Origin: Bacteroidota bacterium
Lineage (GTDB): Bacteria; Bacteroidota; Bacteroidia; Chitinophagales; Chitinophagaceae
Length of the DNA: 64,000 bases
Direction of reading: 5' to 3'
Assembly: GCA_029558715.1 (NCBI GenBank)
Contig: JAKQEA010000113.1
Span: forward strand, 1 to 64,000
Part shown: piece by piece, positions 1 through 64,000 of the stretch
Layout of the letters: every line of letters begins with the position of its first letter
Position numbering within the stretch: the stretch's first letter is position 1
Made by a program: the position numbers and the translations under genes
Notes under the pieces: model-generated
Database searches by the model: none
Told to the model about the DNA's origin: nothing
Seen by the model: the letters and a program-made list of their open reading frames with translations, nothing else

Positions 1-486
1 GTTACACATATTGCAGCGGGTGTACAACGGCCAGAGAGGGTTATTGGAATGCATTTTTTCAACCCTGCTACAATTATGAAACTGGTAGAAGTGGTTAATA
101 CCTGCTACACGAATGACCAAACAACAAGCACCATTGTGGAACTTGCAAAACAAATGAATAAGGTTCCGGTCATTTGCAAAGATTCTCCCGGTTTTATTGT
201 TAACAGGGTAGCAAGACCTTATTATATTGAATCACTAAGGTTGGCTGAAGAAGATGTTAGTGCTTTTACGCAGATCGATCTTCTATTGGAAGCTACCGGT
301 TTTAAAATGGGGCCATTTAAATTGATGGACCTGATAGGCAATGATGTCAATTATGCTGTCAGCTGCTCCGTATACGAACAACTAAATAATCCCGAACGAT
401 TACGACCATCTGTTATTCAGAAAAAGAAAGTGGACAGCGGAGAATTAGGCAGAAAAACAAAAAAAGGATATTATGATTATGAATAA
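1..486 (+). CDS. 3-hydroxyacyl-CoA dehydrogenase, C-terminal part (5' end outside window)
   Basis: The frame is open from base 1, so the gene begins before the window. The visible part reads THIAAGVQRPERVIGMHFFN at its start, the end of the Rossmann domain of FadB/PaaH-type enzymes, followed by the helical dimerisation domain (PGFIVNRVARPYY, then a GPFKLMDLIGNDVNY stretch). The enzyme oxidises L-3-hydroxyacyl-CoA to 3-oxoacyl-CoA with NAD+ in the cytosol, in fatty-acid or phenylacetate breakdown. PaaZ and an enoyl-CoA hydratase occur much later in the window (50.3-53.2 kb), so a PaaH role is possible but not shown. It ends with GKKTKKGYYDYE-like residues, normal for the family. Confidence 0.9.
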   Translation, partial: VTHIAAGVQRPERVIGMHFFNPATIMKLVEVVNTCYTNDQTTSTIVELAKQMNKVPVICKDSPGFIVNRVARPYYIESLRLAEEDVSAFTQIDLLLEATGFKMGPFKLMDLIGNDVNYAVSCSVYEQLNNPERLRPSVIQKKKVDSGELGRKTKKGYYDYE

Positions 487-522
487 AACATCTTACTTCA
501 CAGCCCTTAAACTGATTGCCAG

Positions 523-1518
523 ATGATTTTAGTTACAGGTGGTACTGGTTTTCTGGGCTCCTACATCATAAAACAATTAGTTGAGAGAAACTACCGGGTG
601 AGGGCCATCCGCCGGAATAGTAAATTGCCTTCCTGGATCTCAAAAGAAGTATTGGATAAAGTCGAGTGGGTGGAAGGAGATGTTCTGGACGTAGTGGCAT
701 TACAGGATGCTATGGAAGAAGTTGATACTGTCATTCACTCAGCTGCTATTGTTTCGTTTATTAAAAAAGACCGTGAGCTGATGTACCATACAAATGTGGA
801 AGGCACTGCTAATGTCGTAAACATGGCTTTGGAAAAAAATGTAAGGAGGCTCATTTATATCAGTTCAGTAGCCGCATTAGGAAGAACAGCCAATGGCGGT
901 CATGTGAACGAAGAAAAGAAATGGGAAGATAGTAAAGTAAACACCCATTATGCAAAAAGCAAATTCAAAGCTGAACTGCATGTATGGAGGGGAATAAGCG
1001 AAGGACTGGATGCTGTTATACTTAATCCAAGTACCATCCTTGGCTTTGGAGACTGGCATAGCGGTAGCTGCGCTATTTTCAAACAGGTGTACGACGGATT
1101 CAACTGGTATACACCAGGCATCAATGGTTTTGTGGATGTGGAGGATGTGGCAAAAGCTACGGTGATGTTAATGGAAACGACCATTTCAGAGCAGCGATAC
1201 ATAGTTAATGGTGATACATGGCCTTTTAAAAAGCTGCAGGATACTATTGCTGATAATTTCTCAAAAAAACGACCTGACAAAAAAGCAACTCCTTTTATTT
1301 TGAAACTGGCCTGGCGGGTTGAAAAGATAAAATCAATATTTACCGGGAAGAGACCCTTGCTAACCCGGGAAAGTGCAAGGGTAGCACAAAGCCAGACTTT
1401 TTTTGAAAATGATAAAATACTGAAAACCTTACCGGGTTTTTCCTTTACCCCTGTAGAAGAAACTATCAAAAAAGCCTGTAAAAAATACCTTGGCACTATT
1501 AATGCCGTGCAACCCTGA
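523..1518 (+). CDS. NAD(P)-dependent epimerase/dehydratase (extended SDR)
   Basis: This 331-residue protein has the nucleotide-binding loop TGGTGFLG at residues 5-12 and the active-site pair in YAKSK (Tyr143, Lys147), with an upstream SSVAALG serine strand near 114-120. These mark the extended short-chain dehydrogenase family, which acts on nucleotide sugars, dihydroflavonols or sterol-like alcohols; the substrate cannot be told from sequence. It follows the acyl-CoA dehydrogenase by 36 bases on the same strand and may share its transcript. The ATG start gives the glycine loop its usual position close to the N terminus. Confidence 0.85.
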   Translation: MILVTGGTGFLGSYIIKQLVERNYRVRAIRRNSKLPSWISKEVLDKVEWVEGDVLDVVALQDAMEEVDTVIHSAAIVSFIKKDRELMYHTNVEGTANVVNMALEKNVRRLIYISSVAALGRTANGGHVNEEKKWEDSKVNTHYAKSKFKAELHVWRGISEGLDAVILNPSTILGFGDWHSGSCAIFKQVYDGFNWYTPGINGFVDVEDVAKATVMLMETTISEQRYIVNGDTWPFKKLQDTIADNFSKKRPDKKATPFILKLAWRVEKIKSIFTGKRPLLTRESARVAQSQTFFENDKILKTLPGFSFTPVEETIKKACKKYLGTINAVQP

Positions 1519-1556
1519 CCGGCAGCTGATTATCTTTAACCCGCAATCTTGATTCT

Positions 1557-2678
1557 ATGCAAAAAATTCATGCTCTTTTTCTCAGCCTTCTATGCAGTTT
1601 CTCTTTTGTAATGCAAGCACAGTTTACTGTTACGGGTGTAGTACTTGATTCTTCCAGCCGAGAGCCATTATCAAAAGCATCTGTCTTTTGCCAGAATACT
1701 ACATTGGGAACCGTAACAAATAAAGATGGTGAGTTCTCCCTGGTATTAAAATCAGGAGGATATGATCTTGTTTTCAGTTATACCGGCTACCAGACACAGA
1801 CAATCCGTGTTGGGGAAAATAACAAACTTGAAATATTTTTATTGAAAGAAGACAAAAGTCTTGGTGAAGTGGTTTTAAAAAGCAGCTTTGAGGTAGCAAA
1901 TGGCTGGGAGAAGTATGGTGATTTTTTTATCAAAAACTTTATTGGCTCCACTCCAAATGCGGCCAACTGTGCATTAACCAATCCTGAAGCGCTGAAGTTT
2001 TTCTTCTATAAAAAGACAAACCGGCTAAAAGTAATGGCTACTGATGCCCTCCTGATCAGCAATAATGCATTAGGCTATCATCTTCGCTACCAGCTTGACT
2101 CGTTTGTTTATTTCTATAATACTGATATTAATTTATATCGTGGATATTGTCTTTTTACTGAAATGGAAGGTTCTGATAGTCTAAAAAAAATATGGAATAA
2201 AGCAAGAGTAAATGCCTATGAAGGCTCCAGGCTTCACTTTATGCATAGCTATTATGACAGCACTCTGCTGGAAGAGGGGTGGATCGTTGATCTGCTCGAT
2301 GAAAACAATGATAAAAAGTTTATTAAAGTGAAAAATGTGTATGATACGGCCTATTACAATATTGTACCTAATACTGCCGACAGTATTGGAGCAGATAGTA
2401 TAGTACACACTATAACCACCGGGCCTGCTGACATAGAGATATTTTATCCAAGAAAGATTAGTATCACCTACACCAAAAAGAGTCCTGAAAAACAATACCT
2501 GGCTAAAATGAAGCTACCGAAAAGCGTACCCTACCAGATATCTTACATAGATATAAAAAACTGGATAACGATTACTGAAAACGGTTATTATTATGAGCAG
2601 AAAGACTGGATCAACCAGGGCTACTGGAGCTGGAAAAACCTTGCTGATTTGTTGCCCTATGATTATGTGCCTGATTAG
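1557..2678 (+). CDS. secreted protein with CarboxypepD_reg-like domain
   Basis: A signal peptide (about residues 1-22, ending in MQAQ) is followed by a 90-residue beta-sandwich of the carboxypeptidase-regulatory-like type, with GVVLDSSSREPLSKASVF and a DGEFSL strand. This is the module that starts many Bacteroidota TonB receptors and DUF5686 proteins. Here only about 270 further residues follow and there is no recognisable barrel or plug, so it is neither a TonB receptor nor a full DUF5686 protein. It is probably periplasmic or outer-membrane attached. A TATCTTTA box lies 19 bases before the start, one mismatch from the Bacteroidota -7 element. Function unknown. Confidence 0.75.
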   Translation: MQKIHALFLSLLCSFSFVMQAQFTVTGVVLDSSSREPLSKASVFCQNTTLGTVTNKDGEFSLVLKSGGYDLVFSYTGYQTQTIRVGENNKLEIFLLKEDKSLGEVVLKSSFEVANGWEKYGDFFIKNFIGSTPNAANCALTNPEALKFFFYKKTNRLKVMATDALLISNNALGYHLRYQLDSFVYFYNTDINLYRGYCLFTEMEGSDSLKKIWNKARVNAYEGSRLHFMHSYYDSTLLEEGWIVDLLDENNDKKFIKVKNVYDTAYYNIVPNTADSIGADSIVHTITTGPADIEIFYPRKISITYTKKSPEKQYLAKMKLPKSVPYQISYIDIKNWITITENGYYYEQKDWINQGYWSWKNLADLLPYDYVPD

Positions 2679-2732
2679 ATAATTTGTTAATTAGTTTAGA
2701 AATTAGCTCATCCATCCTGATCAACCAATCAA

Positions 2733-3686
2733 CTATTTCCCTTTTCCTTCCATTACCTTTTCCCATAATTGGGGTATCCTTTTTATCCATACCAGTTCTT
2801 TCATTTTTTCCCTGGCATCTTCCACAGGTGAGCCAAAATATACTTTCCCGCCCTCAATTGAATCCTTCACACCACTTTGTGCATATACAATAGCCCCTTT
2901 ACCAATAGTCAATGTTTTGCTTACTCCCACCTGTCCCCAAAGAATAACATTATCTTCTATTGTTGTAGCTCCTGCTATACCCACTTGCCCTGCAAAAAGG
3001 CAATTTTTCCCTACCACCGTATCATGACCTATATGTACCAGGTTATCCATCTTGGTACCGGCACCAATTATTGTATCATGGCTTACTCCCCGGTCAATAG
3101 TACAATTTGCACCGATTTCCACACCGCTTTCAATAAGTACCCGGCCGCAACTGGTCATTTTTTTATAATGGATATCCCGGTTTGTCTTTTTGTTATAATA
3201 AAAAGCATCGCTACCAATCACGGTTCCGGACTGTATTATAACGTCATTCCCGACTATGCAATGGTCAAGAATAGTAACATTAGGATAAATAATGCAATTA
3301 TTTCCAATAGTAACATGGTTACCGATGTAAGCGCCGGGCATAATGATTGTTCCTTTCCCTATGGAGGCAGATTCACTCATCATTTTCATTGATGGGGCAA
3401 AGGGTCTATAAAACCCTACGATCTTCAGGTACGCTTCAAAAGGATCTTCCACTATTAATAATGCTTTCCCTTCAGGAAAATAAGTTTTAGTATTAATAAT
3501 AATGAAACTGGCGGCCGAATTAATGCAGGTAGAGTAATATTTTGGGTGATCTACAAAAACCAGGTCACCCGCTTCTACTTTATGTATCTCATTTATGCCT
3601 GTAGCAAATCCTTCTATATTACCCACTAGTTCGGCTCCTATTAATTGAGCTATCGTAGTTACCGGAACGGGATCATCAAATCGCAT
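2733..3686 (-). CDS. lpxD: LpxD-like UDP-3-O-acyl-glucosamine N-acyltransferase
   Basis: The 317 residues show an N-terminal uridine-binding-type domain (about 1-100), then many hexapeptide repeats (I-G-x-x-x pattern, about 105-290) that fold as a left-handed beta helix. The GSDAFYY motif (158-164) parallels GSDGFGY of LpxD, and His221 in LVHIGHDTVVG matches the catalytic histidine. LpxD transfers a 3-hydroxyacyl chain to UDP-3-O-acyl-glucosamine in lipid A synthesis. It is slightly shorter than typical LpxD (about 340), and Bacteroidota often carry an LpxD paralogue, so this could be the second copy with another sugar substrate. A TACCTTTA box (rc of 3701-3708) lies 14 bases before the ATG. 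It is convergent with the preceding gene. Confidence 0.75.
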   Translation of the reverse strand: MRFDDPVPVTTIAQLIGAELVGNIEGFATGINEIHKVEAGDLVFVDHPKYYSTCINSAASFIIINTKTYFPEGKALLIVEDPFEAYLKIVGFYRPFAPSMKMMSESASIGKGTIIMPGAYIGNHVTIGNNCIIYPNVTILDHCIVGNDVIIQSGTVIGSDAFYYNKKTNRDIHYKKMTSCGRVLIESGVEIGANCTIDRGVSHDTIIGAGTKMDNLVHIGHDTVVGKNCLFAGQVGIAGATTIEDNVILWGQVGVSKTLTIGKGAIVYAQSGVKDSIEGGKVYFGSPVEDAREKMKELVWIKRIPQLWEKVMEGKGK

Positions 3687-3999
3687 AGAATAAATTTTGG
3701 TAAAGGTAATAAGCTATTTATTGGCTTTAAGACGTAAAAGAGGCTATTCGGAAGCTTCTCAGCCAAAATATTTTTTGATCTGAAAACATGCCCGGTTATG
3801 CATCAGGAACAAATGAACTCAAAAAAATTATTCCCTGATTGTTACTCTTAATTCATCATCACAATTATTGAGTGAGCCCTGAAACCCTTTATTCATCAAC
3901 GTTTCAGCATATAGTAACTATTGTAGTCATCACCAGTATTTCTTTTTCTACTACTGCAATCATAAAAGTTATACAAACCGAATACAAAAAACCAATCGC

Positions 4000-4008
4000 T
4001 TATCCACA
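4000..4008 (+). other. single DnaA-box-like 9-mer
   Basis: TTATCCACA matches the consensus DnaA box exactly, in AT-rich surroundings. Only one copy was seen nearby, so it may be chance or a DnaA-regulated promoter element rather than an origin. Confidence 0.3.
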
Positions 4009-4049
4009 GCAATATTTAAAATGTTAATAAAATATTTTGGAAATATTTT

Positions 4050-4078
4050 TTGGTTAAAGAAAATTATTTTTAATATTG
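4050..4078 (+). promoter_or_regulatory. candidate promoter of a small RNA
   Basis: TTG at 4050-4052, an 18-base spacer, and TAATATTG at 4071-4078 resemble the Bacteroidota vegetative promoter (TTG, about 19 bases, TAnnTTTG) with one mismatch. Transcription would start near 4083-4086, exactly at the 5' hairpin described next. Confidence 0.45.
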
Positions 4079-4082
4079 TGTT

Positions 4083-4156
4083 GGGAAATTCATTTCCCAG
4101 TACTTACTAACCCATCCATATATTATCCCTCCGCTTACTACGGAGGGGTTTTTTTT
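4083..4156 (+). ncRNA. candidate small RNA or untranslated leader ending in an intrinsic terminator
   Basis: The segment begins with a perfect hairpin (GGGAAAT at 4083-4089 with ATTTCCC at 4092-4098), has an unstructured linker of about 28 bases, and ends in a GC-rich terminator. No plus-strand gene lies upstream that would need this terminator, because the neighbouring lpxD-like gene runs the other way. Promoter, hairpin and terminator together suggest a free RNA of about 74 bases. It could instead be an attenuated leader for yicC, whose ATG is 154 bases further on. No known RNA family was recognised. Confidence 0.45.
4127..4156 (+). terminator. strong intrinsic terminator
   Basis: CCCTCCG (4127-4133) pairs with CGGAGGG (4141-4147) around a 7-base loop and is followed by eight T residues (4149-4156). 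Confidence 0.85.
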
Positions 4157-4309
4157 GCTTCTGCATCAATCCTAAACAGACAATAAAACAAAAGCTGCTG
4201 GCAGAATTAACTACTCTTCCTATAATAATCCCTTTACACCATATGAAATAACCAACTGCAGTATAATCAATAATTAAAATACCTTTACACGAAACACAAA
4301 TCCTGTTCC

Positions 4310-5185
4310 ATGCTTAAATCAATGACCGGTTTCGGAAGGGCCGAGAAAAATGTAGGCGATAAAACTTTCCTGGTAGACATCAAATCCCTAAATGGAAAAC
4401 AATTTGAACTTCAACTAAAGCTGCCCGGCTTTTTGAAACCATTTGAATTTGATATCCGCCGGCTGCTTTCGGAAAAATTGGGCAGGGGAAGTGTTGATTG
4501 TATGATAAGCCTGAAAGATACTGGTAGTTCCAAGCCGGTTTCCATTAATACAGACCTGGCAAAGGCTTACTATAAACCACTGGCTGAATTATCAGCTGCA
4601 CTTGGACTGGATCCGTCCCATATTCTGAGCACTCTTGTAAAATTACCTGAAGTCATCACTCCCAGCAGCGACACACTCACGGATAAAGAATGGGAAGAGT
4701 TTCAGCGGGTTTTGGAACTGGCTATTGAAAATCTCAATTCCCACCGGTTGGATGAAGGAAAATCCCTGGAAGAAGATTTGCTGGTACGTATTAATAATAT
4801 ACTGAAGCAGCAGGAAGAAGTAATAAAACTAGAACCCCTGCGTCAGCAGAAAATCCGGGAAGGTATTACCCGGTTACTGGAAGAAAATGTAGGTAAAGAA
4901 AACTATGATGGTAACCGGCTGGAGCAGGAACTTATTTATTACATAGAAAAAATTGACATCAGCGAAGAACAGGTTCGTTTAAAAAATCACTGCGATTATT
5001 TCAAATCATTACTGGCAGAAAATGACGAGTCAAAAGGAAAGAAACTATCATTTATTCTCCAGGAAATAGGAAGGGAGATAAATACGACCGGCTCAAAAGC
5101 CTATGATTCTACCATCCAGAAATGCGTGGTACTAATGAAAGATGAACTGGAAAAAGCCAAGGAGCAGGTTTTGAATGTATTGTAA
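4310..5185 (+). CDS. yicC: YicC family endoribonuclease
   Basis: The protein opens with MLKSMTGFGRAE, the invariant N terminus of YicC proteins, and carries the C-terminal DUF1732 signature GREINTTGSKAYD. At 291 residues it has family length. YicC proteins are cytosolic homo-oligomeric endoribonucleases implicated in RNA decay. A TACCTTTA box (4280-4287) lies 22 bases before the ATG. gldH starts 30 bases downstream but appears to have its own promoter overlapping the yicC stop codon. Confidence 0.92.
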   Translation: MLKSMTGFGRAEKNVGDKTFLVDIKSLNGKQFELQLKLPGFLKPFEFDIRRLLSEKLGRGSVDCMISLKDTGSSKPVSINTDLAKAYYKPLAELSAALGLDPSHILSTLVKLPEVITPSSDTLTDKEWEEFQRVLELAIENLNSHRLDEGKSLEEDLLVRINNILKQQEEVIKLEPLRQQKIREGITRLLEENVGKENYDGNRLEQELIYYIEKIDISEEQVRLKNHCDYFKSLLAENDESKGKKLSFILQEIGREINTTGSKAYDSTIQKCVVLMKDELEKAKEQVLNVL

Positions 5186-5211
5186 AAAACCGTCTCTCTA
5201 GTATATTTTTG
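5180..5211 (+). promoter_or_regulatory. gldH promoter, probably leaderless
   Basis: TTG (5180-5182), a 21-base spacer and TATTTTTG (5204-5211) match the Bacteroidota promoter pattern. The ATG of gldH follows after only four bases, so transcription should begin at or beside the start codon. The TTG overlaps the yicC stop codon. Confidence 0.55.
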
Positions 5212-5215
5212 CAGC

Positions 5216-5704
5216 ATGAGAAGGAATCAAAATATTATATGCTGGCTGACAGCCTGCAGTTTGTGGTTTATAACATTCTCCTGTACCACTATCGATCTGT
5301 ATGAAAAATCAGTTACCATACCTGGTCATAGCTGGAAAAGTGATTACAAACCTTCCTTCACATTTACTATAAAAGACACTTCCTCCCCGTATCTTTTATA
5401 TTTCGTTTTACGGCATAATGACAAATACAGTTTTAATAATCTATATATTAATCTTTACGCCAAACAACCAGGGCAGGATTCGGCCCTATCGGTACGCTAT
5501 GATTTACCGCTGGCAACAAATGAAAAGGGTTGGCTGGCAAGTGGAATGGATGATATTTATGAACACAGGATACTTCTGACACCAAGGGGGCAGGAGTTTT
5601 ATTTTAAGAAACCCGGAGATTATACTTTTACCATCGAACAAATAATGCGGGAAGACCCGTTGAAAAACGTACTAAACGCAGGGCTGCGTATTGAAAAGAA
5701 ATAA
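5216..5704 (+). CDS. gldH: gliding motility lipoprotein GldH
   Basis: This 162-residue protein has a hydrophobic signal with a lipobox (FITFSC, Cys23). The body has the GldH pattern, including YEKSVTIPGHSW, a beta-rich middle and the GDYTFTIEQIMREDPL segment near the end. GldH is a lipoprotein required for gliding and for the T9SS machinery in flavobacteria. Here it is followed after 15 bases by a sensor kinase gene. Its presence does not prove that this organism glides. Confidence 0.88.
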   Translation: MRRNQNIICWLTACSLWFITFSCTTIDLYEKSVTIPGHSWKSDYKPSFTFTIKDTSSPYLLYFVLRHNDKYSFNNLYINLYAKQPGQDSALSVRYDLPLATNEKGWLASGMDDIYEHRILLTPRGQEFYFKKPGDYTFTIEQIMREDPLKNVLNAGLRIEKK

Positions 5705-5719
5705 TAAACCCTTTGCAGT

Positions 5720-6709
5720 ATGCAGGATGAAAACCGGAAAAGATTACGCCGCACTACTTTCATATACTGGACATTACTCTTTTATATCATTGCAGCATTA
5801 GTATGGTGGTTTATCGTTCTTGAAAAGCAAAATCAGCAAATTGCAAAACAGCGGTATATTAATCTTTCTTCACAAACGGACTCGTTAACAACAATACGCC
5901 TGGCTGAAAAAATGGAAGCCATTAATAATGAGACTACCCGGAATACAGGTAAATATATAGCAGAAGGAATAACCTTCCTTATTCTTATCCTGATTGGCGC
6001 TTCCTTTGTGTACCGGTCTGTTAAAAGACAATTCAAGCTTCAGCAACAGCAGCAAAATTTCATGATGGCAGTAACCCATGAACTCAAAACACCTATTGCT
6101 GTTGCCCGGTTAAACCTGGAAACTCTGCAGAAATATAATCTTGATCCTGAAAAACAAAAGAAGCTCATTCGCACCACACTTGATGAAACAACCCGGCTTA
6201 ATTTTCTGACTAATAACATTCTTGTTTCATCGCAACTGGAAGCAGAAAGGTACAAATCAGACAAAGAAGAACTGGACCTCTCTGCCTTATTAAAAGATTG
6301 TGTGCAGGATTTCAAAAAACGATATCCTGACAGATTATTTAACCAGGAAATTGAGGATGATGCGGATGTTAAAGGAGATCCGTTGTTATTGCAAATACTA
6401 ATCAACAACCTGCTGGAAAATGCCTTAAAATATTCGCCGAAAGAAGGAATCATAACAGCGGTTTTGAAAAAAAATAGTTCGAATCTTCAATTACATATAA
6501 TAGATGAGGGTCCGGGTATTCCTGATGAAGAAAAGAAAAAGATCTTTTCTAAGTTTTACCGGATAGGTAATGAATCTACCCGAAAAGCACAGGGAACCGG
6601 GTTAGGCCTTTACCTTTGCCAAAAAATTGCCAAGGGGCATAATGCCGACATTTCGGTGACAAACAATGCACCCTCAGGCAGTAATTTTGCTGTTATTTTT
6701 AAAGTATGA
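5720..6709 (+). CDS. sensor histidine kinase
   Basis: The 329 residues comprise two membrane helices (about 14-34 and 81-98) bounding a short periplasmic segment, a HisKA domain with HELKTP (His120) and an ATPase domain with the N box (LLENALKYSP), G1 (DEGPGIP) and G2 (GTGLGLYL). No separate HAMP domain is evident. It autophosphorylates and passes phosphate to the response regulator encoded next, with which it overlaps by four bases (ATGA), a sign of translational coupling. The signal sensed is unknown. Confidence 0.93.
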   Translation: MQDENRKRLRRTTFIYWTLLFYIIAALVWWFIVLEKQNQQIAKQRYINLSSQTDSLTTIRLAEKMEAINNETTRNTGKYIAEGITFLILILIGASFVYRSVKRQFKLQQQQQNFMMAVTHELKTPIAVARLNLETLQKYNLDPEKQKKLIRTTLDETTRLNFLTNNILVSSQLEAERYKSDKEELDLSALLKDCVQDFKKRYPDRLFNQEIEDDADVKGDPLLLQILINNLLENALKYSPKEGIITAVLKKNSSNLQLHIIDEGPGIPDEEKKKIFSKFYRIGNESTRKAQGTGLGLYLCQKIAKGHNADISVTNNAPSGSNFAVIFKV

Positions 6710-7413
6710 GCGGAGATAAAAGGCCATCTATATTACTGGTGGAGGATGAAGAAAACTTTCATGAAGCACTTAAGTTAAACCTGGAACTGGAAGGTTACGA
6801 GGTAACTTCTGCATTTGACGGAGCCGCTGCATTAAAAGCTGTTGAAAATGAATATTTCGACCTGATTATCCTGGATGTCATGCTGCCTGAAATGGATGGT
6901 ATAAGTGTTACAGAAACAGTCCGCATCAGCAATAACGAAGTGCCCATTCTTATTCTCAGTGCCAAAAACAGCAGCGCTGATCGTGTGCTCGGTCTTAAAA
7001 AAGGTGCTGATGATTACCTTACCAAACCATTCAACCTCGAAGAGCTCTTATTAAGAGTACATAAACTCATTAATAAAAATAAAAAACTACAGGACAAATC
7101 AAGTATTGGCGACATTTATACTTTTGGCAATAATACTATTGACTTTAAAGCTCAGGAAGCCAGTAGTTTCAATAACGCAAAAATTCAGCTTAGTAAAAAG
7201 GAAACCATGCTCCTGAAACTGCTCATTGAAAATAAAAATGAAGTAGTTCCAAGGGAGAAGATACTACAAGCCGTCTGGGGCTACAATGTCTACCCCACTA
7301 CCAGAACAATAGATAACTTTATCCTCAACTTCCGCAAATACTTTGAAGAGGATAGCCGTAATCCCAAATATTTCCACTCAGTAAGAGGTGTTGGATACAA
7401 ATATTCAGAATAA
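6706..7413 (+). CDS. OmpR-family response regulator
   Basis: An N-terminal receiver domain has the acidic pocket VEDEE, phosphoacceptor Asp57 (LIILDVMLP) and the TKPF lysine. It is followed by a C-terminal winged-helix domain with KKETMLLKLL and VRGVGYKYSE. It is the cognate partner of the kinase encoded just before it, and 235 residues is the usual length. Its last nine bases overlap the convergent batD gene. Confidence 0.95.
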   Translation: MSGDKRPSILLVEDEENFHEALKLNLELEGYEVTSAFDGAAALKAVENEYFDLIILDVMLPEMDGISVTETVRISNNEVPILILSAKNSSADRVLGLKKGADDYLTKPFNLEELLLRVHKLINKNKKLQDKSSIGDIYTFGNNTIDFKAQEASSFNNAKIQLSKKETMLLKLLIENKNEVVPREKILQAVWGYNVYPTTRTIDNFILNFRKYFEEDSRNPKYFHSVRGVGYKYSE

Positions 7414-9180
7414 GGATTTCTCTATCTCCCCAAGCACTTCCTTTGTTTTTTGCAGCAACATTTCTTTATCTGCCTTCAGACTGGCATTAGTATACATTCC
7501 TGCTTCGCAGGCAGAAAAAATACCGGAGAGAGTATCAATATTCTCCTTCCTGGCCCCTTTTTCCTTAAGTATCATGAGAAGGTTTTCTTTGTTCCTGGCA
7601 CTTCCTGTCAATTCAATATGATTGGTGAAATAAGTCCATACCGCCAGGTGAAGCCCTTTATAAAACTCTTTATCCTCTGCTGACTGTAAAGTAATTACCC
7701 CTTGTAATATCTCATCAGCAGGCACAGACTTTTCTGCCACGACGATAACAGGAGCCGGATCTTTCTTACTGAATGCCCAATAGGCCAGGATCCCCAACAC
7801 CAGCATGATAACAATACCCACAGCTATCCGGCTAATCTTTTCACTTTGCTCTGCAATTGATGTCTTTTTCTCCTCTTCCAGGATCGTTTTTATTTCTTCC
7901 GTACTTGCGGACACTTGCAAGGCGGAAGTGAAAACTGTCTTAAACTTATTACTATCCGGGTCAAAAAAAGAAAAACTGATAGCGGGCAACAAATAATTAC
8001 CCGGATTCCCGCAAACAAACCCGTACCTGAACTGTTTTTTGCCTTTTAGTGGCGCTTGTGTCTTATCTGTTGAATCGTTGACTACCGGCTCGAAACCTTC
8101 TACTCCGTCAGGCCATTTAATGGAAGGTGGCTCCAACTGTATAAAATTACCTTTCCCGCTTATCGTTATAACAAGAAATCCTTCCTCGTTCCTCGCCAAA
8201 ACACTTTTCTCCAATGAAGCCATGATAGTAAACCGGCCTGTTGCCCCGCTATAAGTTGCAGGCTTAGATTTCTCTGGCACAGGTTTTACATCGATGGTCA
8301 CAGGCGAAGTACTCATTTCCGTTTCTACCATTTCTGTTCCGCTTACAGGAATATCTGCTTCATCATTCAGCACCCCTTCAACTATTTTCTGCTCTGTCTT
8401 TTTATTTACAATGCTCCTTGAAAATTCAACTTTATTTTTCACTTCCATCGGGTCAATCGTAAACCGGCCCGCCTGTAATGGATACAATTGTACTTTCCTG
8501 ATGGTATGAACATCAAAGGGTCTGCCATTCACATATTCTGTGGCCAGTTGTTTATCTCCAAGGCCTATCATATCGTACACCGTAAAACCATAAAATCCGG
8601 GATTCTTTACAATATCAGATTTTGATTCGAGACGGGAATATAGTTTGAAGGTGGCAACGACAGGTTCTCCGACAAAACAGCTTCTTTTATCCACCATTAC
8701 CTTTAGAAAAAGATTCTGCCTGATTTTTTCATTCACATCTTCGCCGGGTCGTAAATAATATTCAGAGACCTGTAACTGCTCCTTATTTAAAAGCTGAATG
8801 GCATTTTCTTTTAAAATGACTTCTATTCTTACTTCGTTACTCTTTAATAATTTACCATTGCTGTTAATTACTGCACCCGGAATTATGTATTTACCGGGCA
8901 TTGCTGCAACAAGTGTAAACACATAATTCTTTGATTGCCTGAAATTATTTTGATGATTTTTTTCGCCGGGGTAAACATCTGGCCCTGTGACCAGTTTGAA
9001 AGGCCGAAAATCAGGGGTAGTAAAATCGGTGATCGCAGATGCATCCTCGACAAAATATTGCACCCTGAATGATTCTCCGGCGACAACCGGAACTGTTGGG
9101 ATGATCGTTTTAAACAGTCCTTGCGCTGACGCAAAAACTGATAATACCAAAAAAGGAAGTATTAAAGCTGTTTTTCTCAT
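7405..9180 (-). CDS. batD: BatD family protein
   Basis: The 591-residue product has a signal peptide (ends SAQG), repeated immunoglobulin-like beta domains with the BatD opening (GESFRVQYFVEDASAITDF), a membrane helix around 455-473 and a cytosolic C-terminal helical domain. BatD belongs to the Bacteroides aerotolerance (Bat) group of membrane-anchored proteins. The usual partners BatA, BatB, BatC and BatE are not in this window, so the gene stands apart from the cluster. Molecular function is not established. Confidence 0.88.
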   Translation of the reverse strand: MRKTALILPFLVLSVFASAQGLFKTIIPTVPVVAGESFRVQYFVEDASAITDFTTPDFRPFKLVTGPDVYPGEKNHQNNFRQSKNYVFTLVAAMPGKYIIPGAVINSNGKLLKSNEVRIEVILKENAIQLLNKEQLQVSEYYLRPGEDVNEKIRQNLFLKVMVDKRSCFVGEPVVATFKLYSRLESKSDIVKNPGFYGFTVYDMIGLGDKQLATEYVNGRPFDVHTIRKVQLYPLQAGRFTIDPMEVKNKVEFSRSIVNKKTEQKIVEGVLNDEADIPVSGTEMVETEMSTSPVTIDVKPVPEKSKPATYSGATGRFTIMASLEKSVLARNEEGFLVITISGKGNFIQLEPPSIKWPDGVEGFEPVVNDSTDKTQAPLKGKKQFRYGFVCGNPGNYLLPAISFSFFDPDSNKFKTVFTSALQVSASTEEIKTILEEEKKTSIAEQSEKISRIAVGIVIMLVLGILAYWAFSKKDPAPVIVVAEKSVPADEILQGVITLQSAEDKEFYKGLHLAVWTYFTNHIELTGSARNKENLLMILKEKGARKENIDTLSGIFSACEAGMYTNASLKADKEMLLQKTKEVLGEIEKSLF

Positions 9181-9259
9181 TTAAGCAGCCTTAAAAATAA
9201 CCCTGCCGATGTAAATAAAAACCAAAAGTTTACTAATGGGAAAACCGGCTTTTTAATGG

Positions 9260-9958
9260 TCAAAGATCGCCCAATATGGGCCTGATTATTATATCTTCTA
9301 CACAGGCCTGAGCAGAAAGCTGCGACGAAGCAAACACCATTTTGGCAATATCATCAGCTTCCATAATACGTTTGGTAGAATTATCATAGTTACCCCAGGA
9401 ATCGGTCATCACTGCCCCGGGATGAACGGTGGTGACTTTTATACCATGCGGCTTCATTTCCTCCCGCAGGTTCTTACTGAAACCATACATAGCAAATTTG
9501 CTGATACTGTAGGCTCCACCATTGGGGTAAGCATCCAGTGAAGCTATCGAACATATATTGAAAATATGCCCCCTCTTCTGCTGCATCATCAGTGGCAAAA
9601 CAGTTCTTGTTACATGATAAGCACTATAGAGATTCGTGGCAATCTGGCTTTCCAGCACTCCTTCTGGTTCATTATTCACACTACCCGGCTCAAATAAGCC
9701 GGCATTATTTACTACAATATCAGGAACAGCAAAAGAGAGACACCAGTTTCCAAATGCAATCGCTTCTTCTTTTATACTAAGATCAAAAGGTTTTGCTTTG
9801 ATACTGACAGAAGGGAATCTTGTCACTAATTCTTCCATCGTCTTATACAAGGCTGCCTCCCCGCGGGAACATAATAATAAGTTATGCCCGTTAGCCGCAA
9901 ATACTTCTGCGATGGCTTTCCCTATTCCCTTAGAAGCTCCGGTAATGATCACATTCAT
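9260..9958 (-). CDS. short-chain dehydrogenase/reductase
   Basis: I place the start at the ATG at 9958, giving MNVIITGASKGIGKA with the glycine-rich NAD(P) loop at the very N terminus, as in the family. A longer in-frame version (to 10012) adds 18 residues of no family character. The YSISK active-site motif and NNAGLF strand are present. Product about 232 residues, a classical SDR of unknown substrate. It is divergent from the YjjG-type gene. Confidence 0.85.
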   Translation of the reverse strand: MNVIITGASKGIGKAIAEVFAANGHNLLLCSRGEAALYKTMEELVTRFPSVSIKAKPFDLSIKEEAIAFGNWCLSFAVPDIVVNNAGLFEPGSVNNEPEGVLESQIATNLYSAYHVTRTVLPLMMQQKRGHIFNICSIASLDAYPNGGAYSISKFAMYGFSKNLREEMKPHGIKVTTVHPGAVMTDSWGNYDNSTKRIMEADDIAKMVFASSQLSAQACVEDIIIRPILGDL

Positions 9959-10040
9959 ATCTGCACTGTTTGAAGTACGAAGTACGAACTTTTTCCGCTT
10001 CAAACCATACACTTAACTTCGCAACTCGTACTTTACGATT

Positions 10041-10751
10041 ATGCAATACAAACACCTGTTTTTTGATCTTGATCATACCCTATGGGATTTTGAGGCAAAT
10101 AGCCGGCAAACACTCGAAGAGCTTTATCAATCACTAAACCTGAAAGAAAAAGGGATTCACGATTTCGATCTTTTTCATAAAAACTACCTGGTACATAACG
10201 ATAAGCTATGGGATCGCTATCGCAATGGCTATATGAAGGTGGATGAACTGCGATGGAAAAGAATGTGGCTGGCCTTACTGGATTTTAAGATTGCAGATGA
10301 AAAGCTGGCCCGTGAAATGGGAACCATTTTTCTCGATCTGCTTCCTACCCGTAAACTTCTTTTCCCATATACTACTGAAATATTAGATTACCTGACAGAG
10401 AAAAACTACCAGTTACATCTTATTACCAATGGCTTTGAAAAGACACAGCATGGTAAATTGAAAAGTTCAGGTTTGGATAAATACTTTATTAAGGTAATAA
10501 CTTCCGAGGGAAGTAATAGCCTGAAGCCACACAAAGAAATCTTTGATTATGCTTTCCGTAAAACCGGGGCCAGCCCTGCAGAGAGCATCATGATCGGCGA
10601 TACGATCGAAGTGGATATAATCGGCGCTGTGAATGCCGGCATCGACCAGGTGCATGTAAACCATCTTACAAAAGAAGTGGAACTGGTAAATGGCAAAGCC
10701 CCCACTTATACAGTTTATTCATTGAAGGAGTTAGAGAGTATTTTCCTCTAA
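10041..10751 (+). CDS. yjjG: YjjG-type noncanonical pyrimidine nucleotidase (HAD family)
   Basis: A HAD phosphatase with motif I FFDLDHTLWDF (Asp10, Asp12 region), motif II LITNG, and motif III/IV SLKPHKEIF plus MIGDTIEVDIIGA. The Trp after the first motif and the alpha-helical cap are typical of YjjG, which dephosphorylates pyrimidine nucleoside monophosphates, including damaged ones. Length 236 residues is as expected. Convergent with the PS decarboxylase gene 20 bases downstream. Confidence 0.88.
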   Translation: MQYKHLFFDLDHTLWDFEANSRQTLEELYQSLNLKEKGIHDFDLFHKNYLVHNDKLWDRYRNGYMKVDELRWKRMWLALLDFKIADEKLAREMGTIFLDLLPTRKLLFPYTTEILDYLTEKNYQLHLITNGFEKTQHGKLKSSGLDKYFIKVITSEGSNSLKPHKEIFDYAFRKTGASPAESIMIGDTIEVDIIGAVNAGIDQVHVNHLTKEVELVNGKAPTYTVYSLKELESIFL

Positions 10752-10771
10752 AAACATTAAAGATCATATTC

Positions 10772-11428
10772 TTACCATGTAGCAACAACTGTCACACCAC
10801 CTTTAGGCTTATCGCCAATTTTCACATGAATCTTTGCATCAAGCGGGAGCAGCAAGTCAACCCTTGAACCCAATTTTATAAACCCCATTTCTTCTGTTTG
10901 TTTTACCTGCTGACCTGCTGAGAGATAGTTTACTATTCTTTTTGCAAGAGCGCCGGCTATCTGTTTTACCAGTATCTCTTTACCCTCTTTCCGATACACT
11001 ACGGTATGCCGCTCATTTTCAGTAGATGACTTGGGATGCCAGGCCACCAGGTATTTTCCTTTATGATACTGGCTATAGGCCACTTCGCCGCTTACCGGGT
11101 TTCGGTTTACATGCACATTCAAGGGGCTCATAAAAATAGACACCTGTATACGGCGATCGGTAAAATATTCATCAGCCTGCACTTCTTCGATCACCACCAC
11201 TTTGCCATCTGCCGGGGCGATGACAGCATTATCTTGTATTGTCAGTTGCCTGTTAGGTATGCGAAAAAAAGAAATGAGAAACAATAATAAACCCAATGTC
11301 AGGATAAATAGCAGTAAGCTGATTAGGGGGGCTTTGGCACTCAGAAAATAAAAAGAAACGAGGTTGATAACCCCAAAAACAATAGTACTGATCGCAATGG
11401 TCTTATAGCCTTCTTTATGGATTGTCAT
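10772..11428 (-). CDS. psd: phosphatidylserine decarboxylase proenzyme (short type)
   Basis: This 218-residue membrane-associated proenzyme has two N-terminal hydrophobic helices (about 10-55), the strands PADGKVVVIEE and FMSPLNVHVNR, and the self-cleavage site LGSRVD with Gly187-Ser188, where the serine becomes the pyruvoyl group. The short type with GSRVD rather than LGST is the form common in Bacteroidota. It makes phosphatidylethanolamine from phosphatidylserine at the inner membrane. It is the last gene of a minus-strand row with cdsA, fitting a phospholipid synthesis unit. Confidence 0.9.
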   Translation of the reverse strand: MTIHKEGYKTIAISTIVFGVINLVSFYFLSAKAPLISLLLFILTLGLLLFLISFFRIPNRQLTIQDNAVIAPADGKVVVIEEVQADEYFTDRRIQVSIFMSPLNVHVNRNPVSGEVAYSQYHKGKYLVAWHPKSSTENERHTVVYRKEGKEILVKQIAGALAKRIVNYLSAGQQVKQTEEMGFIKLGSRVDLLLPLDAKIHVKIGDKPKGGVTVVATW

Positions 11429-11464
11429 TGAGCCTTATTGAATGTCAAAAATAAGTAAACTGAG

Positions 11465-12160
11465 TTAATGATTGTTCCGTCTTCCAAAGTGATAGACCAA
11501 ACGGAATCCTGCATTTATATGAAGCCAGGTAACTGCTTTGTTATACGAATAAGAGGGGTAGAATACCGGGCCGTCTGCCGGTCTGTTTCTAAACCCGTTT
11601 ACAGGATTAACAACATCTGTATATTTTGTGTTTATAAATCTTGCCCCAACCCCCCAAAAAAAATCGAGGCTTATTGTCTTCGTTCCGTTTGCAATAGATC
11701 CTACCTGCAAAGAAGAGGTCATTATCGGGCTATTAATTTTTGCTTTATCAAAATAAAAACCCTCCACTAAACCTGGAGTTACATCGGAATAGAAACCGCC
11801 GTCCACATCTTCCAACTTGCGGATTGCGTAAGACAACCGCAAACCCATATAAATATTGTTTTTTCTCTTTCTGAATGGAAAATGATACCTAAACTCCGGC
11901 TGAATTCTGAAGTACCTTTGATTTGTTGTTCCGGAATTATCACCAATATTCTTTATTACAGGAATGGTCAGTTCTGTTAATAAAGATACCCGGTCAGAAA
12001 CCTTATATAAAAGTCCGGGCTGTATACCAAGAGTAAAAGTGGGCAGTGGAACCATAGCACCTGTAAGTGAAGCACCCCAATTTCCTTCAGGAAAAATTCT
12101 TTGTGCTCTTGCTGAAGAGGTAATAAAGAAAAGAAGCAAATTACAAATCAATTTTCTCAT
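11465..12160 (-). CDS. outer-membrane beta-barrel protein, unknown function
   Basis: A signal peptide (ends SARAQ) precedes about 210 residues of alternating beta strands with aromatic girdle residues, such as FRIQPEFRYHF and GLRLSYAIRKL, and a final strand ending VYHFGRRNNH. The composition points to a small barrel in the outer membrane. No specific family was recognised. It sits between psd and cdsA with 36 and 28 bases to its neighbours, and is likely cotranscribed with them. Confidence 0.6.
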   Translation of the reverse strand: MRKLICNLLLFFITSSARAQRIFPEGNWGASLTGAMVPLPTFTLGIQPGLLYKVSDRVSLLTELTIPVIKNIGDNSGTTNQRYFRIQPEFRYHFPFRKRKNNIYMGLRLSYAIRKLEDVDGGFYSDVTPGLVEGFYFDKAKINSPIMTSSLQVGSIANGTKTISLDFFWGVGARFINTKYTDVVNPVNGFRNRPADGPVFYPSYSYNKAVTWLHINAGFRLVYHFGRRNNH

Positions 12161-12188
12161 ACTTGAGCTATGAAAAAAGATGATAAAG

Positions 12189-13085
12189 TCATTTCACGAA
12201 CAATTGTATATATAACCACACAAACGGTGTTGCCAGCAGTAAGGAATCAAACCGGTCTAAAAAACCCCCATGTCCCGGCATAATCTGGCCACTGTCTTTT
12301 ACACCTGCCAGTCGTTTGAGTTTAGATTCAAGAAGATCTCCAAAAGTGCCTGCAACTGCCGAAATAGCAACGAGTGGCAGAATAAAAACCAATAGGTAGT
12401 TGACGAAAGATCCGAAATACAATAATGGAAATAAAAATCCAATAGCCGCAATAGCTAACAATATCCCTCCAATGGTTCCCTCCCATGTTTTCTTTGGTGA
12501 AATATGTGACAAAGGAGTTTTGCCGATCAAAGAACCAACTATATAGGCCATCGTATCATTTATCCAGATACTCAAAATGATGATAACAGGTATTATCCCG
12601 GTTTCCAAAACAAACACTGTATCATGCAGGTGAATATCGATAACGGTACTGTATAAATCCATCATCAGTCCCCAGCTCAGCGAAATATAGACCAGCCCGA
12701 AAAAAGAGTGGGCGATATTTTTTAACCTGATATTTCCTGAAAACAACAACTCAGTTATGGGTAATAAAAAAACAAGTATCAGCCCCAGCCACCAGCCCAT
12801 TTCATGGAGTCGTAAGCCGCCAATAGCGAGTTCATCTCCGCTAAACCACAACATGAGGCACCAACCGGCCAGCATCACTCCATATTTATGGAAAGGAGTT
12901 ATTTCCTTGTAGGCGGGATCAATCAATCCTACCAGTCTCTGGTATTCAATCCAGCAACCAAAATGTATGATGCTGAATAAAATAAAAAAACTCCAGTGGT
13001 TCCACAGCAAACCAGCCAGCATAACTATTACAAACACAACCGCTGTTAATGCCCTTGTCTTAAAAGTCTGCCAGTTAAATGCCAT
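12189..13085 (-). CDS. cdsA: phosphatidate cytidylyltransferase
   Basis: The 298-residue polytopic protein carries the CdsA signature near its end: a SKLKRLAGVKDSG segment followed by MPGHGGFLDRFDS. It makes CDP-diacylglycerol from phosphatidic acid and CTP in the inner membrane, the precursor for phosphatidylserine and phosphatidylglycerol. About eight membrane helices are visible. It lies 14 bases after the CPBP protease gene and upstream of psd, an arrangement consistent with a phospholipid operon. Confidence 0.93.
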   Translation of the reverse strand: MAFNWQTFKTRALTAVVFVIVMLAGLLWNHWSFFILFSIIHFGCWIEYQRLVGLIDPAYKEITPFHKYGVMLAGWCLMLWFSGDELAIGGLRLHEMGWWLGLILVFLLPITELLFSGNIRLKNIAHSFFGLVYISLSWGLMMDLYSTVIDIHLHDTVFVLETGIIPVIIILSIWINDTMAYIVGSLIGKTPLSHISPKKTWEGTIGGILLAIAAIGFLFPLLYFGSFVNYLLVFILPLVAISAVAGTFGDLLESKLKRLAGVKDSGQIMPGHGGFLDRFDSLLLATPFVWLYIQLFVK

Positions 13086-13099
13086 GCAATAAAGTTATA

Positions 13100-14050
13100 T
13101 CAGAACGGATGATCTTTTACCGGAATTTTATCATCAGCATATACTTCACTATAGTAAGTTCGTGAATTTTTTATCATCCAGTTCACTGCGAGGATCACCA
13201 TAACAAAACTGACCGCTGCAGTTAATGCAATAGAAGAAAGCTTTACCGTTGTTTCTTCGTTTAACATGGATGGATTAAAATAAGCCAGCGTAATCAGCAA
13301 TGCATCATATACAAAATGAGCAAGAATAGCGGTCCAAAGACTACCACTGTACCAGTAAACAATTCCAAGCAAAATGCCCAATACAAATCTTGGAAAAAAG
13401 CCATAAAACTGCAAGTGCATAGCAGAGAACAGAAAAGCAGCAATAATGATTCCGGGCCAGGGGCTTTTGAACATCTTTATCAATAATCGTTGTGTCATCC
13501 CCCTGAATAATAATTCCTCTCCTACTGCTGCCAATCCTGCTATACAGATTATATTCAAAATAAGATCCTTGATAGTTTGTCTTGACAGTAAAGCCATCAC
13601 TGTTTTGTTGGCCTCTGCCTCTTTAGCTTTCATCCAGTGTTCAATCTCTGAAGGAAAACGGATACCACGGTTTAGCTCACCGAGCCATTGTACAAAAGGT
13701 ATTGCCAGTATCATAACCAATATACCTATTATCCAGTAAGACCGTGCAGAAGGCTGTCTTAATCCGAGATATTGCTTAGTATCCGTACTGAAAAGCCTTG
13801 CACAAATAAATGTAGGTATTAAAAAAAGACTGATAAACTGGATGATCTGCATACCCCGGATAAATGAAATGGTGGCAGGTTTGCTGTAATCCCACTTAGT
13901 CATATCACTCATTTTTTTTATATCCATACCGGTTAATACAGATAGTATCACTGTTCCAATAAGACCCACCAGGAAAAAGCTGACCAGCGCAATACTAACC
14001 AGTAATAAAAATTGGTTTCCCGCTGACTTTGTCTTTAATAATCCCTTCAT
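13100..14050 (-). CDS. CPBP family intramembrane metalloprotease
   Basis: This 316-residue membrane protein has the three CPBP (Abi/CAAX-protease-like) motifs: VGEELLFRG, a following FPRFVLG segment, and HFVYDALL. Several helices precede and separate them. Family members are glutamic-type intramembrane proteases or prenyl-protein processing enzymes; the substrate here is unknown. It is first in the minus-strand row with cdsA. Confidence 0.88.
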   Translation of the reverse strand: MKGLLKTKSAGNQFLLLVSIALVSFFLVGLIGTVILSVLTGMDIKKMSDMTKWDYSKPATISFIRGMQIIQFISLFLIPTFICARLFSTDTKQYLGLRQPSARSYWIIGILVMILAIPFVQWLGELNRGIRFPSEIEHWMKAKEAEANKTVMALLSRQTIKDLILNIICIAGLAAVGEELLFRGMTQRLLIKMFKSPWPGIIIAAFLFSAMHLQFYGFFPRFVLGILLGIVYWYSGSLWTAILAHFVYDALLITLAYFNPSMLNEETTVKLSSIALTAAVSFVMVILAVNWMIKNSRTYYSEVYADDKIPVKDHPF

Positions 14051-14073
14051 GTAATACTCTGGTTTTTAGATTG

Positions 14074-14081
14074 TAAATTTG
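14074..14081 (+). promoter_or_regulatory. -7 element upstream of dusB
   Basis: TAAATTTG matches the Bacteroidota -7 consensus TAnnTTTG, 51 bases before the dusB ATG. No good TTG was seen at the expected distance upstream. Confidence 0.35.
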
Positions 14082-14132
14082 CAGGCTTACCTGTAAATAA
14101 GAGATGAGCAAAAATAGGTAAATACAAATGGA

Positions 14133-15173
14133 ATGGTGACAATCGGCAACATACAACTACCTGAATTTCCGCTGCTTCTGGCCCCGATGGAAGATGTGAG
14201 TGATCCTCCTTTCCGTGCGGTATGCAAGGATAATGGCGCCGACCTGATGTACACTGAATTCATTTCATCTGAGGGATTGATAAGAGATGCCATCAAGAGC
14301 CGGAAAAAGCTGGACATCTTCGAATATGAACGGCCAGTTGGCATACAGATATTTGGTGGCGATGAAGAAAGCTTATCTATGGCCGCAAAGATTGTGGAAG
14401 TCACTAATCCGGACCTGCTCGATATCAACTTTGGCTGCCCGGTTAAAAAAGTAGCATTGAGAGGTGCAGGTGCAGGTGTATTGAAAGATATTGATCTCAT
14501 GGTTCGTTTAACATCAGCTGTAGTTAAATCAACTTCATTGCCTGTCACAGTAAAAACAAGATTGGGCTGGGATGATAACAATAAGAATATCGAAGAAGTA
14601 GCCGAACGATTACAGGATGTAGGTATTAAAGCATTAGCTATTCATGGACGTACAAGAACTCAGATGTACAAAGGCGAAGCGGACTGGACACTGATCGGTA
14701 AAGTGAAAAATAATCCCCGCATTAAAATTCCAATTTTTGGTAACGGAGACATTGATTCTCCTGAAAAAGCCCTGGAATATAAAAACAGGTATGGTGTAGA
14801 TGGCGTTATGATCGGGCGGGGAGCTATCGGTTACCCGTGGATTTTTAATGAAATAAAGCATTTTATTCAGACAGGTGAACATTTACCTGCCCCAACTATC
14901 GAGGACAGGGTGGCGGTTTGCCGTAAACATTTATACAAATCTGTGGAATGGAAAAACCCGGTAGTTGGTGTAAATGAAATGAGAAGGCATTATGCCAACT
15001 ACTTAAAAGGTCTGCCAAATATTAAAGAATACCGCAACAAATTAGTGACGCTGAAATCAGTGGAAGAAATTGATGAAGTGCTGAACGAGATACAGCAAGT
15101 ATATACTGGTTATAGATTTGAAAAAACACCTATTGAGCTGATCAATTATCATGAAAAATGCCCGGTAAATTAG
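14133..15173 (+). CDS. dusB: tRNA-dihydrouridine synthase
   Basis: A TIM-barrel flavoenzyme with LLLAPMEDVSDPPFR, the catalytic-cysteine motif DINFGCPVKKV, AIHGRTRTQMYKG and MIGRGAIGYPWIF. It reduces uridines to dihydrouridine in the D loop of tRNAs using NADPH and FMN. The 346-residue length and motif set fit DusB. The stop overlaps the stop of the convergent small membrane gene by four bases. Confidence 0.93.
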   Translation: MVTIGNIQLPEFPLLLAPMEDVSDPPFRAVCKDNGADLMYTEFISSEGLIRDAIKSRKKLDIFEYERPVGIQIFGGDEESLSMAAKIVEVTNPDLLDINFGCPVKKVALRGAGAGVLKDIDLMVRLTSAVVKSTSLPVTVKTRLGWDDNNKNIEEVAERLQDVGIKALAIHGRTRTQMYKGEADWTLIGKVKNNPRIKIPIFGNGDIDSPEKALEYKNRYGVDGVMIGRGAIGYPWIFNEIKHFIQTGEHLPAPTIEDRVAVCRKHLYKSVEWKNPVVGVNEMRRHYANYLKGLPNIKEYRNKLVTLKSVEEIDEVLNEIQQVYTGYRFEKTPIELINYHEKCPVN

Positions 15174-15415
15174 GTCAGGGGTATTTTCATCGCTTTCATA
15201 AGCCCATACAGAGACACCAATGTCCATGTTCCCTCCAGTATCACAAATGGCCAATAACCTATCAGCAGTGAGGCTATGGTAGCCAGTCCGGCTCCGATTA
15301 TGTTCAATACAAAATACATTTTGCTATCCTGCTTCAGCAGTTTTTCTGTGCTAAAAAAGTAGGCCAGTAGTATCAACCCTACACCTGCTGAACCGATAAT
15401 GTCATTCGCATTCAT
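15170..15415 (-). CDS. small membrane protein, CBU_0592-like
   Basis: The 81 residues form three hydrophobic helices (about 7-20, 32-52 and 54-73) separated by short charged loops such as STEKLLKQDSK. The pattern and length resemble the CBU_0592-like family of unknown function. The gene starts 29 bases from a divergent gene, and both start codons lie inside a perfect 8-bp inverted repeat. Confidence 0.6.
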   Translation of the reverse strand: MNANDIIGSAGVGLILLAYFFSTEKLLKQDSKMYFVLNIIGAGLATIASLLIGYWPFVILEGTWTLVSLYGLMKAMKIPLT

Positions 15416-15444
15416 AATGCTTATTTTTATACAAAATACGCATT

Positions 15445-15888
15445 ATGGCAAAAGCTGTAAAAAAGAAACCAGTTACTAAAAGAAAAACCTGGCAGGAAAA
15501 ATTACATATAGATAAGAAAGCAGAGGTCAAGAAAAATGATTATGATTTTGCCGATATTCCCGCAGGCAGCAAAATGCTCATTGCAACACCCCTGATAGTG
15601 GATGAATACATCCGGCAAATACCAAAAGGCCATTTCACCGATATAAAACAAATCCGAAAAGACCTGGCCGCTGAATACAAGGCCCAATATACCTGCCCGG
15701 TAACAACAGGAATATTCATCCGTATTGTGGCTGAGGCTGCTTATGAAGAATATGAAAAAGGAAAACCACTGAGCAAGATTACTCCTTTCTGGCGGGCCTT
15801 AAGCGCCAAATCACCATCGGCAAAAAAACTAAGCTTTGGATTAAAGTTTTTACTTGATCAGCAAAAGAAAGAAGGGATCGTTTCCTGA
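15445..15888 (+). CDS. MGMT-like (alkyltransferase-fold) protein without the PCHR cysteine
   Basis: After a basic N-terminal tail of about 40 residues, the protein shows IPKGHFTDIKQIRKDLA, CPVTTGIFIRIVAEA and ITPFWRAL. These are the conserved segments of a small family with the DNA-binding fold of O6-methylguanine methyltransferase but without its PCHR methyl-acceptor site. Function is unknown; DNA binding is plausible from the lysine-rich tail. Its first 19 bases are identical to those of the unrelated gene at 18949. Confidence 0.6.
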   Translation: MAKAVKKKPVTKRKTWQEKLHIDKKAEVKKNDYDFADIPAGSKMLIATPLIVDEYIRQIPKGHFTDIKQIRKDLAAEYKAQYTCPVTTGIFIRIVAEAAYEEYEKGKPLSKITPFWRALSAKSPSAKKLSFGLKFLLDQQKKEGIVS

Positions 15889-15889
15889 T

Positions 15890-16396
15890 TTATTTTACAA
15901 AGGATTCAATTCCTTTTATATAAACCCTTCCTCTTTTTTCCGCAAAGAAATCTGCTGCTAAAGCCAGTATGGCCATAACAGCTAATGCAAGCCCAAGGCC
16001 CCGCCAGAAATCATTTTTAAAATCACGGATAAAATAAATATACAACCCGGCTCCTGCTGCAAAAAGAAATATCTCCACCCAACGATAGATCACAAAATTC
16101 TTCATTACTGTTTTCATTCTTGGCATCTCTTTGTCCCTTAGTTCAGTTGGATTCATATCATAGGCATATACATTCCTTACCCTGTCGTTGTCACTTTTCC
16201 TGTACACGGTATAGCCTACCGAACCAAGTAATAAACCAACCAGCAAGAATGGGATAGCTGCACCTGTGTAAAAATCTCTTTTTAAAAAAAAGAAGACAAT
16301 TGCTGCAACGATTCCGCAAATACCGATGGCCATGAAAACCTGGCTCTCTGCCTTTTCAGCATTGAAGTATTTTTCAATATCGGCTTTGGTAAACAT
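15890..16396 (-). CDS. membrane protein of unknown function
   Basis: The 168 residues hold four hydrophobic helices in two pairs (about 20-38, 42-60, 107-126 and 132-150), with a charged segment in between (NPTELRDKEMPRMKT). No family was recognised. The gene lies nine bases behind the glutathione peroxidase gene on the same strand, so the two are probably cotranscribed. Confidence 0.6.
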   Translation of the reverse strand: MFTKADIEKYFNAEKAESQVFMAIGICGIVAAIVFFFLKRDFYTGAAIPFLLVGLLLGSVGYTVYRKSDNDRVRNVYAYDMNPTELRDKEMPRMKTVMKNFVIYRWVEIFLFAAGAGLYIYFIRDFKNDFWRGLGLALAVMAILALAADFFAEKRGRVYIKGIESFVK

Positions 16397-16405
16397 ATAA
16401 ATGAT

Positions 16406-17089
16406 TTATTGTTTGTTAATGGCATTCACGACCTCATCGGATAACGGCGAAACAGATGGATCAAAATAATTGATCAGTATTCCATTCTCATCTACGAGAT
16501 ACTTTGAAAAATTCCAGGAAGGATATTTATGGTTCCATCCGTTCTTTGCGGCATCTGTCAGCCATTGAAAAACCGGGTTTTGATCTGCAGACTTAACGAC
16601 TACTGATTTTTGTGCGAGCGGGAAACTGATACCATAATTTTTCTTACAAAACTCAGCTATCTCTTCGTTGCTGCCTCTTTCCTGTTCTTTAAAATCATTA
16701 GCAGGAAATCCCATAATCAAAAGCTTGTCTTTATATTTTTCATACAGTTTCTGGAGATCGGCGTATTGGTTGGTATACCCGCAATCACTGGCTGTATTTA
16801 CCAGCAAAACTTTCTTCCCTTTCACAGTACCAAAATCAAATACATCACCATTGTTTAACGTTGTTTTCAGTGAGTAAAAAGAAACAGGAGACATTACACC
16901 TGCATTCTCCAGTTTATCTGTATTCTTTCCGGTAAGTTTTGAAAACCACATCCACGCAGGGTATACAGCTTTCAATACTTTTTGTCTGTATGTCATATTG
17001 TTTGAGTTACGGTTCACTATCTCCACATACACTGCAAACATTGCAATGAGTATTAGTATAACAATTCCAAGCCGTTTTAGTTTTTTCAT
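16406..17089 (-). CDS. glutathione peroxidase family protein, membrane-anchored
   Basis: A short basic N terminus and one membrane helix (about 6-24) anchor a thioredoxin-fold domain with the peroxidatic cysteine in LLVNTASDCGYT (Cys103), MGFPANDFKEQE, and NWNFSKYLVDENG with the conserved Trp-Asn pair. It uses Cys rather than selenocysteine, so thioredoxin is the likelier reductant. The anchor implies the domain is periplasmic. It precedes the membrane protein at 15890 and follows the aldehyde dehydrogenase by three bases. Confidence 0.9.
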   Translation of the reverse strand: MKKLKRLGIVILILIAMFAVYVEIVNRNSNNMTYRQKVLKAVYPAWMWFSKLTGKNTDKLENAGVMSPVSFYSLKTTLNNGDVFDFGTVKGKKVLLVNTASDCGYTNQYADLQKLYEKYKDKLLIMGFPANDFKEQERGSNEEIAEFCKKNYGISFPLAQKSVVVKSADQNPVFQWLTDAAKNGWNHKYPSWNFSKYLVDENGILINYFDPSVSPLSDEVVNAINKQ

Positions 17090-17092
17090 CTC

Positions 17093-18466
17093 CTATTTAA
17101 TAAAGAATTTCAGCAATTTCAGTTTTCCTTTCAATGGCGGATATTTTATAGCCGGATCAAACCAGGTGGGTGTTTTCATGACTGATTTGCGATGAGTAAA
17201 CACATCAAAAGAATTTTTACCATGGTAGGCGCCAATACCACTCTGTCCAACACCTCCAAACGGCAGATGATGATTGGTAAACTGCATTGCCGTATTATTT
17301 ACACACCCGGCTCCAAACTGAACGGCAGATAACCATTCCTCTTCTTTCTTTTTGCTGCCGGTAAATACATAGAAGGAAAGAGGATTGGGATGCCTGTTGA
17401 TCAATGACAAGGCCTCTTCTTTTGAGGTAAAAGTGAAGACCGGTAATATCGGGCCAAAGATCTCTTCCTGCATCACCGGGGCATCAGGCGATAGCTCATC
17501 TATAATAGTAGGACTAATAAAAAGTTTTTCCCGGTCATACTTACCACCAAAAACAATATGACCCTGACCGAGATAACTTATCAAACGGTCAAACCTTTTT
17601 TCATTAATAATTTTATCATATCCATATGTTTCAGCGGGGTTTTCTCCATAAAATTTCTGAGTATACTCTATAAGATAGTTCAGCAGTTTGTCTTTTACTA
17701 ACGAGTGAACTAATAAGTAATCAGGACTTACACACATCTGCCCGGCATTGGAGAATTTTCCTAATGCAATTCTTTTGGCAGCTACTTTCAGGTTAGCATC
17801 ACTTTCCACCACACAGGGATCTTTACCTCCCAGTTCCAGGGTAACCGGAACAAGGTCTTTCGCCGCTAACTGGTAAATAGCTTTTCCAACAGGGATGCTA
17901 CCGGTATAAAATACATGATCGAACCGGAAATTGTTCATCATAGCCGGCACTACTGCTGCTCCATCTCCCTGAACCACCATAACATACTCTTTTGAAAATA
18001 TTTCACCGATCATTTTTTCTATTACAGCACCCGTTGCAGGTGCAAATTCACTGGGTTTAACGACCACACAGTTTCCGGCGGCTATGGCTCCGGCCACAGG
18101 TATCAGCAATAGTTGCAATGGAAAATTCCACGGGCCGATAATCAATACTACTCCTTTTGGTGAAGGATAGAGGTAGCTTGATGAAGGGAGATTTATCAAA
18201 TTTGTGGGTACCCTTTCCGGCTGCATCCATTCCTGTAAGTTCTTTAATGCATAGTTGATCTCCTGCATCAAAAGGCCATTTTCCGTAAACCAGCTTTCCT
18301 CCGGTACTTTTTTCAGATCGGCATACAAGGCATCATAGATATCTTTTTCATATTTAGTAAGTACATTTTTAAAGGAAATCAGTTGCTGTTTCCGAAAAGC
18401 ATATGGCCTTGTAACTCCCTTGTCAAAAAACTGACGCATCTGGCGAAGGCTGGATATGTCTGCCAT
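17093..18466 (-). CDS. aldehyde dehydrogenase (class 3-like)
   Basis: The 457-residue protein contains GPWNFPLQ, the catalytic glutamate in LELGGKDP (Glu211) and the catalytic cysteine in NAGQMCVSPDY (Cys245). The end LPFGGVGQSGIGAYHG is typical of short, class-3-type fatty aldehyde dehydrogenases. It oxidises long-chain or aromatic aldehydes to acids with NAD(P)+. It heads a close row with the glutathione peroxidase and a membrane protein, which suggests handling of lipid-peroxidation products. Confidence 0.92.
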   Translation of the reverse strand: MADISSLRQMRQFFDKGVTRPYAFRKQQLISFKNVLTKYEKDIYDALYADLKKVPEESWFTENGLLMQEINYALKNLQEWMQPERVPTNLINLPSSSYLYPSPKGVVLIIGPWNFPLQLLLIPVAGAIAAGNCVVVKPSEFAPATGAVIEKMIGEIFSKEYVMVVQGDGAAVVPAMMNNFRFDHVFYTGSIPVGKAIYQLAAKDLVPVTLELGGKDPCVVESDANLKVAAKRIALGKFSNAGQMCVSPDYLLVHSLVKDKLLNYLIEYTQKFYGENPAETYGYDKIINEKRFDRLISYLGQGHIVFGGKYDREKLFISPTIIDELSPDAPVMQEEIFGPILPVFTFTSKEEALSLINRHPNPLSFYVFTGSKKKEEEWLSAVQFGAGCVNNTAMQFTNHHLPFGGVGQSGIGAYHGKNSFDVFTHRKSVMKTPTWFDPAIKYPPLKGKLKLLKFFIK

Positions 18467-18507
18467 TAATTCTAATTTTATACCAAGTTAGGCAAAACCT
18501 CTTCACA

Positions 18508-18945
18508 ATGACTGATGAATACTTTATGACACAGGCACTAAAGGAAGCCAAAAGAGCCTTTGAGGAGGAGGAAATACCTGTCGGCGCTGTCGTGGTGGTA
18601 AATGAAAGAATCATTGCCCGTGGCCATAATATGACTGAACGCCTGAATGACCCGACTGCACATGCTGAAATGATAGCCCTCACTGCAGCATTTAATTCAC
18701 TTGGCAGTAAATATTTGCCCGATGCTACACTATATGTAACTGTTGAACCCTGTTTTATGTGTGCGGGAGCTATTTACTGGAGTAAGATCGGAAAGATTGT
18801 TTATGGCGCAGACGACGAAAAGAATGGTTATAAAAAAACGGCGGGTATCAACTGGCCTTTTCATCCCAAAACAGAACTAATAAGGGGGGTGATGAAAGAT
18901 GAATGTTCCAGGCTGATGAAAGATTTTTTTAAAAATAAAAGATAA
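18508..18945 (+). CDS. tadA: tRNA adenosine(34) deaminase
   Basis: A 145-residue cytidine-deaminase-fold enzyme with HAEMIAL (zinc ligand His52, proton shuttle Glu54) and PCFMCAGAI (Cys82 and Cys85). The N-terminal EEIPVGAVVV and the length match TadA, which converts A34 of tRNA-Arg(ACG) to inosine. It starts about 40 bases from the divergent aldehyde dehydrogenase and is followed after three bases by a small unknown gene. A guanine or other nucleoside deaminase is a less likely reading. Confidence 0.88.
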   Translation: MTDEYFMTQALKEAKRAFEEEEIPVGAVVVVNERIIARGHNMTERLNDPTAHAEMIALTAAFNSLGSKYLPDATLYVTVEPCFMCAGAIYWSKIGKIVYGADDEKNGYKKTAGINWPFHPKTELIRGVMKDECSRLMKDFFKNKR

Positions 18946-18948
18946 GCT

Positions 18949-19254
18949 ATGGCAAAAGCTGTAAAAACAAAAAAAGTGACTACCACTCACCCCCGCACGG
19001 GTAGCCAGTTTGCTATTGACATGGTAATTTATGAACCATTTAAAGCAGCCATACTGCAAAGCTTGAAAGGAAGTAAAGGCAAAACATTTACAGATCTGAC
19101 CGATGATGTAGTGAAGATCATAAAGAAGAAGATGCCGGGTTTTAAAAAATCAATCCCCTGGTATACTATCTCCATCCGGCTTGACCTGGAAACAAGAGGC
19201 CTGGTAGAGACATTTACTGAAAAAGGAAAGAAATTAAACCGGTTGGCAAAATAG
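18949..19254 (+). CDS. small basic protein, possible winged-helix fold
   Basis: The 101-residue lysine-rich protein begins MAKAVKTKK and contains IYEPFKAAILQSL, a helix pair, and PWYTISIRLDLETRGLVE. It looks like a compact helix-turn-helix or winged-helix domain, resembling the DUF6958-type proteins, but this is a guess from pattern alone. It lies three bases after tadA and is probably cotranscribed. Function unknown. Confidence 0.5.
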   Translation: MAKAVKTKKVTTTHPRTGSQFAIDMVIYEPFKAAILQSLKGSKGKTFTDLTDDVVKIIKKKMPGFKKSIPWYTISIRLDLETRGLVETFTEKGKKLNRLAK

Positions 19255-19309
19255 TTTCGAAATAAGAAACAATTCACTCCTGGTCCGGCCATAATAAACT
19301 TCATCTTCC

Positions 19310-19317
19310 TAATTTTG
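19310..19317 (+). promoter_or_regulatory. -7 element upstream of superoxide dismutase
   Basis: TAATTTTG matches TAnnTTTG exactly, 47 bases before the sod ATG. A -33 element was not clear. Confidence 0.4.
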
Positions 19318-19364
19318 TTATCCTCTTAAGAAAGTAATTAACTCAAACATTAAACACATTTACT

Positions 19365-19967
19365 ATGGCATTTACATTAGCACCTCTTCCATATGCGCAT
19401 GATGCTTTGGAACCACATATTGATACCCTGACCATGCAGATACACCATGGTAAACACCACCAGGCGTATGTTGACAACCTCAACAAAGCCATTGCAGGTA
19501 CCCCTAATGAAAATAAAACACTCGAAGAGTTAGTGGCTGCAGCAGGCTCAATATCTCCTGCTGTTCGCAATAATGGCGGCGGCCATTGGAATCATACTTT
19601 CTTCTGGAGAAGCCTGGCAGCAAATGCCGGCGGAAAACCTTCCGGCAAACTGGCTGATGCCATTAATGATGCCTTTGGTTCTTTTGATGCATTTAAAGAG
19701 AAATTTGCCAATGCAGGTATGACAAGATTCGGCAGTGGCTGGGCATGGCTGATTGTAAAAGAAGGTAAACTGGAAATTACGTCCACTCCAAACCAGGATA
19801 ACCCGTTGATGGATGTGGCAGAAGTAAAGGGGAAACCCATTCTTGGTGTAGACGTATGGGAACATGCCTACTACCTGAAATACCAGAACAGAAGAGCTGA
19901 ATATTTATTAGCATTCTGGAATGTGGTAAACTGGGATAAAGTGGCTGACAGATTTGCTAAAGCATAA
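19365..19967 (+). CDS. sodB: superoxide dismutase (Fe/Mn)
   Basis: The 200 residues have the four metal ligands in [24 protein letters not shown] and [11 protein letters not shown], and the standard alpha-hairpin plus mixed domain. It dismutates superoxide in the cytosol. Fe versus Mn use cannot be settled by eye; the symbol reflects family only. A strong terminator follows immediately. The gene stands as a single transcription unit. Confidence 0.95.
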
Positions 19968-19985
19968 ATAAACTATTTATTAAAT

Positions 19986-20019
19986 AAAAGGCAGCTGAAT
20001 ATCAGCTGCCTTTTATTTT
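19986..20019. terminator. bidirectional intrinsic terminator
   Basis: GGCAGCTGA (19990-19998) pairs with TCAGCTGCC (20002-20010) around three bases, flanked by AAAA and TTTTATTTT. It can end both the sod transcript and the minus-strand regulator gene. Confidence 0.88.
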
Positions 20020-20034
20020 GCATACCCATTAATA

Positions 20035-20658
20035 TCATCGCAAATGATTCAGTTTGTTAACTGCTTCAATCCTGTTATTTACATGCAGTTTTATGTAGAT
20101 ATTCTTTAAATGTTTGGTTACGGTATGAGAACTCAGGTTTAGTTTCGCTGCTGCTTCTTTTACAACCAGTCCTGTTGATATTAATTGCAATATTTCATTT
20201 TCCCGGTCTGATAATTCAGATAGTTTAGGCAGTTGCTGTTTTTCATGGAAAGCAGAAATCACTTTTTTAGCAATATATCTGCTCATCGGCGCTCCTCCAT
20301 CGTGTAGCTCCCGCAAAGAAGCAATTATTTCCTGTGGCATAGAATCTTTGAGAATATAGCCACTTGCTCCATTCCGAAGAGCATTAAATACATACTCATT
20401 GTCATCATAAAAAGAACAAACCATACATTGAATGGCCGGGGCTTGCTTTTTGACAGACAAAATAAGATCGACTCCGTTAATACCCGGGAGTTTGATATCA
20501 ATAATGGCTATATCAGGGGGGTGCTGAATGATATGAGGCAAGGCGCTTTCGGCAGATGAATAGCAGAAAAGAGTTTTAAAATAGCCCGAGCTATTTATCA
20601 GATCTTCCAACCCTTCCCGATAGTGTTTATCATCCTCTATGAGAGAAACGGTAACCAA
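20035..20658 (-). CDS. NarL/LuxR-type response regulator, orphan
   Basis: The 207-residue protein has a receiver domain (SLIEDDK, phosphoacceptor Asp54 in AIIDIKLPG, ILKDS) and a C-terminal LuxR helix-turn-helix (LSDRENEILQLISTG to SSHTVTKHLKNIYIKL). The only usable start is a TTG codon at 20658, because an in-frame stop lies a few codons upstream. No sensor kinase is adjacent, so its partner must be elsewhere. Confidence 0.9.
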   Translation of the reverse strand: MVTVSLIEDDKHYREGLEDLINSSGYFKTLFCYSSAESALPHIIQHPPDIAIIDIKLPGINGVDLILSVKKQAPAIQCMVCSFYDDNEYVFNALRNGASGYILKDSMPQEIIASLRELHDGGAPMSRYIAKKVISAFHEKQQLPKLSELSDRENEILQLISTGLVVKEAAAKLNLSSHTVTKHLKNIYIKLHVNNRIEAVNKLNHLR

Positions 20659-20736
20659 AGCCCTTTTCTTTTATAAACCAATATACAGAATTATTACCGG
20701 CTTGCATACCCTAAAATGGCCTTCCGCTAACAGTTG

Positions 20737-20985
20737 TTATGGTACAGGATCATAGCCGCTTCCGCCCCATGGATGACAACGGCTGATTCGTTTTACCGAT
20801 AACCACAAACCTTTAAACACTCCATGTTTTTTCAGGGCCTCGGCTGCATAATGAGAACAGGTGGGGGTATACCGGCACTTAGGGCCCAGCCAGGGTGAAA
20901 TGATCCATTGGTAGATTTTTATCAAGACAATAAATGGCAGACTTAAAATTTGCCCTACACTTCTAATAATACTTTTACTGCGCAA
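20737..20985 (-). CDS. yidD: membrane protein insertion efficiency factor YidD
   Basis: The 82-residue protein shows [23 protein letters not shown] and GGSGYDPVP-like residues, diagnostic of YidD, a small membrane-associated protein that aids YidC-dependent insertion. The start is TTG at 20985, inside the last codons of rnpA (11-base overlap), since a stop lies just upstream in frame. It completes the conserved rpmH-rnpA-yidD order. Confidence 0.93.
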
Positions 20986-21355
20986 TGCTATTGTTTAATT
21001 TTTGAAGGATGGCTGTCATGCTTTTGTATACATTTTTATACTCAGGAAGTTCTTTCCCGGTATAAATAATGAAAATATCCAGCCCGGTTTTTATTCCTTT
21101 AAGCTGTTGCTGCAATCCACTCTTTTGAAGACGGTATGCTTCCTTTGTCAATCTTTTAACTCTGTTACGGTCCACGGCTTTTTTGAAATTCCTTGAGTTA
21201 ACACCGACTCCGAATTGCAAACCCGGTTTATCATTCTGTATATAAAACACTTTGAAAGGAGTATGTGAAAAGCGGTGCCCGTCATCAAACAGCTGCTCGA
21301 TGCTTTTCCGGCTTTTTAACCGTTCATTTTTTCCTAATGTAAATTGTTTTCCCAC
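20975..21355 (-). CDS. rnpA: ribonuclease P protein component
   Basis: The 126 residues contain [19 protein letters not shown] and the RNA-binding helix [15 protein letters not shown], the RnpA signature. It assists the RNase P RNA in tRNA 5' maturation. The start codon is GTG at 21355, reached directly from the T tract of a terminator-like hairpin, which probably lowers rnpA expression relative to rpmH. It overlaps yidD by 11 bases. Confidence 0.93.
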
Positions 21356-21386
21356 TAATAAAAAAGCTCCGGTCTACACCGGAGCT
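21356..21386 (-). terminator. attenuator-like terminator between rpmH and rnpA
   Basis: On the minus strand AGCTCCGGT pairs with ACCGGAGCT around four bases (21365-21386) and is followed by TTTTTATTA, then the GTG of rnpA. Partial readthrough would give more rpmH than rnpA message. Confidence 0.8.
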
Positions 21387-21403
21387 ATAAAATTATTGAA
21401 ACC

Positions 21404-21420
21404 GCCGTTGAAATAACGGC
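21404..21420 (-). other. hairpin just after rpmH
   Basis: GCCGTT (21404-21409) pairs with AACGGC (21415-21420) around a five-base loop, between the rpmH stop and the attenuator. It may protect the rpmH mRNA 3' end. Confidence 0.5.
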
Positions 21421-21427
21421 AGCATTT

Positions 21428-21583
21428 TTATTTCAGTTTGCTCTCATCAGAAACTGTAAGCTTTTTACGGCCTTTTGCACGGCGGCTCGCCAATACCTTA
21501 CGGCCATTAGCAGTTTGCATACGTTTACGAAAACCATGTACGGTTTTACGACGCTTACGATGAGGTTGGAATGTACGTTTCAT
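21428..21583 (-). CDS. rpmH: 50S ribosomal protein L34
   Basis: A 51-residue frame begins [19 protein letters not shown] and ends in a basic tail (SDESKLK). This is ribosomal protein L34, with the usual highly basic composition. It is first in the row rpmH-rnpA-yidD. An upstream TACCTTTG box suggests a leader of about 95 bases with stable hairpins. No dnaA gene is adjacent. Confidence 0.96.
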
Positions 21584-21614
21584 AATTATTTCTCTTTTTC
21601 ACTTTTTGAAATGC

Positions 21615-21678
21615 GGACCGGGAGAACGGTCCAGTTTTCAGTTTCACAGCGGATCACCACACCCACTGTTTTGTGAAA
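21615..21678 (-). promoter_or_regulatory. structured 5' leader of rpmH
   Basis: On the minus strand the predicted leader starts near 21678 with a stem (21672-21678 with 21642-21648) and continues with a hairpin GGACCG/CGGTCC (21615-21632). Both would lie in the mRNA before the L34 start codon. Confidence 0.4.
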
Positions 21679-21684
21679 GGACGG

Positions 21685-21692
21685 CAAAGGTA
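21685..21692 (-). promoter_or_regulatory. -7 element of the rpmH operon
   Basis: TACCTTTG on the minus strand matches the Bacteroidota -7 box exactly, about 100 bases before the rpmH ATG. Confidence 0.5.
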
Positions 21693-21781
21693 AGGGTTGA
21701 AAGTCAGATGAAAAAGGTTTAGAGGGACAAAATCTGAATGTTATTTGGTTCTTTCGATGCCAAAGCTTACAGATTTGGTCA

Positions 21782-22621
21782 TCAACCTGTTACAGAGTCC
21801 AGATCGACATGTTTTGACTTTACCTGCTTTCCAAAAAAGACAGTGGCATGATTGTCAAAATCCTCCGTTGAATCAGTAGTATAAAATGTACGTTGCCCTC
21901 CCTGGCTGCAAAGATTCTCAATTTCGGGGTGCCTTTGCAAATAGTCAGCAAGACTTTCAGCTACAATTTCTCCCTGCGAAAGCAGTTTTACTCCAACCGG
22001 CAGGTATTCCTCAATTTTTTCCTTTAATAACGGGTAATGTGTGCAGGCAAGCAATATCACATCAATATCTTCTCCTTTTTCAAAAATATTCTGCAGGTTT
22101 TTCTTTACAAAATAATCAGCTCCGTTGTTTTCATGCTCATTATTCTCCACCAGGGGCACCCACATAGGGCAAGCTTCCTGGTGCACTTTTAAGCCCGGGA
22201 AAAACTTATTAATTTCCATCGGGTATGATTCTGATGCTACCGTGCCATTAGTAGCCAGTACTCCCACACTCTTTGTTTCAGAAAATTTGCCAATAATTTC
22301 AGCGGTTGGTCTTATTACCCCCAATACCCTTTTGTCAGGTGCTATTCCTGGAAGATCGTTCTGCTGAATGGTTCGTAATGCCTTTGCGGATGCTGTATTA
22401 CAAGCCAGAATTACTAATGAGCAACCTTGTTCAAAAAACCATTTCACACATTGAAGGGTGTAATGATAGACAGTATCAAAAGAACGATTGCCATAAGGCG
22501 CCCTTGCACTGTCTCCCAGGTACAAATAGTCGTACTGCGGAAGTTTATTGACAATTTCCTTTAGAATAGTCAATCCCCCATATCCTGAATCAAAAACTCC
22601 TATTGGGCTGCGTTGCTGCAT
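21782..22621 (-). CDS. murI: glutamate racemase
   Basis: The 279 residues contain IGVFDSGYGGLTIL, the first catalytic cysteine in LACNTASAKAL and the second in LLACTHYPLL. It makes D-glutamate for peptidoglycan in the cytosol. A TACTTTTG box ends four bases before the ATG, so it has its own, apparently leaderless, promoter, overlapping the region after the ompH terminator. It closes the envelope block that runs from nadK. Confidence 0.95.
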   Translation of the reverse strand: MQQRSPIGVFDSGYGGLTILKEIVNKLPQYDYLYLGDSARAPYGNRSFDTVYHYTLQCVKWFFEQGCSLVILACNTASAKALRTIQQNDLPGIAPDKRVLGVIRPTAEIIGKFSETKSVGVLATNGTVASESYPMEINKFFPGLKVHQEACPMWVPLVENNEHENNGADYFVKKNLQNIFEKGEDIDVILLACTHYPLLKEKIEEYLPVGVKLLSQGEIVAESLADYLQRHPEIENLCSQGGQRTFYTTDSTEDFDNHATVFFGKQVKSKHVDLDSVTG

Positions 22622-22625
22622 AAAA

Positions 22626-22633
22626 CAAAAGTA
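22626..22633 (-). promoter_or_regulatory. -7 element of murI, leaderless
   Basis: TACTTTTG on the minus strand matches TAnnTTTG and is followed by TTTT and the ATG of murI. Confidence 0.5.
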
Positions 22634-22647
22634 GGAAGTGCACAGGT

Positions 22648-22680
22648 AAAAAATAACCCTGGCTTGAAGTCAGGGTTATT
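22648..22680 (-). terminator. terminator after the second ompH-like gene
   Basis: AATAACCCTG (22652-22661) pairs with CAGGGTTATT (22671-22680); on the minus strand the stem is followed by a run of T residues. Confidence 0.85.
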
Positions 22681-22704
22681 AGTATTCTTAACAATTGTAG
22701 TTAT

Positions 22705-23235
22705 TTACTTTCCTGCAGGAGGGTTTTTAGGTACGGATATCTTAAGCTTTGTTGCCACTGCTGTCAGCATATCATCTCCATCTGGTGCAACCAATAAGGC
22801 TTCTTTATTAAAAACATGAGTATAGCCTTTTTCCTTTGCTACCAGTTTGATCGCATCATACACTTTACGATATAATGGCGCCAACAGTTCGTTTTGTTTT
22901 GCCTCTAAGGCCTGGTTTACTATCTGTTGCCAATTTTGGATCTGGTAGATATAACCAGGTAATTTTTTTGCGATCTCATCCCGAACAGCCTTTGGTGTTT
23001 TTACTGAATCCCTGTACAAGCTATCGTCAAACTGGTAGCGCTGTACCAATGAGGCGTATTCCGGATTCAATGAGTCAACCTGATAACGTTCAAGTAAAGA
23101 GTCAATCTTAGCTACTTCGGGAAGAAGACCAACCACATTGTCAACACTTATGTAGCCGATCTTTGTTTGTGCATTAGCAGAACCTGAAAAAGACAGCAAA
23201 CCCACTATTGCAATTACTGTAAGGATTTTTTTCAT
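22705..23235 (-). CDS. OmpH/Skp-like periplasmic chaperone
   Basis: A signal peptide (ends GSANA) is followed by TKIGYISVDNVVGLLPEV, the OmpH N-terminal strand, a long charged helical region and a C-terminal EKGYTHVFNKE strand. Skp proteins form trimers that hold unfolded outer-membrane proteins for BamA. At 176 residues it is of normal length. It is one of two tandem paralogues below bamA, each with its own terminator. Confidence 0.9.
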   Translation of the reverse strand: MKKILTVIAIVGLLSFSGSANAQTKIGYISVDNVVGLLPEVAKIDSLLERYQVDSLNPEYASLVQRYQFDDSLYRDSVKTPKAVRDEIAKKLPGYIYQIQNWQQIVNQALEAKQNELLAPLYRKVYDAIKLVAKEKGYTHVFNKEALLVAPDGDDMLTAVATKLKISVPKNPPAGK

Positions 23236-23269
23236 CTGGTTTGTTTTGTTATTGCTTTATATGATACTT

Positions 23270-23294
23270 AAAAAAGGCTGCAAGTTGCGCCTTT
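23270..23294 (-). terminator. terminator between the two ompH-like genes
   Basis: AAAGGC (23273-23278) pairs with GCCTTT (23289-23294) and an inner GCAA/TTGC helps; on the minus strand six T residues follow. Confidence 0.7.
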
Positions 23295-23308
23295 ACTTTT
23301 TTTAACAT

Positions 23309-23818
23309 TTACCGAACCCCCAAATCCTTCAGCACATCTTCGCTCTTATCCAGTTTAGGGTCGGCAAATATAATGGTAATTCCCTCACTTTTGTCGAGCA
23401 CAAAATCGTACCCCCGGGTTACGGCCATTTTCTGAACAGCATTGTACACTTTATCCTGAATTGGCTTGATCAGCTCTTGTCTTTTTTTGAACAGATCTCC
23501 TTCAAAACCAAAGCGTTTCCGCTGTAAATCCCGCAGATCTTTTTCTTTATTGAAGAGCTGATCTTCTCTTTTTTTGCGAAGCTCCTCCGTAAGCATTACC
23601 TGCTCAGCTTCATAATCTTTGTACATTTTATCCAGCTCTGCCTGCCTGGTATCAATATCTTTTTGCCAGCCGGCAGCAATATCATCCAGCTGTTTCTGAG
23701 CTTCCTTATAGTCGGGCATTCTGTCCAGTATGTAGCGGGTATCTATAATAGCATACTTCTGGGAAAAACCAACAAGTCCAAATCCCAGCATACAGGCAAG
23801 AAAAAGTATCTTTTTCAT
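23309..23818 (-). CDS. OmpH/Skp-like periplasmic chaperone, first copy
   Basis: This 169-residue protein has a signal peptide (ends VGFSQ), the strand KYAIIDTRYILDRMPDY, a long coiled-coil arm rich in Glu, Lys and Arg (about 40-130), and a GYDFVLDKSEG strand. It begins 26 bases after the bamA stop without an intervening terminator, so it is probably cotranscribed with bamA. Its role would be delivering outer-membrane proteins to BamA. Confidence 0.92.
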   Translation of the reverse strand: MKKILFLACMLGFGLVGFSQKYAIIDTRYILDRMPDYKEAQKQLDDIAAGWQKDIDTRQAELDKMYKDYEAEQVMLTEELRKKREDQLFNKEKDLRDLQRKRFGFEGDLFKKRQELIKPIQDKVYNAVQKMAVTRGYDFVLDKSEGITIIFADPKLDKSEDVLKDLGVR

Positions 23819-23844
23819 ATAATAGAGTTTGTGATTGCTAACTA

Positions 23845-26586
23845 TTAATCTGGTTCAAAGCCCAGCATAAAGGTAAAGCGGGAAGCCCCTTTTAAACCAC
23901 TTTGTCCCGGCTGAATACGGTCAAGTCCCACTCCATAATCAAAACCAAGTAAACCAAACATCGGCAGGAAGAAACGCATACCTACACCCACACTCCGGCG
24001 CAGGCGGAAGGGGTTATAATCTTTATAATTATACCAGCCATTAGCAGCTTCAAAGAATGTCAATGCATAAATAGTGCTGCTTGGATTAGTTACCAGCGGG
24101 AAACGCATTTCTAACTGGTATTTATTAAAAATGGTGAAGAACTGGCTGGCACTTTGCTGATCAGGATTTACTGTCGGATCAGAAGACTGGTAAACAGGGT
24201 AGCCTCTGTGTGCAATGATATCATACCCCAGCAAGCCAAAATTATTTGTCAACCCTGCATCACCAACCTGGAATCTTTCAAATGGGGAATAGTCAAGATC
24301 TTTATTATAACGACCCATAAAGCCATACTTAGCTGCCATTTTCAAAACAAACTGGCGATTCTTTTCAGCACCTAGTGGTTTTCCAATCGGGACGAACCAC
24401 TCTGCGTTGAAACGCCATTTATGATATTCCGGATTCTTATACCTGTTATCAGATTTAGCTATGTTCTTATTGAACAAAGAGTAGGGTGGCGTAAACTGTA
24501 CACTGGCCATGAAATTGGAGCCACTGGTTGGAAAAATGGGGTTGAACACCGAAGACCGCTGTAAAGCAATTTTAAAACTTACGTTATTCGAAGTTCCATT
24601 AGTGAAGCTTTGATCAAAGATCGGGTAGTTGCGAAGCTTATACTGAGTAACATTAAAAGTGTAAACAAGGCTAAAGTAGTCATCGGGCCATTTTAATTGC
24701 TTACCTAATGAAACTGAAATACCTGTTGTCTTAAGAAAATTGGTATCCGATCTTTCCCGGTCGATTATTCCGGTAAAGGGATCAAAAGCATTAGAGTATT
24801 TACTGCTGTTAAACCCTAATGTTAATGAGTTTCTTTTTTTACCTCCCAGCCAGGGCTCTGTAAAGGAAGCGCTGTAAGAGCGGTAGGCACGGCCATTAGA
24901 CTGAACCCTCAAACTTAATTTCTGACCATCACCGGTGGGTAATGGATCCCAGGCTGATTTTTTCCAGATATTCCTGATAGAAAAATTATTAAAGGTAACC
25001 CCCAACGTTCCGGTAAGCCCGATACCACCTCCCCAACCTGCAGATAACTCTAACTGGTCAGAGGATTTCTCTTCGAGTTTCCAGTTTATGTCTACTGTTC
25101 CGTCTTCCGCATTGGGCACTACCCCTGGATTAATGGTTTCCTGGTTGAAGAACTGCAGGTTACCCAATTCCCTTTGCGAACGAATAAGATCTGAGCGGCT
25201 GAATAATTCACCCGGGATCGTCCTGAGTTCACGGCGTATTACGTAGTCTTTCGTTTTTTCATTACCCGCAATAGTTACATTTTTGATCCTTGCCTGCGGA
25301 CCTTCCATTATCCTTATTTCATAATCAATAGTATCATTATAAACGGCCGTTTCTATTGGCTCTGCACGGAAGAAAAGATAGCCATCATCCATATACAAAC
25401 CGCTGATATCCCCACCTTCCTGTGCTGCTTCCTTTCCTAATCTTTTGTTTAAAATAGCGACATTATAAACATCGCCCTTATTAATTCCAAGAATCACATT
25501 TAACAATGAGTCGGAATATTTTGCATTTCCTTTCCAGACAATATTGCCAAAATAATATCTGCGGCCTTCATTTATTTTCAGATCAACATTCAGGTTCCCG
25601 CCTTCGGTGCTGTACTGGGTATCTGCAACAATTTGTGCGTCACGATATCCCATCGAATTATAATAATCAAGCACCTTGTCCTTATCTTCTTCAAACTTCT
25701 TATCGTCAAACTTTGCTCCACTGAATAACTTGAAACGGAAGTAGGGATCAAGTAACATTTTAGTTTTGCTCAGTGAAAGGAAACCCCAATCCCGCATGTA
25801 TTGATTAAAAGAAAAAGGTTTATTCTCCCCGTATGGACTTTTTGTTTCATCAGGATAGAGAGTAAGCTTACTCATTTCCTTGGTTCCTTTCATCTGCTTT
25901 TTCAGCTTCAGGTCTTCTATATTCTCATTACCATAAAAACCAACCTCGTTGATGCGAACTTTACTCCCCTTGTCTACATAGATAATCAGCAAATCGGAAT
26001 TTACAAACGAAGTATCGGTTTTTGCTTCAATTCTCACTTTTACATTGCGAAATCCTTTTTCTGCAAAATGATTGGTGATCTTTTCAGTCAGCTCCCTACG
26101 GGTATTTTCGGTAATAATTGTTTGTTTGGTTAATGTTACTTTACCCAGTATGTCTTCCTCTTCTGACTTTTTAATGCCAACGAATTTATAATTACCCAGC
26201 TTTGGACGTTCCTGTACATTTATTTCAAGCCACACTTTATCGCCATCGATCTTTGTTACATAAATCTGAACATTCGAAAAAAGTTTTTGTCTCCAAAGAT
26301 TATTAATGGCCTTACCAAAAACATCAGCACCCGGGTGTACGAACTTATCACCAGGTTGCAAATCAGCAATCGAGTAAACAATGGAAGTATCCAGGAAACG
26401 GATACCGGTGATGTTGACAGCAGCAATGGTGTATTCTTTAGCAATGCGGGCATTCTGCCAATCGATAAGCTTTGGATCTATTGATGTCGGCTTTGTAGTA
26501 TCGGGTACTTCTTGTGCTGATGCTGTAAAAGAAAGCATAAATGCAGCCATTAAAATACCGCCAAGCCTTTGTAAAAATCGTTGCAT
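23845..26586 (-). CDS. bamA: outer-membrane protein assembly factor BamA
   Basis: The 913-residue Omp85 protein has a signal peptide (ends TASAQ), five POTRA-like repeats across about residues 50-480 (for example YTIAAVNITGIRFLDTS and RIKNVTIAGNEKTKDYV) and a C-terminal 16-strand barrel. It folds and inserts outer-membrane proteins. The extended N terminus and position between uppS and ompH match the Bacteroidota gene order. A terminator-like hairpin separates it from uppS. Confidence 0.95.
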   Translation of the reverse strand: MQRFLQRLGGILMAAFMLSFTASAQEVPDTTKPTSIDPKLIDWQNARIAKEYTIAAVNITGIRFLDTSIVYSIADLQPGDKFVHPGADVFGKAINNLWRQKLFSNVQIYVTKIDGDKVWLEINVQERPKLGNYKFVGIKKSEEEDILGKVTLTKQTIITENTRRELTEKITNHFAEKGFRNVKVRIEAKTDTSFVNSDLLIIYVDKGSKVRINEVGFYGNENIEDLKLKKQMKGTKEMSKLTLYPDETKSPYGENKPFSFNQYMRDWGFLSLSKTKMLLDPYFRFKLFSGAKFDDKKFEEDKDKVLDYYNSMGYRDAQIVADTQYSTEGGNLNVDLKINEGRRYYFGNIVWKGNAKYSDSLLNVILGINKGDVYNVAILNKRLGKEAAQEGGDISGLYMDDGYLFFRAEPIETAVYNDTIDYEIRIMEGPQARIKNVTIAGNEKTKDYVIRRELRTIPGELFSRSDLIRSQRELGNLQFFNQETINPGVVPNAEDGTVDINWKLEEKSSDQLELSAGWGGGIGLTGTLGVTFNNFSIRNIWKKSAWDPLPTGDGQKLSLRVQSNGRAYRSYSASFTEPWLGGKKRNSLTLGFNSSKYSNAFDPFTGIIDRERSDTNFLKTTGISVSLGKQLKWPDDYFSLVYTFNVTQYKLRNYPIFDQSFTNGTSNNVSFKIALQRSSVFNPIFPTSGSNFMASVQFTPPYSLFNKNIAKSDNRYKNPEYHKWRFNAEWFVPIGKPLGAEKNRQFVLKMAAKYGFMGRYNKDLDYSPFERFQVGDAGLTNNFGLLGYDIIAHRGYPVYQSSDPTVNPDQQSASQFFTIFNKYQLEMRFPLVTNPSSTIYALTFFEAANGWYNYKDYNPFRLRRSVGVGMRFFLPMFGLLGFDYGVGLDRIQPGQSGLKGASRFTFMLGFEPD

Positions 26587-26654
26587 GTTTTATTGTTCTG
26601 GTCTGACTTATCCCACCTTCGCGGGGCTTAATTAGTTTATTTTCTGCGGTTTAT

Positions 26655-26682
26655 AAAAAATACCGCCATTTTGATCCGGCGG
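26655..26682 (-). terminator. terminator after uppS
   Basis: CCGCC (26663-26667) and GGCGG (26678-26682) pair; on the minus strand the stem is followed by TATTTTTTAT. It lies between uppS and bamA. Confidence 0.65.
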
Positions 26683-26768
26683 CAAATTAAAGGTTAATAT
26701 CGAAAGTCTTTGTTAAAGAAACCCTGAATTAGACAGATTTCATTCCGATTTCACAACTTAGAACTTCC

Positions 26769-27518
26769 TTATGTTTCTGCCAGTTGTTCGCTGGTTTTTC
26801 CAAAGCGTCTTTCCCTGTTTTGATAATCCCATATAGCCTCGTATAAATTGTCTTTCCTGAAATCGGGCCAGCGGACATTTGTGAAATACAATTCTGCATA
26901 TGCTAACTGGTACAAAAGAAAATTGCTAATCCGGTACTCACCGCTGGTTCTTATCATCAGCTCAGGATCTGGAAAACCACTGGTACAAAGGAACCGTTGT
27001 AATGTATCCTGATCGATTTCTTCCACACTCAGCCTGCCCTGCTTCACTTCCCAGGCAATATTTTTGACTGCATTCAGTAATTCCCATCTGCCACTATAAC
27101 TTAGTGCCATTATCAGGTTCAGACCGGTATTGTCTTTTGTTATCTCCAGTGCTTCATTCAGTTCTTTCTGTGCATAATCCGGCAGCATACTCATATCTCC
27201 GATCACATGCAACCGGATATTATTCTTGTCGAGGCTATCGACTTCCTTCCTGATAGTACTGACCAGGAGTTCCATAAGTCCTACCACTTCATACTCTGGT
27301 CTGTCCCAATTTTCTGTTGAAAAAGCATATAGAGTAAGATATTCTACTCCCAGCTCTGCGCAACCTTCCACTATGTTTCTAACACTCTCAACACCATGAA
27401 AATGTCCAAAGAGCCTGTCTTCGCCTTTTTCTTTAGCCCATCTGCCATTCCCATCCATAATGATGGCAATATGCCTGGGAAGGCGGTTCTTATCGATCTT
27501 TTCCAGCAAATTGGACAT
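26769..27518 (-). CDS. uppS: isoprenyl transferase (undecaprenyl diphosphate synthase)
   Basis: The 249-residue cis-prenyltransferase has IAIIMDGNGRWAKEKG with the catalytic aspartate, FSTENWDRP, and DPELMIRTSGEYRISNFL. It builds the C55 carrier lipid for peptidoglycan and O-antigen synthesis. The ATG is directly preceded by six T residues and a GC-rich hairpin, leaving no room for a Shine-Dalgarno site. It lies in the conserved order porG, uppS, bamA, with a DUF2541-like gene inserted before it. Confidence 0.95.
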   Translation of the reverse strand: MSNLLEKIDKNRLPRHIAIIMDGNGRWAKEKGEDRLFGHFHGVESVRNIVEGCAELGVEYLTLYAFSTENWDRPEYEVVGLMELLVSTIRKEVDSLDKNNIRLHVIGDMSMLPDYAQKELNEALEITKDNTGLNLIMALSYSGRWELLNAVKNIAWEVKQGRLSVEEIDQDTLQRFLCTSGFPDPELMIRTSGEYRISNFLLYQLAYAELYFTNVRWPDFRKDNLYEAIWDYQNRERRFGKTSEQLAET

Positions 27519-27542
27519 AAAAAACCCCCTTTAAACAGGGGG
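27519..27542 (-). promoter_or_regulatory. hairpin plus T tract abutting the uppS start codon
   Basis: On the minus strand CCCCCT pairs with AGGGGG (27525-27542) around six bases and runs through TTTTTT straight into the ATG. It has the form of an intrinsic terminator, or a 5'-terminal mRNA stem if transcription starts near 27540. Confidence 0.65.
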
Positions 27543-27544
27543 CA

Positions 27545-27552
27545 CAAAGGTA
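27545..27552 (-). promoter_or_regulatory. -7 element before uppS
   Basis: TACCTTTG on the minus strand is an exact TAnnTTTG box just before the uppS hairpin, predicting a start of transcription at the foot of the stem. Confidence 0.5.
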
Positions 27553-27583
27553 TTGCCAATTTTCGGATTCCGGTTATTTGAAC

Positions 27584-27622
27584 TAATAAAAAATGCCCGA
27601 AACTTAGCATTTACGGGCATTT
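27584..27622 (-). terminator. terminator after the DUF2541-like gene
   Basis: AAATGCCCG (27591-27599) pairs with CGGGCATTT (27614-27622); on the minus strand TTTTTTATTAG follows. Confidence 0.85.
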
Positions 27623-27654
27623 GATCCCGGCTAGTACCGGAAGCACATCAATTA

Positions 27655-28062
27655 TTAATTTCTTCCCCAGACAGTTATTCTTGCTTTACCTCTCGCAAAT
27701 CCTTTTGTTTCGTACCAAAATTCAATCTTGCTGAGGTGCCTGAGCCCTCCATCAAGGTCAATAACACGACTTTCACTACCCTGCGCAAAACGATTTCTAA
27801 GCGTTACTTCCTGTACACCTCCATTATCAAAATGGATTTTCATATTGTACATTTTCAAGGGCCCATCGGTAACCTTTAATTTGATCTGGCGAACATCATC
27901 CTTCCAGTTTCCAAAATGGATAACATCATGATCAACACCAAATCCTACATTTTTATCCTCCAGAAAAAACCAGTCACCGGCAGTAGTAAATTTTGTTTCT
28001 GCTTTATTAAAACTAAGCAGGGAAAGTGTCAGCAGGCTGAACAGCATCATAGTAAGGCGCAT
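27655..28062 (-). CDS. secreted DUF2541-like protein
   Basis: A signal peptide (about 1-20) precedes a compact all-beta domain of about 110 residues containing GDWFFLEDKNVGFGVDHDVI, strands around IKLKVTDGPLKMYNMKIHF, and WYETKGFARGKARITVWG. The strand pattern resembles the DUF2541 family, whose function is not known. It has its own terminator and lies between porG and uppS, but the terminator argues against cotranscription with uppS. Confidence 0.6.
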   Translation of the reverse strand: MRLTMMLFSLLTLSLLSFNKAETKFTTAGDWFFLEDKNVGFGVDHDVIHFGNWKDDVRQIKLKVTDGPLKMYNMKIHFDNGGVQEVTLRNRFAQGSESRVIDLDGGLRHLSKIEFWYETKGFARGKARITVWGRN

Positions 28063-28184
28063 AATGGTTGTTTTAAAATATTAAACAATAAGGTTATTAC
28101 ACAGACAGGTGAAGACAAGCCTGGTTTAATTACCCTTAAAGATAAGTTTTCCTGAAATTACGCTACTAACCCAAAAAGAAGATC

Positions 28185-29042
28185 TTAATTAGCGGTTGGA
28201 CATTTATATGACTGCAGGTTGAAAGTAACATGGAACATGGCTGTTACAAATTGATCCTTTTGTTTACTATTACCACGCTGACGTCCCGGAATGCCAATAG
28301 GAGTTCCAACTTCGTAAGACCTGTCGCTTAATAACGCAGCATTGGACTGGCTGCCATCAGGATTAGCCGGGAATGCAGCTGGGTCAACATAAGTTTTACT
28401 TACATCATCAAGATAATCAGTATTTGTAAACCGGTGCAGGACTTCAAAAGCGATATTCACCCTTTCGTTAAGAGAATACTTAATACCACCGCCAAATGGA
28501 ATACAGATACCCATTGAGCTATATTGTTTACGATCCGGATAAAGACTGCTTCCCTGCCCCTCGGTGCCCAAAGGCCTGAGGAAAACCTTTTCGCCTCGCA
28601 AATAGGCATAGGGATCATAACTAAAAACACCGGCCCCGAAGGTGATATAAGGGGTGAAATTATATTGTGGTTCTCCCGGCATAAAACGGAAGAAATTAAA
28701 ATCACCCTGTAAGGTAAGCTCCCATACCTTGCTGTTAAAGCTCAGGTTACGGCTGGACATGTATTTATTATGGGAATTGTAAATATCCGAATAACCTAAT
28801 TGTGCAAAGGATACTCCTACTCTTGCAGCGATATAATTACCAAAATTTTTACGGAAAAAAGCGGAAGCTGCCAGTTTGGCCCTGTTTAATCTTGCTTTGG
28901 TATTCAAATCCCCAAAATAATGGCCGGCTCCAAGTCCAATACCAAATTCCCCCTCCTGCACAACAGCATTCTGGGCACTAATATGGTTGCCTGCAAAGAC
29001 AACAAAAAAAAGCAAAACGGCGGCTAAGAACAACTTCTTCAT
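28185..29042 (-). CDS. porG: PorG-like DUF6089 outer-membrane protein (T9SS-associated)
   Basis: The 285-residue protein has a signal peptide (ends HISAQ) and a small barrel with EFGIGLGAGHYFGDLNT, FTPYITFGAGVFSYDPYA and NERVNIAFEVLHRFTNTDYL, the DUF6089 pattern. In Porphyromonas gingivalis the family member PorG lies beside uppS and bamA and is needed for T9SS. The same neighbourhood here supports the assignment. The presence of a T9SS sorting-domain protein in the window agrees. Confidence 0.8.
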   Translation of the reverse strand: MKKLFLAAVLLFFVVFAGNHISAQNAVVQEGEFGIGLGAGHYFGDLNTKARLNRAKLAASAFFRKNFGNYIAARVGVSFAQLGYSDIYNSHNKYMSSRNLSFNSKVWELTLQGDFNFFRFMPGEPQYNFTPYITFGAGVFSYDPYAYLRGEKVFLRPLGTEGQGSSLYPDRKQYSSMGICIPFGGGIKYSLNERVNIAFEVLHRFTNTDYLDDVSKTYVDPAAFPANPDGSQSNAALLSDRSYEVGTPIGIPGRQRGNSKQKDQFVTAMFHVTFNLQSYKCPTAN

Positions 29043-29110
29043 AACTAAAAATGTGGTCGGAATTAATAGAACGCTAAAAATAGCTATTTTCTTGTTATCT
29101 GGTATGTGTT

Positions 29111-29989
29111 TTAGTTACGTTTATCAAGGCCCCAGGTAAGCTTATTACGGAGGGTTTGTAAGAAATTATTCTCACTCAACCGGACGAGATTCATCTCGAA
29201 ACTCTCTTTTTTCACGGCCAGTGTTACATTTTTATGAACGATTTCTCTCCGGGAATCAAGAGCGCAAATGATATGATCAGCCCGGCTTTCTACCTCAAAG
29301 GAAATTATATTTGAATCGGGTACCACAATTGGACGAACATTAAGATTATGGGGAGCAACGGGGGTGATAACAAAACTGCCAGAGTCGGGGAAAACAATTG
29401 GACCATTACAGCTCAAAGAGTAGCCGGTAGACCCGGTAGGAGTAGCTACAATAAGGCCATCTGCCCAATATGTATTCAAAAATTCCCCATTCAGGTATGT
29501 ATGAATTTTGATCATCGAAGCCACATCTCTCTTGTGGATAGAAAATTCATTTAAAGCATAGGGTACATTACCAAAAAGAGGAATATCAGCATCTATATGA
29601 ATTAATGTCCTTGCATCCTGAACATAAGTACGTTTGGCAATTGCTTTTACAGCTGTTTTCACCTCATCCCGGCCAATACTGGCAAGAAAACCCAACCTGC
29701 CAAAATTGATACCCATCACCGATATCTTTTTATCTCTTACCAATGTTACTGTATCCAACAGTGTCCCATCACCGCCAAGGCTGATGATAAACTCTATCTC
29801 TTCAGTCAGGTCTTCATAAAGAGAAAATGTTTTAGTGTCCGCCGGCAAGGTTATCTCACTTTTTATCTGCTCAAAAAATTGGTGAAAAATAACTGGTTCG
29901 ATCTTTTGGGTTTGGAGTTCATCAAAAAAAAGCTGCACTTCCTGCTTATGCTCATCTTCAAAAACCCTGCTGTAAATAGCTGCTTTCAT
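29111..29989 (-). CDS. nadK: NAD kinase
   Basis: The 292-residue protein contains the GGDGT loop in IISLGGDGTLLD, NEFSIH with the conserved Asn-Glu pair, and GSTGYSLSCNGPIV. It phosphorylates NAD+ to NADP+ in the cytosol. Its ATG immediately follows the stop codon of the Omp85-like gene upstream, indicating translational coupling. Confidence 0.95.
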   Translation of the reverse strand: MKAAIYSRVFEDEHKQEVQLFFDELQTQKIEPVIFHQFFEQIKSEITLPADTKTFSLYEDLTEEIEFIISLGGDGTLLDTVTLVRDKKISVMGINFGRLGFLASIGRDEVKTAVKAIAKRTYVQDARTLIHIDADIPLFGNVPYALNEFSIHKRDVASMIKIHTYLNGEFLNTYWADGLIVATPTGSTGYSLSCNGPIVFPDSGSFVITPVAPHNLNVRPIVVPDSNIISFEVESRADHIICALDSRREIVHKNVTLAVKKESFEMNLVRLSENNFLQTLRNKLTWGLDKRN

Positions 29990-31426
29990 TTAGAAAATAG
30001 TCTTTCGGTGTAAATATAACCCGTTTTGTCCTAACTGATTAAAGGAGTACTCAAACCTGAATGTTACATCATAAAAGGTTAGAATGTCGATTCCAATTCC
30101 GGCTGAATTAAGCAGCTTGTTACTCAGGTTATTTTCTCCGGGTTCGGGGTTATAAACATAACCGCTGTTTCCATATATTTTTCCGAAAATACGTACCGGG
30201 ATACGTTCGGCTTCTTTTCCTTTACGTGGAGGTATCCGGATGCTAAAATTCAATACCTCACGACCCAGTGTTGTTTTCAGGAATCCTCCGGCCACCCCAT
30301 CAACCACATAGTATTCATAGCCCTGCATAAAAACATCTCCATAGCCTAAAAAACGTTGATTGAAATATGGCTGGTTGAACGGAAGTTTTATACCTCCATA
30401 AGCCTGAAGGCTTACAAATGTTTTGGGAGATATGTACCAGCTTCCAAAACCTTTTGCATGAAACTGCCATACATTACTGGCCTTATCGAAGCCTCTTTTG
30501 CTAATTGAAAAGTATGCAGCATATCCCCTTGTAGGATATGGAATATAATCAACATCATAAAAAGTCATGTTGTAATACAATTCCGGGAAACTAATGCTCT
30601 TACGACCCGACTTGAAATAACTGGGGTTTAAAGCCACGATAGTATCTAATACTTTTTCCGCATAATATCCCACTCCAATACTATGCCTTGTTTTTATGGC
30701 TCTGCGATAAGTAAGTTCGGCATAGCTATTTACAAAACTTCTGACATAACGGTCACTATCCTTTAAAAAAACCTGCTTATCATTTATGGTATTATAATTT
30801 ACCTCCCGGTTTTTACCAGCTAAAAAACCAATCTTCATTCCCCACTTCATTGCCTTGTCAATGTACAACCGGTCATAATTGAACGAAACCTGCTTCGTAT
30901 AACCACCTATAAGCCATAATCTGAATTTATCATTTCTGCCGGTAGCATTATTATACAAAACTTTTGCCCCATAATTTACCCTGCTCAGGCTGGCCTTTTG
31001 TTCCACTATCCATTGATTCAGATTTCTGTCAACTGGTTTAAGATAAGGAACAGGAAACAGGTACCAACGTTCTCTTACATTTACTGTAATAGCGATCGTA
31101 TTCCCTTCAAAGCTTTTAGCGGCTACAACCACTGAATGAAATAGCGCTGTATTCATTAATTGCCTCCTGGCATCCTCAAACTTTTTGACAAGATCCTGCA
31201 GTAAGTATTCTTCACCTGTATTAAAAGGAATTTCACGGAGTATAATACTGGTTTTTGTCTTCCTGTTACCTGAAACATCAATTTCACCAATAATGAATTT
31301 TGAGACGGGTGCAGAAAGAGAAGTATCCGCAACCACTGCCTGATCATCTGGCAACTGCGCTGTAACTGTACAGCAACTGAACAATGCAGCCAAAAGCCCA
31401 AAACAATATTTTTTTCCCCGTATCAT
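29990..31426 (-). CDS. Omp85-superfamily outer-membrane protein with one POTRA
   Basis: A signal peptide (ends TVTAQ) is followed by one POTRA domain (about 45-120: IGEIDVSGNRKTKTSIILRE, ITVNVRERWYLFP) and a long barrel of about 350 residues. It has no second POTRA, unlike BamA, so it is a separate Omp85 member of unknown cargo. The stop codon abuts the nadK start. It may form a small outer-membrane insertase or lipid-related channel; this is inference. Confidence 0.82.
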   Translation of the reverse strand: MIRGKKYCFGLLAALFSCCTVTAQLPDDQAVVADTSLSAPVSKFIIGEIDVSGNRKTKTSIILREIPFNTGEEYLLQDLVKKFEDARRQLMNTALFHSVVVAAKSFEGNTIAITVNVRERWYLFPVPYLKPVDRNLNQWIVEQKASLSRVNYGAKVLYNNATGRNDKFRLWLIGGYTKQVSFNYDRLYIDKAMKWGMKIGFLAGKNREVNYNTINDKQVFLKDSDRYVRSFVNSYAELTYRRAIKTRHSIGVGYYAEKVLDTIVALNPSYFKSGRKSISFPELYYNMTFYDVDYIPYPTRGYAAYFSISKRGFDKASNVWQFHAKGFGSWYISPKTFVSLQAYGGIKLPFNQPYFNQRFLGYGDVFMQGYEYYVVDGVAGGFLKTTLGREVLNFSIRIPPRKGKEAERIPVRIFGKIYGNSGYVYNPEPGENNLSNKLLNSAGIGIDILTFYDVTFRFEYSFNQLGQNGLYLHRKTIF

Positions 31427-31491
31427 TAACAGGTTCTGTAAAATTCTAAGTTATCAGGAATTTTGTCCTATGTAAAATACGGGAAATGTGT

Positions 31492-32154
31492 TTATATCTT
31501 CAGATAATTCATCAGGTTGTCGTAGTTGCTCCGTAATTCATTAGTATACAGCTCTTCTCCAAAAAAGTATTTTACATTGTATTCGTATCGTTGAAATGTA
31601 GCTACAATATCTGAAACCTCAGGCTTGTTGATACGTATAGTAACTTGCATTAGCCCCGTTTCAGCATCGTTAGTTGTATTCAACTGGGTTATCTGGGCAT
31701 CATTCGTTTCCACCAGTTTGCTGATCTCATTAAAAGAGTACTGGTTACTTTCTACCTCAAGTACAATGAGGCCGCCTGGTTCGTTCAGGCTCATAAACTC
31801 TGATGCATGCTTTAACAGATCATTGTATGCAACTGTACCTATCAGTTCATTATCCTCCCCAATAACCGGCACCACACTTAATCCGTTTTCAGCAGCCACC
31901 TGAACAGCTTTCAAAAAATGCTCCTCCCCTTTTACTGATGAATTGGCAAAGGATTGTTGCAGTGTGTTAAGTTCAGCATTATCATTTTCGGCCTGCAACA
32001 GATCATCTTCACTGATAAGTCCCGCATATTTATCGCCATCAACAATAGGAAGATGGGTAACATGGTTATCATTCATTAGTTGCAAAGCCTGGTACACCTT
32101 GTCAGTAAGGTGCAGGTGAGGGAGTGATTGAGATTCAAGTTCTCTGGTTAACAT
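31492..32154 (-). CDS. CBS-domain protein (AcuB-like)
   Basis: Two CBS motifs (TDKVYQALQLMNDNHVTHLP with GLISEDDLL, and a weaker second half with SVVPVIGEDNELIGTV) precede an ACT-like C-terminal region (about 140-200). I start it at ATG 32154 because the frame beyond that uses a TTG codon touching the previous gene. Such proteins bind adenine nucleotides and regulate a partner; none is identifiable here. It follows the hydrolase gene closely. Confidence 0.8.
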   Translation of the reverse strand: MLTRELESQSLPHLHLTDKVYQALQLMNDNHVTHLPIVDGDKYAGLISEDDLLQAENDNAELNTLQQSFANSSVKGEEHFLKAVQVAAENGLSVVPVIGEDNELIGTVAYNDLLKHASEFMSLNEPGGLIVLEVESNQYSFNEISKLVETNDAQITQLNTTNDAETGLMQVTIRINKPEVSDIVATFQRYEYNVKYFFGEELYTNELRSNYDNLMNYLKI

Positions 32155-32193
32155 GGATAGCGGCTTTATTATTTTCAAACAAGACAATAACAA

Positions 32194-32970
32194 TCAGGCG
32201 ACTGTTGCAGGCTCATTTAGTTTTTTCAAAAATTTGTGCAGTATAGCATTGAATTCATCAGGCACTTCCATCATAGGGGCATGACCGCACTTGTCTACAA
32301 AGTATAATTCGCTATTAGGAATCAGCTTATTAAATTCTCTTGCCACAAATGGTGGTGTGATGGTATCGTTATTTCCCCATACCAATAAGGTGGGCTGTTT
32401 TATCTGGTTTAGCTCCTCACCAAGATTATTTCTAATAGCACTTTTTGCCAGTGCAATAATCTTGATCGCCTTTAACCTGTTATTGGTGATGCTATACACT
32501 TCATCTACCAGTTCTTTGGTAGCAGTATTCGGATCGTAAAATGTTAGTTCTGTTTTTTTCTTAATGTATTCGTAGTCGCCACGTTTAGGGTAACTGTCAC
32601 CCATTCCATTTTCAAATAAGCCAGAACTGCCTGTCAGGATGAGGGATTTTATCCGTTCCGGATGTTTAAGTGTGTGAACAAGTGCCACATGACCACCCAA
32701 TGAATTACCCAACAGATGCACTCTCTCTAAATCTCTGGCTTCTAAAAATTTATGTACAAACTTGGCTAACCCCCCCACAGATGTATGCAGTATATCCATG
32801 TCAAGCAGTGGTAGTATGGGAACCACTACTTTATTGTGATGACGAAAATATTCTATCAGGCTTTGAAAATTACTCAACGCCCCGAACAGGCCATGCAAAA
32901 GCACTAACGGTTCCCCGTTACCTTCCTCGATAAACCTGAACTTATCCTGTAGTTTGATTTCGTACTCCAT
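32194..32970 (-). CDS. alpha/beta hydrolase
   Basis: The 258 residues have the oxyanion stretch LLHGLFGALSN, the nucleophile elbow LLGNSLGGHVAL with Ser about residue 92, LVWGNNDTITPP with the acid, and CGHAPMMEVP with the catalytic histidine. It is an esterase or lipase-like cytosolic enzyme, substrate unknown. The 212-base gap upstream of it holds no evident gene. Confidence 0.85.
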   Translation of the reverse strand: MEYEIKLQDKFRFIEEGNGEPLVLLHGLFGALSNFQSLIEYFRHHNKVVVPILPLLDMDILHTSVGGLAKFVHKFLEARDLERVHLLGNSLGGHVALVHTLKHPERIKSLILTGSSGLFENGMGDSYPKRGDYEYIKKKTELTFYDPNTATKELVDEVYSITNNRLKAIKIIALAKSAIRNNLGEELNQIKQPTLLVWGNNDTITPPFVAREFNKLIPNSELYFVDKCGHAPMMEVPDEFNAILHKFLKKLNEPATVA

Positions 32971-33182
32971 GGGCAGTCAATCTAAGCTTTAACTCTGGTT
33001 GCTAAAATAGTCGATTTAGCGCAAAAAATCAGCTGATTAACGCACAAAAGAAGGCTGATTACGGCAAATATAGGGGCAACTGCCTTGTTTTAATCACATG
33101 TTTCAAATACCATCAGGCGGCATTTATCAATAATTAAATAAAACCCCCATATATGGTAATAGAAAAAGCCGGCAAGAAATGA

Positions 33183-33725
33183 TCAGAAAATGGAAATTTT
33201 CTTAGAAACATTCTCAAAAAACAGCTCTAAGTCACTGAACATACCCTTAAAAAGGGGAATAATTGTGCCTATACTATCAATGACTTTTGGCCCCCAGGGC
33301 TGAACAAAAGAATACGTAAGGGATTTCTCAATCGTTTCAGGCCTGATAAGATCTACCTGTTCCGCATAAAAAAGTAAAACGCTGAAAACAACGATATATA
33401 TTGCCGCATACAGGAGTATTCCGCCAAGCCTGTTTACCCATCCCAGCATTACTATTTCAACAGTTCTTTCAATAGCGTTGGCACCAAGACGAATCAACAG
33501 CACCACGGCAATAAAAACGAGAGCAAAAGAAATAACAGGTAACCATTCGTCAGACACATGCACTGCTTCACCGACATAGCCAGCCACTACTATTGAGAGT
33601 TTGATAGCAGCAGCAAGCCCTATAATAACCGCCACGAATGAAAATACACCTATTATCAGCCCCCGTTGAAATCCTTTAATAACGGCTAATATGATAACAA
33701 CTGCCAAGAGGAGATCAAGAATCAT
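33183..33725 (-). CDS. CvpA family membrane protein
   Basis: The 180 residues form four hydrophobic helices (about 2-14, 25-47, 64-82 and 100-122), with VIKGFQRGLIIGVFSFVAVI, the CvpA pattern. CvpA proteins are inner-membrane proteins linked to envelope homeostasis and, in enterobacteria, to colicin V. The C-terminal tail is periplasmic or cytosolic and ends in KKISIF. Neighbouring genes are yqeY and the alpha/beta hydrolase. Confidence 0.8.
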   Translation of the reverse strand: MILDLLLAVVIILAVIKGFQRGLIIGVFSFVAVIIGLAAAIKLSIVVAGYVGEAVHVSDEWLPVISFALVFIAVVLLIRLGANAIERTVEIVMLGWVNRLGGILLYAAIYIVVFSVLLFYAEQVDLIRPETIEKSLTYSFVQPWGPKVIDSIGTIIPLFKGMFSDLELFFENVSKKISIF

Positions 33726-33789
33726 TCAATATGAAACGTTTCAGATTTGCAAATAGTGCAGGCAATTTGTAAATAAAGCATTAAAGTCA

Positions 33790-34245
33790 TTATTTTTTCA
33801 CCAATAACTCTTTTACCAACCCAGATATAGTTTTGCCATCTGCTTTACCCGCCAATTCCTTGGTAGCAGCTCCCATTACCTTACCCATATCTGCAGGAGA
33901 TGTCGCACCTGTTTCAGCAATAATCTTTGTCAGCACTGCTTTTATTTCATCTGCAGATAATTGTTTCGGCAAAAAATTTTCAATGACTGCGATCTCCTCT
34001 TCTTCTTTTTTAGCAAGTTCAGGGCGGTTTTGTTGTTGAAATATTTCCAGTGAATCTTTGCGCTGCTTCACCATCTTCTGCAACATTTTTATTTCATCCT
34101 CTTCTTTCAGTTCTCCACCCGCACCCTCAGAAGTTTTCGCCAATAATATTGCAGCCTTAATAGCCCTGAGGCTTCTTAATGCAGCTTCATCTTTAGCCAG
34201 CATGGCGGCTTTCAGTTCAGTCATTACTTTTTGCTCTAAGCTCAT
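33790..34245 (-). CDS. GatB/YqeY domain protein
   Basis: A 151-residue helical protein with SLRAIKAAILLAKTSEG and the tail GKVMGAATKELAGKADGKTISGLVKELL, the YqeY family pattern shared with the C-terminal domain of GatB. It may bind tRNA-related substrates; the role of the free-standing form is unclear. It begins 11 bases after gldC and is likely cotranscribed with it. Confidence 0.9.
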   Translation of the reverse strand: MSLEQKVMTELKAAMLAKDEAALRSLRAIKAAILLAKTSEGAGGELKEEDEIKMLQKMVKQRKDSLEIFQQQNRPELAKKEEEEIAVIENFLPKQLSADEIKAVLTKIIAETGATSPADMGKVMGAATKELAGKADGKTISGLVKELLVKK

Positions 34246-34256
34246 GATAATATGAT

Positions 34257-34604
34257 TTAAGCTTTGTTTTCTTTTAATTGTCTTTCCCGGAATTTCTCAT
34301 AAAATCCCCTTGCAAAGTTTTTCATTTCCTCCACCTGGTCCGCATATTTAGTGGCACGGCCATATGTATCAGCCATAGTCATCAGGGTCTGGTAAAAGAA
34401 ATCGGCCATTTCATCCACCATCATATCTTTTGTCCATAAGTCTATGCGCAGTGCTGCTTTTTCAGCACCATCCCAGAAAGAAATCATCATTGCTTTTGCC
34501 TTTTGTGCATTTTCTATGCTGGTATCTGTTGCACTCCAGGCAATAGAGTCAGGTATTCTGTTATTATCAGTATGCACATCAATAGTAATCGTTGATTTAT
34601 TCAT
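34257..34604 (-). CDS. gldC: gliding motility protein GldC
   Basis: I place the start at ATG 34604, giving MNKSTITIDVHTDNNRIPDS and 115 residues, the family length; the frame extends further but adds a stretch with no family similarity. The ETANDEMADFF-like acidic body fits GldC, a small cytosolic protein that stabilises the GldB/gliding apparatus in flavobacteria. A TACCTTTG box lies 17 bases before this ATG, which supports it. Confidence 0.88.
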   Translation of the reverse strand: MNKSTITIDVHTDNNRIPDSIAWSATDTSIENAQKAKAMMISFWDGAEKAALRIDLWTKDMMVDEMADFFYQTLMTMADTYGRATKYADQVEEMKNFARGFYEKFRERQLKENKA

Positions 34605-34621
34605 AGTTATAGTTAAGGCTG

Positions 34622-34629
34622 CAAAGGTA
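34622..34629 (-). promoter_or_regulatory. -7 element of gldC
   Basis: TACCTTTG on the minus strand, 17 bases before the gldC ATG, just before the 3' end of the glycosyltransferase gene. Confidence 0.5.
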
Positions 34630-34636
34630 AAAGAAA

Positions 34637-35761
34637 TCAACCGACTGCTTTCTGAATAGCCTGCCAGAGTAATGCGGCCGTTCTTTCCCAACTATACTCG
34701 TCTGCTATCGTTTTACTTTTACCAATAAGTTCACTGCGCAAATTCTCATCCTTGTATAATAACATCATTTTATCAGCAATATCTGTATAGCTATTTGCAT
34801 TGGCATATAATGCAGCGTCTTTGGACATTTCCTGCATAGCAGAGCCGGCAGAAGTAATGACCGGTACCTGGCATTTCATAGCTTCCAGTACCGGCACACC
34901 AAAGCCTTCAAATAAGGACGCATATACCATGGCATATGCAGCACCAGTAATACCAACCAGTTCTGCTTCTGGCAGATATCCTGTTACAACTACATCATCG
35001 CGGTACTTATAGGACTTCAGATTATCAATGAAAATCTCATACTTCCAGGCAAGCCGTCCGGCAAGCACTAATTTCATTCCAGATTGCTGACGTTTTTTGA
35101 ATACAGAAAATGCTTTCAATAAGTTCACTAAATTTTTCCTGGGGTGAATGGATCCTGTATAAACAAAATACTCTTTCCCATCTGTGTATTTGTTTTTTAC
35201 TTCCTGTTTTTCTGCATCGGTAAGAGGATGAAAAATTTCTTTCGCTGCACTATATACCACATCCACCTGTTTGCTTATCATTCCATACTGGCGGATAATA
35301 TCATTTTTTGAAAAATCAGATACCGTTACAACTGATTTTGCTTTGTTCAAAAATTTTGGAGTATACTTTTTGTAAAAAAGCAAATGAGATTTTTTAATCG
35401 CCTCCGGATAATGAAGAAAAGCAAGATCATGAACTACCAGGCATTGCGGTAAACTTGTATTTAAGGAGCAAAAACCATCGCAGGAAACAAATACATCGGC
35501 TTTATATTTTTTTAGCAGAGATGGCACTTTAACGTCGTACCAGAATTTCCATAATATGGGATGCCGGGCGGCCGGACCGGCTACAACCGGTGTTACATTC
35601 TTTTGAAAAACAAACCTTGGATCAAATGGCCTGTCAAACAGGAAAATAAACTCATGCTCCGGGTATTTTTCCGTTATCCGGCGAAAGGTTTCATATAGAA
35701 AATACCCATACCCTTCCAGGTAATCTTTCAATAAAAATCTTGTATTTACAGCTATCCGCAT
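34637..35761 (-). CDS. glycosyltransferase family 1/4 (GT-B)
   Basis: I start at ATG 35761 (MRIAVNTRFLLKD) rather than the TTG four codons earlier, because the promoter's -7 box ends nine bases before this ATG. The 374 residues have an N-terminal Rossmann domain, and a C-terminal GT-B domain with YTGSIHPRKNLVNLLKAF and ASLFEGFGVPVLEAM. It transfers a sugar from a nucleotide sugar, probably onto an envelope polysaccharide; the acceptor is unknown. Confidence 0.9.
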   Translation of the reverse strand: MRIAVNTRFLLKDYLEGYGYFLYETFRRITEKYPEHEFIFLFDRPFDPRFVFQKNVTPVVAGPAARHPILWKFWYDVKVPSLLKKYKADVFVSCDGFCSLNTSLPQCLVVHDLAFLHYPEAIKKSHLLFYKKYTPKFLNKAKSVVTVSDFSKNDIIRQYGMISKQVDVVYSAAKEIFHPLTDAEKQEVKNKYTDGKEYFVYTGSIHPRKNLVNLLKAFSVFKKRQQSGMKLVLAGRLAWKYEIFIDNLKSYKYRDDVVVTGYLPEAELVGITGAAYAMVYASLFEGFGVPVLEAMKCQVPVITSAGSAMQEMSKDAALYANANSYTDIADKMMLLYKDENLRSELIGKSKTIADEYSWERTAALLWQAIQKAVG

Positions 35762-35770
35762 GAGTAATGG

Positions 35771-35800
35771 CAAAGGTAACTGCTGGTCGTTTTATTTCAA
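35771..35800 (-). promoter_or_regulatory. promoter of the glycosyltransferase gene
   Basis: On the minus strand TTG (35798-35800), exactly 19 bases, then TACCTTTG (35771-35778): a full match to the Bacteroidota vegetative promoter. Nine bases separate it from the ATG. Confidence 0.75.
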
Positions 35801-36042
35801 CGTAAATAAACTTCAGTACGGTTGTGAAAAACTCTTTCCTTTTTAGTAAAAACCTTTGAAGATCCCGGTTATTTTTCTTTCCATTTTCTCCTGTACATTA
35901 TGTAGTATAATACAGGAATATTTTCTGTGGATATTCATTAAATACCGGAACTAAAATAGGGCATTACTACAATTGACTGCTGATAGCTTCTTATTTACTT
36001 TTATGGAGCTTACAAGCTAAGTAGAAACCAAAACACAAACCT

Positions 36043-37251
36043 ATGAAATACATTTACTCCAAATTTTTTATTGCTGTTTCTCTTTTTGTTACGATGCAGT
36101 TGCTGAATCTCACTACTACGTATGCGCAATGTCCGTATGGATTCCCTCCCGGCAGTACATTATTTGATACAACAATAAATACTCCCCCCGGCATTAATAT
36201 ATTGCAGATAAAAGTGCCTCAGGCCGATCCGATGGCGGGCATGGTAACCTGTTTAAGAGTTTGTATTTCTATCACCGGAGTGGTTGACTCTGTGAGTGTA
36301 GAAAATAATTCTGCATCATCACAAACAGCCGATGTTTATTATATAAGAACAGACCAGGTAACTGGCCCGGGTTTATCATCTCCATTAACCAATAGTATTA
36401 ACCATCATTACGGGCCTTACAATCTTGGCCCCTCTGATGGTATATTAGGCATAGGTTCAGGCCCTGACTTTGTAGCTATCTCAAAAGATACCCTGCTGAA
36501 TGCAGTAACGGTTTGTCAGACAATTACTAATCTTGATTCACTTTTCCAGTTTTATGGGCATGATAGCATCACTTATAATTATAGTATCACAGCTTTTACG
36601 AATGTAACCTGTACGGGGGGCAACTATAACAGTACAGTTGCTACTTCGGCCATTGTAAGGTTTGAATTTGAATATTGTACCTGCCCTGGCTATATATTAC
36701 CATTAAATCTGCGAAATTTTATGGTAACCAAGGCTGCTGATAATAAGGCAAAATTAAATTGGGCTGGCTTTAACGATCCGGGATATTCTTATCATTATGA
36801 GCCCCAAATAAGCCAGGACGGAATTCATTTCTCCTCTGTGGGAACAGTACCCAAAAATGCCTCTGTCAATGATATGTATGATTTTACATATACAACAAGA
36901 CAAGATGAAAGCGGAGAATTCTTTTTTAGGGTAAAACAGGTATATGCTAATGGTTACACACGGTTTAGCGACGTTAAACAGGTAACTCTTAAAAACTCAT
37001 TAACTCCCAAATTTATTATCAGCCCCAATCCTTCAAATGGAATTGTTGGTATCAAATTTGATAATAATGAGGGCGGAAAAATGATGCTGGAAATATTCAA
37101 TGTGCAGGGACAAAAGGTGATGCAGAAAGAGATTGTGGTATCAGGCACTTCTTATCACCAGGTTGCCACGTTACAAAGCGGTGTTTATTGGTTGAGGCTT
37201 ACAGACGTAACGAGCCAACTATCCGGTGTCAATCAACTTTTCATTAAATGA
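36043..37251 (+). CDS. T9SS type A sorting domain-containing secreted protein
   Basis: A signal peptide (ends TYAQ) is followed by a Cys-containing beta domain with Thr and Ser rich strands (about 30-225), a fibronectin-like segment (about 230-310) and a C-terminal sorting domain of about 80 residues with FIISPNPSNGIVGIKFD and SGVYWLRLTD. T9SS substrates are cleaved and anchored to or released from the surface. Enzymatic function is not evident. A TACTTTTA box lies about 40 bases upstream, and a strong terminator follows. Confidence 0.85.
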   Translation: MKYIYSKFFIAVSLFVTMQLLNLTTTYAQCPYGFPPGSTLFDTTINTPPGINILQIKVPQADPMAGMVTCLRVCISITGVVDSVSVENNSASSQTADVYYIRTDQVTGPGLSSPLTNSINHHYGPYNLGPSDGILGIGSGPDFVAISKDTLLNAVTVCQTITNLDSLFQFYGHDSITYNYSITAFTNVTCTGGNYNSTVATSAIVRFEFEYCTCPGYILPLNLRNFMVTKAADNKAKLNWAGFNDPGYSYHYEPQISQDGIHFSSVGTVPKNASVNDMYDFTYTTRQDESGEFFFRVKQVYANGYTRFSDVKQVTLKNSLTPKFIISPNPSNGIVGIKFDNNEGGKMMLEIFNVQGQKVMQKEIVVSGTSYHQVATLQSGVYWLRLTDVTSQLSGVNQLFIK

Positions 37252-37282
37252 CCTCTTAGGTGGAAGAGGATGGTGGCTTGTA

Positions 37283-37316
37283 AAAGGGGCCTTGGTTCGG
37301 GGCCCCTTTCTTTTTT
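37283..37316 (+). terminator. terminator after the T9SS cargo gene
   Basis: AAAGGGGCC (37283-37291) pairs with GGCCCCTTT (37301-37309) and is followed by CTTTTTT. Confidence 0.9.
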
Positions 37317-37355
37317 AACCCCCCCGGCAAACTTCTTACTTCAAACATCTTTCTC

Positions 37356-37363
37356 TACATTTG
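37356..37363 (+). promoter_or_regulatory. -7 element of the DUF4290 gene, leaderless or nearly so
   Basis: TACATTTG matches TAnnTTTG exactly and ends five bases before the ATG at 37369. Confidence 0.55.
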
Positions 37364-37368
37364 TTCCA

Positions 37369-38067
37369 ATGGATATAGATAACATGGAATATAACACCAC
37401 AAGGAATCACCTGACAATGAGAGAGTATGGCCGTCATGTGCAGAAGATGGTAGAACATACCATGACGATTGAGGACCCTGAACGACGCCAGCGAAATGCA
37501 CAGGCAGTTATTGAACTGATGGGTTTTCTGAACCCACACCTGAAAAATGTAGAAGATTTCAGGCATAAACTATGGGATCACCTGTTTCTTATCTCCGATT
37601 TTACACTGGATGTAAAATCTCCTTACCCGATTCCAACCAGGGAAACTTTAAAGGCTAAGCCTGACCCTATCCCTTACCCCAAAAGATATCCTAAGTTTTC
37701 GCACCTGGGTAAAAACCTGGAAGTGATCATCAATAAAGCACTACAGGAAGAAAATCCCGAAAAGAAATTAGGTTTCGCAAATGCTGTCGCCTATTACATG
37801 AAACTGGCTTATAACAACTGGCACAAAGAAATAGTACATGATGATGCTATACAAAGTGAACTATCATCCATTACCAACGGCCAGTTAACCTTTACCAACA
37901 CTCCATTTGTAAAAGCATTCCGTCCCCAGCAGGAAGGAAGAGATAATCGTGGGGGATATGGAAAAAGAGGTGGCGGCGGAAAATTTCAGCAGCGGGGTGG
38001 TGGCCAGCGCAGAAATGATGGCCGTGATAATCGGGGTGGCGGGGGTTTCAAGAAGAAACGGTACTAA
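37369..38067 (+). CDS. DUF4290 domain-containing protein
   Basis: The 232-residue protein has a helical domain (about 5-180; TMREYGRHVQKMVEHTMTI, PERRQRNAQAVIELMG) typical of DUF4290 and a C-terminal tail of Gly, Arg and Asn repeats resembling RGG-box RNA-binding tails. The start is at ATG 37369, supported by the TACATTTG box; a second ATG at 37384 is possible. Longer upstream reading overlaps the preceding terminator and is rejected. The tail suggests RNA binding, which is inference. Confidence 0.85.
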   Translation: MDIDNMEYNTTRNHLTMREYGRHVQKMVEHTMTIEDPERRQRNAQAVIELMGFLNPHLKNVEDFRHKLWDHLFLISDFTLDVKSPYPIPTRETLKAKPDPIPYPKRYPKFSHLGKNLEVIINKALQEENPEKKLGFANAVAYYMKLAYNNWHKEIVHDDAIQSELSSITNGQLTFTNTPFVKAFRPQQEGRDNRGGYGKRGGGGKFQQRGGGQRRNDGRDNRGGGGFKKKRY

Positions 38068-38090
38068 AGACAAGTTGTTTAAATAGTTCA

Positions 38091-38124
38091 ATGGTTGATT
38101 GGTTTGCTGATCAGCCATTTTTTT
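38091..38124 (+). terminator. terminator after the DUF4290 gene
   Basis: ATGGTTGAT (38091-38099) pairs with ATCAGCCAT (38110-38118), with one G-U pair, and is followed by a T tract. Confidence 0.7.
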
Positions 38125-38207
38125 ATTGGTTCGCAGTTTCTCTTTGCAGTTACTTTGCAGTGGGAATATTTTCCGATTAACTAATCCACAATTAACCAAT
38201 TTCCAAT

Positions 38208-39518
38208 ATGCATTCTTTTGAAGTAAGAGGTGGCAAAAAATTGCAAGGAGAGATCATACCCCAAGGCGCCAAAAACGAAGCTTTGCAAATTATCAGTGCT
38301 GTGCTATTAACACCAGAAAAAATCACCATTACTAATATACCAGATATCATTGATGTGAATCTTCTGATCGAATTGCTGGGCGAGATGAATGTAAAAATTG
38401 AAAGAACCAGCCGTGACACCTGCATATTCCAGGCTGACGATGTAAATATTGATTACCTCCACAGTGAAGCATATAAAAACAAAAGTGGTAAACTCCGCGG
38501 CTCTGTAATGCTGGCCGGGCCGATGTTATCAAGATTCAGAAAAGCCTTTATACCAAAACCCGGTGGTGATAAAATAGGAAGGAGAAGATTAGATACACAT
38601 ATCACAGGCTTTGAAAAACTCGGTGCTTCTTTTACCTATCATGCTGATGATGGTTTCTTTCACCTGGATGCAGCTAACCTGAAAGGAACAAACCTGTTAC
38701 TTGATGAACCTTCTGTTACAGGTACTGCGAATATTGTTATGGCCGCCGTTATGGCAAAAGGCATTACTATTATTTACAATGCTGCCTGTGAACCTTATAT
38801 CCAGCAACTCTGCAAAATGCTCAACAGGATGGGCGCAAAGATCAGTGGCATCGGAAGTAATATGCTCCATATAGATGGAGTAAGTTATCTCGGCGGTACT
38901 GAACATCGCATGATGCCCGATATGATCGAAGTGGGTTCTTTCATTGGTTTAGCCGCCATGACGCAAAGTGATATTACTATCAGGGGGGCTGGTGTAGATC
39001 AATTGGGTGTCATCCCTGAAAAATTCAGGCAACTGGGCATACAATTGAATATTAATGGAGATGATATTCATATTCCCTCACAAGAAAGTTATGAGATACA
39101 AACTTTTTTAGACGGCTCTGTAATGACCATTTACGATCATCCATGGCCGGGTTTTACACCAGACTTATTAAGTATTATCCTGGTTACGGCAATACAGGCC
39201 AAAGGTTCAGTGCTCATACACCAGAAAATGTTTGAAAGCCGTTTATTCTTTGTAGACAAACTGATTGATATGGGCGCAAGGATTGTACTTTGTGATCCGC
39301 ACCGGGCAGTAGTAATCGGTTTAGAAAGAGAACAAATGCTGCGTGGCATTATAATGAGTTCACCGGACATCCGTGCCGGTGTAGCCTTATTAATTGCTGC
39401 TTTGAGTGCTGAAGGAAAAAGTATTATTCAGAACATTGAACAGATAGACAGAGGCTACCAGGATATTGATGGCCGATTGAAAAAGCTTGGGGCGGATATT
39501 AAACGAATACCTTCCTGA
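38208..39518 (+). CDS. murA: UDP-N-acetylglucosamine 1-carboxyvinyltransferase, Asp at the fosfomycin-target site
   Basis: The 436-residue protein is MurA of the enolpyruvyl transferase fold, with KNEALQIISAVLL, GTANIVMAAVMAKG and DIRAGVALLIAAL. It catalyses the first committed step of peptidoglycan synthesis. In the loop where most MurA proteins have the catalytic cysteine (PGGC), this one reads PGGDKIG with Asp121. That replacement is known to give intrinsic fosfomycin resistance in other bacteria. No second murA is in the window. Confidence 0.95.
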   Translation: MHSFEVRGGKKLQGEIIPQGAKNEALQIISAVLLTPEKITITNIPDIIDVNLLIELLGEMNVKIERTSRDTCIFQADDVNIDYLHSEAYKNKSGKLRGSVMLAGPMLSRFRKAFIPKPGGDKIGRRRLDTHITGFEKLGASFTYHADDGFFHLDAANLKGTNLLLDEPSVTGTANIVMAAVMAKGITIIYNAACEPYIQQLCKMLNRMGAKISGIGSNMLHIDGVSYLGGTEHRMMPDMIEVGSFIGLAAMTQSDITIRGAGVDQLGVIPEKFRQLGIQLNINGDDIHIPSQESYEIQTFLDGSVMTIYDHPWPGFTPDLLSIILVTAIQAKGSVLIHQKMFESRLFFVDKLIDMGARIVLCDPHRAVVIGLEREQMLRGIIMSSPDIRAGVALLIAALSAEGKSIIQNIEQIDRGYQDIDGRLKKLGADIKRIPS

Positions 39519-39554
39519 TCATCTTTATTTGCAAGTCTGATAAAAATACAGAGT

Positions 39555-39992
39555 ATGAAAAAAAATTCTATCCTTATCCCTGTTGCCATTCTGTTCTTTT
39601 TATCCGGGATAATTGTTTCCTCCGTTTCTGCTGAGCAGCAACAACAAGCAGGGTATGTCCTGGAGCATGAGAAAGATATTGCTGTAAATGAACCCGGCCC
39701 TCACAAAGGTGGTGGCAATAGCATTGCTCACCGGTTCTTTACAACTGCAAATAATTCCCGGCTGCAGTTTACCAAACGGATACTGCACCCCGGTGCAGCC
39801 ATTGGATATCACTTACAGAAAGAAGAAGAAATATATTACATAGCCAGTGGCACAGGAGAAATGACAATTAATGACCGGCTTATTTCTGTTCAGGCGGGAG
39901 ATGGTATACTTACTTTACCCGGCAATTGGCATGGGCTAAAACAAACAGGTACAGAAGACCTTGTAGTTATCATTAATTATGAAAAGAAATAG
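39555..39992 (+). CDS. secreted cupin-domain protein
   Basis: A signal peptide (about 1-27) is followed by a cupin barrel with AIGYHLQKEEEIYYIASGTGEM, the first cupin motif, and GDGILTLPGNWHGLKQTG, the second. Both contain His and Glu residues that could bind metal. Enzyme or sensor function is unknown. It is convergent with the DUF1080 gene. Confidence 0.85.
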   Translation: MKKNSILIPVAILFFLSGIIVSSVSAEQQQQAGYVLEHEKDIAVNEPGPHKGGGNSIAHRFFTTANNSRLQFTKRILHPGAAIGYHLQKEEEIYYIASGTGEMTINDRLISVQAGDGILTLPGNWHGLKQTGTEDLVVIINYEKK

Positions 39993-40042
39993 ACAACCGG
40001 CTTTATTGGAAGAAAACCAACTACTTCAGCCATTACGATCTG

Positions 40043-40675
40043 TTAAGGCAGCGGCTTCACCATAATATTTTTGTATAAGACTTTACTTTTCGGATCATGC
40101 CCCTGCAGGGCAAAAGTACCTGCGGAAAGCAACCGTCCTTTCATCCCTTCCGGCCGCTGTACATTTTCCGGCTCAGTGTACTCAACCACCGTTTTATCAT
40201 TGATCTTTATGGTAATGCTTTGACCATTTACAATAATATGTTCTGTAAACCATTCCCCATCTTTCACATATACTTCTTTTACATCCTCTATAGCATAGAG
40301 GCTGCCGGTGCGCCGCCAGTCGGTATGCGAATTATTTACCTGTGCTTCATATCCTTTCTGCGGCCAGCCACTTTCCTGGTATTGTGTATGAAAATAAATG
40401 CCTGAGTTAGATCCTGACATGGTCAACACATCCGCTTTGAATTCAAAGTTTTTGAACGAATGCTGTTGTACCGGACCGTCATAAAATAAATGGGCCACAT
40501 TACCATTCACTACAATGGTTCCGTTCTCTACAGAAAAAGTATTGGCATTAGTCCCGACTTTCCATCCATCAAGAGATGTTCCGTTAAATAAAGACACCCA
40601 GTCATTTTTAGCAGGTGTAACAGAGCAAAACGACAGCAGTGAGATAATAATAACTGAAATAAACAGTCTCTGCAT
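40043..40675 (-). CDS. DUF1080 (3-keto-disaccharide hydrolase-like) secreted protein
   Basis: A signal peptide (about 1-20) is followed by a jelly-roll lectin-like domain with VSLFNGTSLDGWKVGTN and FEFKADVLTMSGSNSGIYF, typical of DUF1080. Members act in 3-keto-glycoside breakdown or bind sugars. The 210 residues are the usual size. It may serve the periplasm; no catabolic partner is nearby. Confidence 0.85.
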   Translation of the reverse strand: MQRLFISVIIISLLSFCSVTPAKNDWVSLFNGTSLDGWKVGTNANTFSVENGTIVVNGNVAHLFYDGPVQQHSFKNFEFKADVLTMSGSNSGIYFHTQYQESGWPQKGYEAQVNNSHTDWRRTGSLYAIEDVKEVYVKDGEWFTEHIIVNGQSITIKINDKTVVEYTEPENVQRPEGMKGRLLSAGTFALQGHDPKSKVLYKNIMVKPLP

Positions 40676-40698
40676 CTGTATTAATTTTAGTAGTGAAA

Positions 40699-41331
40699 CT
40701 ACTTTATTTTTTCTTTTGGTCTTTTGGGAGCAGGGGTATTATCTTTCCAGCGCCATAAATGCAAGCAGGCATATGTACGGTAAGGGCTCCATTTTTGAGA
40801 AATACGTAATAAGTCCTCTTCTAATTTCTTTTTATCACTATTATCAAGTTTATACAGGCTGATCATAGCGTTTTGTATACCCAGATCATCAACCGCAAAC
40901 ACATCCTCCCTGCCTAGGGCAAACATGAGCAACATTTCTGTTGTCCACCGACCCACCCCTTTTATCTGGGTAAGATAGGCGATCACTTCTTCATTATCCA
41001 TTTTTTGCAGTTTTTTTGAATCCATTCCAAAATCTGTTTCAAACTGAGCGACATTCTTTACATAATTCACTTTAGCATTGCTGAGGCCGATACCTCTTAG
41101 TTGCTCAAATGGTGTATCGATGATCTGCCTGGGGGTTGGTTCCTTTCCATTATATATACTGAGAAATCGCTTATAGATAACATCAGCTACCTTGGTGCTT
41201 AGTTGCTGGCTCATAATAGAAGCGCAGAGGTAAGTGCAGATATTCTTCCGCTTTTTCAGTTGGTGTGGAGTACCGCTTTCAACCAGTTTCTTTAATTTTT
41301 TATCTTTAGATAAGTGGGATATATAATGCAT
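40699..41331 (-). CDS. DNA-3-methyladenine glycosylase, AlkA-like (HhH-GPD)
   Basis: The 210 residues have the helix-hairpin-helix (IKGVGRWTTEMLLMFAL) and the catalytic aspartate in FAVDDLGIQNAM, both marks of the AlkA subfamily. It removes alkylated purines from DNA. Another copy lies at 53191, and the two are clearly not recent duplicates. No regulator of the adaptive response is nearby. Confidence 0.9.
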   Translation of the reverse strand: MHYISHLSKDKKLKKLVESGTPHQLKKRKNICTYLCASIMSQQLSTKVADVIYKRFLSIYNGKEPTPRQIIDTPFEQLRGIGLSNAKVNYVKNVAQFETDFGMDSKKLQKMDNEEVIAYLTQIKGVGRWTTEMLLMFALGREDVFAVDDLGIQNAMISLYKLDNSDKKKLEEDLLRISQKWSPYRTYACLHLWRWKDNTPAPKRPKEKIK

Positions 41332-41385
41332 GAACTAAGATAAATAGTATCCGTTGCATTAAGAGCTGTGACAGCATTTTTTACT

Positions 41386-42138
41386 TCAGACTTCTGCCCA
41401 TAATTTAAAATCAGCTACCCGTTCACGGCTAATCACCATTTCATCCGGCTGAGAAGACCCTTTCACGGTTAATTTCAAGCGATTATTAAAATATGGTTTT
41501 ACTTGTTGTATGGCATTACTGTTAATAATGAACTTTCTGTTGAGCCTGAAAAATTGCCTTGGGTCCAATTGTTCTTCCAGCCGCTCCATAGTATGGTCAA
41601 CCACATAGCGGTTACCTTCCTTGTCAGCGAGATAAACGATTTTATTATCTGCCTGGAAAAAAGCTACATCAGCAGTCTCAATAAAAAAAAGACGTTGCCC
41701 CACTTTACCAAGAAATCTCTTTTTGAACCGCTGCCCCTGTAACCCGACCTCCATTTTGTTAAGGTCGGTGGCAGAAAAGGAAACAGCCATTGATTTGAAT
41801 TTATTCAATGCAGCTGCCAATGCTTCAAGGGTAACAGGTTTCAGTATATAATCAATACTCAGCATCTTAAATGCATCCAGTGCATACTCATCATAGGCAG
41901 TTGTAAATATGACAGGCCTGTTATAATTTACTTGTTTGAATATTTCAAAACTGTGGCCGTCGGACAAATGAATATCTAGTAACAACAGATCAGGATGGCT
42001 GTGATATTTCAGGAAATTGACTGTATCTTCTATACTTTCCAGGCATGCCATCAACTCTATGGAAGGATCGAAAGTATATAAGAGGGTCTTCAGTCTTTCT
42101 GCGGCCAGCTTTTCATCTTCCACAATGATCACTTTCAT
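41386..42138 (-). CDS. LytTR-family response regulator
   Basis: A receiver domain (Asp55 in LLLLDIHLSDG; KPVTLE) precedes a LytTR DNA-binding domain (KVGQRLFFIETADVAFFQAD to FRLNRKFIINSNAI). LytTR domains bind direct repeats spaced about two helical turns. The kinase gene lies five bases upstream in the same operon. Three 21-bp-spaced repeats upstream of the neighbouring fasciclin gene are a plausible target. Confidence 0.93.
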   Translation of the reverse strand: MKVIIVEDEKLAAERLKTLLYTFDPSIELMACLESIEDTVNFLKYHSHPDLLLLDIHLSDGHSFEIFKQVNYNRPVIFTTAYDEYALDAFKMLSIDYILKPVTLEALAAALNKFKSMAVSFSATDLNKMEVGLQGQRFKKRFLGKVGQRLFFIETADVAFFQADNKIVYLADKEGNRYVVDHTMERLEEQLDPRQFFRLNRKFIINSNAIQQVKPYFNNRLKLTVKGSSQPDEMVISRERVADFKLWAEV

Positions 42139-42143
42139 AACCG

Positions 42144-43172
42144 TTAGTTTAACTGTAATAAGGGCAGTACCACTTCAAATTCCTGGTCTGTCTTTTTCAC
42201 AATAACATCTCTGCCGCTGATGAGTTCATATCTTTTACGGATATTTTGAAGACCAATGCGGGTAGAAGCCTCTACCATCATTCTTGGCTGCAGGTTATTC
42301 TTTATCACTAAGGTTTGATTTCCATTGGTATAGATATCAATATGTAAGGGTTTGCTCCGGCTAACCACATTGTGTTTAATAGCATTTTCGATAAGCATTT
42401 GCAGAGCTGCGGGCACTATATGCCAGCTCTTATAATGATCCGGGATATTTACTTTTACTGTCAACCCATTATCAAATCTTTTTTGTAATAAAAAAATATA
42501 GGGTTGAATAAATTCGAGTTCTGATCTCAATTCCACTATCTCTTTTTCCTGGTTGTTTAAGATATAGCGATAAACTTTAGAGAATTCTTCAATAAACTGG
42601 TTTGCCTCAGGGTTATCTTTTATAACCATACCTGACAATACATTCAGGTTATTGAATAAAAAATGAGGATTAATCTGGCTTTTCACCAACTGAATCTGCG
42701 CCTGTGTACTGCTTTGACGCAGTTCCTCTGCTTCCTTCCAGTGCCGGCGGTATTCCCTGAAAAAGAAAAGAATGGCATTGAGCAAGTGCAAGAATAGATT
42801 GATCAGGCTACCATATATAATATTTAGTTTGAGCGGATTTAGATTTTGCTCCCAGGTATACTCATGTATGATACTCCCAAATAAAAAAACGGCAATGCAG
42901 GCAGCAATAACTGCAACAATGTTTCCAGCCAGAAAGAAAAAACCAAGGAAGCGGATCTTGGTTTTGGGAGTAAGAAATTTCTTTTTGAACCAGGGTTTGA
43001 TCATCCTGTTTCCTTCCCAGGTAAGGAATGTAACAGTAAGAATGGTCAACAATGCATAATACCACTCAATATCAATTTTGAAATAATAATATACACTGCA
43101 CAATACTGTATTCATAAAAGTATACAGCGATAACAGCACAATGAACAGGTATCGGTAGCGATGGCTGAACAT
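42144..43172 (-). CDS. LytS-type sensor histidine kinase
   Basis: The 342 residues comprise four to five membrane helices in the first 140 residues, then the LytS-type histidine box SQINPHFLFNNLN (His170) and a degenerate ATPase domain (MLIENAIKHN). Such kinases phosphorylate LytTR regulators; the partner lies five bases downstream. The ligand is not inferable from the membrane part. Confidence 0.92.
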   Translation of the reverse strand: MFSHRYRYLFIVLLSLYTFMNTVLCSVYYYFKIDIEWYYALLTILTVTFLTWEGNRMIKPWFKKKFLTPKTKIRFLGFFFLAGNIVAVIAACIAVFLFGSIIHEYTWEQNLNPLKLNIIYGSLINLFLHLLNAILFFFREYRRHWKEAEELRQSSTQAQIQLVKSQINPHFLFNNLNVLSGMVIKDNPEANQFIEEFSKVYRYILNNQEKEIVELRSELEFIQPYIFLLQKRFDNGLTVKVNIPDHYKSWHIVPAALQMLIENAIKHNVVSRSKPLHIDIYTNGNQTLVIKNNLQPRMMVEASTRIGLQNIRKRYELISGRDVIVKKTDQEFEVVLPLLQLN

Positions 43173-43186
43173 ATTCTTACTTTATT

Positions 43187-43227
43187 AAATCTGCCCTGTT
43201 ACACTACGCCGGAAACAGGGCAGATTT
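43187..43227. terminator. 14-bp hairpin between lytS and the fasciclin gene
   Basis: AAATCTGCCCTGTT (43187-43200) pairs perfectly with AACAGGGCAGATTT (43214-43227). It lies just past the fasciclin stop codon and probably ends that transcript; the T tract is better on the plus strand. Confidence 0.65.
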
Positions 43228-43262
43228 TGATTTTTCATAGCAGAGTATGGACAGAAGATTAG

Positions 43263-44222
43263 TTATGGCAACAAAACCCTGTCAATCAGGTGTACAACAC
43301 CATTCCGGCACACAATGTTCGTAGCCGTAATATTTGACCTGTTACCGGCATTACCATTACCTGTAACAGTTGGGCCACCCCCGGTACCATTGGTCAGGTT
43401 AATGGTAGTATTACCACCCGCCAGCATAGCGAGATTACCGTTAGCCAGATCGGAAGAGAAGGCTCTTCCACCCACTACATGATAGCGGAGTACAGCGAGT
43501 AATGTGCCAATAGGAATCTGGTTTATATCTGTTAAGGATAATGCTCCTAACAGCTGAGTAAAAGCGGCATTGGTTGGGGCGAATACGGTTAAGGTAGCGC
43601 TGCTCAATGTTCCTGCCAGTGTTGGATCACCACCGGGAGCAGTTGTGGCACGGGTCACAGCTTTTACCAATGAATCAAGTCCTCCGGCTACTGCTGTCTC
43701 TACAATATTTCCGGCTGGTGGTGTTAAGACACGACCTATCACATGAATTACCCCATTATCAGCACTTACATCGGCTGTATTTACTTTAATACCGTTTATA
43801 TATACACCGCTGGCATTCTTTGTTACAAAAACAGAATCTCCGCTGGCCGTAGTCACTTTTGCATTAGGCCCGGCAGGCACATCGGCAGCTGTTACCTTGG
43901 CTCCCAGTGTATGATACAAAAGGATATTTGACACTTGTGCTGGGGTTAGAGTGTTCAATACAGCAGATGTAATGCCTGAAGCTGTAAATGCAGCATCGTC
44001 AGGAGCAAAAACGGTAAATGGCCCTGCTCCGCTTAAAGTTGCCTGCAGGTTGGCCTTTATAACAGCCGCTTCCAGGGTAGTGAAATTTGCGTTAGCCACC
44101 ACTACATCTGTTATATTGTTGGTAACAGCAGGATCATCATCCTTATCACAACTGGTGAAAAGGACGGGTATTGTCAATGCTATTGCAAATACAGATTGAC
44201 GAATGATTTTTTTGAGTTCCAT
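43263..44222 (-). CDS. fasciclin-domain lipoprotein (two FAS1 domains)
   Basis: The 319-residue protein has a lipobox (LFTSC, Cys25) and two FAS1 domains (about 40-165 and 168-315), each with FTVFAPDDAAF or TVFAPTNAAF and a final GVIHVIGRVL or GVVHLIDRVL. FAS1 proteins mediate adhesion or are surface proteins. It is divergent neither from nor cotranscribed with lytS. Candidate LytTR sites lie upstream and its start codon lies in a hairpin. Confidence 0.9.
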   Translation of the reverse strand: MELKKIIRQSVFAIALTIPVLFTSCDKDDDPAVTNNITDVVVANANFTTLEAAVIKANLQATLSGAGPFTVFAPDDAAFTASGITSAVLNTLTPAQVSNILLYHTLGAKVTAADVPAGPNAKVTTASGDSVFVTKNASGVYINGIKVNTADVSADNGVIHVIGRVLTPPAGNIVETAVAGGLDSLVKAVTRATTAPGGDPTLAGTLSSATLTVFAPTNAAFTQLLGALSLTDINQIPIGTLLAVLRYHVVGGRAFSSDLANGNLAMLAGGNTTINLTNGTGGGPTVTGNGNAGNRSNITATNIVCRNGVVHLIDRVLLP

Positions 44223-44247
44223 AGTTAAATTTTTTTGTTTAACTATA
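44220..44247 (-). promoter_or_regulatory. hairpin enclosing the fasciclin start codon
   Basis: On the minus strand ATAGTTAAA pairs with TTTAACTAT around seven bases, and the last bases of the stem are part of the ATG. It could limit ribosome access to the start. Confidence 0.5.
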
Positions 44248-44276
44248 ATAACACAGAGCAGTTGTAAGGGGTGAGA

Positions 44277-44332
44277 AGCCGGGAGTGAATCGTCCTTAGC
44301 CGGGAGTGAATGGTAAATTTAAAAGAGTGAGT
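44277..44332 (-). repeat. three direct repeats spaced 21 bp, candidate LytTR operator
   Basis: On the minus strand ATTCACTCCCGGCT occurs at 44311-44298 and 44290-44277, and ACTCACTC starts at 44332. Each copy begins exactly 21 bp after the last, upstream of the fasciclin ATG at 44222. Confidence 0.7.
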
Positions 44333-44370
44333 TTGTTTAGGGGAAACAGCTAAAATCTTCGATTTAGGAA

Positions 44371-45252
44371 TTATACCGCTTCCACTCTGCTTCCTGTTGG
44401 GATTTTAAGCAGCAGAGCTTCAGTTATAGAATTTCTTAACGATTCTGTGGATCCGATATGATAAAAGTGATCAAAAGTAACCAGCTTTGTATCGTGCCAA
44501 TGTTCATCTACATGTGTATTTCTTCTATATTGGTTTTCTAACCACATAGATAATGCATACTCACACGGGAGGGCTGCAGCTATTTCAGATAATTTTATTG
44601 CATTATCATTATCCCATGTATTAAAATAGTCGGCATGCCTGCCAATATAAGGTGGGTCTAAATAAACGAAATCACCAAATTGTGCCAGTGTCAGCGTTTC
44701 CTCCCAATCTGAAACAATAAATTTCCAATTCCTGTCTCTTATTATTTCTGCAATAGCATTTACCTGGTTGACAATCTTTGTAACATAGGCCTTTGAGAAC
44801 CGTTGCGGCTTATGCCCAAAAGGAACATTAAAGTTTCCTTTACCATTAAACCGCATCAGGCCATTAAAACAAGACCGGTTCAAAAAAAGAAAATCAAATG
44901 AATCTGCTGATTTGTTAAATCTGTTCCGTACTTCATAGTAATAATCAACCCCACCTTTAGACAGCTGTTCACCCATTTTTTCAAGGACTTCTCTGACAGA
45001 ATGCTTGTTTATTTCACCTTTCTGGATGCCCTTGTAAAAATTAATGATATGGCTGTTGGTATCAGCAAGCAAGGCCGTATCGGGTCTTATATTAAATGCA
45101 ACAACTCCGGAGCCCAGGAATGGTTCTATCCATCTCCCGTTGCCGTCCCATTGAATGTTTTGTGAAATGAATTTTACCAGTTTTGTTTTTATACCCTGGC
45201 ATTTAATTGGCGGCACATCAATTTTTGTAATATTTCTAGGCAAAAAACTCAT
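44371..45252 (-). CDS. EcoRV-like DNA adenine methyltransferase
   Basis: The 293-residue D12-class N6-adenine methyltransferase has EPFLGSG (44-50) for S-adenosylmethionine and DPPY at 199-202. The segments VPPIKCQGIKTKLV, FLFLNRSCFNG, GNFNVPFGHKPQRF and DPPYIGRHADYF line up throughout with M.EcoRV. It should methylate the first adenine in GATATC. It lies nine bases after the partner endonuclease gene, in the same direction. The coding region looks richer in A and T than its neighbours. Confidence 0.9.
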   Translation of the reverse strand: MSFLPRNITKIDVPPIKCQGIKTKLVKFISQNIQWDGNGRWIEPFLGSGVVAFNIRPDTALLADTNSHIINFYKGIQKGEINKHSVREVLEKMGEQLSKGGVDYYYEVRNRFNKSADSFDFLFLNRSCFNGLMRFNGKGNFNVPFGHKPQRFSKAYVTKIVNQVNAIAEIIRDRNWKFIVSDWEETLTLAQFGDFVYLDPPYIGRHADYFNTWDNDNAIKLSEIAAALPCEYALSMWLENQYRRNTHVDEHWHDTKLVTFDHFYHIGSTESLRNSITEALLLKIPTGSRVEAV

Positions 45253-45261
45253 TAGTTAAAT

Positions 45262-45945
45262 TTAAAAATTTTTCCAGAAGTTTTCAAACTCCTCCTTCGT
45301 TTTAAAAGGCCCTCTACCTTCACTAAAATCTTCGATATTGCAACTTTTTATTGAACTGATATTAGTCGTATTTCCGCTCCCTTTTACCTTCCCTGCTATT
45401 GAATGTTTATGCTGGACAAAAAATTCAATGTTGCTATACGGAGCTTCTAACTGTGCAGCCTCAATAATACTCCTTATTTCAATATTCTTTAACTTAAGAT
45501 TTCTGTCATAAAGGAAGCCTATAACCCAATGTTCGCTGTAATCACTATAAGGAAATAAAATTCCTTTTTTACCAGAAGGATCCTGAAGATATGACCGGTA
45601 AGAGCCTAATGTAAATGCAAAAGGTTTGACATTACCATTCTTTAATTTTTGCCGATAGGTCGACTTGATATCGACAGCAATTTTCGAATTGGGCTTTGCC
45701 GGATCAAATAACGTAAATTCCGGATATTGATTTTGCACCCCTTTGAACAGTTCGTATCCGTTCTGTTCTGCTATTTCAATAATTACAGGTTCACATAAAA
45801 TTTCAAAAATACCTGACAAAATCTTAGAGTCATAGGATAAAGTATAAACTTTTGAACTTTTTGTAAGAACTCCTACCAAATCCCATTCCAATCCATTAGG
45901 ATATAATCTTGTGATTGCATTTTTAAATTCGTCCTTAAAATTCAT
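45262..45945 (-). CDS. EcoRV-like type II restriction endonuclease
   Basis: The 227 residues match R.EcoRV across their length, including SGIFEIL (Glu48), the PD motif with VDIKSTY (Asp92, Lys94), FTLGSYRSY, and the recognition loop GSGNTTN (189-195). The first carboxylate of the site, Asp74 in EcoRV, is Glu76 here. The predicted site is GATATC. The ATG lies nine bases after the cysS stop, so it may be read with cysS; the methylase gene follows. Confidence 0.92.
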   Translation of the reverse strand: MNFKDEFKNAITRLYPNGLEWDLVGVLTKSSKVYTLSYDSKILSGIFEILCEPVIIEIAEQNGYELFKGVQNQYPEFTLFDPAKPNSKIAVDIKSTYRQKLKNGNVKPFAFTLGSYRSYLQDPSGKKGILFPYSDYSEHWVIGFLYDRNLKLKNIEIRSIIEAAQLEAPYSNIEFFVQHKHSIAGKVKGSGNTTNISSIKSCNIEDFSEGRGPFKTKEEFENFWKNF

Positions 45946-45954
45946 ATTTCAAAT

Positions 45955-47451
45955 TTAGTCTATATTCCAACTCATATCACCACCCTTTTCATCCTTCAGG
46001 ATGATTCCTAACTGTGCAAGCTGGTTTCTGATTTTATCAGATGTAACAAAATCTTTTTTCCCTTTTGCTTCCTTACGGATATCAATCAGCAATTGCATTA
46101 CACCCTGTAGTTTTGAGTTATCTGCTTCGTTTACGGATTTAAGGCCAAAAATATCTTCTACCCATATTTTAAAGTTGCGTTGCAGTAACCCAAATGTCTG
46201 CTTCGACAAGGCGGATACCGGAATTGTTTTATCCTTCATAGAGTTGATCACCGGAACGATCTCAAACATATTAGCCAGTACTTTTGCAGTACTGAAGTCA
46301 TCATTCATAAATTCATCAAACTCCTCAACCAGCTTTTTTACTTTAGACTCCAGTCCGGCATCACTTGCTTCCTGCAGTGAATCTTCCTGTTTTAATTTAC
46401 CAAGGTTTTCATAGGCATCCCACAATCTTTTCAACCCTTTCTCTGATGCCAGCAGGGCCTCATTACTAAAATCCAATGTACTCCTGTAATGTGTTTGCAG
46501 AATAAAAAAGCGAATTGTCATCGGGTGAAAAGCTTTCTCCAGCAATGGATGATCCCCGCTGAACAACTCAGTAAGCTTTATCACATTGTTATAGCTTTTC
46601 CCCATTTTACGGCCGTTAATGGTGATCATATTATTATGAATCCAGTAACGAACCGGTGCAGTATGATTACAGATAGTACTTTGAGCTATTTCACTTTCAT
46701 GATGCGGAAACAAGAGATCCATACCACCGCCATGAATATCAAACTGTGCCCCCAGGTATTTGGTGGCCATAGCCGAGCACTCAATATGCCAGCCGGGGAA
46801 ACCTGCTCCCCAGGGGCTTTGCCAGCGCATTATATGCTCAGGTGCTGCATTTTTCCATAAAGCAAAATCAGCTGTATCTCTTTTTTCCTCCTGCCCTTCC
46901 AGTTCCCTGGTTGTTTCCAGCAGGTCTTCGATTATCCTACCGCTTAGTTTACCATATTTATGAGAAGCAGCATATTTTTTTACATCGAAATAAACAGAAC
47001 CATTTACTTCATAAGCATAGCCCGCCTCTATGATCTTTTTAATCATTTCAATCTGCTCTACAATGTGGCCGGTGGCTGTAGGCTCAATAGAAGGTGGTAT
47101 AGTATTAAACTGTGCCATGGCCCAATGGAACAAGTTGGTGTATTTCTGCACCAGCTCCATGGGTTCCAGCTTCTCCAGTACCGCTTTTTTTGAAATCTTA
47201 TCCTCTGCTTCTCTTCCTTCTTCTTCAAAATGACCGGCATCTGTAATGTTGCGAACATACCGGACTTTATTACCCAAAAAGGTGAGATAACGATAGATCA
47301 CATCAAATGTTATGTAAGGCCTTGCATGCCCCAGGTGGCTTTCACCGCTCACGGTGGGGCCGCACACATACATCCCCACATGACCGGGAGTAATGGATTT
47401 GAAAACCTCTTTTTGCCTTGTTATTGAATTATATACCTTAAGCTGACTCAT
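45955..47451 (-). CDS. cysS: cysteinyl-tRNA synthetase
   Basis: The class I synthetase signatures GPTVSGESHLGHARPY and KMGKSYNNV (KMSKS-type loop) are present, with the zinc-binding region CSAMATKYLG and HHESEIAQS. The start is ATG 47451 (MSQLKVYNSI), two codons inside a TTG-led frame. The 498-residue enzyme charges tRNA-Cys. A restriction-modification pair is attached directly behind it. Confidence 0.95.
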   Translation of the reverse strand: MSQLKVYNSITRQKEVFKSITPGHVGMYVCGPTVSGESHLGHARPYITFDVIYRYLTFLGNKVRYVRNITDAGHFEEEGREAEDKISKKAVLEKLEPMELVQKYTNLFHWAMAQFNTIPPSIEPTATGHIVEQIEMIKKIIEAGYAYEVNGSVYFDVKKYAASHKYGKLSGRIIEDLLETTRELEGQEEKRDTADFALWKNAAPEHIMRWQSPWGAGFPGWHIECSAMATKYLGAQFDIHGGGMDLLFPHHESEIAQSTICNHTAPVRYWIHNNMITINGRKMGKSYNNVIKLTELFSGDHPLLEKAFHPMTIRFFILQTHYRSTLDFSNEALLASEKGLKRLWDAYENLGKLKQEDSLQEASDAGLESKVKKLVEEFDEFMNDDFSTAKVLANMFEIVPVINSMKDKTIPVSALSKQTFGLLQRNFKIWVEDIFGLKSVNEADNSKLQGVMQLLIDIRKEAKGKKDFVTSDKIRNQLAQLGIILKDEKGGDMSWNID

Positions 47452-47541
47452 GATCAATATATTATGTCGGCGCTTATCCTATTGAAAATAATTGTCCCGT
47501 TCTGAAACACCGCAAAGATGATTAAAATAGTTTGATTATAA

Positions 47542-47573
47542 GGCCCGCACCGGGCCGGATAAATTACTTATCC
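47542..47573. other. tandem hairpins downstream of the EEP gene
   Basis: GGCCCG/CGGGCC (47542-47556, three-base loop) is followed directly by GGATAA/TTATCC (47557-47573, five-base loop). It may be the minus-strand terminator of the endonuclease/phosphatase gene, though no T tract follows. Confidence 0.5.
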
Positions 47574-47642
47574 CGGGAAGGACAGCAACAACAAGTATCG
47601 ATAAAATAGTAATTCATTGCAGATAAAGATATGTTTTTCTTT

Positions 47643-48764
47643 CTACTTTTTCAACTCTACATCAGCCACCAGCATGAAATGATCTGAATATTTTTTGGTA
47701 ACCCGTTTGAACTGTTTAACGGAAAAATTATGGTCCGCAAAAATATAGTCGATGCGCAGTGTAGGCGAAAGGCCTGTAAAAGTTCTTCCTATCCCGGTCC
47801 CTTTCTTCAAAAAAGCATCCTGCATATTGCCCTTTACGGTAGAGTACGTATATGAATTGGGCACATCATTCAGGTCAGCACAAAAAAGTAAAGGATGCGG
47901 ACTGTTACCGATTACTTCATGTACTATATCCGCTTGTATGCTCCGGTTAGTAATTCCCCTTTTCAGTTTAGATAAAATACCTTTTGAATTACTTAGTAAG
48001 CTATCTTCTGCTGTCTTTATTTTTTCAATTCTCTCATAATCGTTTTTACTGAACTGGAGCGATTGCAGATGGGTGGTATAAAAACGTATGGTATCCCCGT
48101 TGACTTTTATATCTGCATGCAGCAACACATCCGGCAGGGTGGGTCGGGGATAACGGATACGGCCGCTGTCTATTATTGGAAAACGGGAAAAGATAATAGA
48201 GCTGTAATAATGATTATCTCCATCTTCATCAAAAGAAAAATAATAGTAAGGATATCCCAGCTCCTGCTGAACAGTTTCGATATTATTGTAATACGCCGGG
48301 TTGGTAGAAGTATGGAATTCCTGCAAGCAAAGCACATCTGCATCCTGTTGCTTTAAAAGATCAAGCATTTTAAGCCTCATCGCACTTCCCTTGTTAGTAT
48401 TACGTTTTAATTCAATAAACCTGGCTACATTCCAGCTTACCACCCGTATCGATCCGGGTTCCCTGTTGTAATTAAATGTTTTTGGCGTATGAAAAGCTAA
48501 AAAAACCAATATACTTTTAATACCCAGGAGCAGGGTCACAAATGAGATCAGTGCTTGCTTTGGTTTTAAGATCATGAGCCAGCCGAATAAAAAAAATAGT
48601 ACCAACAGCAATAAAAAAGGAAATGCCAGGCCAAGAAAAGAAATAAACCACCATTTTTGAGGATTCAGTAAAGGTACCAGGCAGGAAAGCAAAAAAAAGA
48701 ATGCCACCACAACATTGGAATAGATAAAAAACCGCTTGGTGAAAAGTCGGAGCTTGCTGGCCAT
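47643..48764 (-). CDS. endonuclease/exonuclease/phosphatase family protein, membrane-anchored
   Basis: Three membrane helices (about 14-33, 37-60 and 67-87) precede a domain with VLCLQEFHT, YTTHLQSLQ, LLFCADLNDVPNS and YKKYSDHFMLVADV. These are the metal and catalytic residues (Glu, His, Asp-Asn and a final Asp-His) of the EEP family of nucleases and sphingomyelinase-like phosphodiesterases. The anchor places the domain in the periplasm. Substrate unknown. Confidence 0.88.
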   Translation of the reverse strand: MASKLRLFTKRFFIYSNVVVAFFFLLSCLVPLLNPQKWWFISFLGLAFPFLLLLVLFFLFGWLMILKPKQALISFVTLLLGIKSILVFLAFHTPKTFNYNREPGSIRVVSWNVARFIELKRNTNKGSAMRLKMLDLLKQQDADVLCLQEFHTSTNPAYYNNIETVQQELGYPYYYFSFDEDGDNHYYSSIIFSRFPIIDSGRIRYPRPTLPDVLLHADIKVNGDTIRFYTTHLQSLQFSKNDYERIEKIKTAEDSLLSNSKGILSKLKRGITNRSIQADIVHEVIGNSPHPLLFCADLNDVPNSYTYSTVKGNMQDAFLKKGTGIGRTFTGLSPTLRIDYIFADHNFSVKQFKRVTKKYSDHFMLVADVELKK

Positions 48765-48850
48765 TGATGCAATTTAAGAAAAACTATGGCGCCATATAGT
48801 ATAGTGATGTGTTTAAAACTTTGTAAATTGGTTGATTCAAAGCACAACTG

Positions 48851-49330
48851 ATGAGTTTAGAAAAAGAGAATTTCCTCCGGACTAAATTAATTACCCTTTT
48901 ACAGAGGTTGGACCCGGCCACTCCTTCCCGCTGGGGCAAGATGAGTGTACAGCAAATGATAGAACATTACGGTGGTGATGCAGTCAGAAATGCAAATGGT
49001 CGGCTAAAAATAGAGACTATCATTACTCCCCCGGAACAACTTGACAGAATGAGAGAGTTTATGATGAGCGAAAAACCTTTTAAGGAAAATACTAAAAACC
49101 CGCTAATGGGTGAAGAGCCAGCCCCACTTCGATATAAAACAGTGCAGGGCGCCATTGGCGCCCTGCAACAGGAGTTGATCTATTTTTTTGAAGCCTATGA
49201 AAAGAATCCTGCAATGATCATACGAAATCCCTTTTTTGGCGACCTGAATTTCGAACAAAACGTACAGTTACTCTACAAACATGCATTGCATCACCTGAGG
49301 CAGTTCGGGGTTGAACCAGTTGCCGTTTAA
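48851..49330 (+). CDS. DUF1569 (DinB-like) protein
   Basis: The 159-residue helical protein contains PSRWGKMSVQQMIEH, with a His likely to bind metal, and HALHHLRQFG near the end, a pattern seen in DUF1569 and DinB four-helix proteins. In Bacteroidota such genes occur near phenylacetate degradation genes, and PaaZ starts 1 kb away. The role is unknown. It is convergent with two small secreted protein genes. Confidence 0.7.
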   Translation: MSLEKENFLRTKLITLLQRLDPATPSRWGKMSVQQMIEHYGGDAVRNANGRLKIETIITPPEQLDRMREFMMSEKPFKENTKNPLMGEEPAPLRYKTVQGAIGALQQELIYFFEAYEKNPAMIIRNPFFGDLNFEQNVQLLYKHALHHLRQFGVEPVAV

Positions 49331-49801
49331 CTACTTTTTTTTCAATAAAGAATCAGCTCTTGCTAATCCACCCAGGATGGCTTCTTTTACTTTAGTTACT
49401 TTCAGCTTTTCTTCTGCCAGGTATTTCACCCGCTGTTCTAAATTATCTTTTGCAGAATCCATATTAAATTCAACCATCCATTTATCCATAGCAAAATCTG
49501 CATAGTTCAGGTCATTGATCAGAGATTCCAGTTTTGACTTCAATTCAGCTGCTGCAGCCTGCGCTTTTAAAGGCAGTCTGGCTATAGAGTCAAGCATTTG
49601 TTGAGCTTCCTTTTGAGCGCCTCTTATTTTCCCCATTTTCGGCATTACTTCATCATGTCCCGCCATCACATCATTGTAAAGACTGTCTGCTCCATTCTTA
49701 GGAGCCTCTTTTTTAGGTCCATGGCCCTCATGTGATTTTTCATTATTACAGGCAATCATCAATGCCAATACCATTACAGGAAGAATAATCCTTTTTATCA
49801 T
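49331..49801 (-). CDS. small lipoprotein with coiled-coil region
   Basis: Started at ATG 49801; the frame before it uses GTG. The lipobox ends at Cys18 (LMIAC), followed by an unstructured His-rich linker (EGHGPKKEAPK) and about 110 residues of charged helix. Function unknown. It is 13 bases after the similar small secreted protein gene, with which it likely forms an operon. Confidence 0.75.
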   Translation of the reverse strand: MIKRIILPVMVLALMIACNNEKSHEGHGPKKEAPKNGADSLYNDVMAGHDEVMPKMGKIRGAQKEAQQMLDSIARLPLKAQAAAAELKSKLESLINDLNYADFAMDKWMVEFNMDSAKDNLEQRVKYLAEEKLKVTKVKEAILGGLARADSLLKKK

Positions 49802-49814
49802 GATCGTTAATTTT

Positions 49815-50201
49815 TTAATGTTCACATTTTTCAGTTATCTCGTGGAACAGGGTGTGAAGTTCCGTTAATTGCCCTTTTATATCACTATCAGAAGCATTTT
49901 TCTTTACTAATTTGTCCAGTTTTTTGGCGCCTTTAACCAGTTTTCCAAGACTTTTTTGAATCGCCGTCTTATCATATCCGGCCGGTGCAGTTGAATTTTT
50001 CCAGGCAATAGCTTTTTCCACCATTTCAACGCTACGACTTTTTATGGGTTCCAGCTTTCCTTCCTCAGCCGGGTGAAAGGTCTTGCTCATAATTTCATGA
50101 AAAGCCTCTTTTTCATTCCATTTTGCCTTTTCCTGAGCCTGAGCTGGCTTAGCAAAGAATAATGCAGTTAAGACAGATACAAACAATACCATTTTTTTCA
50201 T
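49815..50201 (-). CDS. small secreted helical protein
   Basis: Started at ATG 50201 (MKKMVLFVSVLTALFFAKPA); the extended frame to 50264 has no signal-like start. The mature protein of about 107 residues is helical and basic, with lysine-rich KLVKGAKKLDKLVKK and a final ITEKCEH. A TACCTTTG box lies 19 bases before the ATG. No family recognised. Paired with the lipoprotein gene downstream. Confidence 0.75.
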   Translation of the reverse strand: MKKMVLFVSVLTALFFAKPAQAQEKAKWNEKEAFHEIMSKTFHPAEEGKLEPIKSRSVEMVEKAIAWKNSTAPAGYDKTAIQKSLGKLVKGAKKLDKLVKKNASDSDIKGQLTELHTLFHEITEKCEH

Positions 50202-50220
50202 ATACTGATTTTTTAGACCG

Positions 50221-50228
50221 CAAAGGTA
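50221..50228 (-). promoter_or_regulatory. -7 element of the small secreted protein pair
   Basis: TACCTTTG on the minus strand matches the consensus, 19 bases before ATG 50201. Confidence 0.5.
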
Positions 50229-50319
50229 AAAGCAGTGTATTTCAGTATCTATGATAAAAATCATTCTTTACCTGTTTTCACATTTCAGGTAATTTCGCTA
50301 TTGTAATAATGATTGCTTT

Positions 50320-52413
50320 ATGCTCAAACTGGAGAACTATATTACCGGCAAATGGATAACAGGTGATGGAGATGGTCAGCTATTGTATAATGCGGTGACA
50401 GGTGAGGCTGTAGCTGCTGCCAGCACCAAAGGCCTGGATTTTAAAAGTATTATCGAGTACGGCAGAACGGTTGGCAACCCGGCCCTTCGAAAAATGACCT
50501 TTCACCAACGGGGAAATATGCTTAAAGCACTGGCTCTGCATCTGCGGAATCATCTTGAAAAATTCTATACCATCAGCTACCAGACAGGTGCCACCAAAGC
50601 TGATAGCTGGGTGGATATTGAAGGCGGTATCGGAAATCTTTTTGCCAATGCATCGTTACGCCGAAAGTTTCCTGATGAAACTTTCTGTATTGACGGTGAA
50701 AGCCACAACCTTAGTAAGAATAATACTTTCATGGGAACACATATTCTTGTTCCGAAAGAGGGTGTGGCGTTACATATCAATGCTTTTAATTTTCCCGTAT
50801 GGGGTATGCTGGAAAAAATTGCAGTAAACCTGCTGGCAGGGGTTCCTGCGATTGTAAAGCCCGCCACTGTCACTTCCTATTTAACAGAAGCGGTGGTAAA
50901 AGAGATCATTGCTTCCGGAATTTTACCGGTAGGATCCCTACAATTGATCTGTGGGAGTACAGGAGATCTGCTGGATCATGTTACTTCACAGGATGTGATA
51001 ACATTCACCGGAAGTGCTTCTACCGGTTTGATGTTGAAAAAAACTCCGGCTATATTGGATAATAATGTGCCATTCAACATGGAGGCAGATAGTCTTAACT
51101 GTATTGTTCTCGGGGAAGACGTAACTCCTGATAAACCGGAGTGGGATATTTTTATTAAAGAGATAAGAAAAGAAATGACATTGAAAGCCGGCCAGCGTTG
51201 TACCGGTATCCGCAGAATATTTGTTCCTGAAAACAAAATGGAAGATATATGGAAAGCTATTTCCACTTCCTTATCACAAACCACTATTGGCAACCCGTTA
51301 AATTCAGCAGTAAGGATGGGGAGCCTGGCGGGACAAAAACAACGTACTGAAGTAAAAGAACAAGTGCAAAAGCTATTGGCCGCTTCCCAAATTGTTTATG
51401 GCTCATTAGACAGTGTGGAAGTAATAGATGCTGATCCAAAAAAAGGGGCATTTATATCTCCTGTTTTACTGATGAATGCTTTGCCGTGGGCTTCAGTGAC
51501 AGGCTATACAACAAATCCTTCGCATGAAGTGGAAGCTTTCGGACCAGTTAGTACTATCATGCCATACAAAAACATGGATGATGCAATTGCGTTGAGTAAA
51601 CTGGGCAAAGGCAGCCTGGTAAGTACTATCGTTACTGCCGATTACAAAGAAGCAAGACAGTATGTAGTGGGAGCAGCCACACATCATGGCAGGATACTCG
51701 TATTAAATGATGAATGTGCCAGGGAAAGTACAGGTCATGGATCACCATTGCCTTTATTAGTACATGGTGGTCCCGGTCGTGCTGGTGGCGGCGAAGAAAT
51801 GGGTGGTCTTCGTGGTGTAAAACATTACCTGCAACGCACCGCTTTACAGGGATCCCCAACCACCATTACCGCCATCACCAATGTATATCAACCTAATGCA
51901 AAGGGTAAAGAACCCGGTAAACATCCTTTCAAAAAATATTTTGAAGAACTGCAGATAGGCGACCAGATCATTACAGATAAAAGAGTGATCACTTCAGAGG
52001 ACATTGATCGTTTTGCAGATCTGAGCGGAGATCATTTTTATGCGCATATTAAAACAACTGATTTTACCGGAACTATGTTTGAACAGCAGGTAGCTCATGG
52101 TTATTTTATCATGAGTGTTGCTGCCGGGTTATTTGTGGATAGTTATGAAAAGAATCCGGTTCTGTTAAATTATGGCATAGATGAATTACGCTTTACCAAG
52201 CCTGTTTACCCCGGTGCAGAAGTATATATCCGCTTTACCTGCAAAGAAAAACTACCCAATGATAAACGGGTGATCGAAAAACCCGAAGATTTTAAAAGAG
52301 GTGATGATATTGATAAAGGCATTGTGAAATGGCTGGTAGAATTTTTAGATGAAACAAATGAAATAACAGGAGTAGCGACAATACTGACAATGGTAGCGAA
52401 AAAGTTACAATAA
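50320..52413 (+). CDS. paaZ: PaaZ: oxepin-CoA hydrolase / semialdehyde dehydrogenase
   Basis: The 697-residue fusion has an aldehyde dehydrogenase domain (about 1-510) with NMEADSL (Glu256) and the catalytic cysteine in GQRCTGIRRIF (Cys294), and a MaoC-type hydratase domain (about 540-690) with FADLSGDHFYAHI. This is PaaZ, which opens the oxepin-CoA ring and oxidises the semialdehyde in phenylacetate catabolism. The enoyl-CoA hydratase gene follows by 19 bases. The rest of the paa set is not in this window. Confidence 0.9.
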   Translation: MLKLENYITGKWITGDGDGQLLYNAVTGEAVAAASTKGLDFKSIIEYGRTVGNPALRKMTFHQRGNMLKALALHLRNHLEKFYTISYQTGATKADSWVDIEGGIGNLFANASLRRKFPDETFCIDGESHNLSKNNTFMGTHILVPKEGVALHINAFNFPVWGMLEKIAVNLLAGVPAIVKPATVTSYLTEAVVKEIIASGILPVGSLQLICGSTGDLLDHVTSQDVITFTGSASTGLMLKKTPAILDNNVPFNMEADSLNCIVLGEDVTPDKPEWDIFIKEIRKEMTLKAGQRCTGIRRIFVPENKMEDIWKAISTSLSQTTIGNPLNSAVRMGSLAGQKQRTEVKEQVQKLLAASQIVYGSLDSVEVIDADPKKGAFISPVLLMNALPWASVTGYTTNPSHEVEAFGPVSTIMPYKNMDDAIALSKLGKGSLVSTIVTADYKEARQYVVGAATHHGRILVLNDECARESTGHGSPLPLLVHGGPGRAGGGEEMGGLRGVKHYLQRTALQGSPTTITAITNVYQPNAKGKEPGKHPFKKYFEELQIGDQIITDKRVITSEDIDRFADLSGDHFYAHIKTTDFTGTMFEQQVAHGYFIMSVAAGLFVDSYEKNPVLLNYGIDELRFTKPVYPGAEVYIRFTCKEKLPNDKRVIEKPEDFKRGDDIDKGIVKWLVEFLDETNEITGVATILTMVAKKLQ

Positions 52414-52432
52414 CAGATTAAATGTATGGATT

Positions 52433-53191
52433 ATGACAACCGCATATGTTAAAAGTGAATTTCATAAAGGCATTACAATTATTGAGTTTTTTCATCCGCA
52501 AAGCAATTCTTTGCCAGGCAAAATATTAGAAGAACTGGCACAGTCAGTTCATGCTGCTGGTAATGATACTGACACTAAACTTATCATAATTCGCAGCGCA
52601 GGAGAAAAGGCATTTTGTGCCGGTGCTTCATTTGATGAACTGGCAGCTATAAAGAATAAGGAAGAAGGTTTGCAATTTTTCAGTGGTTTTGCCCATGTAA
52701 TAAATGCGATACGGATTTGCCCTAAACTGATCATCGGTCGTATTCATGGTAAATGTGTGGGTGGTGGTGTTGGTTTAGCTGCTGCTGTTGATTATGCGAT
52801 AGCCACAGAAGCGGCAGAAGTAAAATTGAGTGAATTGGCTGTTGGCATCGGGCCGTTTGTTGTAGGCCCTGCGGTAGAGAGAAAGATCGGCACTTCTGCA
52901 TTTTCACAACTGGCCATTGATGCCACCCGCTGGCGCAGTGCCGAATGGGCAAGAAACAAGGGATTATTTGCTGAACTGTACGCTACAACAGAAGAAATGG
53001 ATGAGGCTATAAACAGGCTTGGCTATCTGCTTGTCAATTCAAGCCCGGAAGCAATGGCCGAAATGAAAAAAGTATTCTGGAAGGAAACTGAACATTGGGA
53101 TAAATTGTTAATCGAAAGAGCCGCTATCAGCGGAAAATTAGTACTGAGTGAGTTTACCAAAAATGCCATTGAAACTTTCAAGAAGAAATAG
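52433..53191 (+). CDS. enoyl-CoA hydratase/isomerase family protein
   Basis: The 252-residue crotonase-fold protein has the oxyanion region AFCAGASFDEL and GRIHGKCVGGGVGLAAAVD. A Glu/Asp pair in the usual active-site helices is less clear. Next to paaZ it is a candidate PaaG or PaaF. Its last base overlaps the next GTG start. Confidence 0.88.
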   Translation: MTTAYVKSEFHKGITIIEFFHPQSNSLPGKILEELAQSVHAAGNDTDTKLIIIRSAGEKAFCAGASFDELAAIKNKEEGLQFFSGFAHVINAIRICPKLIIGRIHGKCVGGGVGLAAAVDYAIATEAAEVKLSELAVGIGPFVVGPAVERKIGTSAFSQLAIDATRWRSAEWARNKGLFAELYATTEEMDEAINRLGYLLVNSSPEAMAEMKKVFWKETEHWDKLLIERAAISGKLVLSEFTKNAIETFKKK

Positions 53192-53826
53192 TGCAGCAAT
53201 TCGATTCCTCCAATTTTCATTCTATTTGTGATAAACTATCCCGGAAAGACAGGGAGCTCAAGGGAATAATAAAACAGTATGGCTATCCGCCTATGTGGAC
53301 AAGGCCAGCTACTTTCCAAACGTTAATTCTTACTATTCTCGAGCAACAGGTTTCACTGGCTTCTGCCTATGCTGCTTTTAAGAAGCTGAAAGAAAAGATC
53401 GGGTATGTAACTCCTGCCAAATTGCTTCAACTTACAGACGAAGAAATGAGGTCCTGTTATTTTACACGGCAAAAGACAGGCTATGCAAGAGGATTGGCTG
53501 AAGCAGTACAATCAAAGAAGATTAACCTGAAGAAACTTTCCTCACTCCCTGATGAAGAAGTAAGAAATGAATTGATAAAACTAAAAGGCATCGGCCACTG
53601 GACAGTGGATGTGTACCTCATGCATGCCCTCCAGCGAACCGATCTTTTTCCTTTAGGGGATATTGCTTTGGTTAATAGTTTGAAAGAGGTAAAGCAATTG
53701 CATCCGCATATTTCAAAAGAAGAGATGCTGGAAATAGCAGCACCCTGGCGGCCTTACCGGACGATCGCAGCTATGATTTTGTGGCATGCCTACATTAAAA
53801 AGAGAAATATCAAACTACAGGACTGA
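53191..53826 (+). CDS. DNA-3-methyladenine glycosylase 2 family protein
   Basis: The 211-residue HhH-GPD protein has [17 protein letters not shown] and [11 protein letters not shown], with the catalytic aspartate in GDIALV. The start is a GTG that overlaps the TAG of the preceding gene (TAGTG). It is the second AlkA-like enzyme of the window; the substrate may differ. It overlaps the convergent macro-domain gene by 17 bases. Confidence 0.85.
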
Positions 53827-54340
53827 GTCTTTCAAGTTCTCTTTTTACAAGAGCATGATTTTCCTCATCAAAACAAACAAGTAAAACTTTTTTTATAAAA
53901 CTATTATTATTCAAAAAACTTATTATTGTTTCAATTGCAATAACTGCTGCTTTTTCTTTTGGGAAACCATATATCCCGGTACTTATGTTGGGAAAAGCTA
54001 TTGACCTACAACTATGCTCAACAGCAAGTGTAAGAGAATTAAAATAACAAGAAGCAAGTTTTTTATCTTCACCATGCTGACCTCCGTTCCAAACCGGGCC
54101 AACAGTATGAATCACATACTTTGATGGAAGCTTACCAGCAGTGGTAATAACAGCTTCCCCGGTTTTACATCCCCCCTGTTTTGCGATAATTTTTCTGCAG
54201 TCTTCCAAAATGGCAGGTCCACCAGCTCTGTGAATAGCCCCATCCACACCCCCTCCACCTAAAAGTGAGCTATTTGCAGCATTCACAATCGCATCAACAG
54301 CAGCTTTGGTAATATCTCCTTTTATGATTTCTATTTTCAA
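53810..54340 (-). CDS. macro-domain protein (O-acetyl-ADP-ribose deacetylase-like)
   Basis: The 176 residues include [25 protein letters not shown], a [14 protein letters not shown] phosphate loop and [18 protein letters not shown], diagnostic of the MacroD class. It removes ADP-ribose from proteins or O-acetyl-ADP-ribose. The start is TTG at 54340, six bases after the fabG stop in the same frame; a TGA lies just upstream. It sits third in a tight row with the AAA ATPase and fabG. Confidence 0.88.
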
Positions 54341-54346
54341 ATTACA

Positions 54347-55102
54347 TCAAATGTTTAATCCCCCGCAAACACTCAACGTTTGCCCGGTGATATAAGATGA
54401 CATATCAGAAGCTAAAAACAATGTTGCATTCGCAATATCTTCAGCTGTGGCAAATTTTCCCAGTGGTATCCCGGCTTTATATTTATCAGCAGCTTCTCCT
54501 TCTTTTAAATAACTGGTCATATCTGTTTCCACAAAACCGGGAGCAATAGCATTGCATCGGATATTCCTGCTACCGAGTTCTTTTGCTACTGATTTAGTAA
54601 AGCCGATAATACCGGCTTTGCTGGCTGCATAGCTGCTCTGCCCTGCATTACCAATCTCACCAATAATAGAACTCATATTGATGATAGAACCGGATTTGGC
54701 CTTCATCATCGGGCGGATAACCTGCTTGGTCATATAAAATACACTGTTCAGGTTCACCTGTATCACCTCACTCCATTGCTCCGGCGTCATGCGGAGCAGG
54801 AGATTATCTTTGGATATGCCTGCATTGTTTACACATATATCAACGGTGCCAAATTCTTTCAGCACATCATTTACAAAGGTTTCACATTGTGCAAAATCAC
54901 CGGCATTACTTTTATATGCCCTGGCATGAATACCAAGGCCAGTCAGCCTCGCCTCCAGCGAGGCGGCTTTCTCTGCACTGCTGTCACTCACATATGTAAA
55001 TGCCACATTAGCTCCCTGCTCGGCAAACTTTATAGCAATACCTTCTCCTATTCCACGGGCAGCACCAGTTACAATAGCAATTTTTCCTTCGAGTAATTTC
55101 AT
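54347..55102 (-). CDS. fabG: 3-oxoacyl-ACP reductase
   Basis: A 251-residue classical SDR with TGAARGIGEG near the N terminus, NNAGISKDNLLLRM, and YAASKAG (Tyr-x3-Lys), with a C terminus TGQTLSVCGGLNI typical of FabG. It reduces 3-oxoacyl-ACP in fatty acid elongation. It begins four bases after the AAA ATPase gene and is followed by the macro-domain gene after six bases. Confidence 0.92.
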   Translation of the reverse strand: MKLLEGKIAIVTGAARGIGEGIAIKFAEQGANVAFTYVSDSSAEKAASLEARLTGLGIHARAYKSNAGDFAQCETFVNDVLKEFGTVDICVNNAGISKDNLLLRMTPEQWSEVIQVNLNSVFYMTKQVIRPMMKAKSGSIINMSSIIGEIGNAGQSSYAASKAGIIGFTKSVAKELGSRNIRCNAIAPGFVETDMTSYLKEGEAADKYKAGIPLGKFATAEDIANATLFLASDMSSYITGQTLSVCGGLNI

Positions 55103-55106
55103 ATAA

Positions 55107-56723
55107 CTAATTTAAGCAGTTTTCAATTTGTTCCCTGAACCATTTTGTTTTACTAAGTACAGATGTAGAAAGGCCTTGTCTCTCCGGCAGTTCTTTTCCA
55201 TAGTCTTTGGCGGGGAATACTTTATAGAATGTTTCAAAGTCGTCGCTTCTGAGTAATTCTATAACACCTTTGTAACCATCTTTAAATTCTTTTAGTTTCT
55301 TGGCTTTCTCATTTTCTTTGTAAAAAGGATACCCGGCTCTTGCCTGAATAATTCCAGCGGCGAGGTAATCCCGTTCATTATTTTTTATATCTGTAATTTT
55401 TTGAGCATATGCTGTTTTATCAAATGCTTTTCCGGCACTATGATAATGTTCTTCAAGATTTTCAGGGTGAAAGAGAAGGTTTTCAAAGGAATAATAAGGC
55501 AGCACAAACAAATTAGGGTAAACTTTTTTTAGTTCTTGAACCTCCTCATCAGAAAGATAATCCCGGTCAACAAGCCCGAATTGTTTGTGATTTTTGGCTT
55601 TATGGAATACGTCCATTTTATCAATAGCAACAAAGAAAAGGGTATTGGGGATATTCAAGTCGTTGTAAAATGGTGTATCTGTATTCTCAGAGAAAATAAT
55701 TTTTCTACCCTGCACAACCTGATCTATAAAGGCTTTAGATACAGCTATCTCAAAAACCTCTAAGGACTCTTTAGGTTTTGGTGTTAATATCTGTGTTTTG
55801 TCAAAGTCTAAATCATCAAAGTCAATAATACATCCATTTTTATAATCAGTAGCATACTGAATAAATCCTAAAGAATGAGAGGCTGTCCAAAACTGAGAGT
55901 CCTCAGGGATCCAGTTTTCTACAATTTCTTTAAGGAAATTATATTGAAGTTTTGTGTTTAAATGAAGGTCAATTTCATCAAAAAAATATATTGCTTCTTG
56001 AAAATATTCCTTTCGAGCGACAAGATTTATTAAGACATTAAAGACTTCTTTCTCACCGGCGCTCAAATAATGATAATGAAATTCAGACCCCCCTTTTTGA
56101 AAAGTTATTTTAGCTAGCTTACCTTCTAATGGCGGTATTACTTCAAGTAGTTTGAGCTTTGTAGAAGGCTCATTTCCAAAAATATTACTGAAAGCTGTGT
56201 TTATTGGGTTAATAACCTTATCAATGATTTCGGACTTATTTCTATCTACGAAATACTCTTTTAAAAGCTTTGCAAAGATATGTTCTAGGTCGTTCTCAAA
56301 TCTCTCATCTCTATCAATAAATGTAATTGGCCTGTCTGTATCACCATCAATGTTAAACGAAGTCCCTAAGCCGGTTCTTGATAATCTTGGCACTTGACGA
56401 AAACTTGTTCTTCCATAAAAACTATTTTTAGAAAGCTTGCCAGAACGATGCCACTTCCCAGAAAAAATACCCTCTTTGCCAAACTCTTGTGTAGTGAGAG
56501 CAACTTCTAGTTGAATTCCACTCTGCTTCTCGAAATTAAGGCGAGTTGGCCTATTTGTTTTGCCATTTTGTGAGGAAAAAAACTCAAAAGCATCAAAAAC
56601 ACTACTTTTTCCGCTACCATTACTACCAATAAGTAATACAAGTCTTGCATTATCTGGAATGCCCTTAATAGTTAAGTCAGTAAATCTCTTAAAGTTCTTT
56701 AGTTCTAAACTTTTGATTTTCAT
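55107..56723 (-). CDS. AAA ATPase fused to DUF4435 (TOPRIM-like) domain; PARIS-like
   Basis: The 538 residues begin with an AAA15/AAA21-type ATPase: Walker A GSNGSGKS (33-40), LSAGE signature (220-224), Walker B IYFFDEIDL (245-252 region), and TASHS histidine (280-284). From about 335 a second domain reads IIFSENTDTPFY (Glu346), FGLVDRDYLSDEE (Asp386, Asp388) and YYSFENLLF (Glu414), the DUF4435 signature related to TOPRIM nucleases. The PARIS anti-phage system encodes these two domains as AriA and AriB; fused forms are known. The match is by motif and length is shorter than typical fused forms. Confidence 0.75.
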   Translation of the reverse strand: MKIKSLELKNFKRFTDLTIKGIPDNARLVLLIGSNGSGKSSVFDAFEFFSSQNGKTNRPTRLNFEKQSGIQLEVALTTQEFGKEGIFSGKWHRSGKLSKNSFYGRTSFRQVPRLSRTGLGTSFNIDGDTDRPITFIDRDERFENDLEHIFAKLLKEYFVDRNKSEIIDKVINPINTAFSNIFGNEPSTKLKLLEVIPPLEGKLAKITFQKGGSEFHYHYLSAGEKEVFNVLINLVARKEYFQEAIYFFDEIDLHLNTKLQYNFLKEIVENWIPEDSQFWTASHSLGFIQYATDYKNGCIIDFDDLDFDKTQILTPKPKESLEVFEIAVSKAFIDQVVQGRKIIFSENTDTPFYNDLNIPNTLFFVAIDKMDVFHKAKNHKQFGLVDRDYLSDEEVQELKKVYPNLFVLPYYSFENLLFHPENLEEHYHSAGKAFDKTAYAQKITDIKNNERDYLAAGIIQARAGYPFYKENEKAKKLKEFKDGYKGVIELLRSDDFETFYKVFPAKDYGKELPERQGLSTSVLSKTKWFREQIENCLN

Positions 56724-56763
56724 ATTGCAAAAATCGTATTTTGATTGGGTTTATTTAAATCTT

Positions 56764-57960
56764 TTATTTCTCTTTCCAGACATAAAATATTACCCCTTTT
56801 TTATCATCGCTGATAAAAAAGGAACGGTCATCCCATTGTATTACATCACAGGGACGACCATACCGTTTATCCTCAGTCTTTCCCTGTAAGAATCCTGTAA
56901 CTATTTCCCGGTAAGTACCATTGGGCAACATTTGTACTACAGCATTACCCCGCTGCCTCCATACACTGGTGCTTCCATGCAGCGCAGTGACAAATGAATT
57001 ATTGAGTACCGGGTCTTTAAATCCCTTAAAAAAATCAAACCCCAAAGGTGCAGAATGAGCTTTAATACCCCATTTACTGATAGGTGGCCGCTTTACCCAT
57101 ACAGGATGAACAGAATCTTTAAAATCAGGATCGGCAAGAATCCGCTTCTTATACTGGTAATAATATGGCCAGCCATAGAATGCATTTCGTTCAATTTTCA
57201 TCAATTGTTCTTCCGGCTTATCAGGGCCCCTGTTATCTCTGCCCATATTTGTAGCCCATAATTCATTGTTGATCCACTTCAGACCAACCGCATTTCGCAA
57301 GCCGCGGGCTATAATTTGCTTATCGCTGCCATCAAGCGGGTTCATTTCAGTGATGGTAGCTCTTATCTCTTCTTTTTCTATACAGGCGTCGCAACTGCTG
57401 CCTACACTGACATAGATTTTATTTTTACTAAAAGCAAAACTCCTGGTAAGATGCCAACCGCCATACTTGTAGCTCAGCCCATAATCCGGAAAAGTTACAA
57501 TGACTTTTGCCGTGCCCGATGGTTTATTATCTCCATTGTTGTAGGGATAATAACTTAACTGGTGTGTTTCTGCAATATAAATAAAAGACTGTGTGTCATT
57601 GCTGTAAAAGCCGACCTGGTTGGGGTTGTGCAGATCTTTCAGATAAGTGATAACATTTGTAAACTGCTTTGTTTTATTGTCCCAGCCATCCAATATAAAT
57701 ATTTTACCTTTTTTATTGTCTGTCTTATCATACATATCAGTAACAAATAATCTCCCATCCGGGCTTTTAGCAAAGAAGCGGGGGCGATCCAATCCTTCTG
57801 CCGCAACACTAATTTTGTATCCTGAAGGTATCTTAAGAGTAAAAGAAATATTTCCTTCTAATTGAATCTTCTGATCAACCAGTTTCAGGAGCTGTTGTGA
57901 AAATGAAAAAATGCCGAAAAATATATTCAGCAATAAAAAAAGAATCGGTTTTTTGTACAT
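56764..57960 (-). CDS. PQQ-type glucose/sorbosone dehydrogenase-like secreted protein
   Basis: A signal peptide (ends FSQQ) is followed by a six-bladed beta propeller with GRLFVTDMYD, VSVGSSCDACIE, NPLDGSDKQIIARGLRNAVGL and GWPYYYQYKKR, as in the sorbosone/glucose dehydrogenase family. Members oxidise sugars with PQQ in the periplasm; the PQQ site is not proven here. The AAA ATPase gene lies 40 bases downstream. Confidence 0.8.
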   Translation of the reverse strand: MYKKPILFLLLNIFFGIFSFSQQLLKLVDQKIQLEGNISFTLKIPSGYKISVAAEGLDRPRFFAKSPDGRLFVTDMYDKTDNKKGKIFILDGWDNKTKQFTNVITYLKDLHNPNQVGFYSNDTQSFIYIAETHQLSYYPYNNGDNKPSGTAKVIVTFPDYGLSYKYGGWHLTRSFAFSKNKIYVSVGSSCDACIEKEEIRATITEMNPLDGSDKQIIARGLRNAVGLKWINNELWATNMGRDNRGPDKPEEQLMKIERNAFYGWPYYYQYKKRILADPDFKDSVHPVWVKRPPISKWGIKAHSAPLGFDFFKGFKDPVLNNSFVTALHGSTSVWRQRGNAVVQMLPNGTYREIVTGFLQGKTEDKRYGRPCDVIQWDDRSFFISDDKKGVIFYVWKEK

Positions 57961-57970
57961 AGATGAAAGC

Positions 57971-59476
57971 TTATCGGATAGAGAGAATTTCTTCCAGGTA
58001 TGTTCTGTCGTTGCTCAGGCGGGGAACTTTATGCTGCCCGCCCAGTTTTCCCTTGCTGCGTAACCATTCCGCAAATATTCCTTTGCGCAGGGAATGCACA
58101 ACCGGTAATCCTAATGCAATGTCTTTATGTCTTTTGGCCTCATAATCGCTATTGATACTTTTTAGCGCTGTGTCGAGCTCCTTAACAAATTGCTCAAGGC
58201 TGGCAGGTTCATTTTCAAATTCAATCAGCCACTCATGGGCCCCGTTGGAGTTTGCAGAAAAATAAACAGGCGCCGCAGTATAATCATTCACTACAACCCC
58301 TGTTTTTTCAGATGCAATGGCAATAGCCTTATCAGTATTATCAACAATCACTTCTTCTCCAAATGCATTAATGTAATGCTTCAGCCGGCCAGATACTTTC
58401 ACACGGTAAGGCTTCAGGCAGGTGAATTGAACTGTATCACCAACAAGGTATCTCCATAGTCCGCCGTTAGTACTGATAACAAGGGCATAATTTTTACCTA
58501 TCTCCACATCCTGTAGCCCCATTGTTTGTGGTTTTTTCTTTCCATACTCACTGACCGGCATAAACTCCATGAAAATACCATGGTCTGTAAATAACAACAT
58601 CCCTTCTTGCCCGGGTACATCCTGTGCTGCAAAAAAACCTTCGCTGGCATTATACATCTCCAGGTAATTGATATTCTTTCCGATTAGTCTTTGGAACTGC
58701 TCTTTATAAGGGGTAAAGGAAACACCTCCATGCATGTATAGTTCTAACGAAGGCCACACTTCACTTATGTTCTTTTTTCCTGTTATTTCCAGTATTCTTT
58801 TAAACAGGACCAGTGTCCAGGTTGGTACACCGGATATCGAAGTCACATTTTCCTTTATGGTATTTTCTGCCAGTTTTTCAATCTTACTTTCCCATTCATC
58901 CATCAATGCCACACTAAGATCAGGTGTACGAAGCCAGTGACCCCAGAAAGGTGAATTCTGCAACAATACAGCACTGAGATCGCCATATTGTGCATCGTTA
59001 TTCATAGGATTAATGTTATGACTGCCGCCTAATACTAATCCTTTTCCAGTCAGTAATTCTGAATCCGGGTTGTATTGATAATACAGAGAGAGTACATCCT
59101 TTGAGGCTTTATAATGTCCATCCTGCAGACTTTCTTCACTAATCGGAATAAATTTACTCTTATCACTGGTGGTACCACTGCTTTTTGCAAACCAGTAAAT
59201 AGGAGTATTCCATAAGATATTTTGTTCCCCCTGCATGATACGTTCGATATAAGGTTTTATATCCTCATACTCATGAATGGGAATAGCTTCCTTGAATGCT
59301 TTCACATTAAAAAGCCCGGAGAAATTATACTTTCTTCCAAACTCTGTGTATTGGGCAGAAGTTACCAGGTCCTGCAGTACCTCACGTTGAGCATCCAGGG
59401 GATTATTTTTCCAGGCTTCGATTCGCCAAAGCCTCATACGGGCAAGCGATGATATGGCAGGACTTAGCAACTTCAT
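57971..59476 (-). CDS. GH3 family acyl-adenylating protein
   Basis: Started at ATG 59476; the longer frame uses TTG. The 501 residues show WFAKSSGTTSDKSKFIPIS, the ATP/AMP-binding motif I, MYNASEGFFA (motif II) and YLVGDTVQFT (motif III), which define GH3 proteins. Plant members conjugate amino acids to jasmonate or auxin; bacterial members are widespread and uncharacterised. It may activate a carboxylic acid as an adenylate. Next gene is 10 bases away. Confidence 0.88.
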   Translation of the reverse strand: MKLLSPAISSLARMRLWRIEAWKNNPLDAQREVLQDLVTSAQYTEFGRKYNFSGLFNVKAFKEAIPIHEYEDIKPYIERIMQGEQNILWNTPIYWFAKSSGTTSDKSKFIPISEESLQDGHYKASKDVLSLYYQYNPDSELLTGKGLVLGGSHNINPMNNDAQYGDLSAVLLQNSPFWGHWLRTPDLSVALMDEWESKIEKLAENTIKENVTSISGVPTWTLVLFKRILEITGKKNISEVWPSLELYMHGGVSFTPYKEQFQRLIGKNINYLEMYNASEGFFAAQDVPGQEGMLLFTDHGIFMEFMPVSEYGKKKPQTMGLQDVEIGKNYALVISTNGGLWRYLVGDTVQFTCLKPYRVKVSGRLKHYINAFGEEVIVDNTDKAIAIASEKTGVVVNDYTAAPVYFSANSNGAHEWLIEFENEPASLEQFVKELDTALKSINSDYEAKRHKDIALGLPVVHSLRKGIFAEWLRSKGKLGGQHKVPRLSNDRTYLEEILSIR

Positions 59477-59545
59477 TGTTGCTGGCAAAATAGATAATTT
59501 GAGGCAATGCCCCTAAAAAATGAATCCGTCCTTTCAAAGTAATTT

Positions 59546-60538
59546 TTAAAGGAGTTCATAAGCAGTCCTGATCTTACTGCGCAACTCTTCTTTTAACTGG
59601 TTGCCGGCGAAACAATGTGTCACTGCTTCCATACTACACTTTAAATAATGTTCCTTATTCCAGTTAAATGTTTCCTCCAGTATTGAATATTCACGGGACA
59701 AAGTGGTGGGAGTTACTGTTCTTGCATCAGTATTGATACTCATAGATACACCATGCCGGTAAATTTTGTCTGCCGCATGCTGTCCGATGGTCTCATAAAT
59801 ATTTGTCTGTATATTGCTGGTAGGGCAAACTTCCAGGTGAATATTTTTATTTTTCAGAAAATCAAGCAATTTTTCATCTTCTGCACTCCTTACACCATGG
59901 CCGATCCTGGAAGGATGAAAATGCTGTAACGTTTCCCATACACTTTCAGGCCCTTTGGCTTCACCGGCATGCGCTGTGCAGGGAATACTATTTTCAATGG
60001 CAAATTGAAATGCCTGCACATGACTGTCAATAGGGAAGCCGGCTTCATCTCCGGCAATATCAAATGCCACTACATGAGTTCCTTTAAATTGTTTTACCAG
60101 CTCAACAGTTTCCATGCTCTGCTCTTCATAATAATGCCGTAGCGTACATAAAATAATACCTGCCTGTACTCCTGTTCGTTGAATTCCTTCAGCAACTGCC
60201 TCATTAACTGCCTGTACTACTTCTGTTGGCGTTAATCCTTTTGCAATATGCAACAGCGGCGCAAACCGTATCTCTGCATAAATCACATTATCAGCTTTCA
60301 GCTGATCAAAAAGATCTAATGTAACCAGCCGCAATTGTTCTTTTGTTTGCATCAGCTCAAAGCCCTTCACTGCACGGGTAATATAATCAGCAAGGTCTGT
60401 ACACCTGGGCGGAGCAATAAAAGACTGCTGGTATTCTTCAAAAGTAATGGCAGGATCAAGCTGCTGCACCACTTTGTAGCTAAGGCTGCAGTCGAGGTGA
60501 AGGTGTAATTCTATTTTTGGCAGTTTTTGATAATCCAT
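59546..60538 (-). CDS. add: adenosine deaminase
   Basis: The 330-residue amidohydrolase has IELHLHLDCSLS (zinc-binding His-x-His), the HAGE motif in TAHAGEAKGP, LEVCPTSNIQT and MSINTDARTV. It deaminates adenosine or a modified adenine nucleoside to inosine-type products. The D-A-R-T variant of the last motif is common in Bacteroidota members. HAD gene adjacent. Confidence 0.9.
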   Translation of the reverse strand: MDYQKLPKIELHLHLDCSLSYKVVQQLDPAITFEEYQQSFIAPPRCTDLADYITRAVKGFELMQTKEQLRLVTLDLFDQLKADNVIYAEIRFAPLLHIAKGLTPTEVVQAVNEAVAEGIQRTGVQAGIILCTLRHYYEEQSMETVELVKQFKGTHVVAFDIAGDEAGFPIDSHVQAFQFAIENSIPCTAHAGEAKGPESVWETLQHFHPSRIGHGVRSAEDEKLLDFLKNKNIHLEVCPTSNIQTNIYETIGQHAADKIYRHGVSMSINTDARTVTPTTLSREYSILEETFNWNKEHYLKCSMEAVTHCFAGNQLKEELRSKIRTAYELL

Positions 60539-60575
60539 AACACAGTGAAAAGAACAACAAAATAAATGGAAATAA

Positions 60576-61265
60576 TCAGGAAAGTAAATCGGGCAGGATA
60601 TCTTTTATTGTTTCTGCCCGGCGAAAATTAATGTGTTCAATTGTTTGTTCTGTTTTTTCATGCGCCCAGGTGATATGGTAAGGAATGTGCACCGCATGGC
60701 CACCTATAGCCAGCACCGGCATGACATCTGATTTGAGAGAATTACCGATCATTAAAAACTCTCCTGGATCTATATCAAGATGACGGATCAATTTATCATA
60801 ATCCGCTTCCTGCTTATCACTCATGATCTCAATATGATGGAAATAATGCTCCAGTCCTGATTTTTTGAGTTTTCTCTCCTGGTCAAGCAGGTCGCCTTTT
60901 GTAGCTACTACTAACCGGTATTTCTTTTTCAGCAGGTGCAACGCCTCTTCCATTCCATCCAGAAGCTCAATAGGTTTTCCCAACAGGTCTTTTCCGTACT
61001 GAATTGCCTTTTCGATAATACTTTGCGGAACTGTATTATTGGAAACTCTCATAGCAGTTTCGATCATAGAAAGCATAAATCCTTTTACACCATAACCATA
61101 TAAAGCAAGATTCTGCATTTCAGTTTTAAACAATTCCTGGGAGATGCTGTGATGTGGCAGATAATCTTCCAGCAAGGAACAAAATTTCTCTTCCGTCTCC
61201 CGGAAATAGGGTTCATTCACCCACAAGGTGTCATCAGCATCAAAAGCTATTACTTTGAGTGGCAT
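60576..61265 (-). CDS. HAD-family hydrolase
   Basis: Motif I VIAFDADDTLW with the two aspartates, the motif II region VATKGDL, and motif IV MIGNSLKSDV mark a HAD phosphatase of 229 residues with a helical cap. The substrate is unknown. It is 22 bases after lptB on the same strand and precedes the adenosine deaminase gene by 37 bases. Confidence 0.9.
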   Translation of the reverse strand: MPLKVIAFDADDTLWVNEPYFRETEEKFCSLLEDYLPHHSISQELFKTEMQNLALYGYGVKGFMLSMIETAMRVSNNTVPQSIIEKAIQYGKDLLGKPIELLDGMEEALHLLKKKYRLVVATKGDLLDQERKLKKSGLEHYFHHIEIMSDKQEADYDKLIRHLDIDPGEFLMIGNSLKSDVMPVLAIGGHAVHIPYHITWAHEKTEQTIEHINFRRAETIKDILPDLLS

Positions 61266-61287
61266 AAAAGAGCCGGTATAAAGAAAT

Positions 61288-62073
61288 TTATTCCTCTTTT
61301 TGTTTTTCCAATGAATTTATTGCTTCTTCATGAAGCCAATCCTTTCTCTTCAGTTCAAAATTTCTTCCAAGATATAGTTTTCTCACCTGGTCATCAGCTG
61401 CCAGTTCTTCAGCCGTACCATGTTTAAAAATTTTCCCTTCGATCAGCAGGTAGGCTCTGTCGCAGATAGAAAGTGTTTCGGTAACGTTATGGTCGGTGAT
61501 CAGGATACCTATGTTCTTATATTTCAACTTAGCTACTATAGCTTGTATATCTTCTACTGCTATCGGGTCGATGCCGGCAAAAGGTTCATCCAGTAAAATA
61601 AATTTGGGGTCTACGGAAAGTGCCCGGGCTATTTCTGTACGTCTTCTTTCCCCCCCGCTCAATACATCTCCATTGCTTTTACGAACATGCTGCAGGCGGA
61701 ATTCATTCAGCAATGATTCCAGTTTATCCTTTTGCTGCTGCCGGCTGAGCTTAGTCATTTCCAGTATAGCTGCTATATTATCTTCTACACTGAGTTTACG
61801 AAAAACTGATGCTTCCTGCGGCAGGTAGCCAATACCCATTTGTGCCCTTTTATACATCGGGAGCGACGTAATATCCTGTTCATTCAAAAAAACTCTGCCT
61901 TCATCTGGTTTTACCAACCCTACTACCTGGTAAAATGAGGTCGTTTTACCTGCTCCATTCGGGCCCAGAAGCCCTACGATCTCCCCTTGCTTTACATTAA
62001 ATGAAACATGGTTAACAACCGTTCGGCTGCCATACTTCTTTACCAGGTTTTGTGTGCGGATGGTAATGGACAT
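61288..62073 (-). CDS. lptB: LPS export ABC transporter ATP-binding protein
   Basis: The 261 residues have Walker [11 protein letters not shown], signature [15 protein letters not shown], Walker [15 protein letters not shown] and [10 protein letters not shown] with the switch histidine. LptB powers lipopolysaccharide extraction with LptF and LptG, which are not in the window. C-terminal tail of about 20 residues is charged. The gene is divergent from metF. Confidence 0.92.
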
Positions 62074-62145
62074 ACAGCAAAAATAAGGCTTGAGGCCTGA
62101 TTCAATTGTATTTTAAGATTTCATTACTATATGGTACAGCTATAT

Positions 62146-62153
62146 TAGTTTTG
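62146..62153 (+). promoter_or_regulatory. -7 element of metF, leaderless
   Basis: TAGTTTTG matches TAnnTTTG exactly and ends seven bases before the metF ATG. Confidence 0.5.
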
Positions 62154-62160
62154 CAACCTT

Positions 62161-63111
62161 ATGAAAGTAACCGACCATATCGCCCAGGCTAAAAGTACCC
62201 TCATTTCATTTGAAGTCTTACCTCCTTTGAAAGGAAAGGGTATTGAAGCCCTATACAAGCATCTTGATCCGCTGATGGAATTCAAGCCCTCTTTTATTAA
62301 TGTCACTTATCACCGGAGTGAGCATGTTTTCAAAAAAAGGGTGGATGGAAGTTTTGAAAAAGTAGTAGTAAGGAAAAGGCCCGGTACTGAAAGTATTTGT
62401 GCCGCTATCATGAACAAATACAATGTAGATACCGTTCCCCATCTTATCTGTGGTGGTTTTAGTATCAATGAAACAGAAGATGCACTGATCAATCTCCGCT
62501 ACCTGGGGATTGATAATGTACTGGTACTACGGGGTGATGCTGCCAAAAACGAAACCGCTTTTGAACCAGAACCCGGTGGCCATAAATATGCCAGCGATCT
62601 GCTAAAGCAGGTGGTAAACCTGAATGCGGGTATTTACCTTGAGGATGAATTAAAAGGAACACATAAAACAGAGTTTTGTATAGGCGTAGCCGGCTATCCG
62701 GAAAAACATTTTGAATCGCCAAACATGGAAACCGATCTGCAGTACCTGAAACAAAAAATCGAATTGGGGGCCGACTATATCATTACCCAGATGTTCTTCG
62801 ATAATGCCAAATTCCATGCATTTGTAAAAGCCTGCCGTGATATTGGCATTACCGTTCCCATCATTCCCGGATTAAAACCTATCTATTCCAAAAAACAACT
62901 CACTGTTTTACCCAAGACCTTTCATATTGATCTGCCTACTGATCTTTCCAACGAAATACTTCGCTGCAAAACAGATGAAGAGGTAGAAAAAGTGGGTACA
63001 AAATGGCTGCTGATGCAATCAAAAGAATTAAAAAAAGCAGGTGTTCCTGTTTTACATTATTATACGCTTGGCAGACCGCTGGTTGTGGCCAATGTGGTGA
63101 AGGAATTATAA
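62161..63111 (+). CDS. metF: methylenetetrahydrofolate reductase
   Basis: The 316-residue TIM-barrel flavoprotein has SFEVLPPLKGKG, NVTYHRSEH, LVLRGDAAKNE and VAGYPEKHFESP, with ADYIITQMFFD. It reduces 5,10-methylene-tetrahydrofolate to the 5-methyl form for methionine synthesis. Length and motifs are those of bacterial MetF. A terminator-like hairpin follows the stop and is shared with the convergent gene. Confidence 0.94.
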   Translation: MKVTDHIAQAKSTLISFEVLPPLKGKGIEALYKHLDPLMEFKPSFINVTYHRSEHVFKKRVDGSFEKVVVRKRPGTESICAAIMNKYNVDTVPHLICGGFSINETEDALINLRYLGIDNVLVLRGDAAKNETAFEPEPGGHKYASDLLKQVVNLNAGIYLEDELKGTHKTEFCIGVAGYPEKHFESPNMETDLQYLKQKIELGADYIITQMFFDNAKFHAFVKACRDIGITVPIIPGLKPIYSKKQLTVLPKTFHIDLPTDLSNEILRCKTDEEVEKVGTKWLLMQSKELKKAGVPVLHYYTLGRPLVVANVVKEL

Positions 63112-63143
63112 AAAGGTTCTGCTCAAACATCAGAACCTTTTAA
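63111..63143. terminator. bidirectional terminator between metF and the isomerase gene
   Basis: AAAAGGTTCTG (63111-63121) pairs with CAGAACCTTTT (63131-63141), 11 bp perfect, with A and T runs on both sides. Confidence 0.88.
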
Positions 63144-63155
63144 TACGAAGCTGAT

Positions 63156-64000
63156 CTATTTAGATATCTCATTCAATACTTTCTGATCAATCACCACAGG
63201 ATATTTTTTTCTTAGTGCTTCATCCCATTGCTTTTCCAGTTCAACCTGGTAATCATTTATCACTAACCCCTTGGCCTCGTTAAAACTGCGGGGTGAAGGT
63301 TGGGGATAGGAGTTAACGACATAAGCAAAGGATGCTGTATTGTCTGTATTATTCAATACCGGTGAGGTAAGCATACCGGCTTTAGGTACCATTTTATTCA
63401 AATTAGGTATCTGGCTCCATTCATACCGGGAAGAATCGGCCAGCACTTTTTCAGAATACATGTCCACTATTTTTTTCCAGTCAGCAGGATTTGTCTTTAT
63501 TTTTTCATACACCGTTTTGGCGATCGACTGGTCGGAGCAGAAGAAGATCACTACATCAGCACTTTGCTTCCAGGTATATTCTTTTTTATTTTTATTATAC
63601 AATGCCAGCAAAGCAACGGTATCAGCCTGTGCCTTATTCCACACTTCCTGCTGCATGATTTCGAAAAATAGATTACCGTCTTTAAACTCTGCCATCTGGT
63701 AACGAAACTCATCATTAAAATCTTCCAGGTATTTTTTATAGTATTCCGTCATGGAATACTGTATCCATTCTTCTCTTACCTGACTATGCGGTTTAGCACC
63801 GGTACCATCTTGCCTGAAACGGTACAGCGTAGCATATTTTATCCATGCAGCTGCATCATACAGCTCATTTCCTATGGAAAATAGTGTGGTGAAAGAATTG
63901 ATGGTTTTTCCAATTTCTCTCATTGGCCTGCGATCGAGCAAACTGTCGGCCATTGCCCACAGGGCATCATCATTGTAAGGAAATATTTTTACCCCTGCCT
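63156..64000 (-). CDS. periplasmic peptidyl-prolyl isomerase-like protein (C-terminal part)
   Basis: The frame is open to the end of the window, so the N terminus lies beyond it. The visible 281 residues have a helical linker and the end SFNEAKGLVINDYQVELEKQ followed by a KKYPV segment, as in SurA/PpiD-like chaperones of Bacteroidota that carry parvulin domains. The parvulin part is probably further upstream or degenerate. It would help fold outer-membrane proteins in the periplasm. Confidence 0.7.
   Translation of the reverse strand, partial: AGVKIFPYNDDALWAMADSLLDRRPMREIGKTINSFTTLFSIGNELYDAAAWIKYATLYRFRQDGTGAKPHSQVREEWIQYSMTEYYKKYLEDFNDEFRYQMAEFKDGNLFFEIMQQEVWNKAQADTVALLALYNKNKKEYTWKQSADVVIFFCSDQSIAKTVYEKIKTNPADWKKIVDMYSEKVLADSSRYEWSQIPNLNKMVPKAGMLTSPVLNNTDNTASFAYVVNSYPQPSPRSFNEAKGLVINDYQVELEKQWDEALRKKYPVVIDQKVLNEISK

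Follow-up and report, generated by a model that had tools for sequence, protein, structure and literature searches.

A single-gene ABC ATPase-TOPRIM protein with an AriB-like C-terminal half as a candidate PARIS-like anti-phage effector in a Chitinophagaceae bacterium

The present work points to a single gene, encoding the 538-aa protein P0001, as a one-gene PARIS-like anti-phage effector, in which an ATPase would gate a TOPRIM nuclease and thereby cause abortive infection, probably by cutting RNA; we put the probability of this reading at roughly 0.6. The gene (55107..56723, minus strand; traced by ORF and translation, Pfam and PADLOC profiles, a 56-row alignment and AlphaFold2) lies in a 64,000-nucleotide stretch of DNA from a Chitinophagaceae bacterium, referred to here as the window. 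The observations in support are the two domains with both active sites invariant, the AriB-type homology, the scattered distribution of the family, its gain as a single gene, restriction-modification (R-M) genes beside part of the sister clade, and the recurrence of the C-terminal module behind other NTPases. Counted against it are a missed DUF4435 cut-off, weak Foldseek E-values, an Asn in place of Gly after the first TOPRIM Glu (E-N), the housekeeping setting and the lack of a match among phage records.

The gene is a real ORF on the minus strand (as are all window features below), with an ATG start and no internal stops, and has a GC content of 34.3%, against a value of 39.9% in the window (SD 1.5 among segments of equal length). 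About residues 1-300 (55824..56723) correspond to an SMC/Rad50/OLD-type ABC ATPase, as judged from Pfam, profile relatives in the PDB and Foldseek. This half surpassed the Pfam cut-offs, with 54.7 bits for SMC_N (E 1.2e-14), 48.8 for AAA_15 (cut-off 32.1 bits) and 40.3 for AAA_21 (cut-off 27 bits), in agreement with the AAA15/AAA21-type ATPase that a sequence-only reading of the window had proposed. Its relatives in the PDB by profile were PtuA, SMC and AriA, and likeness extends to RecF, SMC and Rad50. The full-length AlphaFold2 model (mean pLDDT 87.2, pTM 0.65) retrieved retron PtuA ATPases at the top of a Foldseek search, with SMC heads and TsOLD (6p74, rank 42) lower down.

Every motif named by the sequence-only reading is present. 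The translation and the 56-row alignment place the Walker A motif GSNGSGKS at residues 33-40 (56604..56627), the ABC signature LSAGE at 220-224 (56052..56066), Walker B at D249-E250 (55974..55979) and H283, which we take to be the switch histidine, at 55875..55877; the putative TOPRIM residues are E346 (55686..55688), the DxD of D386-R-D388 (55560..55568) and E414 of an ENYL-like motif (55482..55484), which pairs with the invariant Glu of DUF4435 proteins. K39, L220, S221, G223, E224, D249, E250, H283, E346, D386, D388 and E414 are invariant in all 56 rows, and the motif match is therefore not a matter of chance.

Residues 322-332 (55728..55760), modelled at a pLDDT under 50, are probably a flexible linker. 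The remainder of the protein (residues 333-538, 55110..55727; PADLOC, hhalign, AlphaFold2 and Foldseek) is, judging from profiles and models, a TOPRIM domain homologous and nearest to AriB/DUF4435. The sequence-only reading had called it DUF4435/TOPRIM-like: homology to AriB bears this out, whereas the Pfam DUF4435 model scored the C-terminal half, scanned alone, at 17.9 bits (E 0.0027) against a cut-off of 27. A profile search found no DUF4435 match in the own genome at E 0.001, and only five of the 56 C-domains in the alignment matched at E 0.01. In contrast to this shortfall, the best PADLOC model for the half was AriB (30.1 bits, E 1.2e-7) and for the whole protein AriAB (66.8 bits), the latter matched by all 56 rows at 1e-12 or better. 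In hhalign comparisons, the 56-row C-domain profile scored 98.0% (E 3e-13) against six single-gene ATPase-DUF4435 proteins, 96.6% (E 6e-10) against 14 separate DUF4435 proteins, 69.4% (E 4e-5) against 11 OLD TOPRIMs and 0.1% against an unrelated control; E...DxD...E is likewise invariant in the DUF4435 alignment, as is one Gly. The profile also retrieved DUF4435 fusions in genomes G343, G347, G231 and G275 (E 3e-9 to 2e-7). The OLD-like TOPRIM model PF20469 gave no match in P0001 at E up to 10 and none in the own genome at 0.001.

Residues 320-538 were modelled confidently by AlphaFold2 (pLDDT 92.2, pTM 0.88), and Foldseek ranked chains of two PARIS entries first and second of 350,542 in the PDB, 8v46_D (prob 0.97, E 0.012) and 8ux9_A (prob 0.93, E 0.018), with weak E-values, TM about 0.4 and no C-domain match in the PDB passing E 0.001. 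We take both chains to be AriB because the 464-residue chains of the PARIS entries are the ones named AriA. The OLD TOPRIM 6nk8 followed at rank 3. When the PDB was searched by sequence, the C-domain profile did not find AriB, and neither did the profiles of the 14 DUF4435 proteins or the six fusions, so the miss is uninformative. In a viral fold library, ATPases and ATPase-nuclease proteins were matched and no AriB-like lead emerged. AriB similarity and the acidic residues, whose absence the sequence-only reading had named as speaking against itself, were both found.

Searching genome contigs with the profile of a three-sequence alignment, we kept 80 loci among the matches listed (at least 86). 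These include 57 complete, near-full-length ORFs (L008 upward), 55 of which were aligned with P0001 in the 56-row alignment (A2), with L022 (truncated) and L027 (late start) left out. Lengths range from 510 to 621 aa (median 548.5), and single-ORF ATPase-DUF4435 proteins, seven among the 21 DUF4435 places in the phylum, from 528 to 696 aa; the earlier impression that 538 residues is short is thus not borne out. The midpoint-rooted tree falls into two groups, both fully supported: clade A comprises 45 rows, including P0001, from Bacteroidota and others, and its sister, clade B, 11 rows from Patescibacteria, Pseudomonadota and others. The canonical TOPRIM E-G is found in 11/11 rows of clade B, while clade A reads E-N in 37/45 (P0001 among them), E-G in five, E-R in two and E-S in one. 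By sequence, P0001 belongs to a divergent PARIS-like clade below the cut-off of the standard DUF4435 model. L050 was considered as a natural two-gene split and set aside, its frame shift lying inside a conserved stretch, as in a broken or mis-assembled copy. In Caenarcaniphilales MAGs, gene copies adjoin end to end (L039:47-3561, also L053 and L055).

Homologs of P0001 are rare and scattered. Across the phylum, 6/395 genomes had any match at E 1e-20 (three full-length and own-clade-like, two N-half, one C-half). Within the family, 9/147 had one at E 1e-15, namely four full-length own-clade proteins (the own genome, L138, L139 and L140), three N-half matches with a sister-type TOPRIM (L141-L143) and two of the C-half only. 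Another genus gave any match in 3/61 genomes (two full-length and own-clade-like, one N-half).

The genomic setting speaks for gain of the gene on its own. On one side of P0001, starting 4 bp past its stop, lies an SDR gene (54347..55102; ORF list and orthologue loci) that we take from its sequence to be fabG-like; on the other lie a glucose/sorbosone-dehydrogenase-like gene (56764..57960; Pfam GSDH, 29.7 bits) and a gene presumed, again from sequence, to be GH3-like (57971..59488; orthologue loci). Among 30 fabG orthologue loci examined, taken from the 58 matching genomes of 60 searched, the GH3-like gene adjoins fabG in 19 (-106 to +141 bp) and is absent within the 1.5-kb flank in eight; the own genome is one of the 30, and another ORF sits between the two in L167 and L193. 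The junction may therefore be an insertion spot. The ORFs in L167 and L193 are single and of 282 and 331 aa. An ATPase-TOPRIM gene lies between the GH3-like gene and fabG, 3-4 bp before the latter, in the own genome, in L008 and in L016 (same contig as L138); it fills the gap alone in L016 and shares it with the GSDH-like gene in the other two. A second junction was found in the genus of G099, Mucilaginibacter, to which L049 (of which L003 is a part) is titled. Out of 30 doxX-like loci examined, from the 60 matching genomes of 61 searched, a permease directly follows doxX in 14 (-4 to +5 bp) and is not next in 15, and an ATPase-TOPRIM gene follows it in one (L194, the genome of L136); L003/L049, L009, L010, L011 and L014 likewise carry the gene between doxX and permease. 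Single ATPase-TOPRIM genes have thus been gained at two unrelated housekeeping junctions. No integrase was seen at either junction, and in the cleanest cases no partner gene travels along. By eye, clade-A loci mostly sit amid housekeeping-looking genes and not in defence islands, and the most widely shared neighbour clusters recur in 8/70 (SDR proteins) and 7/70 loci (an ABC protein).

At E 1e-5, none of 50,697 phage records matched P0001, and neither P0001 alone nor the C-domain profile matched any viral contig; the A1 alignment profile brought up at least eight relatives there. A sister-type ATPase-TOPRIM gene of full length occurs in one IMG/VR viral contig (L089:8001-9599; 532 aa, E-G, DRD, ESYL). 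The only own-clade copy among the viral matches listed, also from IMG/VR, is ATPase-only, ending just past the linker region without the TOPRIM domain (L088:7986-8948); it could be a product of decay or a decoy. Plasmids yielded one match, to the N-half only (30.7%).

A possible link to R-M was suggested by the window itself. The pair that the sequence-only reading had seen about 9 kb away is indeed there, 9.2 kb from the P0001 gene: an EcoRV-type endonuclease (45262..45945; PF09233, 160.1 bits) and a D12-class N6-adenine DNA methyltransferase (44371..45252; PF02086, 154.3 bits), separated from it by housekeeping genes, with what we take to be a cysS-like gene beside the pair. This pair (44371-45945) is itself low in GC (35.8%) and was possibly acquired as well. 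That its proximity fits a guard role as in PARIS was the second part of the earlier claim, and here the outcome differs between clades. Using 12 R-M reference proteins (drawn from the window and L060-L074, hence with self-matches) and a radius of 3.5 kb, a homology scan, able to detect only relatives of these references, found no R-M homolog at 43 clade-A loci (44 rows, L039 holding two), 12 of which have one flank shorter than 2 kb. The same radius held R-M genes at 5/11 clade-B loci (L060, L062, L064, L065 and L074, themselves suppliers of references) and at 4/18 loci outside the tree (L056, L061, L073 and L078). The guard idea hence holds in the sister clade and is weak in that of P0001, where linkage was recognised, by eye, at one of the 43 loci, L032: the end of an HsdR-like gene lies 2.3 kb upstream, separated by two further genes, and the scan places HsdM/HsdS 6.7-7.9 kb upstream. 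Besides this type I R-M locus (L032:3-11623), the contig holds another family copy, which is truncated (14506-15501).

Pfam identified R-M genes beside seven relatives. In L064 (532-3940), an EcoRV endonuclease and a D12 methyltransferase precede the family gene, the methyltransferase ending 2 bp before it; L078 (8130-10369) has the same order by homology, with the family copy cut short. In L061 (7291-14911), HsdR overlaps the start of the gene by 11 bp, HsdM follows 1 bp apart and HsdS lies one gene further. L062 has an MmeI-type protein upstream, L065 an EcoRI methylase as the second gene upstream, L060 a C5 methylase downstream, and L073 and L074 Eco57I-type proteins upstream. A 'guard of restriction' role becomes directly testable through the sister-type genes that neighbour EcoRV-type, MmeI-type and type I systems, along with an EcoRI-type methylase. 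R-M guarding tied to the window's own pair was tried and dropped: blasting EcoRV and D12 against the ORFs of L001-L095 gave matches near family genes only in L064 and L078 (EcoRV) and in L056 (D12), whose family fragment is not part of the alignment. The remaining match, L093, is a viral contig with a weak ATPase match only. A methylase-motif flag in L043 looked false by eye. In a PADLOC test of neighbours, 107 immediate-neighbour sequences matched 256 models and 107 ORFs over 6 kb away matched 38, a crude comparison in which models overlap and one protein may match many. The distant set was drawn from 127 such ORFs; the immediate set comprised 106 of 127 (long and family ORFs dropped) plus the EcoRV gene of L064, a second neighbour whose manual inclusion biases the comparison.

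The C-terminal module is not confined to ABC ATPases. Two proteins, 839 and 841 aa long (L160, 2146-4665; L161, 2338-4863) and found in 2/147 family genomes, also end in it, with 41 and 37% identity to P0001, and in both the LRR, Roc, COR-A and COR-B domains exceed their Pfam cut-offs. Their domain layout is an LRRK2-like architecture. About 0.7 kb downstream of the L160 gene lies a further ATPase gene (5376-7265) with, by eye, a TOPRIM-like C-half. A 922-aa protein (L162:5495-8263) joins the module to a long, helical-looking region; Pfam gave it no match at 0.001, and a stretch that looks PIN-like by eye matched PIN_5 weakly (E 0.0095, below cut-off). E...DRD...ENY is kept in all three. Presence on LRR-Roc-COR GTPases is what one would expect of a portable effector. 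A wider reading, which we put forward tentatively and think somewhat doubtful as a whole, would see in the module a portable AriB-like nuclease mounted on unrelated NTP-driven sensors (an ABC ATPase, the LRR-Roc-COR GTPases L160 and L161, and L162 with its PIN-like stretch); the LRR ROCO GTPases might then be bacterial immune receptors of NLR layout acting through an AriB-type nuclease, with the ABC-ATPase form as just one member of a modular family of sensors and effectors, whose restriction-linked clade would guard R-M systems. For the role of some bacterial ROCO GTPases, these fusions offer a concrete hypothesis. A full-text search of a partial library for ROCO or Roc-COR together with TOPRIM, which is no proof of novelty, brought up PMC7159879, where in the available part Roc-COR and ROCO occur in the references only and TOPRIM is absent, and PMC8195603, listed with no count for TOPRIM.

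We infer for P0001 a role in defence, with a trigger, an oligomer, an abortive outcome and an RNA substrate. The ABC ATPase would dimerise or oligomerise on ATP, sense an infection cue and keep the TOPRIM domain inactive; once triggered, it would allow the tethered TOPRIM domain to assemble a nuclease site with two metals (E346, D386, D388, E414), and the activated nuclease would cut a host target such that growth of the infected cell stops. RNA, and most likely tRNA, is the favoured target, given that the nearest relative is AriB. As the nuclease is tethered and not releasable in the way AriB is from AriA, gating would have to be conformational.

Other explanations fit parts of these data. 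Strict PARIS function, that is, sensing of Ocr-like anti-restriction proteins, cleavage of tRNA-Lys and backing up of the nearby EcoRV system, would account for the AriAB/AriB profile and fold similarity, for the R-M pair 9.2 kb off and for R-M genes beside sister-clade members and 2.3 kb from L032. It is nevertheless improbable, given the missed DUF4435 cut-off, the covalently tethered effector and the absence of homologs of the 12 R-M proteins within 3.5 kb at the 43 other clade-A loci (limited references, short contigs). Moreover, Ocr is not known to act on type II restriction, to which EcoRV belongs. Still less do we believe that P0001 serves the host in DNA repair or cell-cycle control and merely resembles a defence protein. 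The RecF/SMC/Rad50-like N-half and the housekeeping neighbours would suit such a role, and a host role of this kind is reported in the available part of PMC12796447 for the archaeal OLD-family ATPase Cran1; however, matches of any kind in only 9/147 family and 3/61 other-genus genomes, and insertion into a spot where relatives have the flanking genes side by side, make this very improbable.

Of greater weight, though in our view still rather unlikely, is a Class 1 OLD-type nuclease acting on DNA, by nicking or degradation, and not on RNA. It would have the same one-gene ATPase-TOPRIM order and stand-alone, non-island context (PMC10568477, available in part), and TsOLD 6p74 (rank 42 for the whole model) and 6nk8 (third for the C-domain) appear among the fold matches. 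Against it, PF20469 is matched neither by P0001 nor elsewhere in its genome at the thresholds given above, and profile similarity to OLD TOPRIMs is clearly below that to DUF4435.

PARIS, whose mechanism is covered by PMC11455837, consists of two genes or one fusion and is defined by Pfam-based thresholds, which the accessible text of PMC9122126 gives as 27 bits for DUF4435 and, for fusions, 80 bits for AAA_15+DUF4435 and 20 bits for AAA_21+DUF4435. If PDLC02981 and PDLC02982 are the PARIS authors' AAA_15+DUF4435 and AAA_21+DUF4435 models, as we assume, P0001 scores 66.8 bits on the former vs. 80, and its C-half alone 19.7 on the latter vs. 20. We do not file P0001 as PARIS because it missed the DUF4435 cut-off, one of the defining features tested. 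The PARIS resemblance noted from the sequence thus stands in that the C-half is structurally nearest AriB, and falls short in strict membership, by the DUF4435 cut-off and perhaps, with model equivalence assumed, by AriAB score. P0001 shares with PARIS the ABC ATPase and AriB/DUF4435-type TOPRIM, the four acidic residues of DUF4435 proteins and, as nearest solved folds of its C-half, the PARIS chains; single-gene fusions are already known (PMC9122126 and PMC10568477, as far as available). It differs in lying below the DUF4435 cut-off, in its own clade and with almost no R-M context, and its halves are smaller (about 315 and 205 aa vs. 464 for AriA and 305-306 residues for the partner chains in the PDB). 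For AriB, a two-metal tRNase mechanism has been proposed, and the E26A variant was inactive in toeprinting, according to the accessible part of PMC12409363. In PARIS, the AriA ATPase hexamer holds AriB until Ocr sets it free, whereas covalent fusion argues against release in P0001. Six single ORFs of the phylum that join an ATPase to DUF4435 (L099, L107, L108, L112, L114 and L116) have its architecture and size class, yet are over the DUF4435 cut-off that P0001 is under.

In Gabija GajA, the type I-B retron ATPase-TOPRIM and Septu/retron PtuA, the ATPase half is related to that of P0001; unlike in Gabija, no GajB helicase is adjacent, the flanks being fabG-like (by eye) and GSDH-like (Pfam), and inspection of the adjacent ORFs by eye revealed neither a helicase nor a reverse transcriptase or HNH gene. 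Class 1 OLD proteins (P2 Old, TsOLD), described in the available part of PMC10568477 as one gene, ATPase then TOPRIM, stand-alone and of non-island context, share gene number, order and setting with P0001, but by profile its TOPRIM departs from the OLD type (PF20469 gave no match) and is nearer AriB. OLD-ABC proteins with TOPRIM have been recruited to BREX loci, and OLD-ABC occurs in R-M-like systems (PMC12839542, in part). The available part of PMC10568477 describes it as unclear whether single-gene AriAB fusions form a separate OLD class and whether they function differently, and the P0001 family, missed by DUF4435-based searches, provides a clean one-gene test case for that question.
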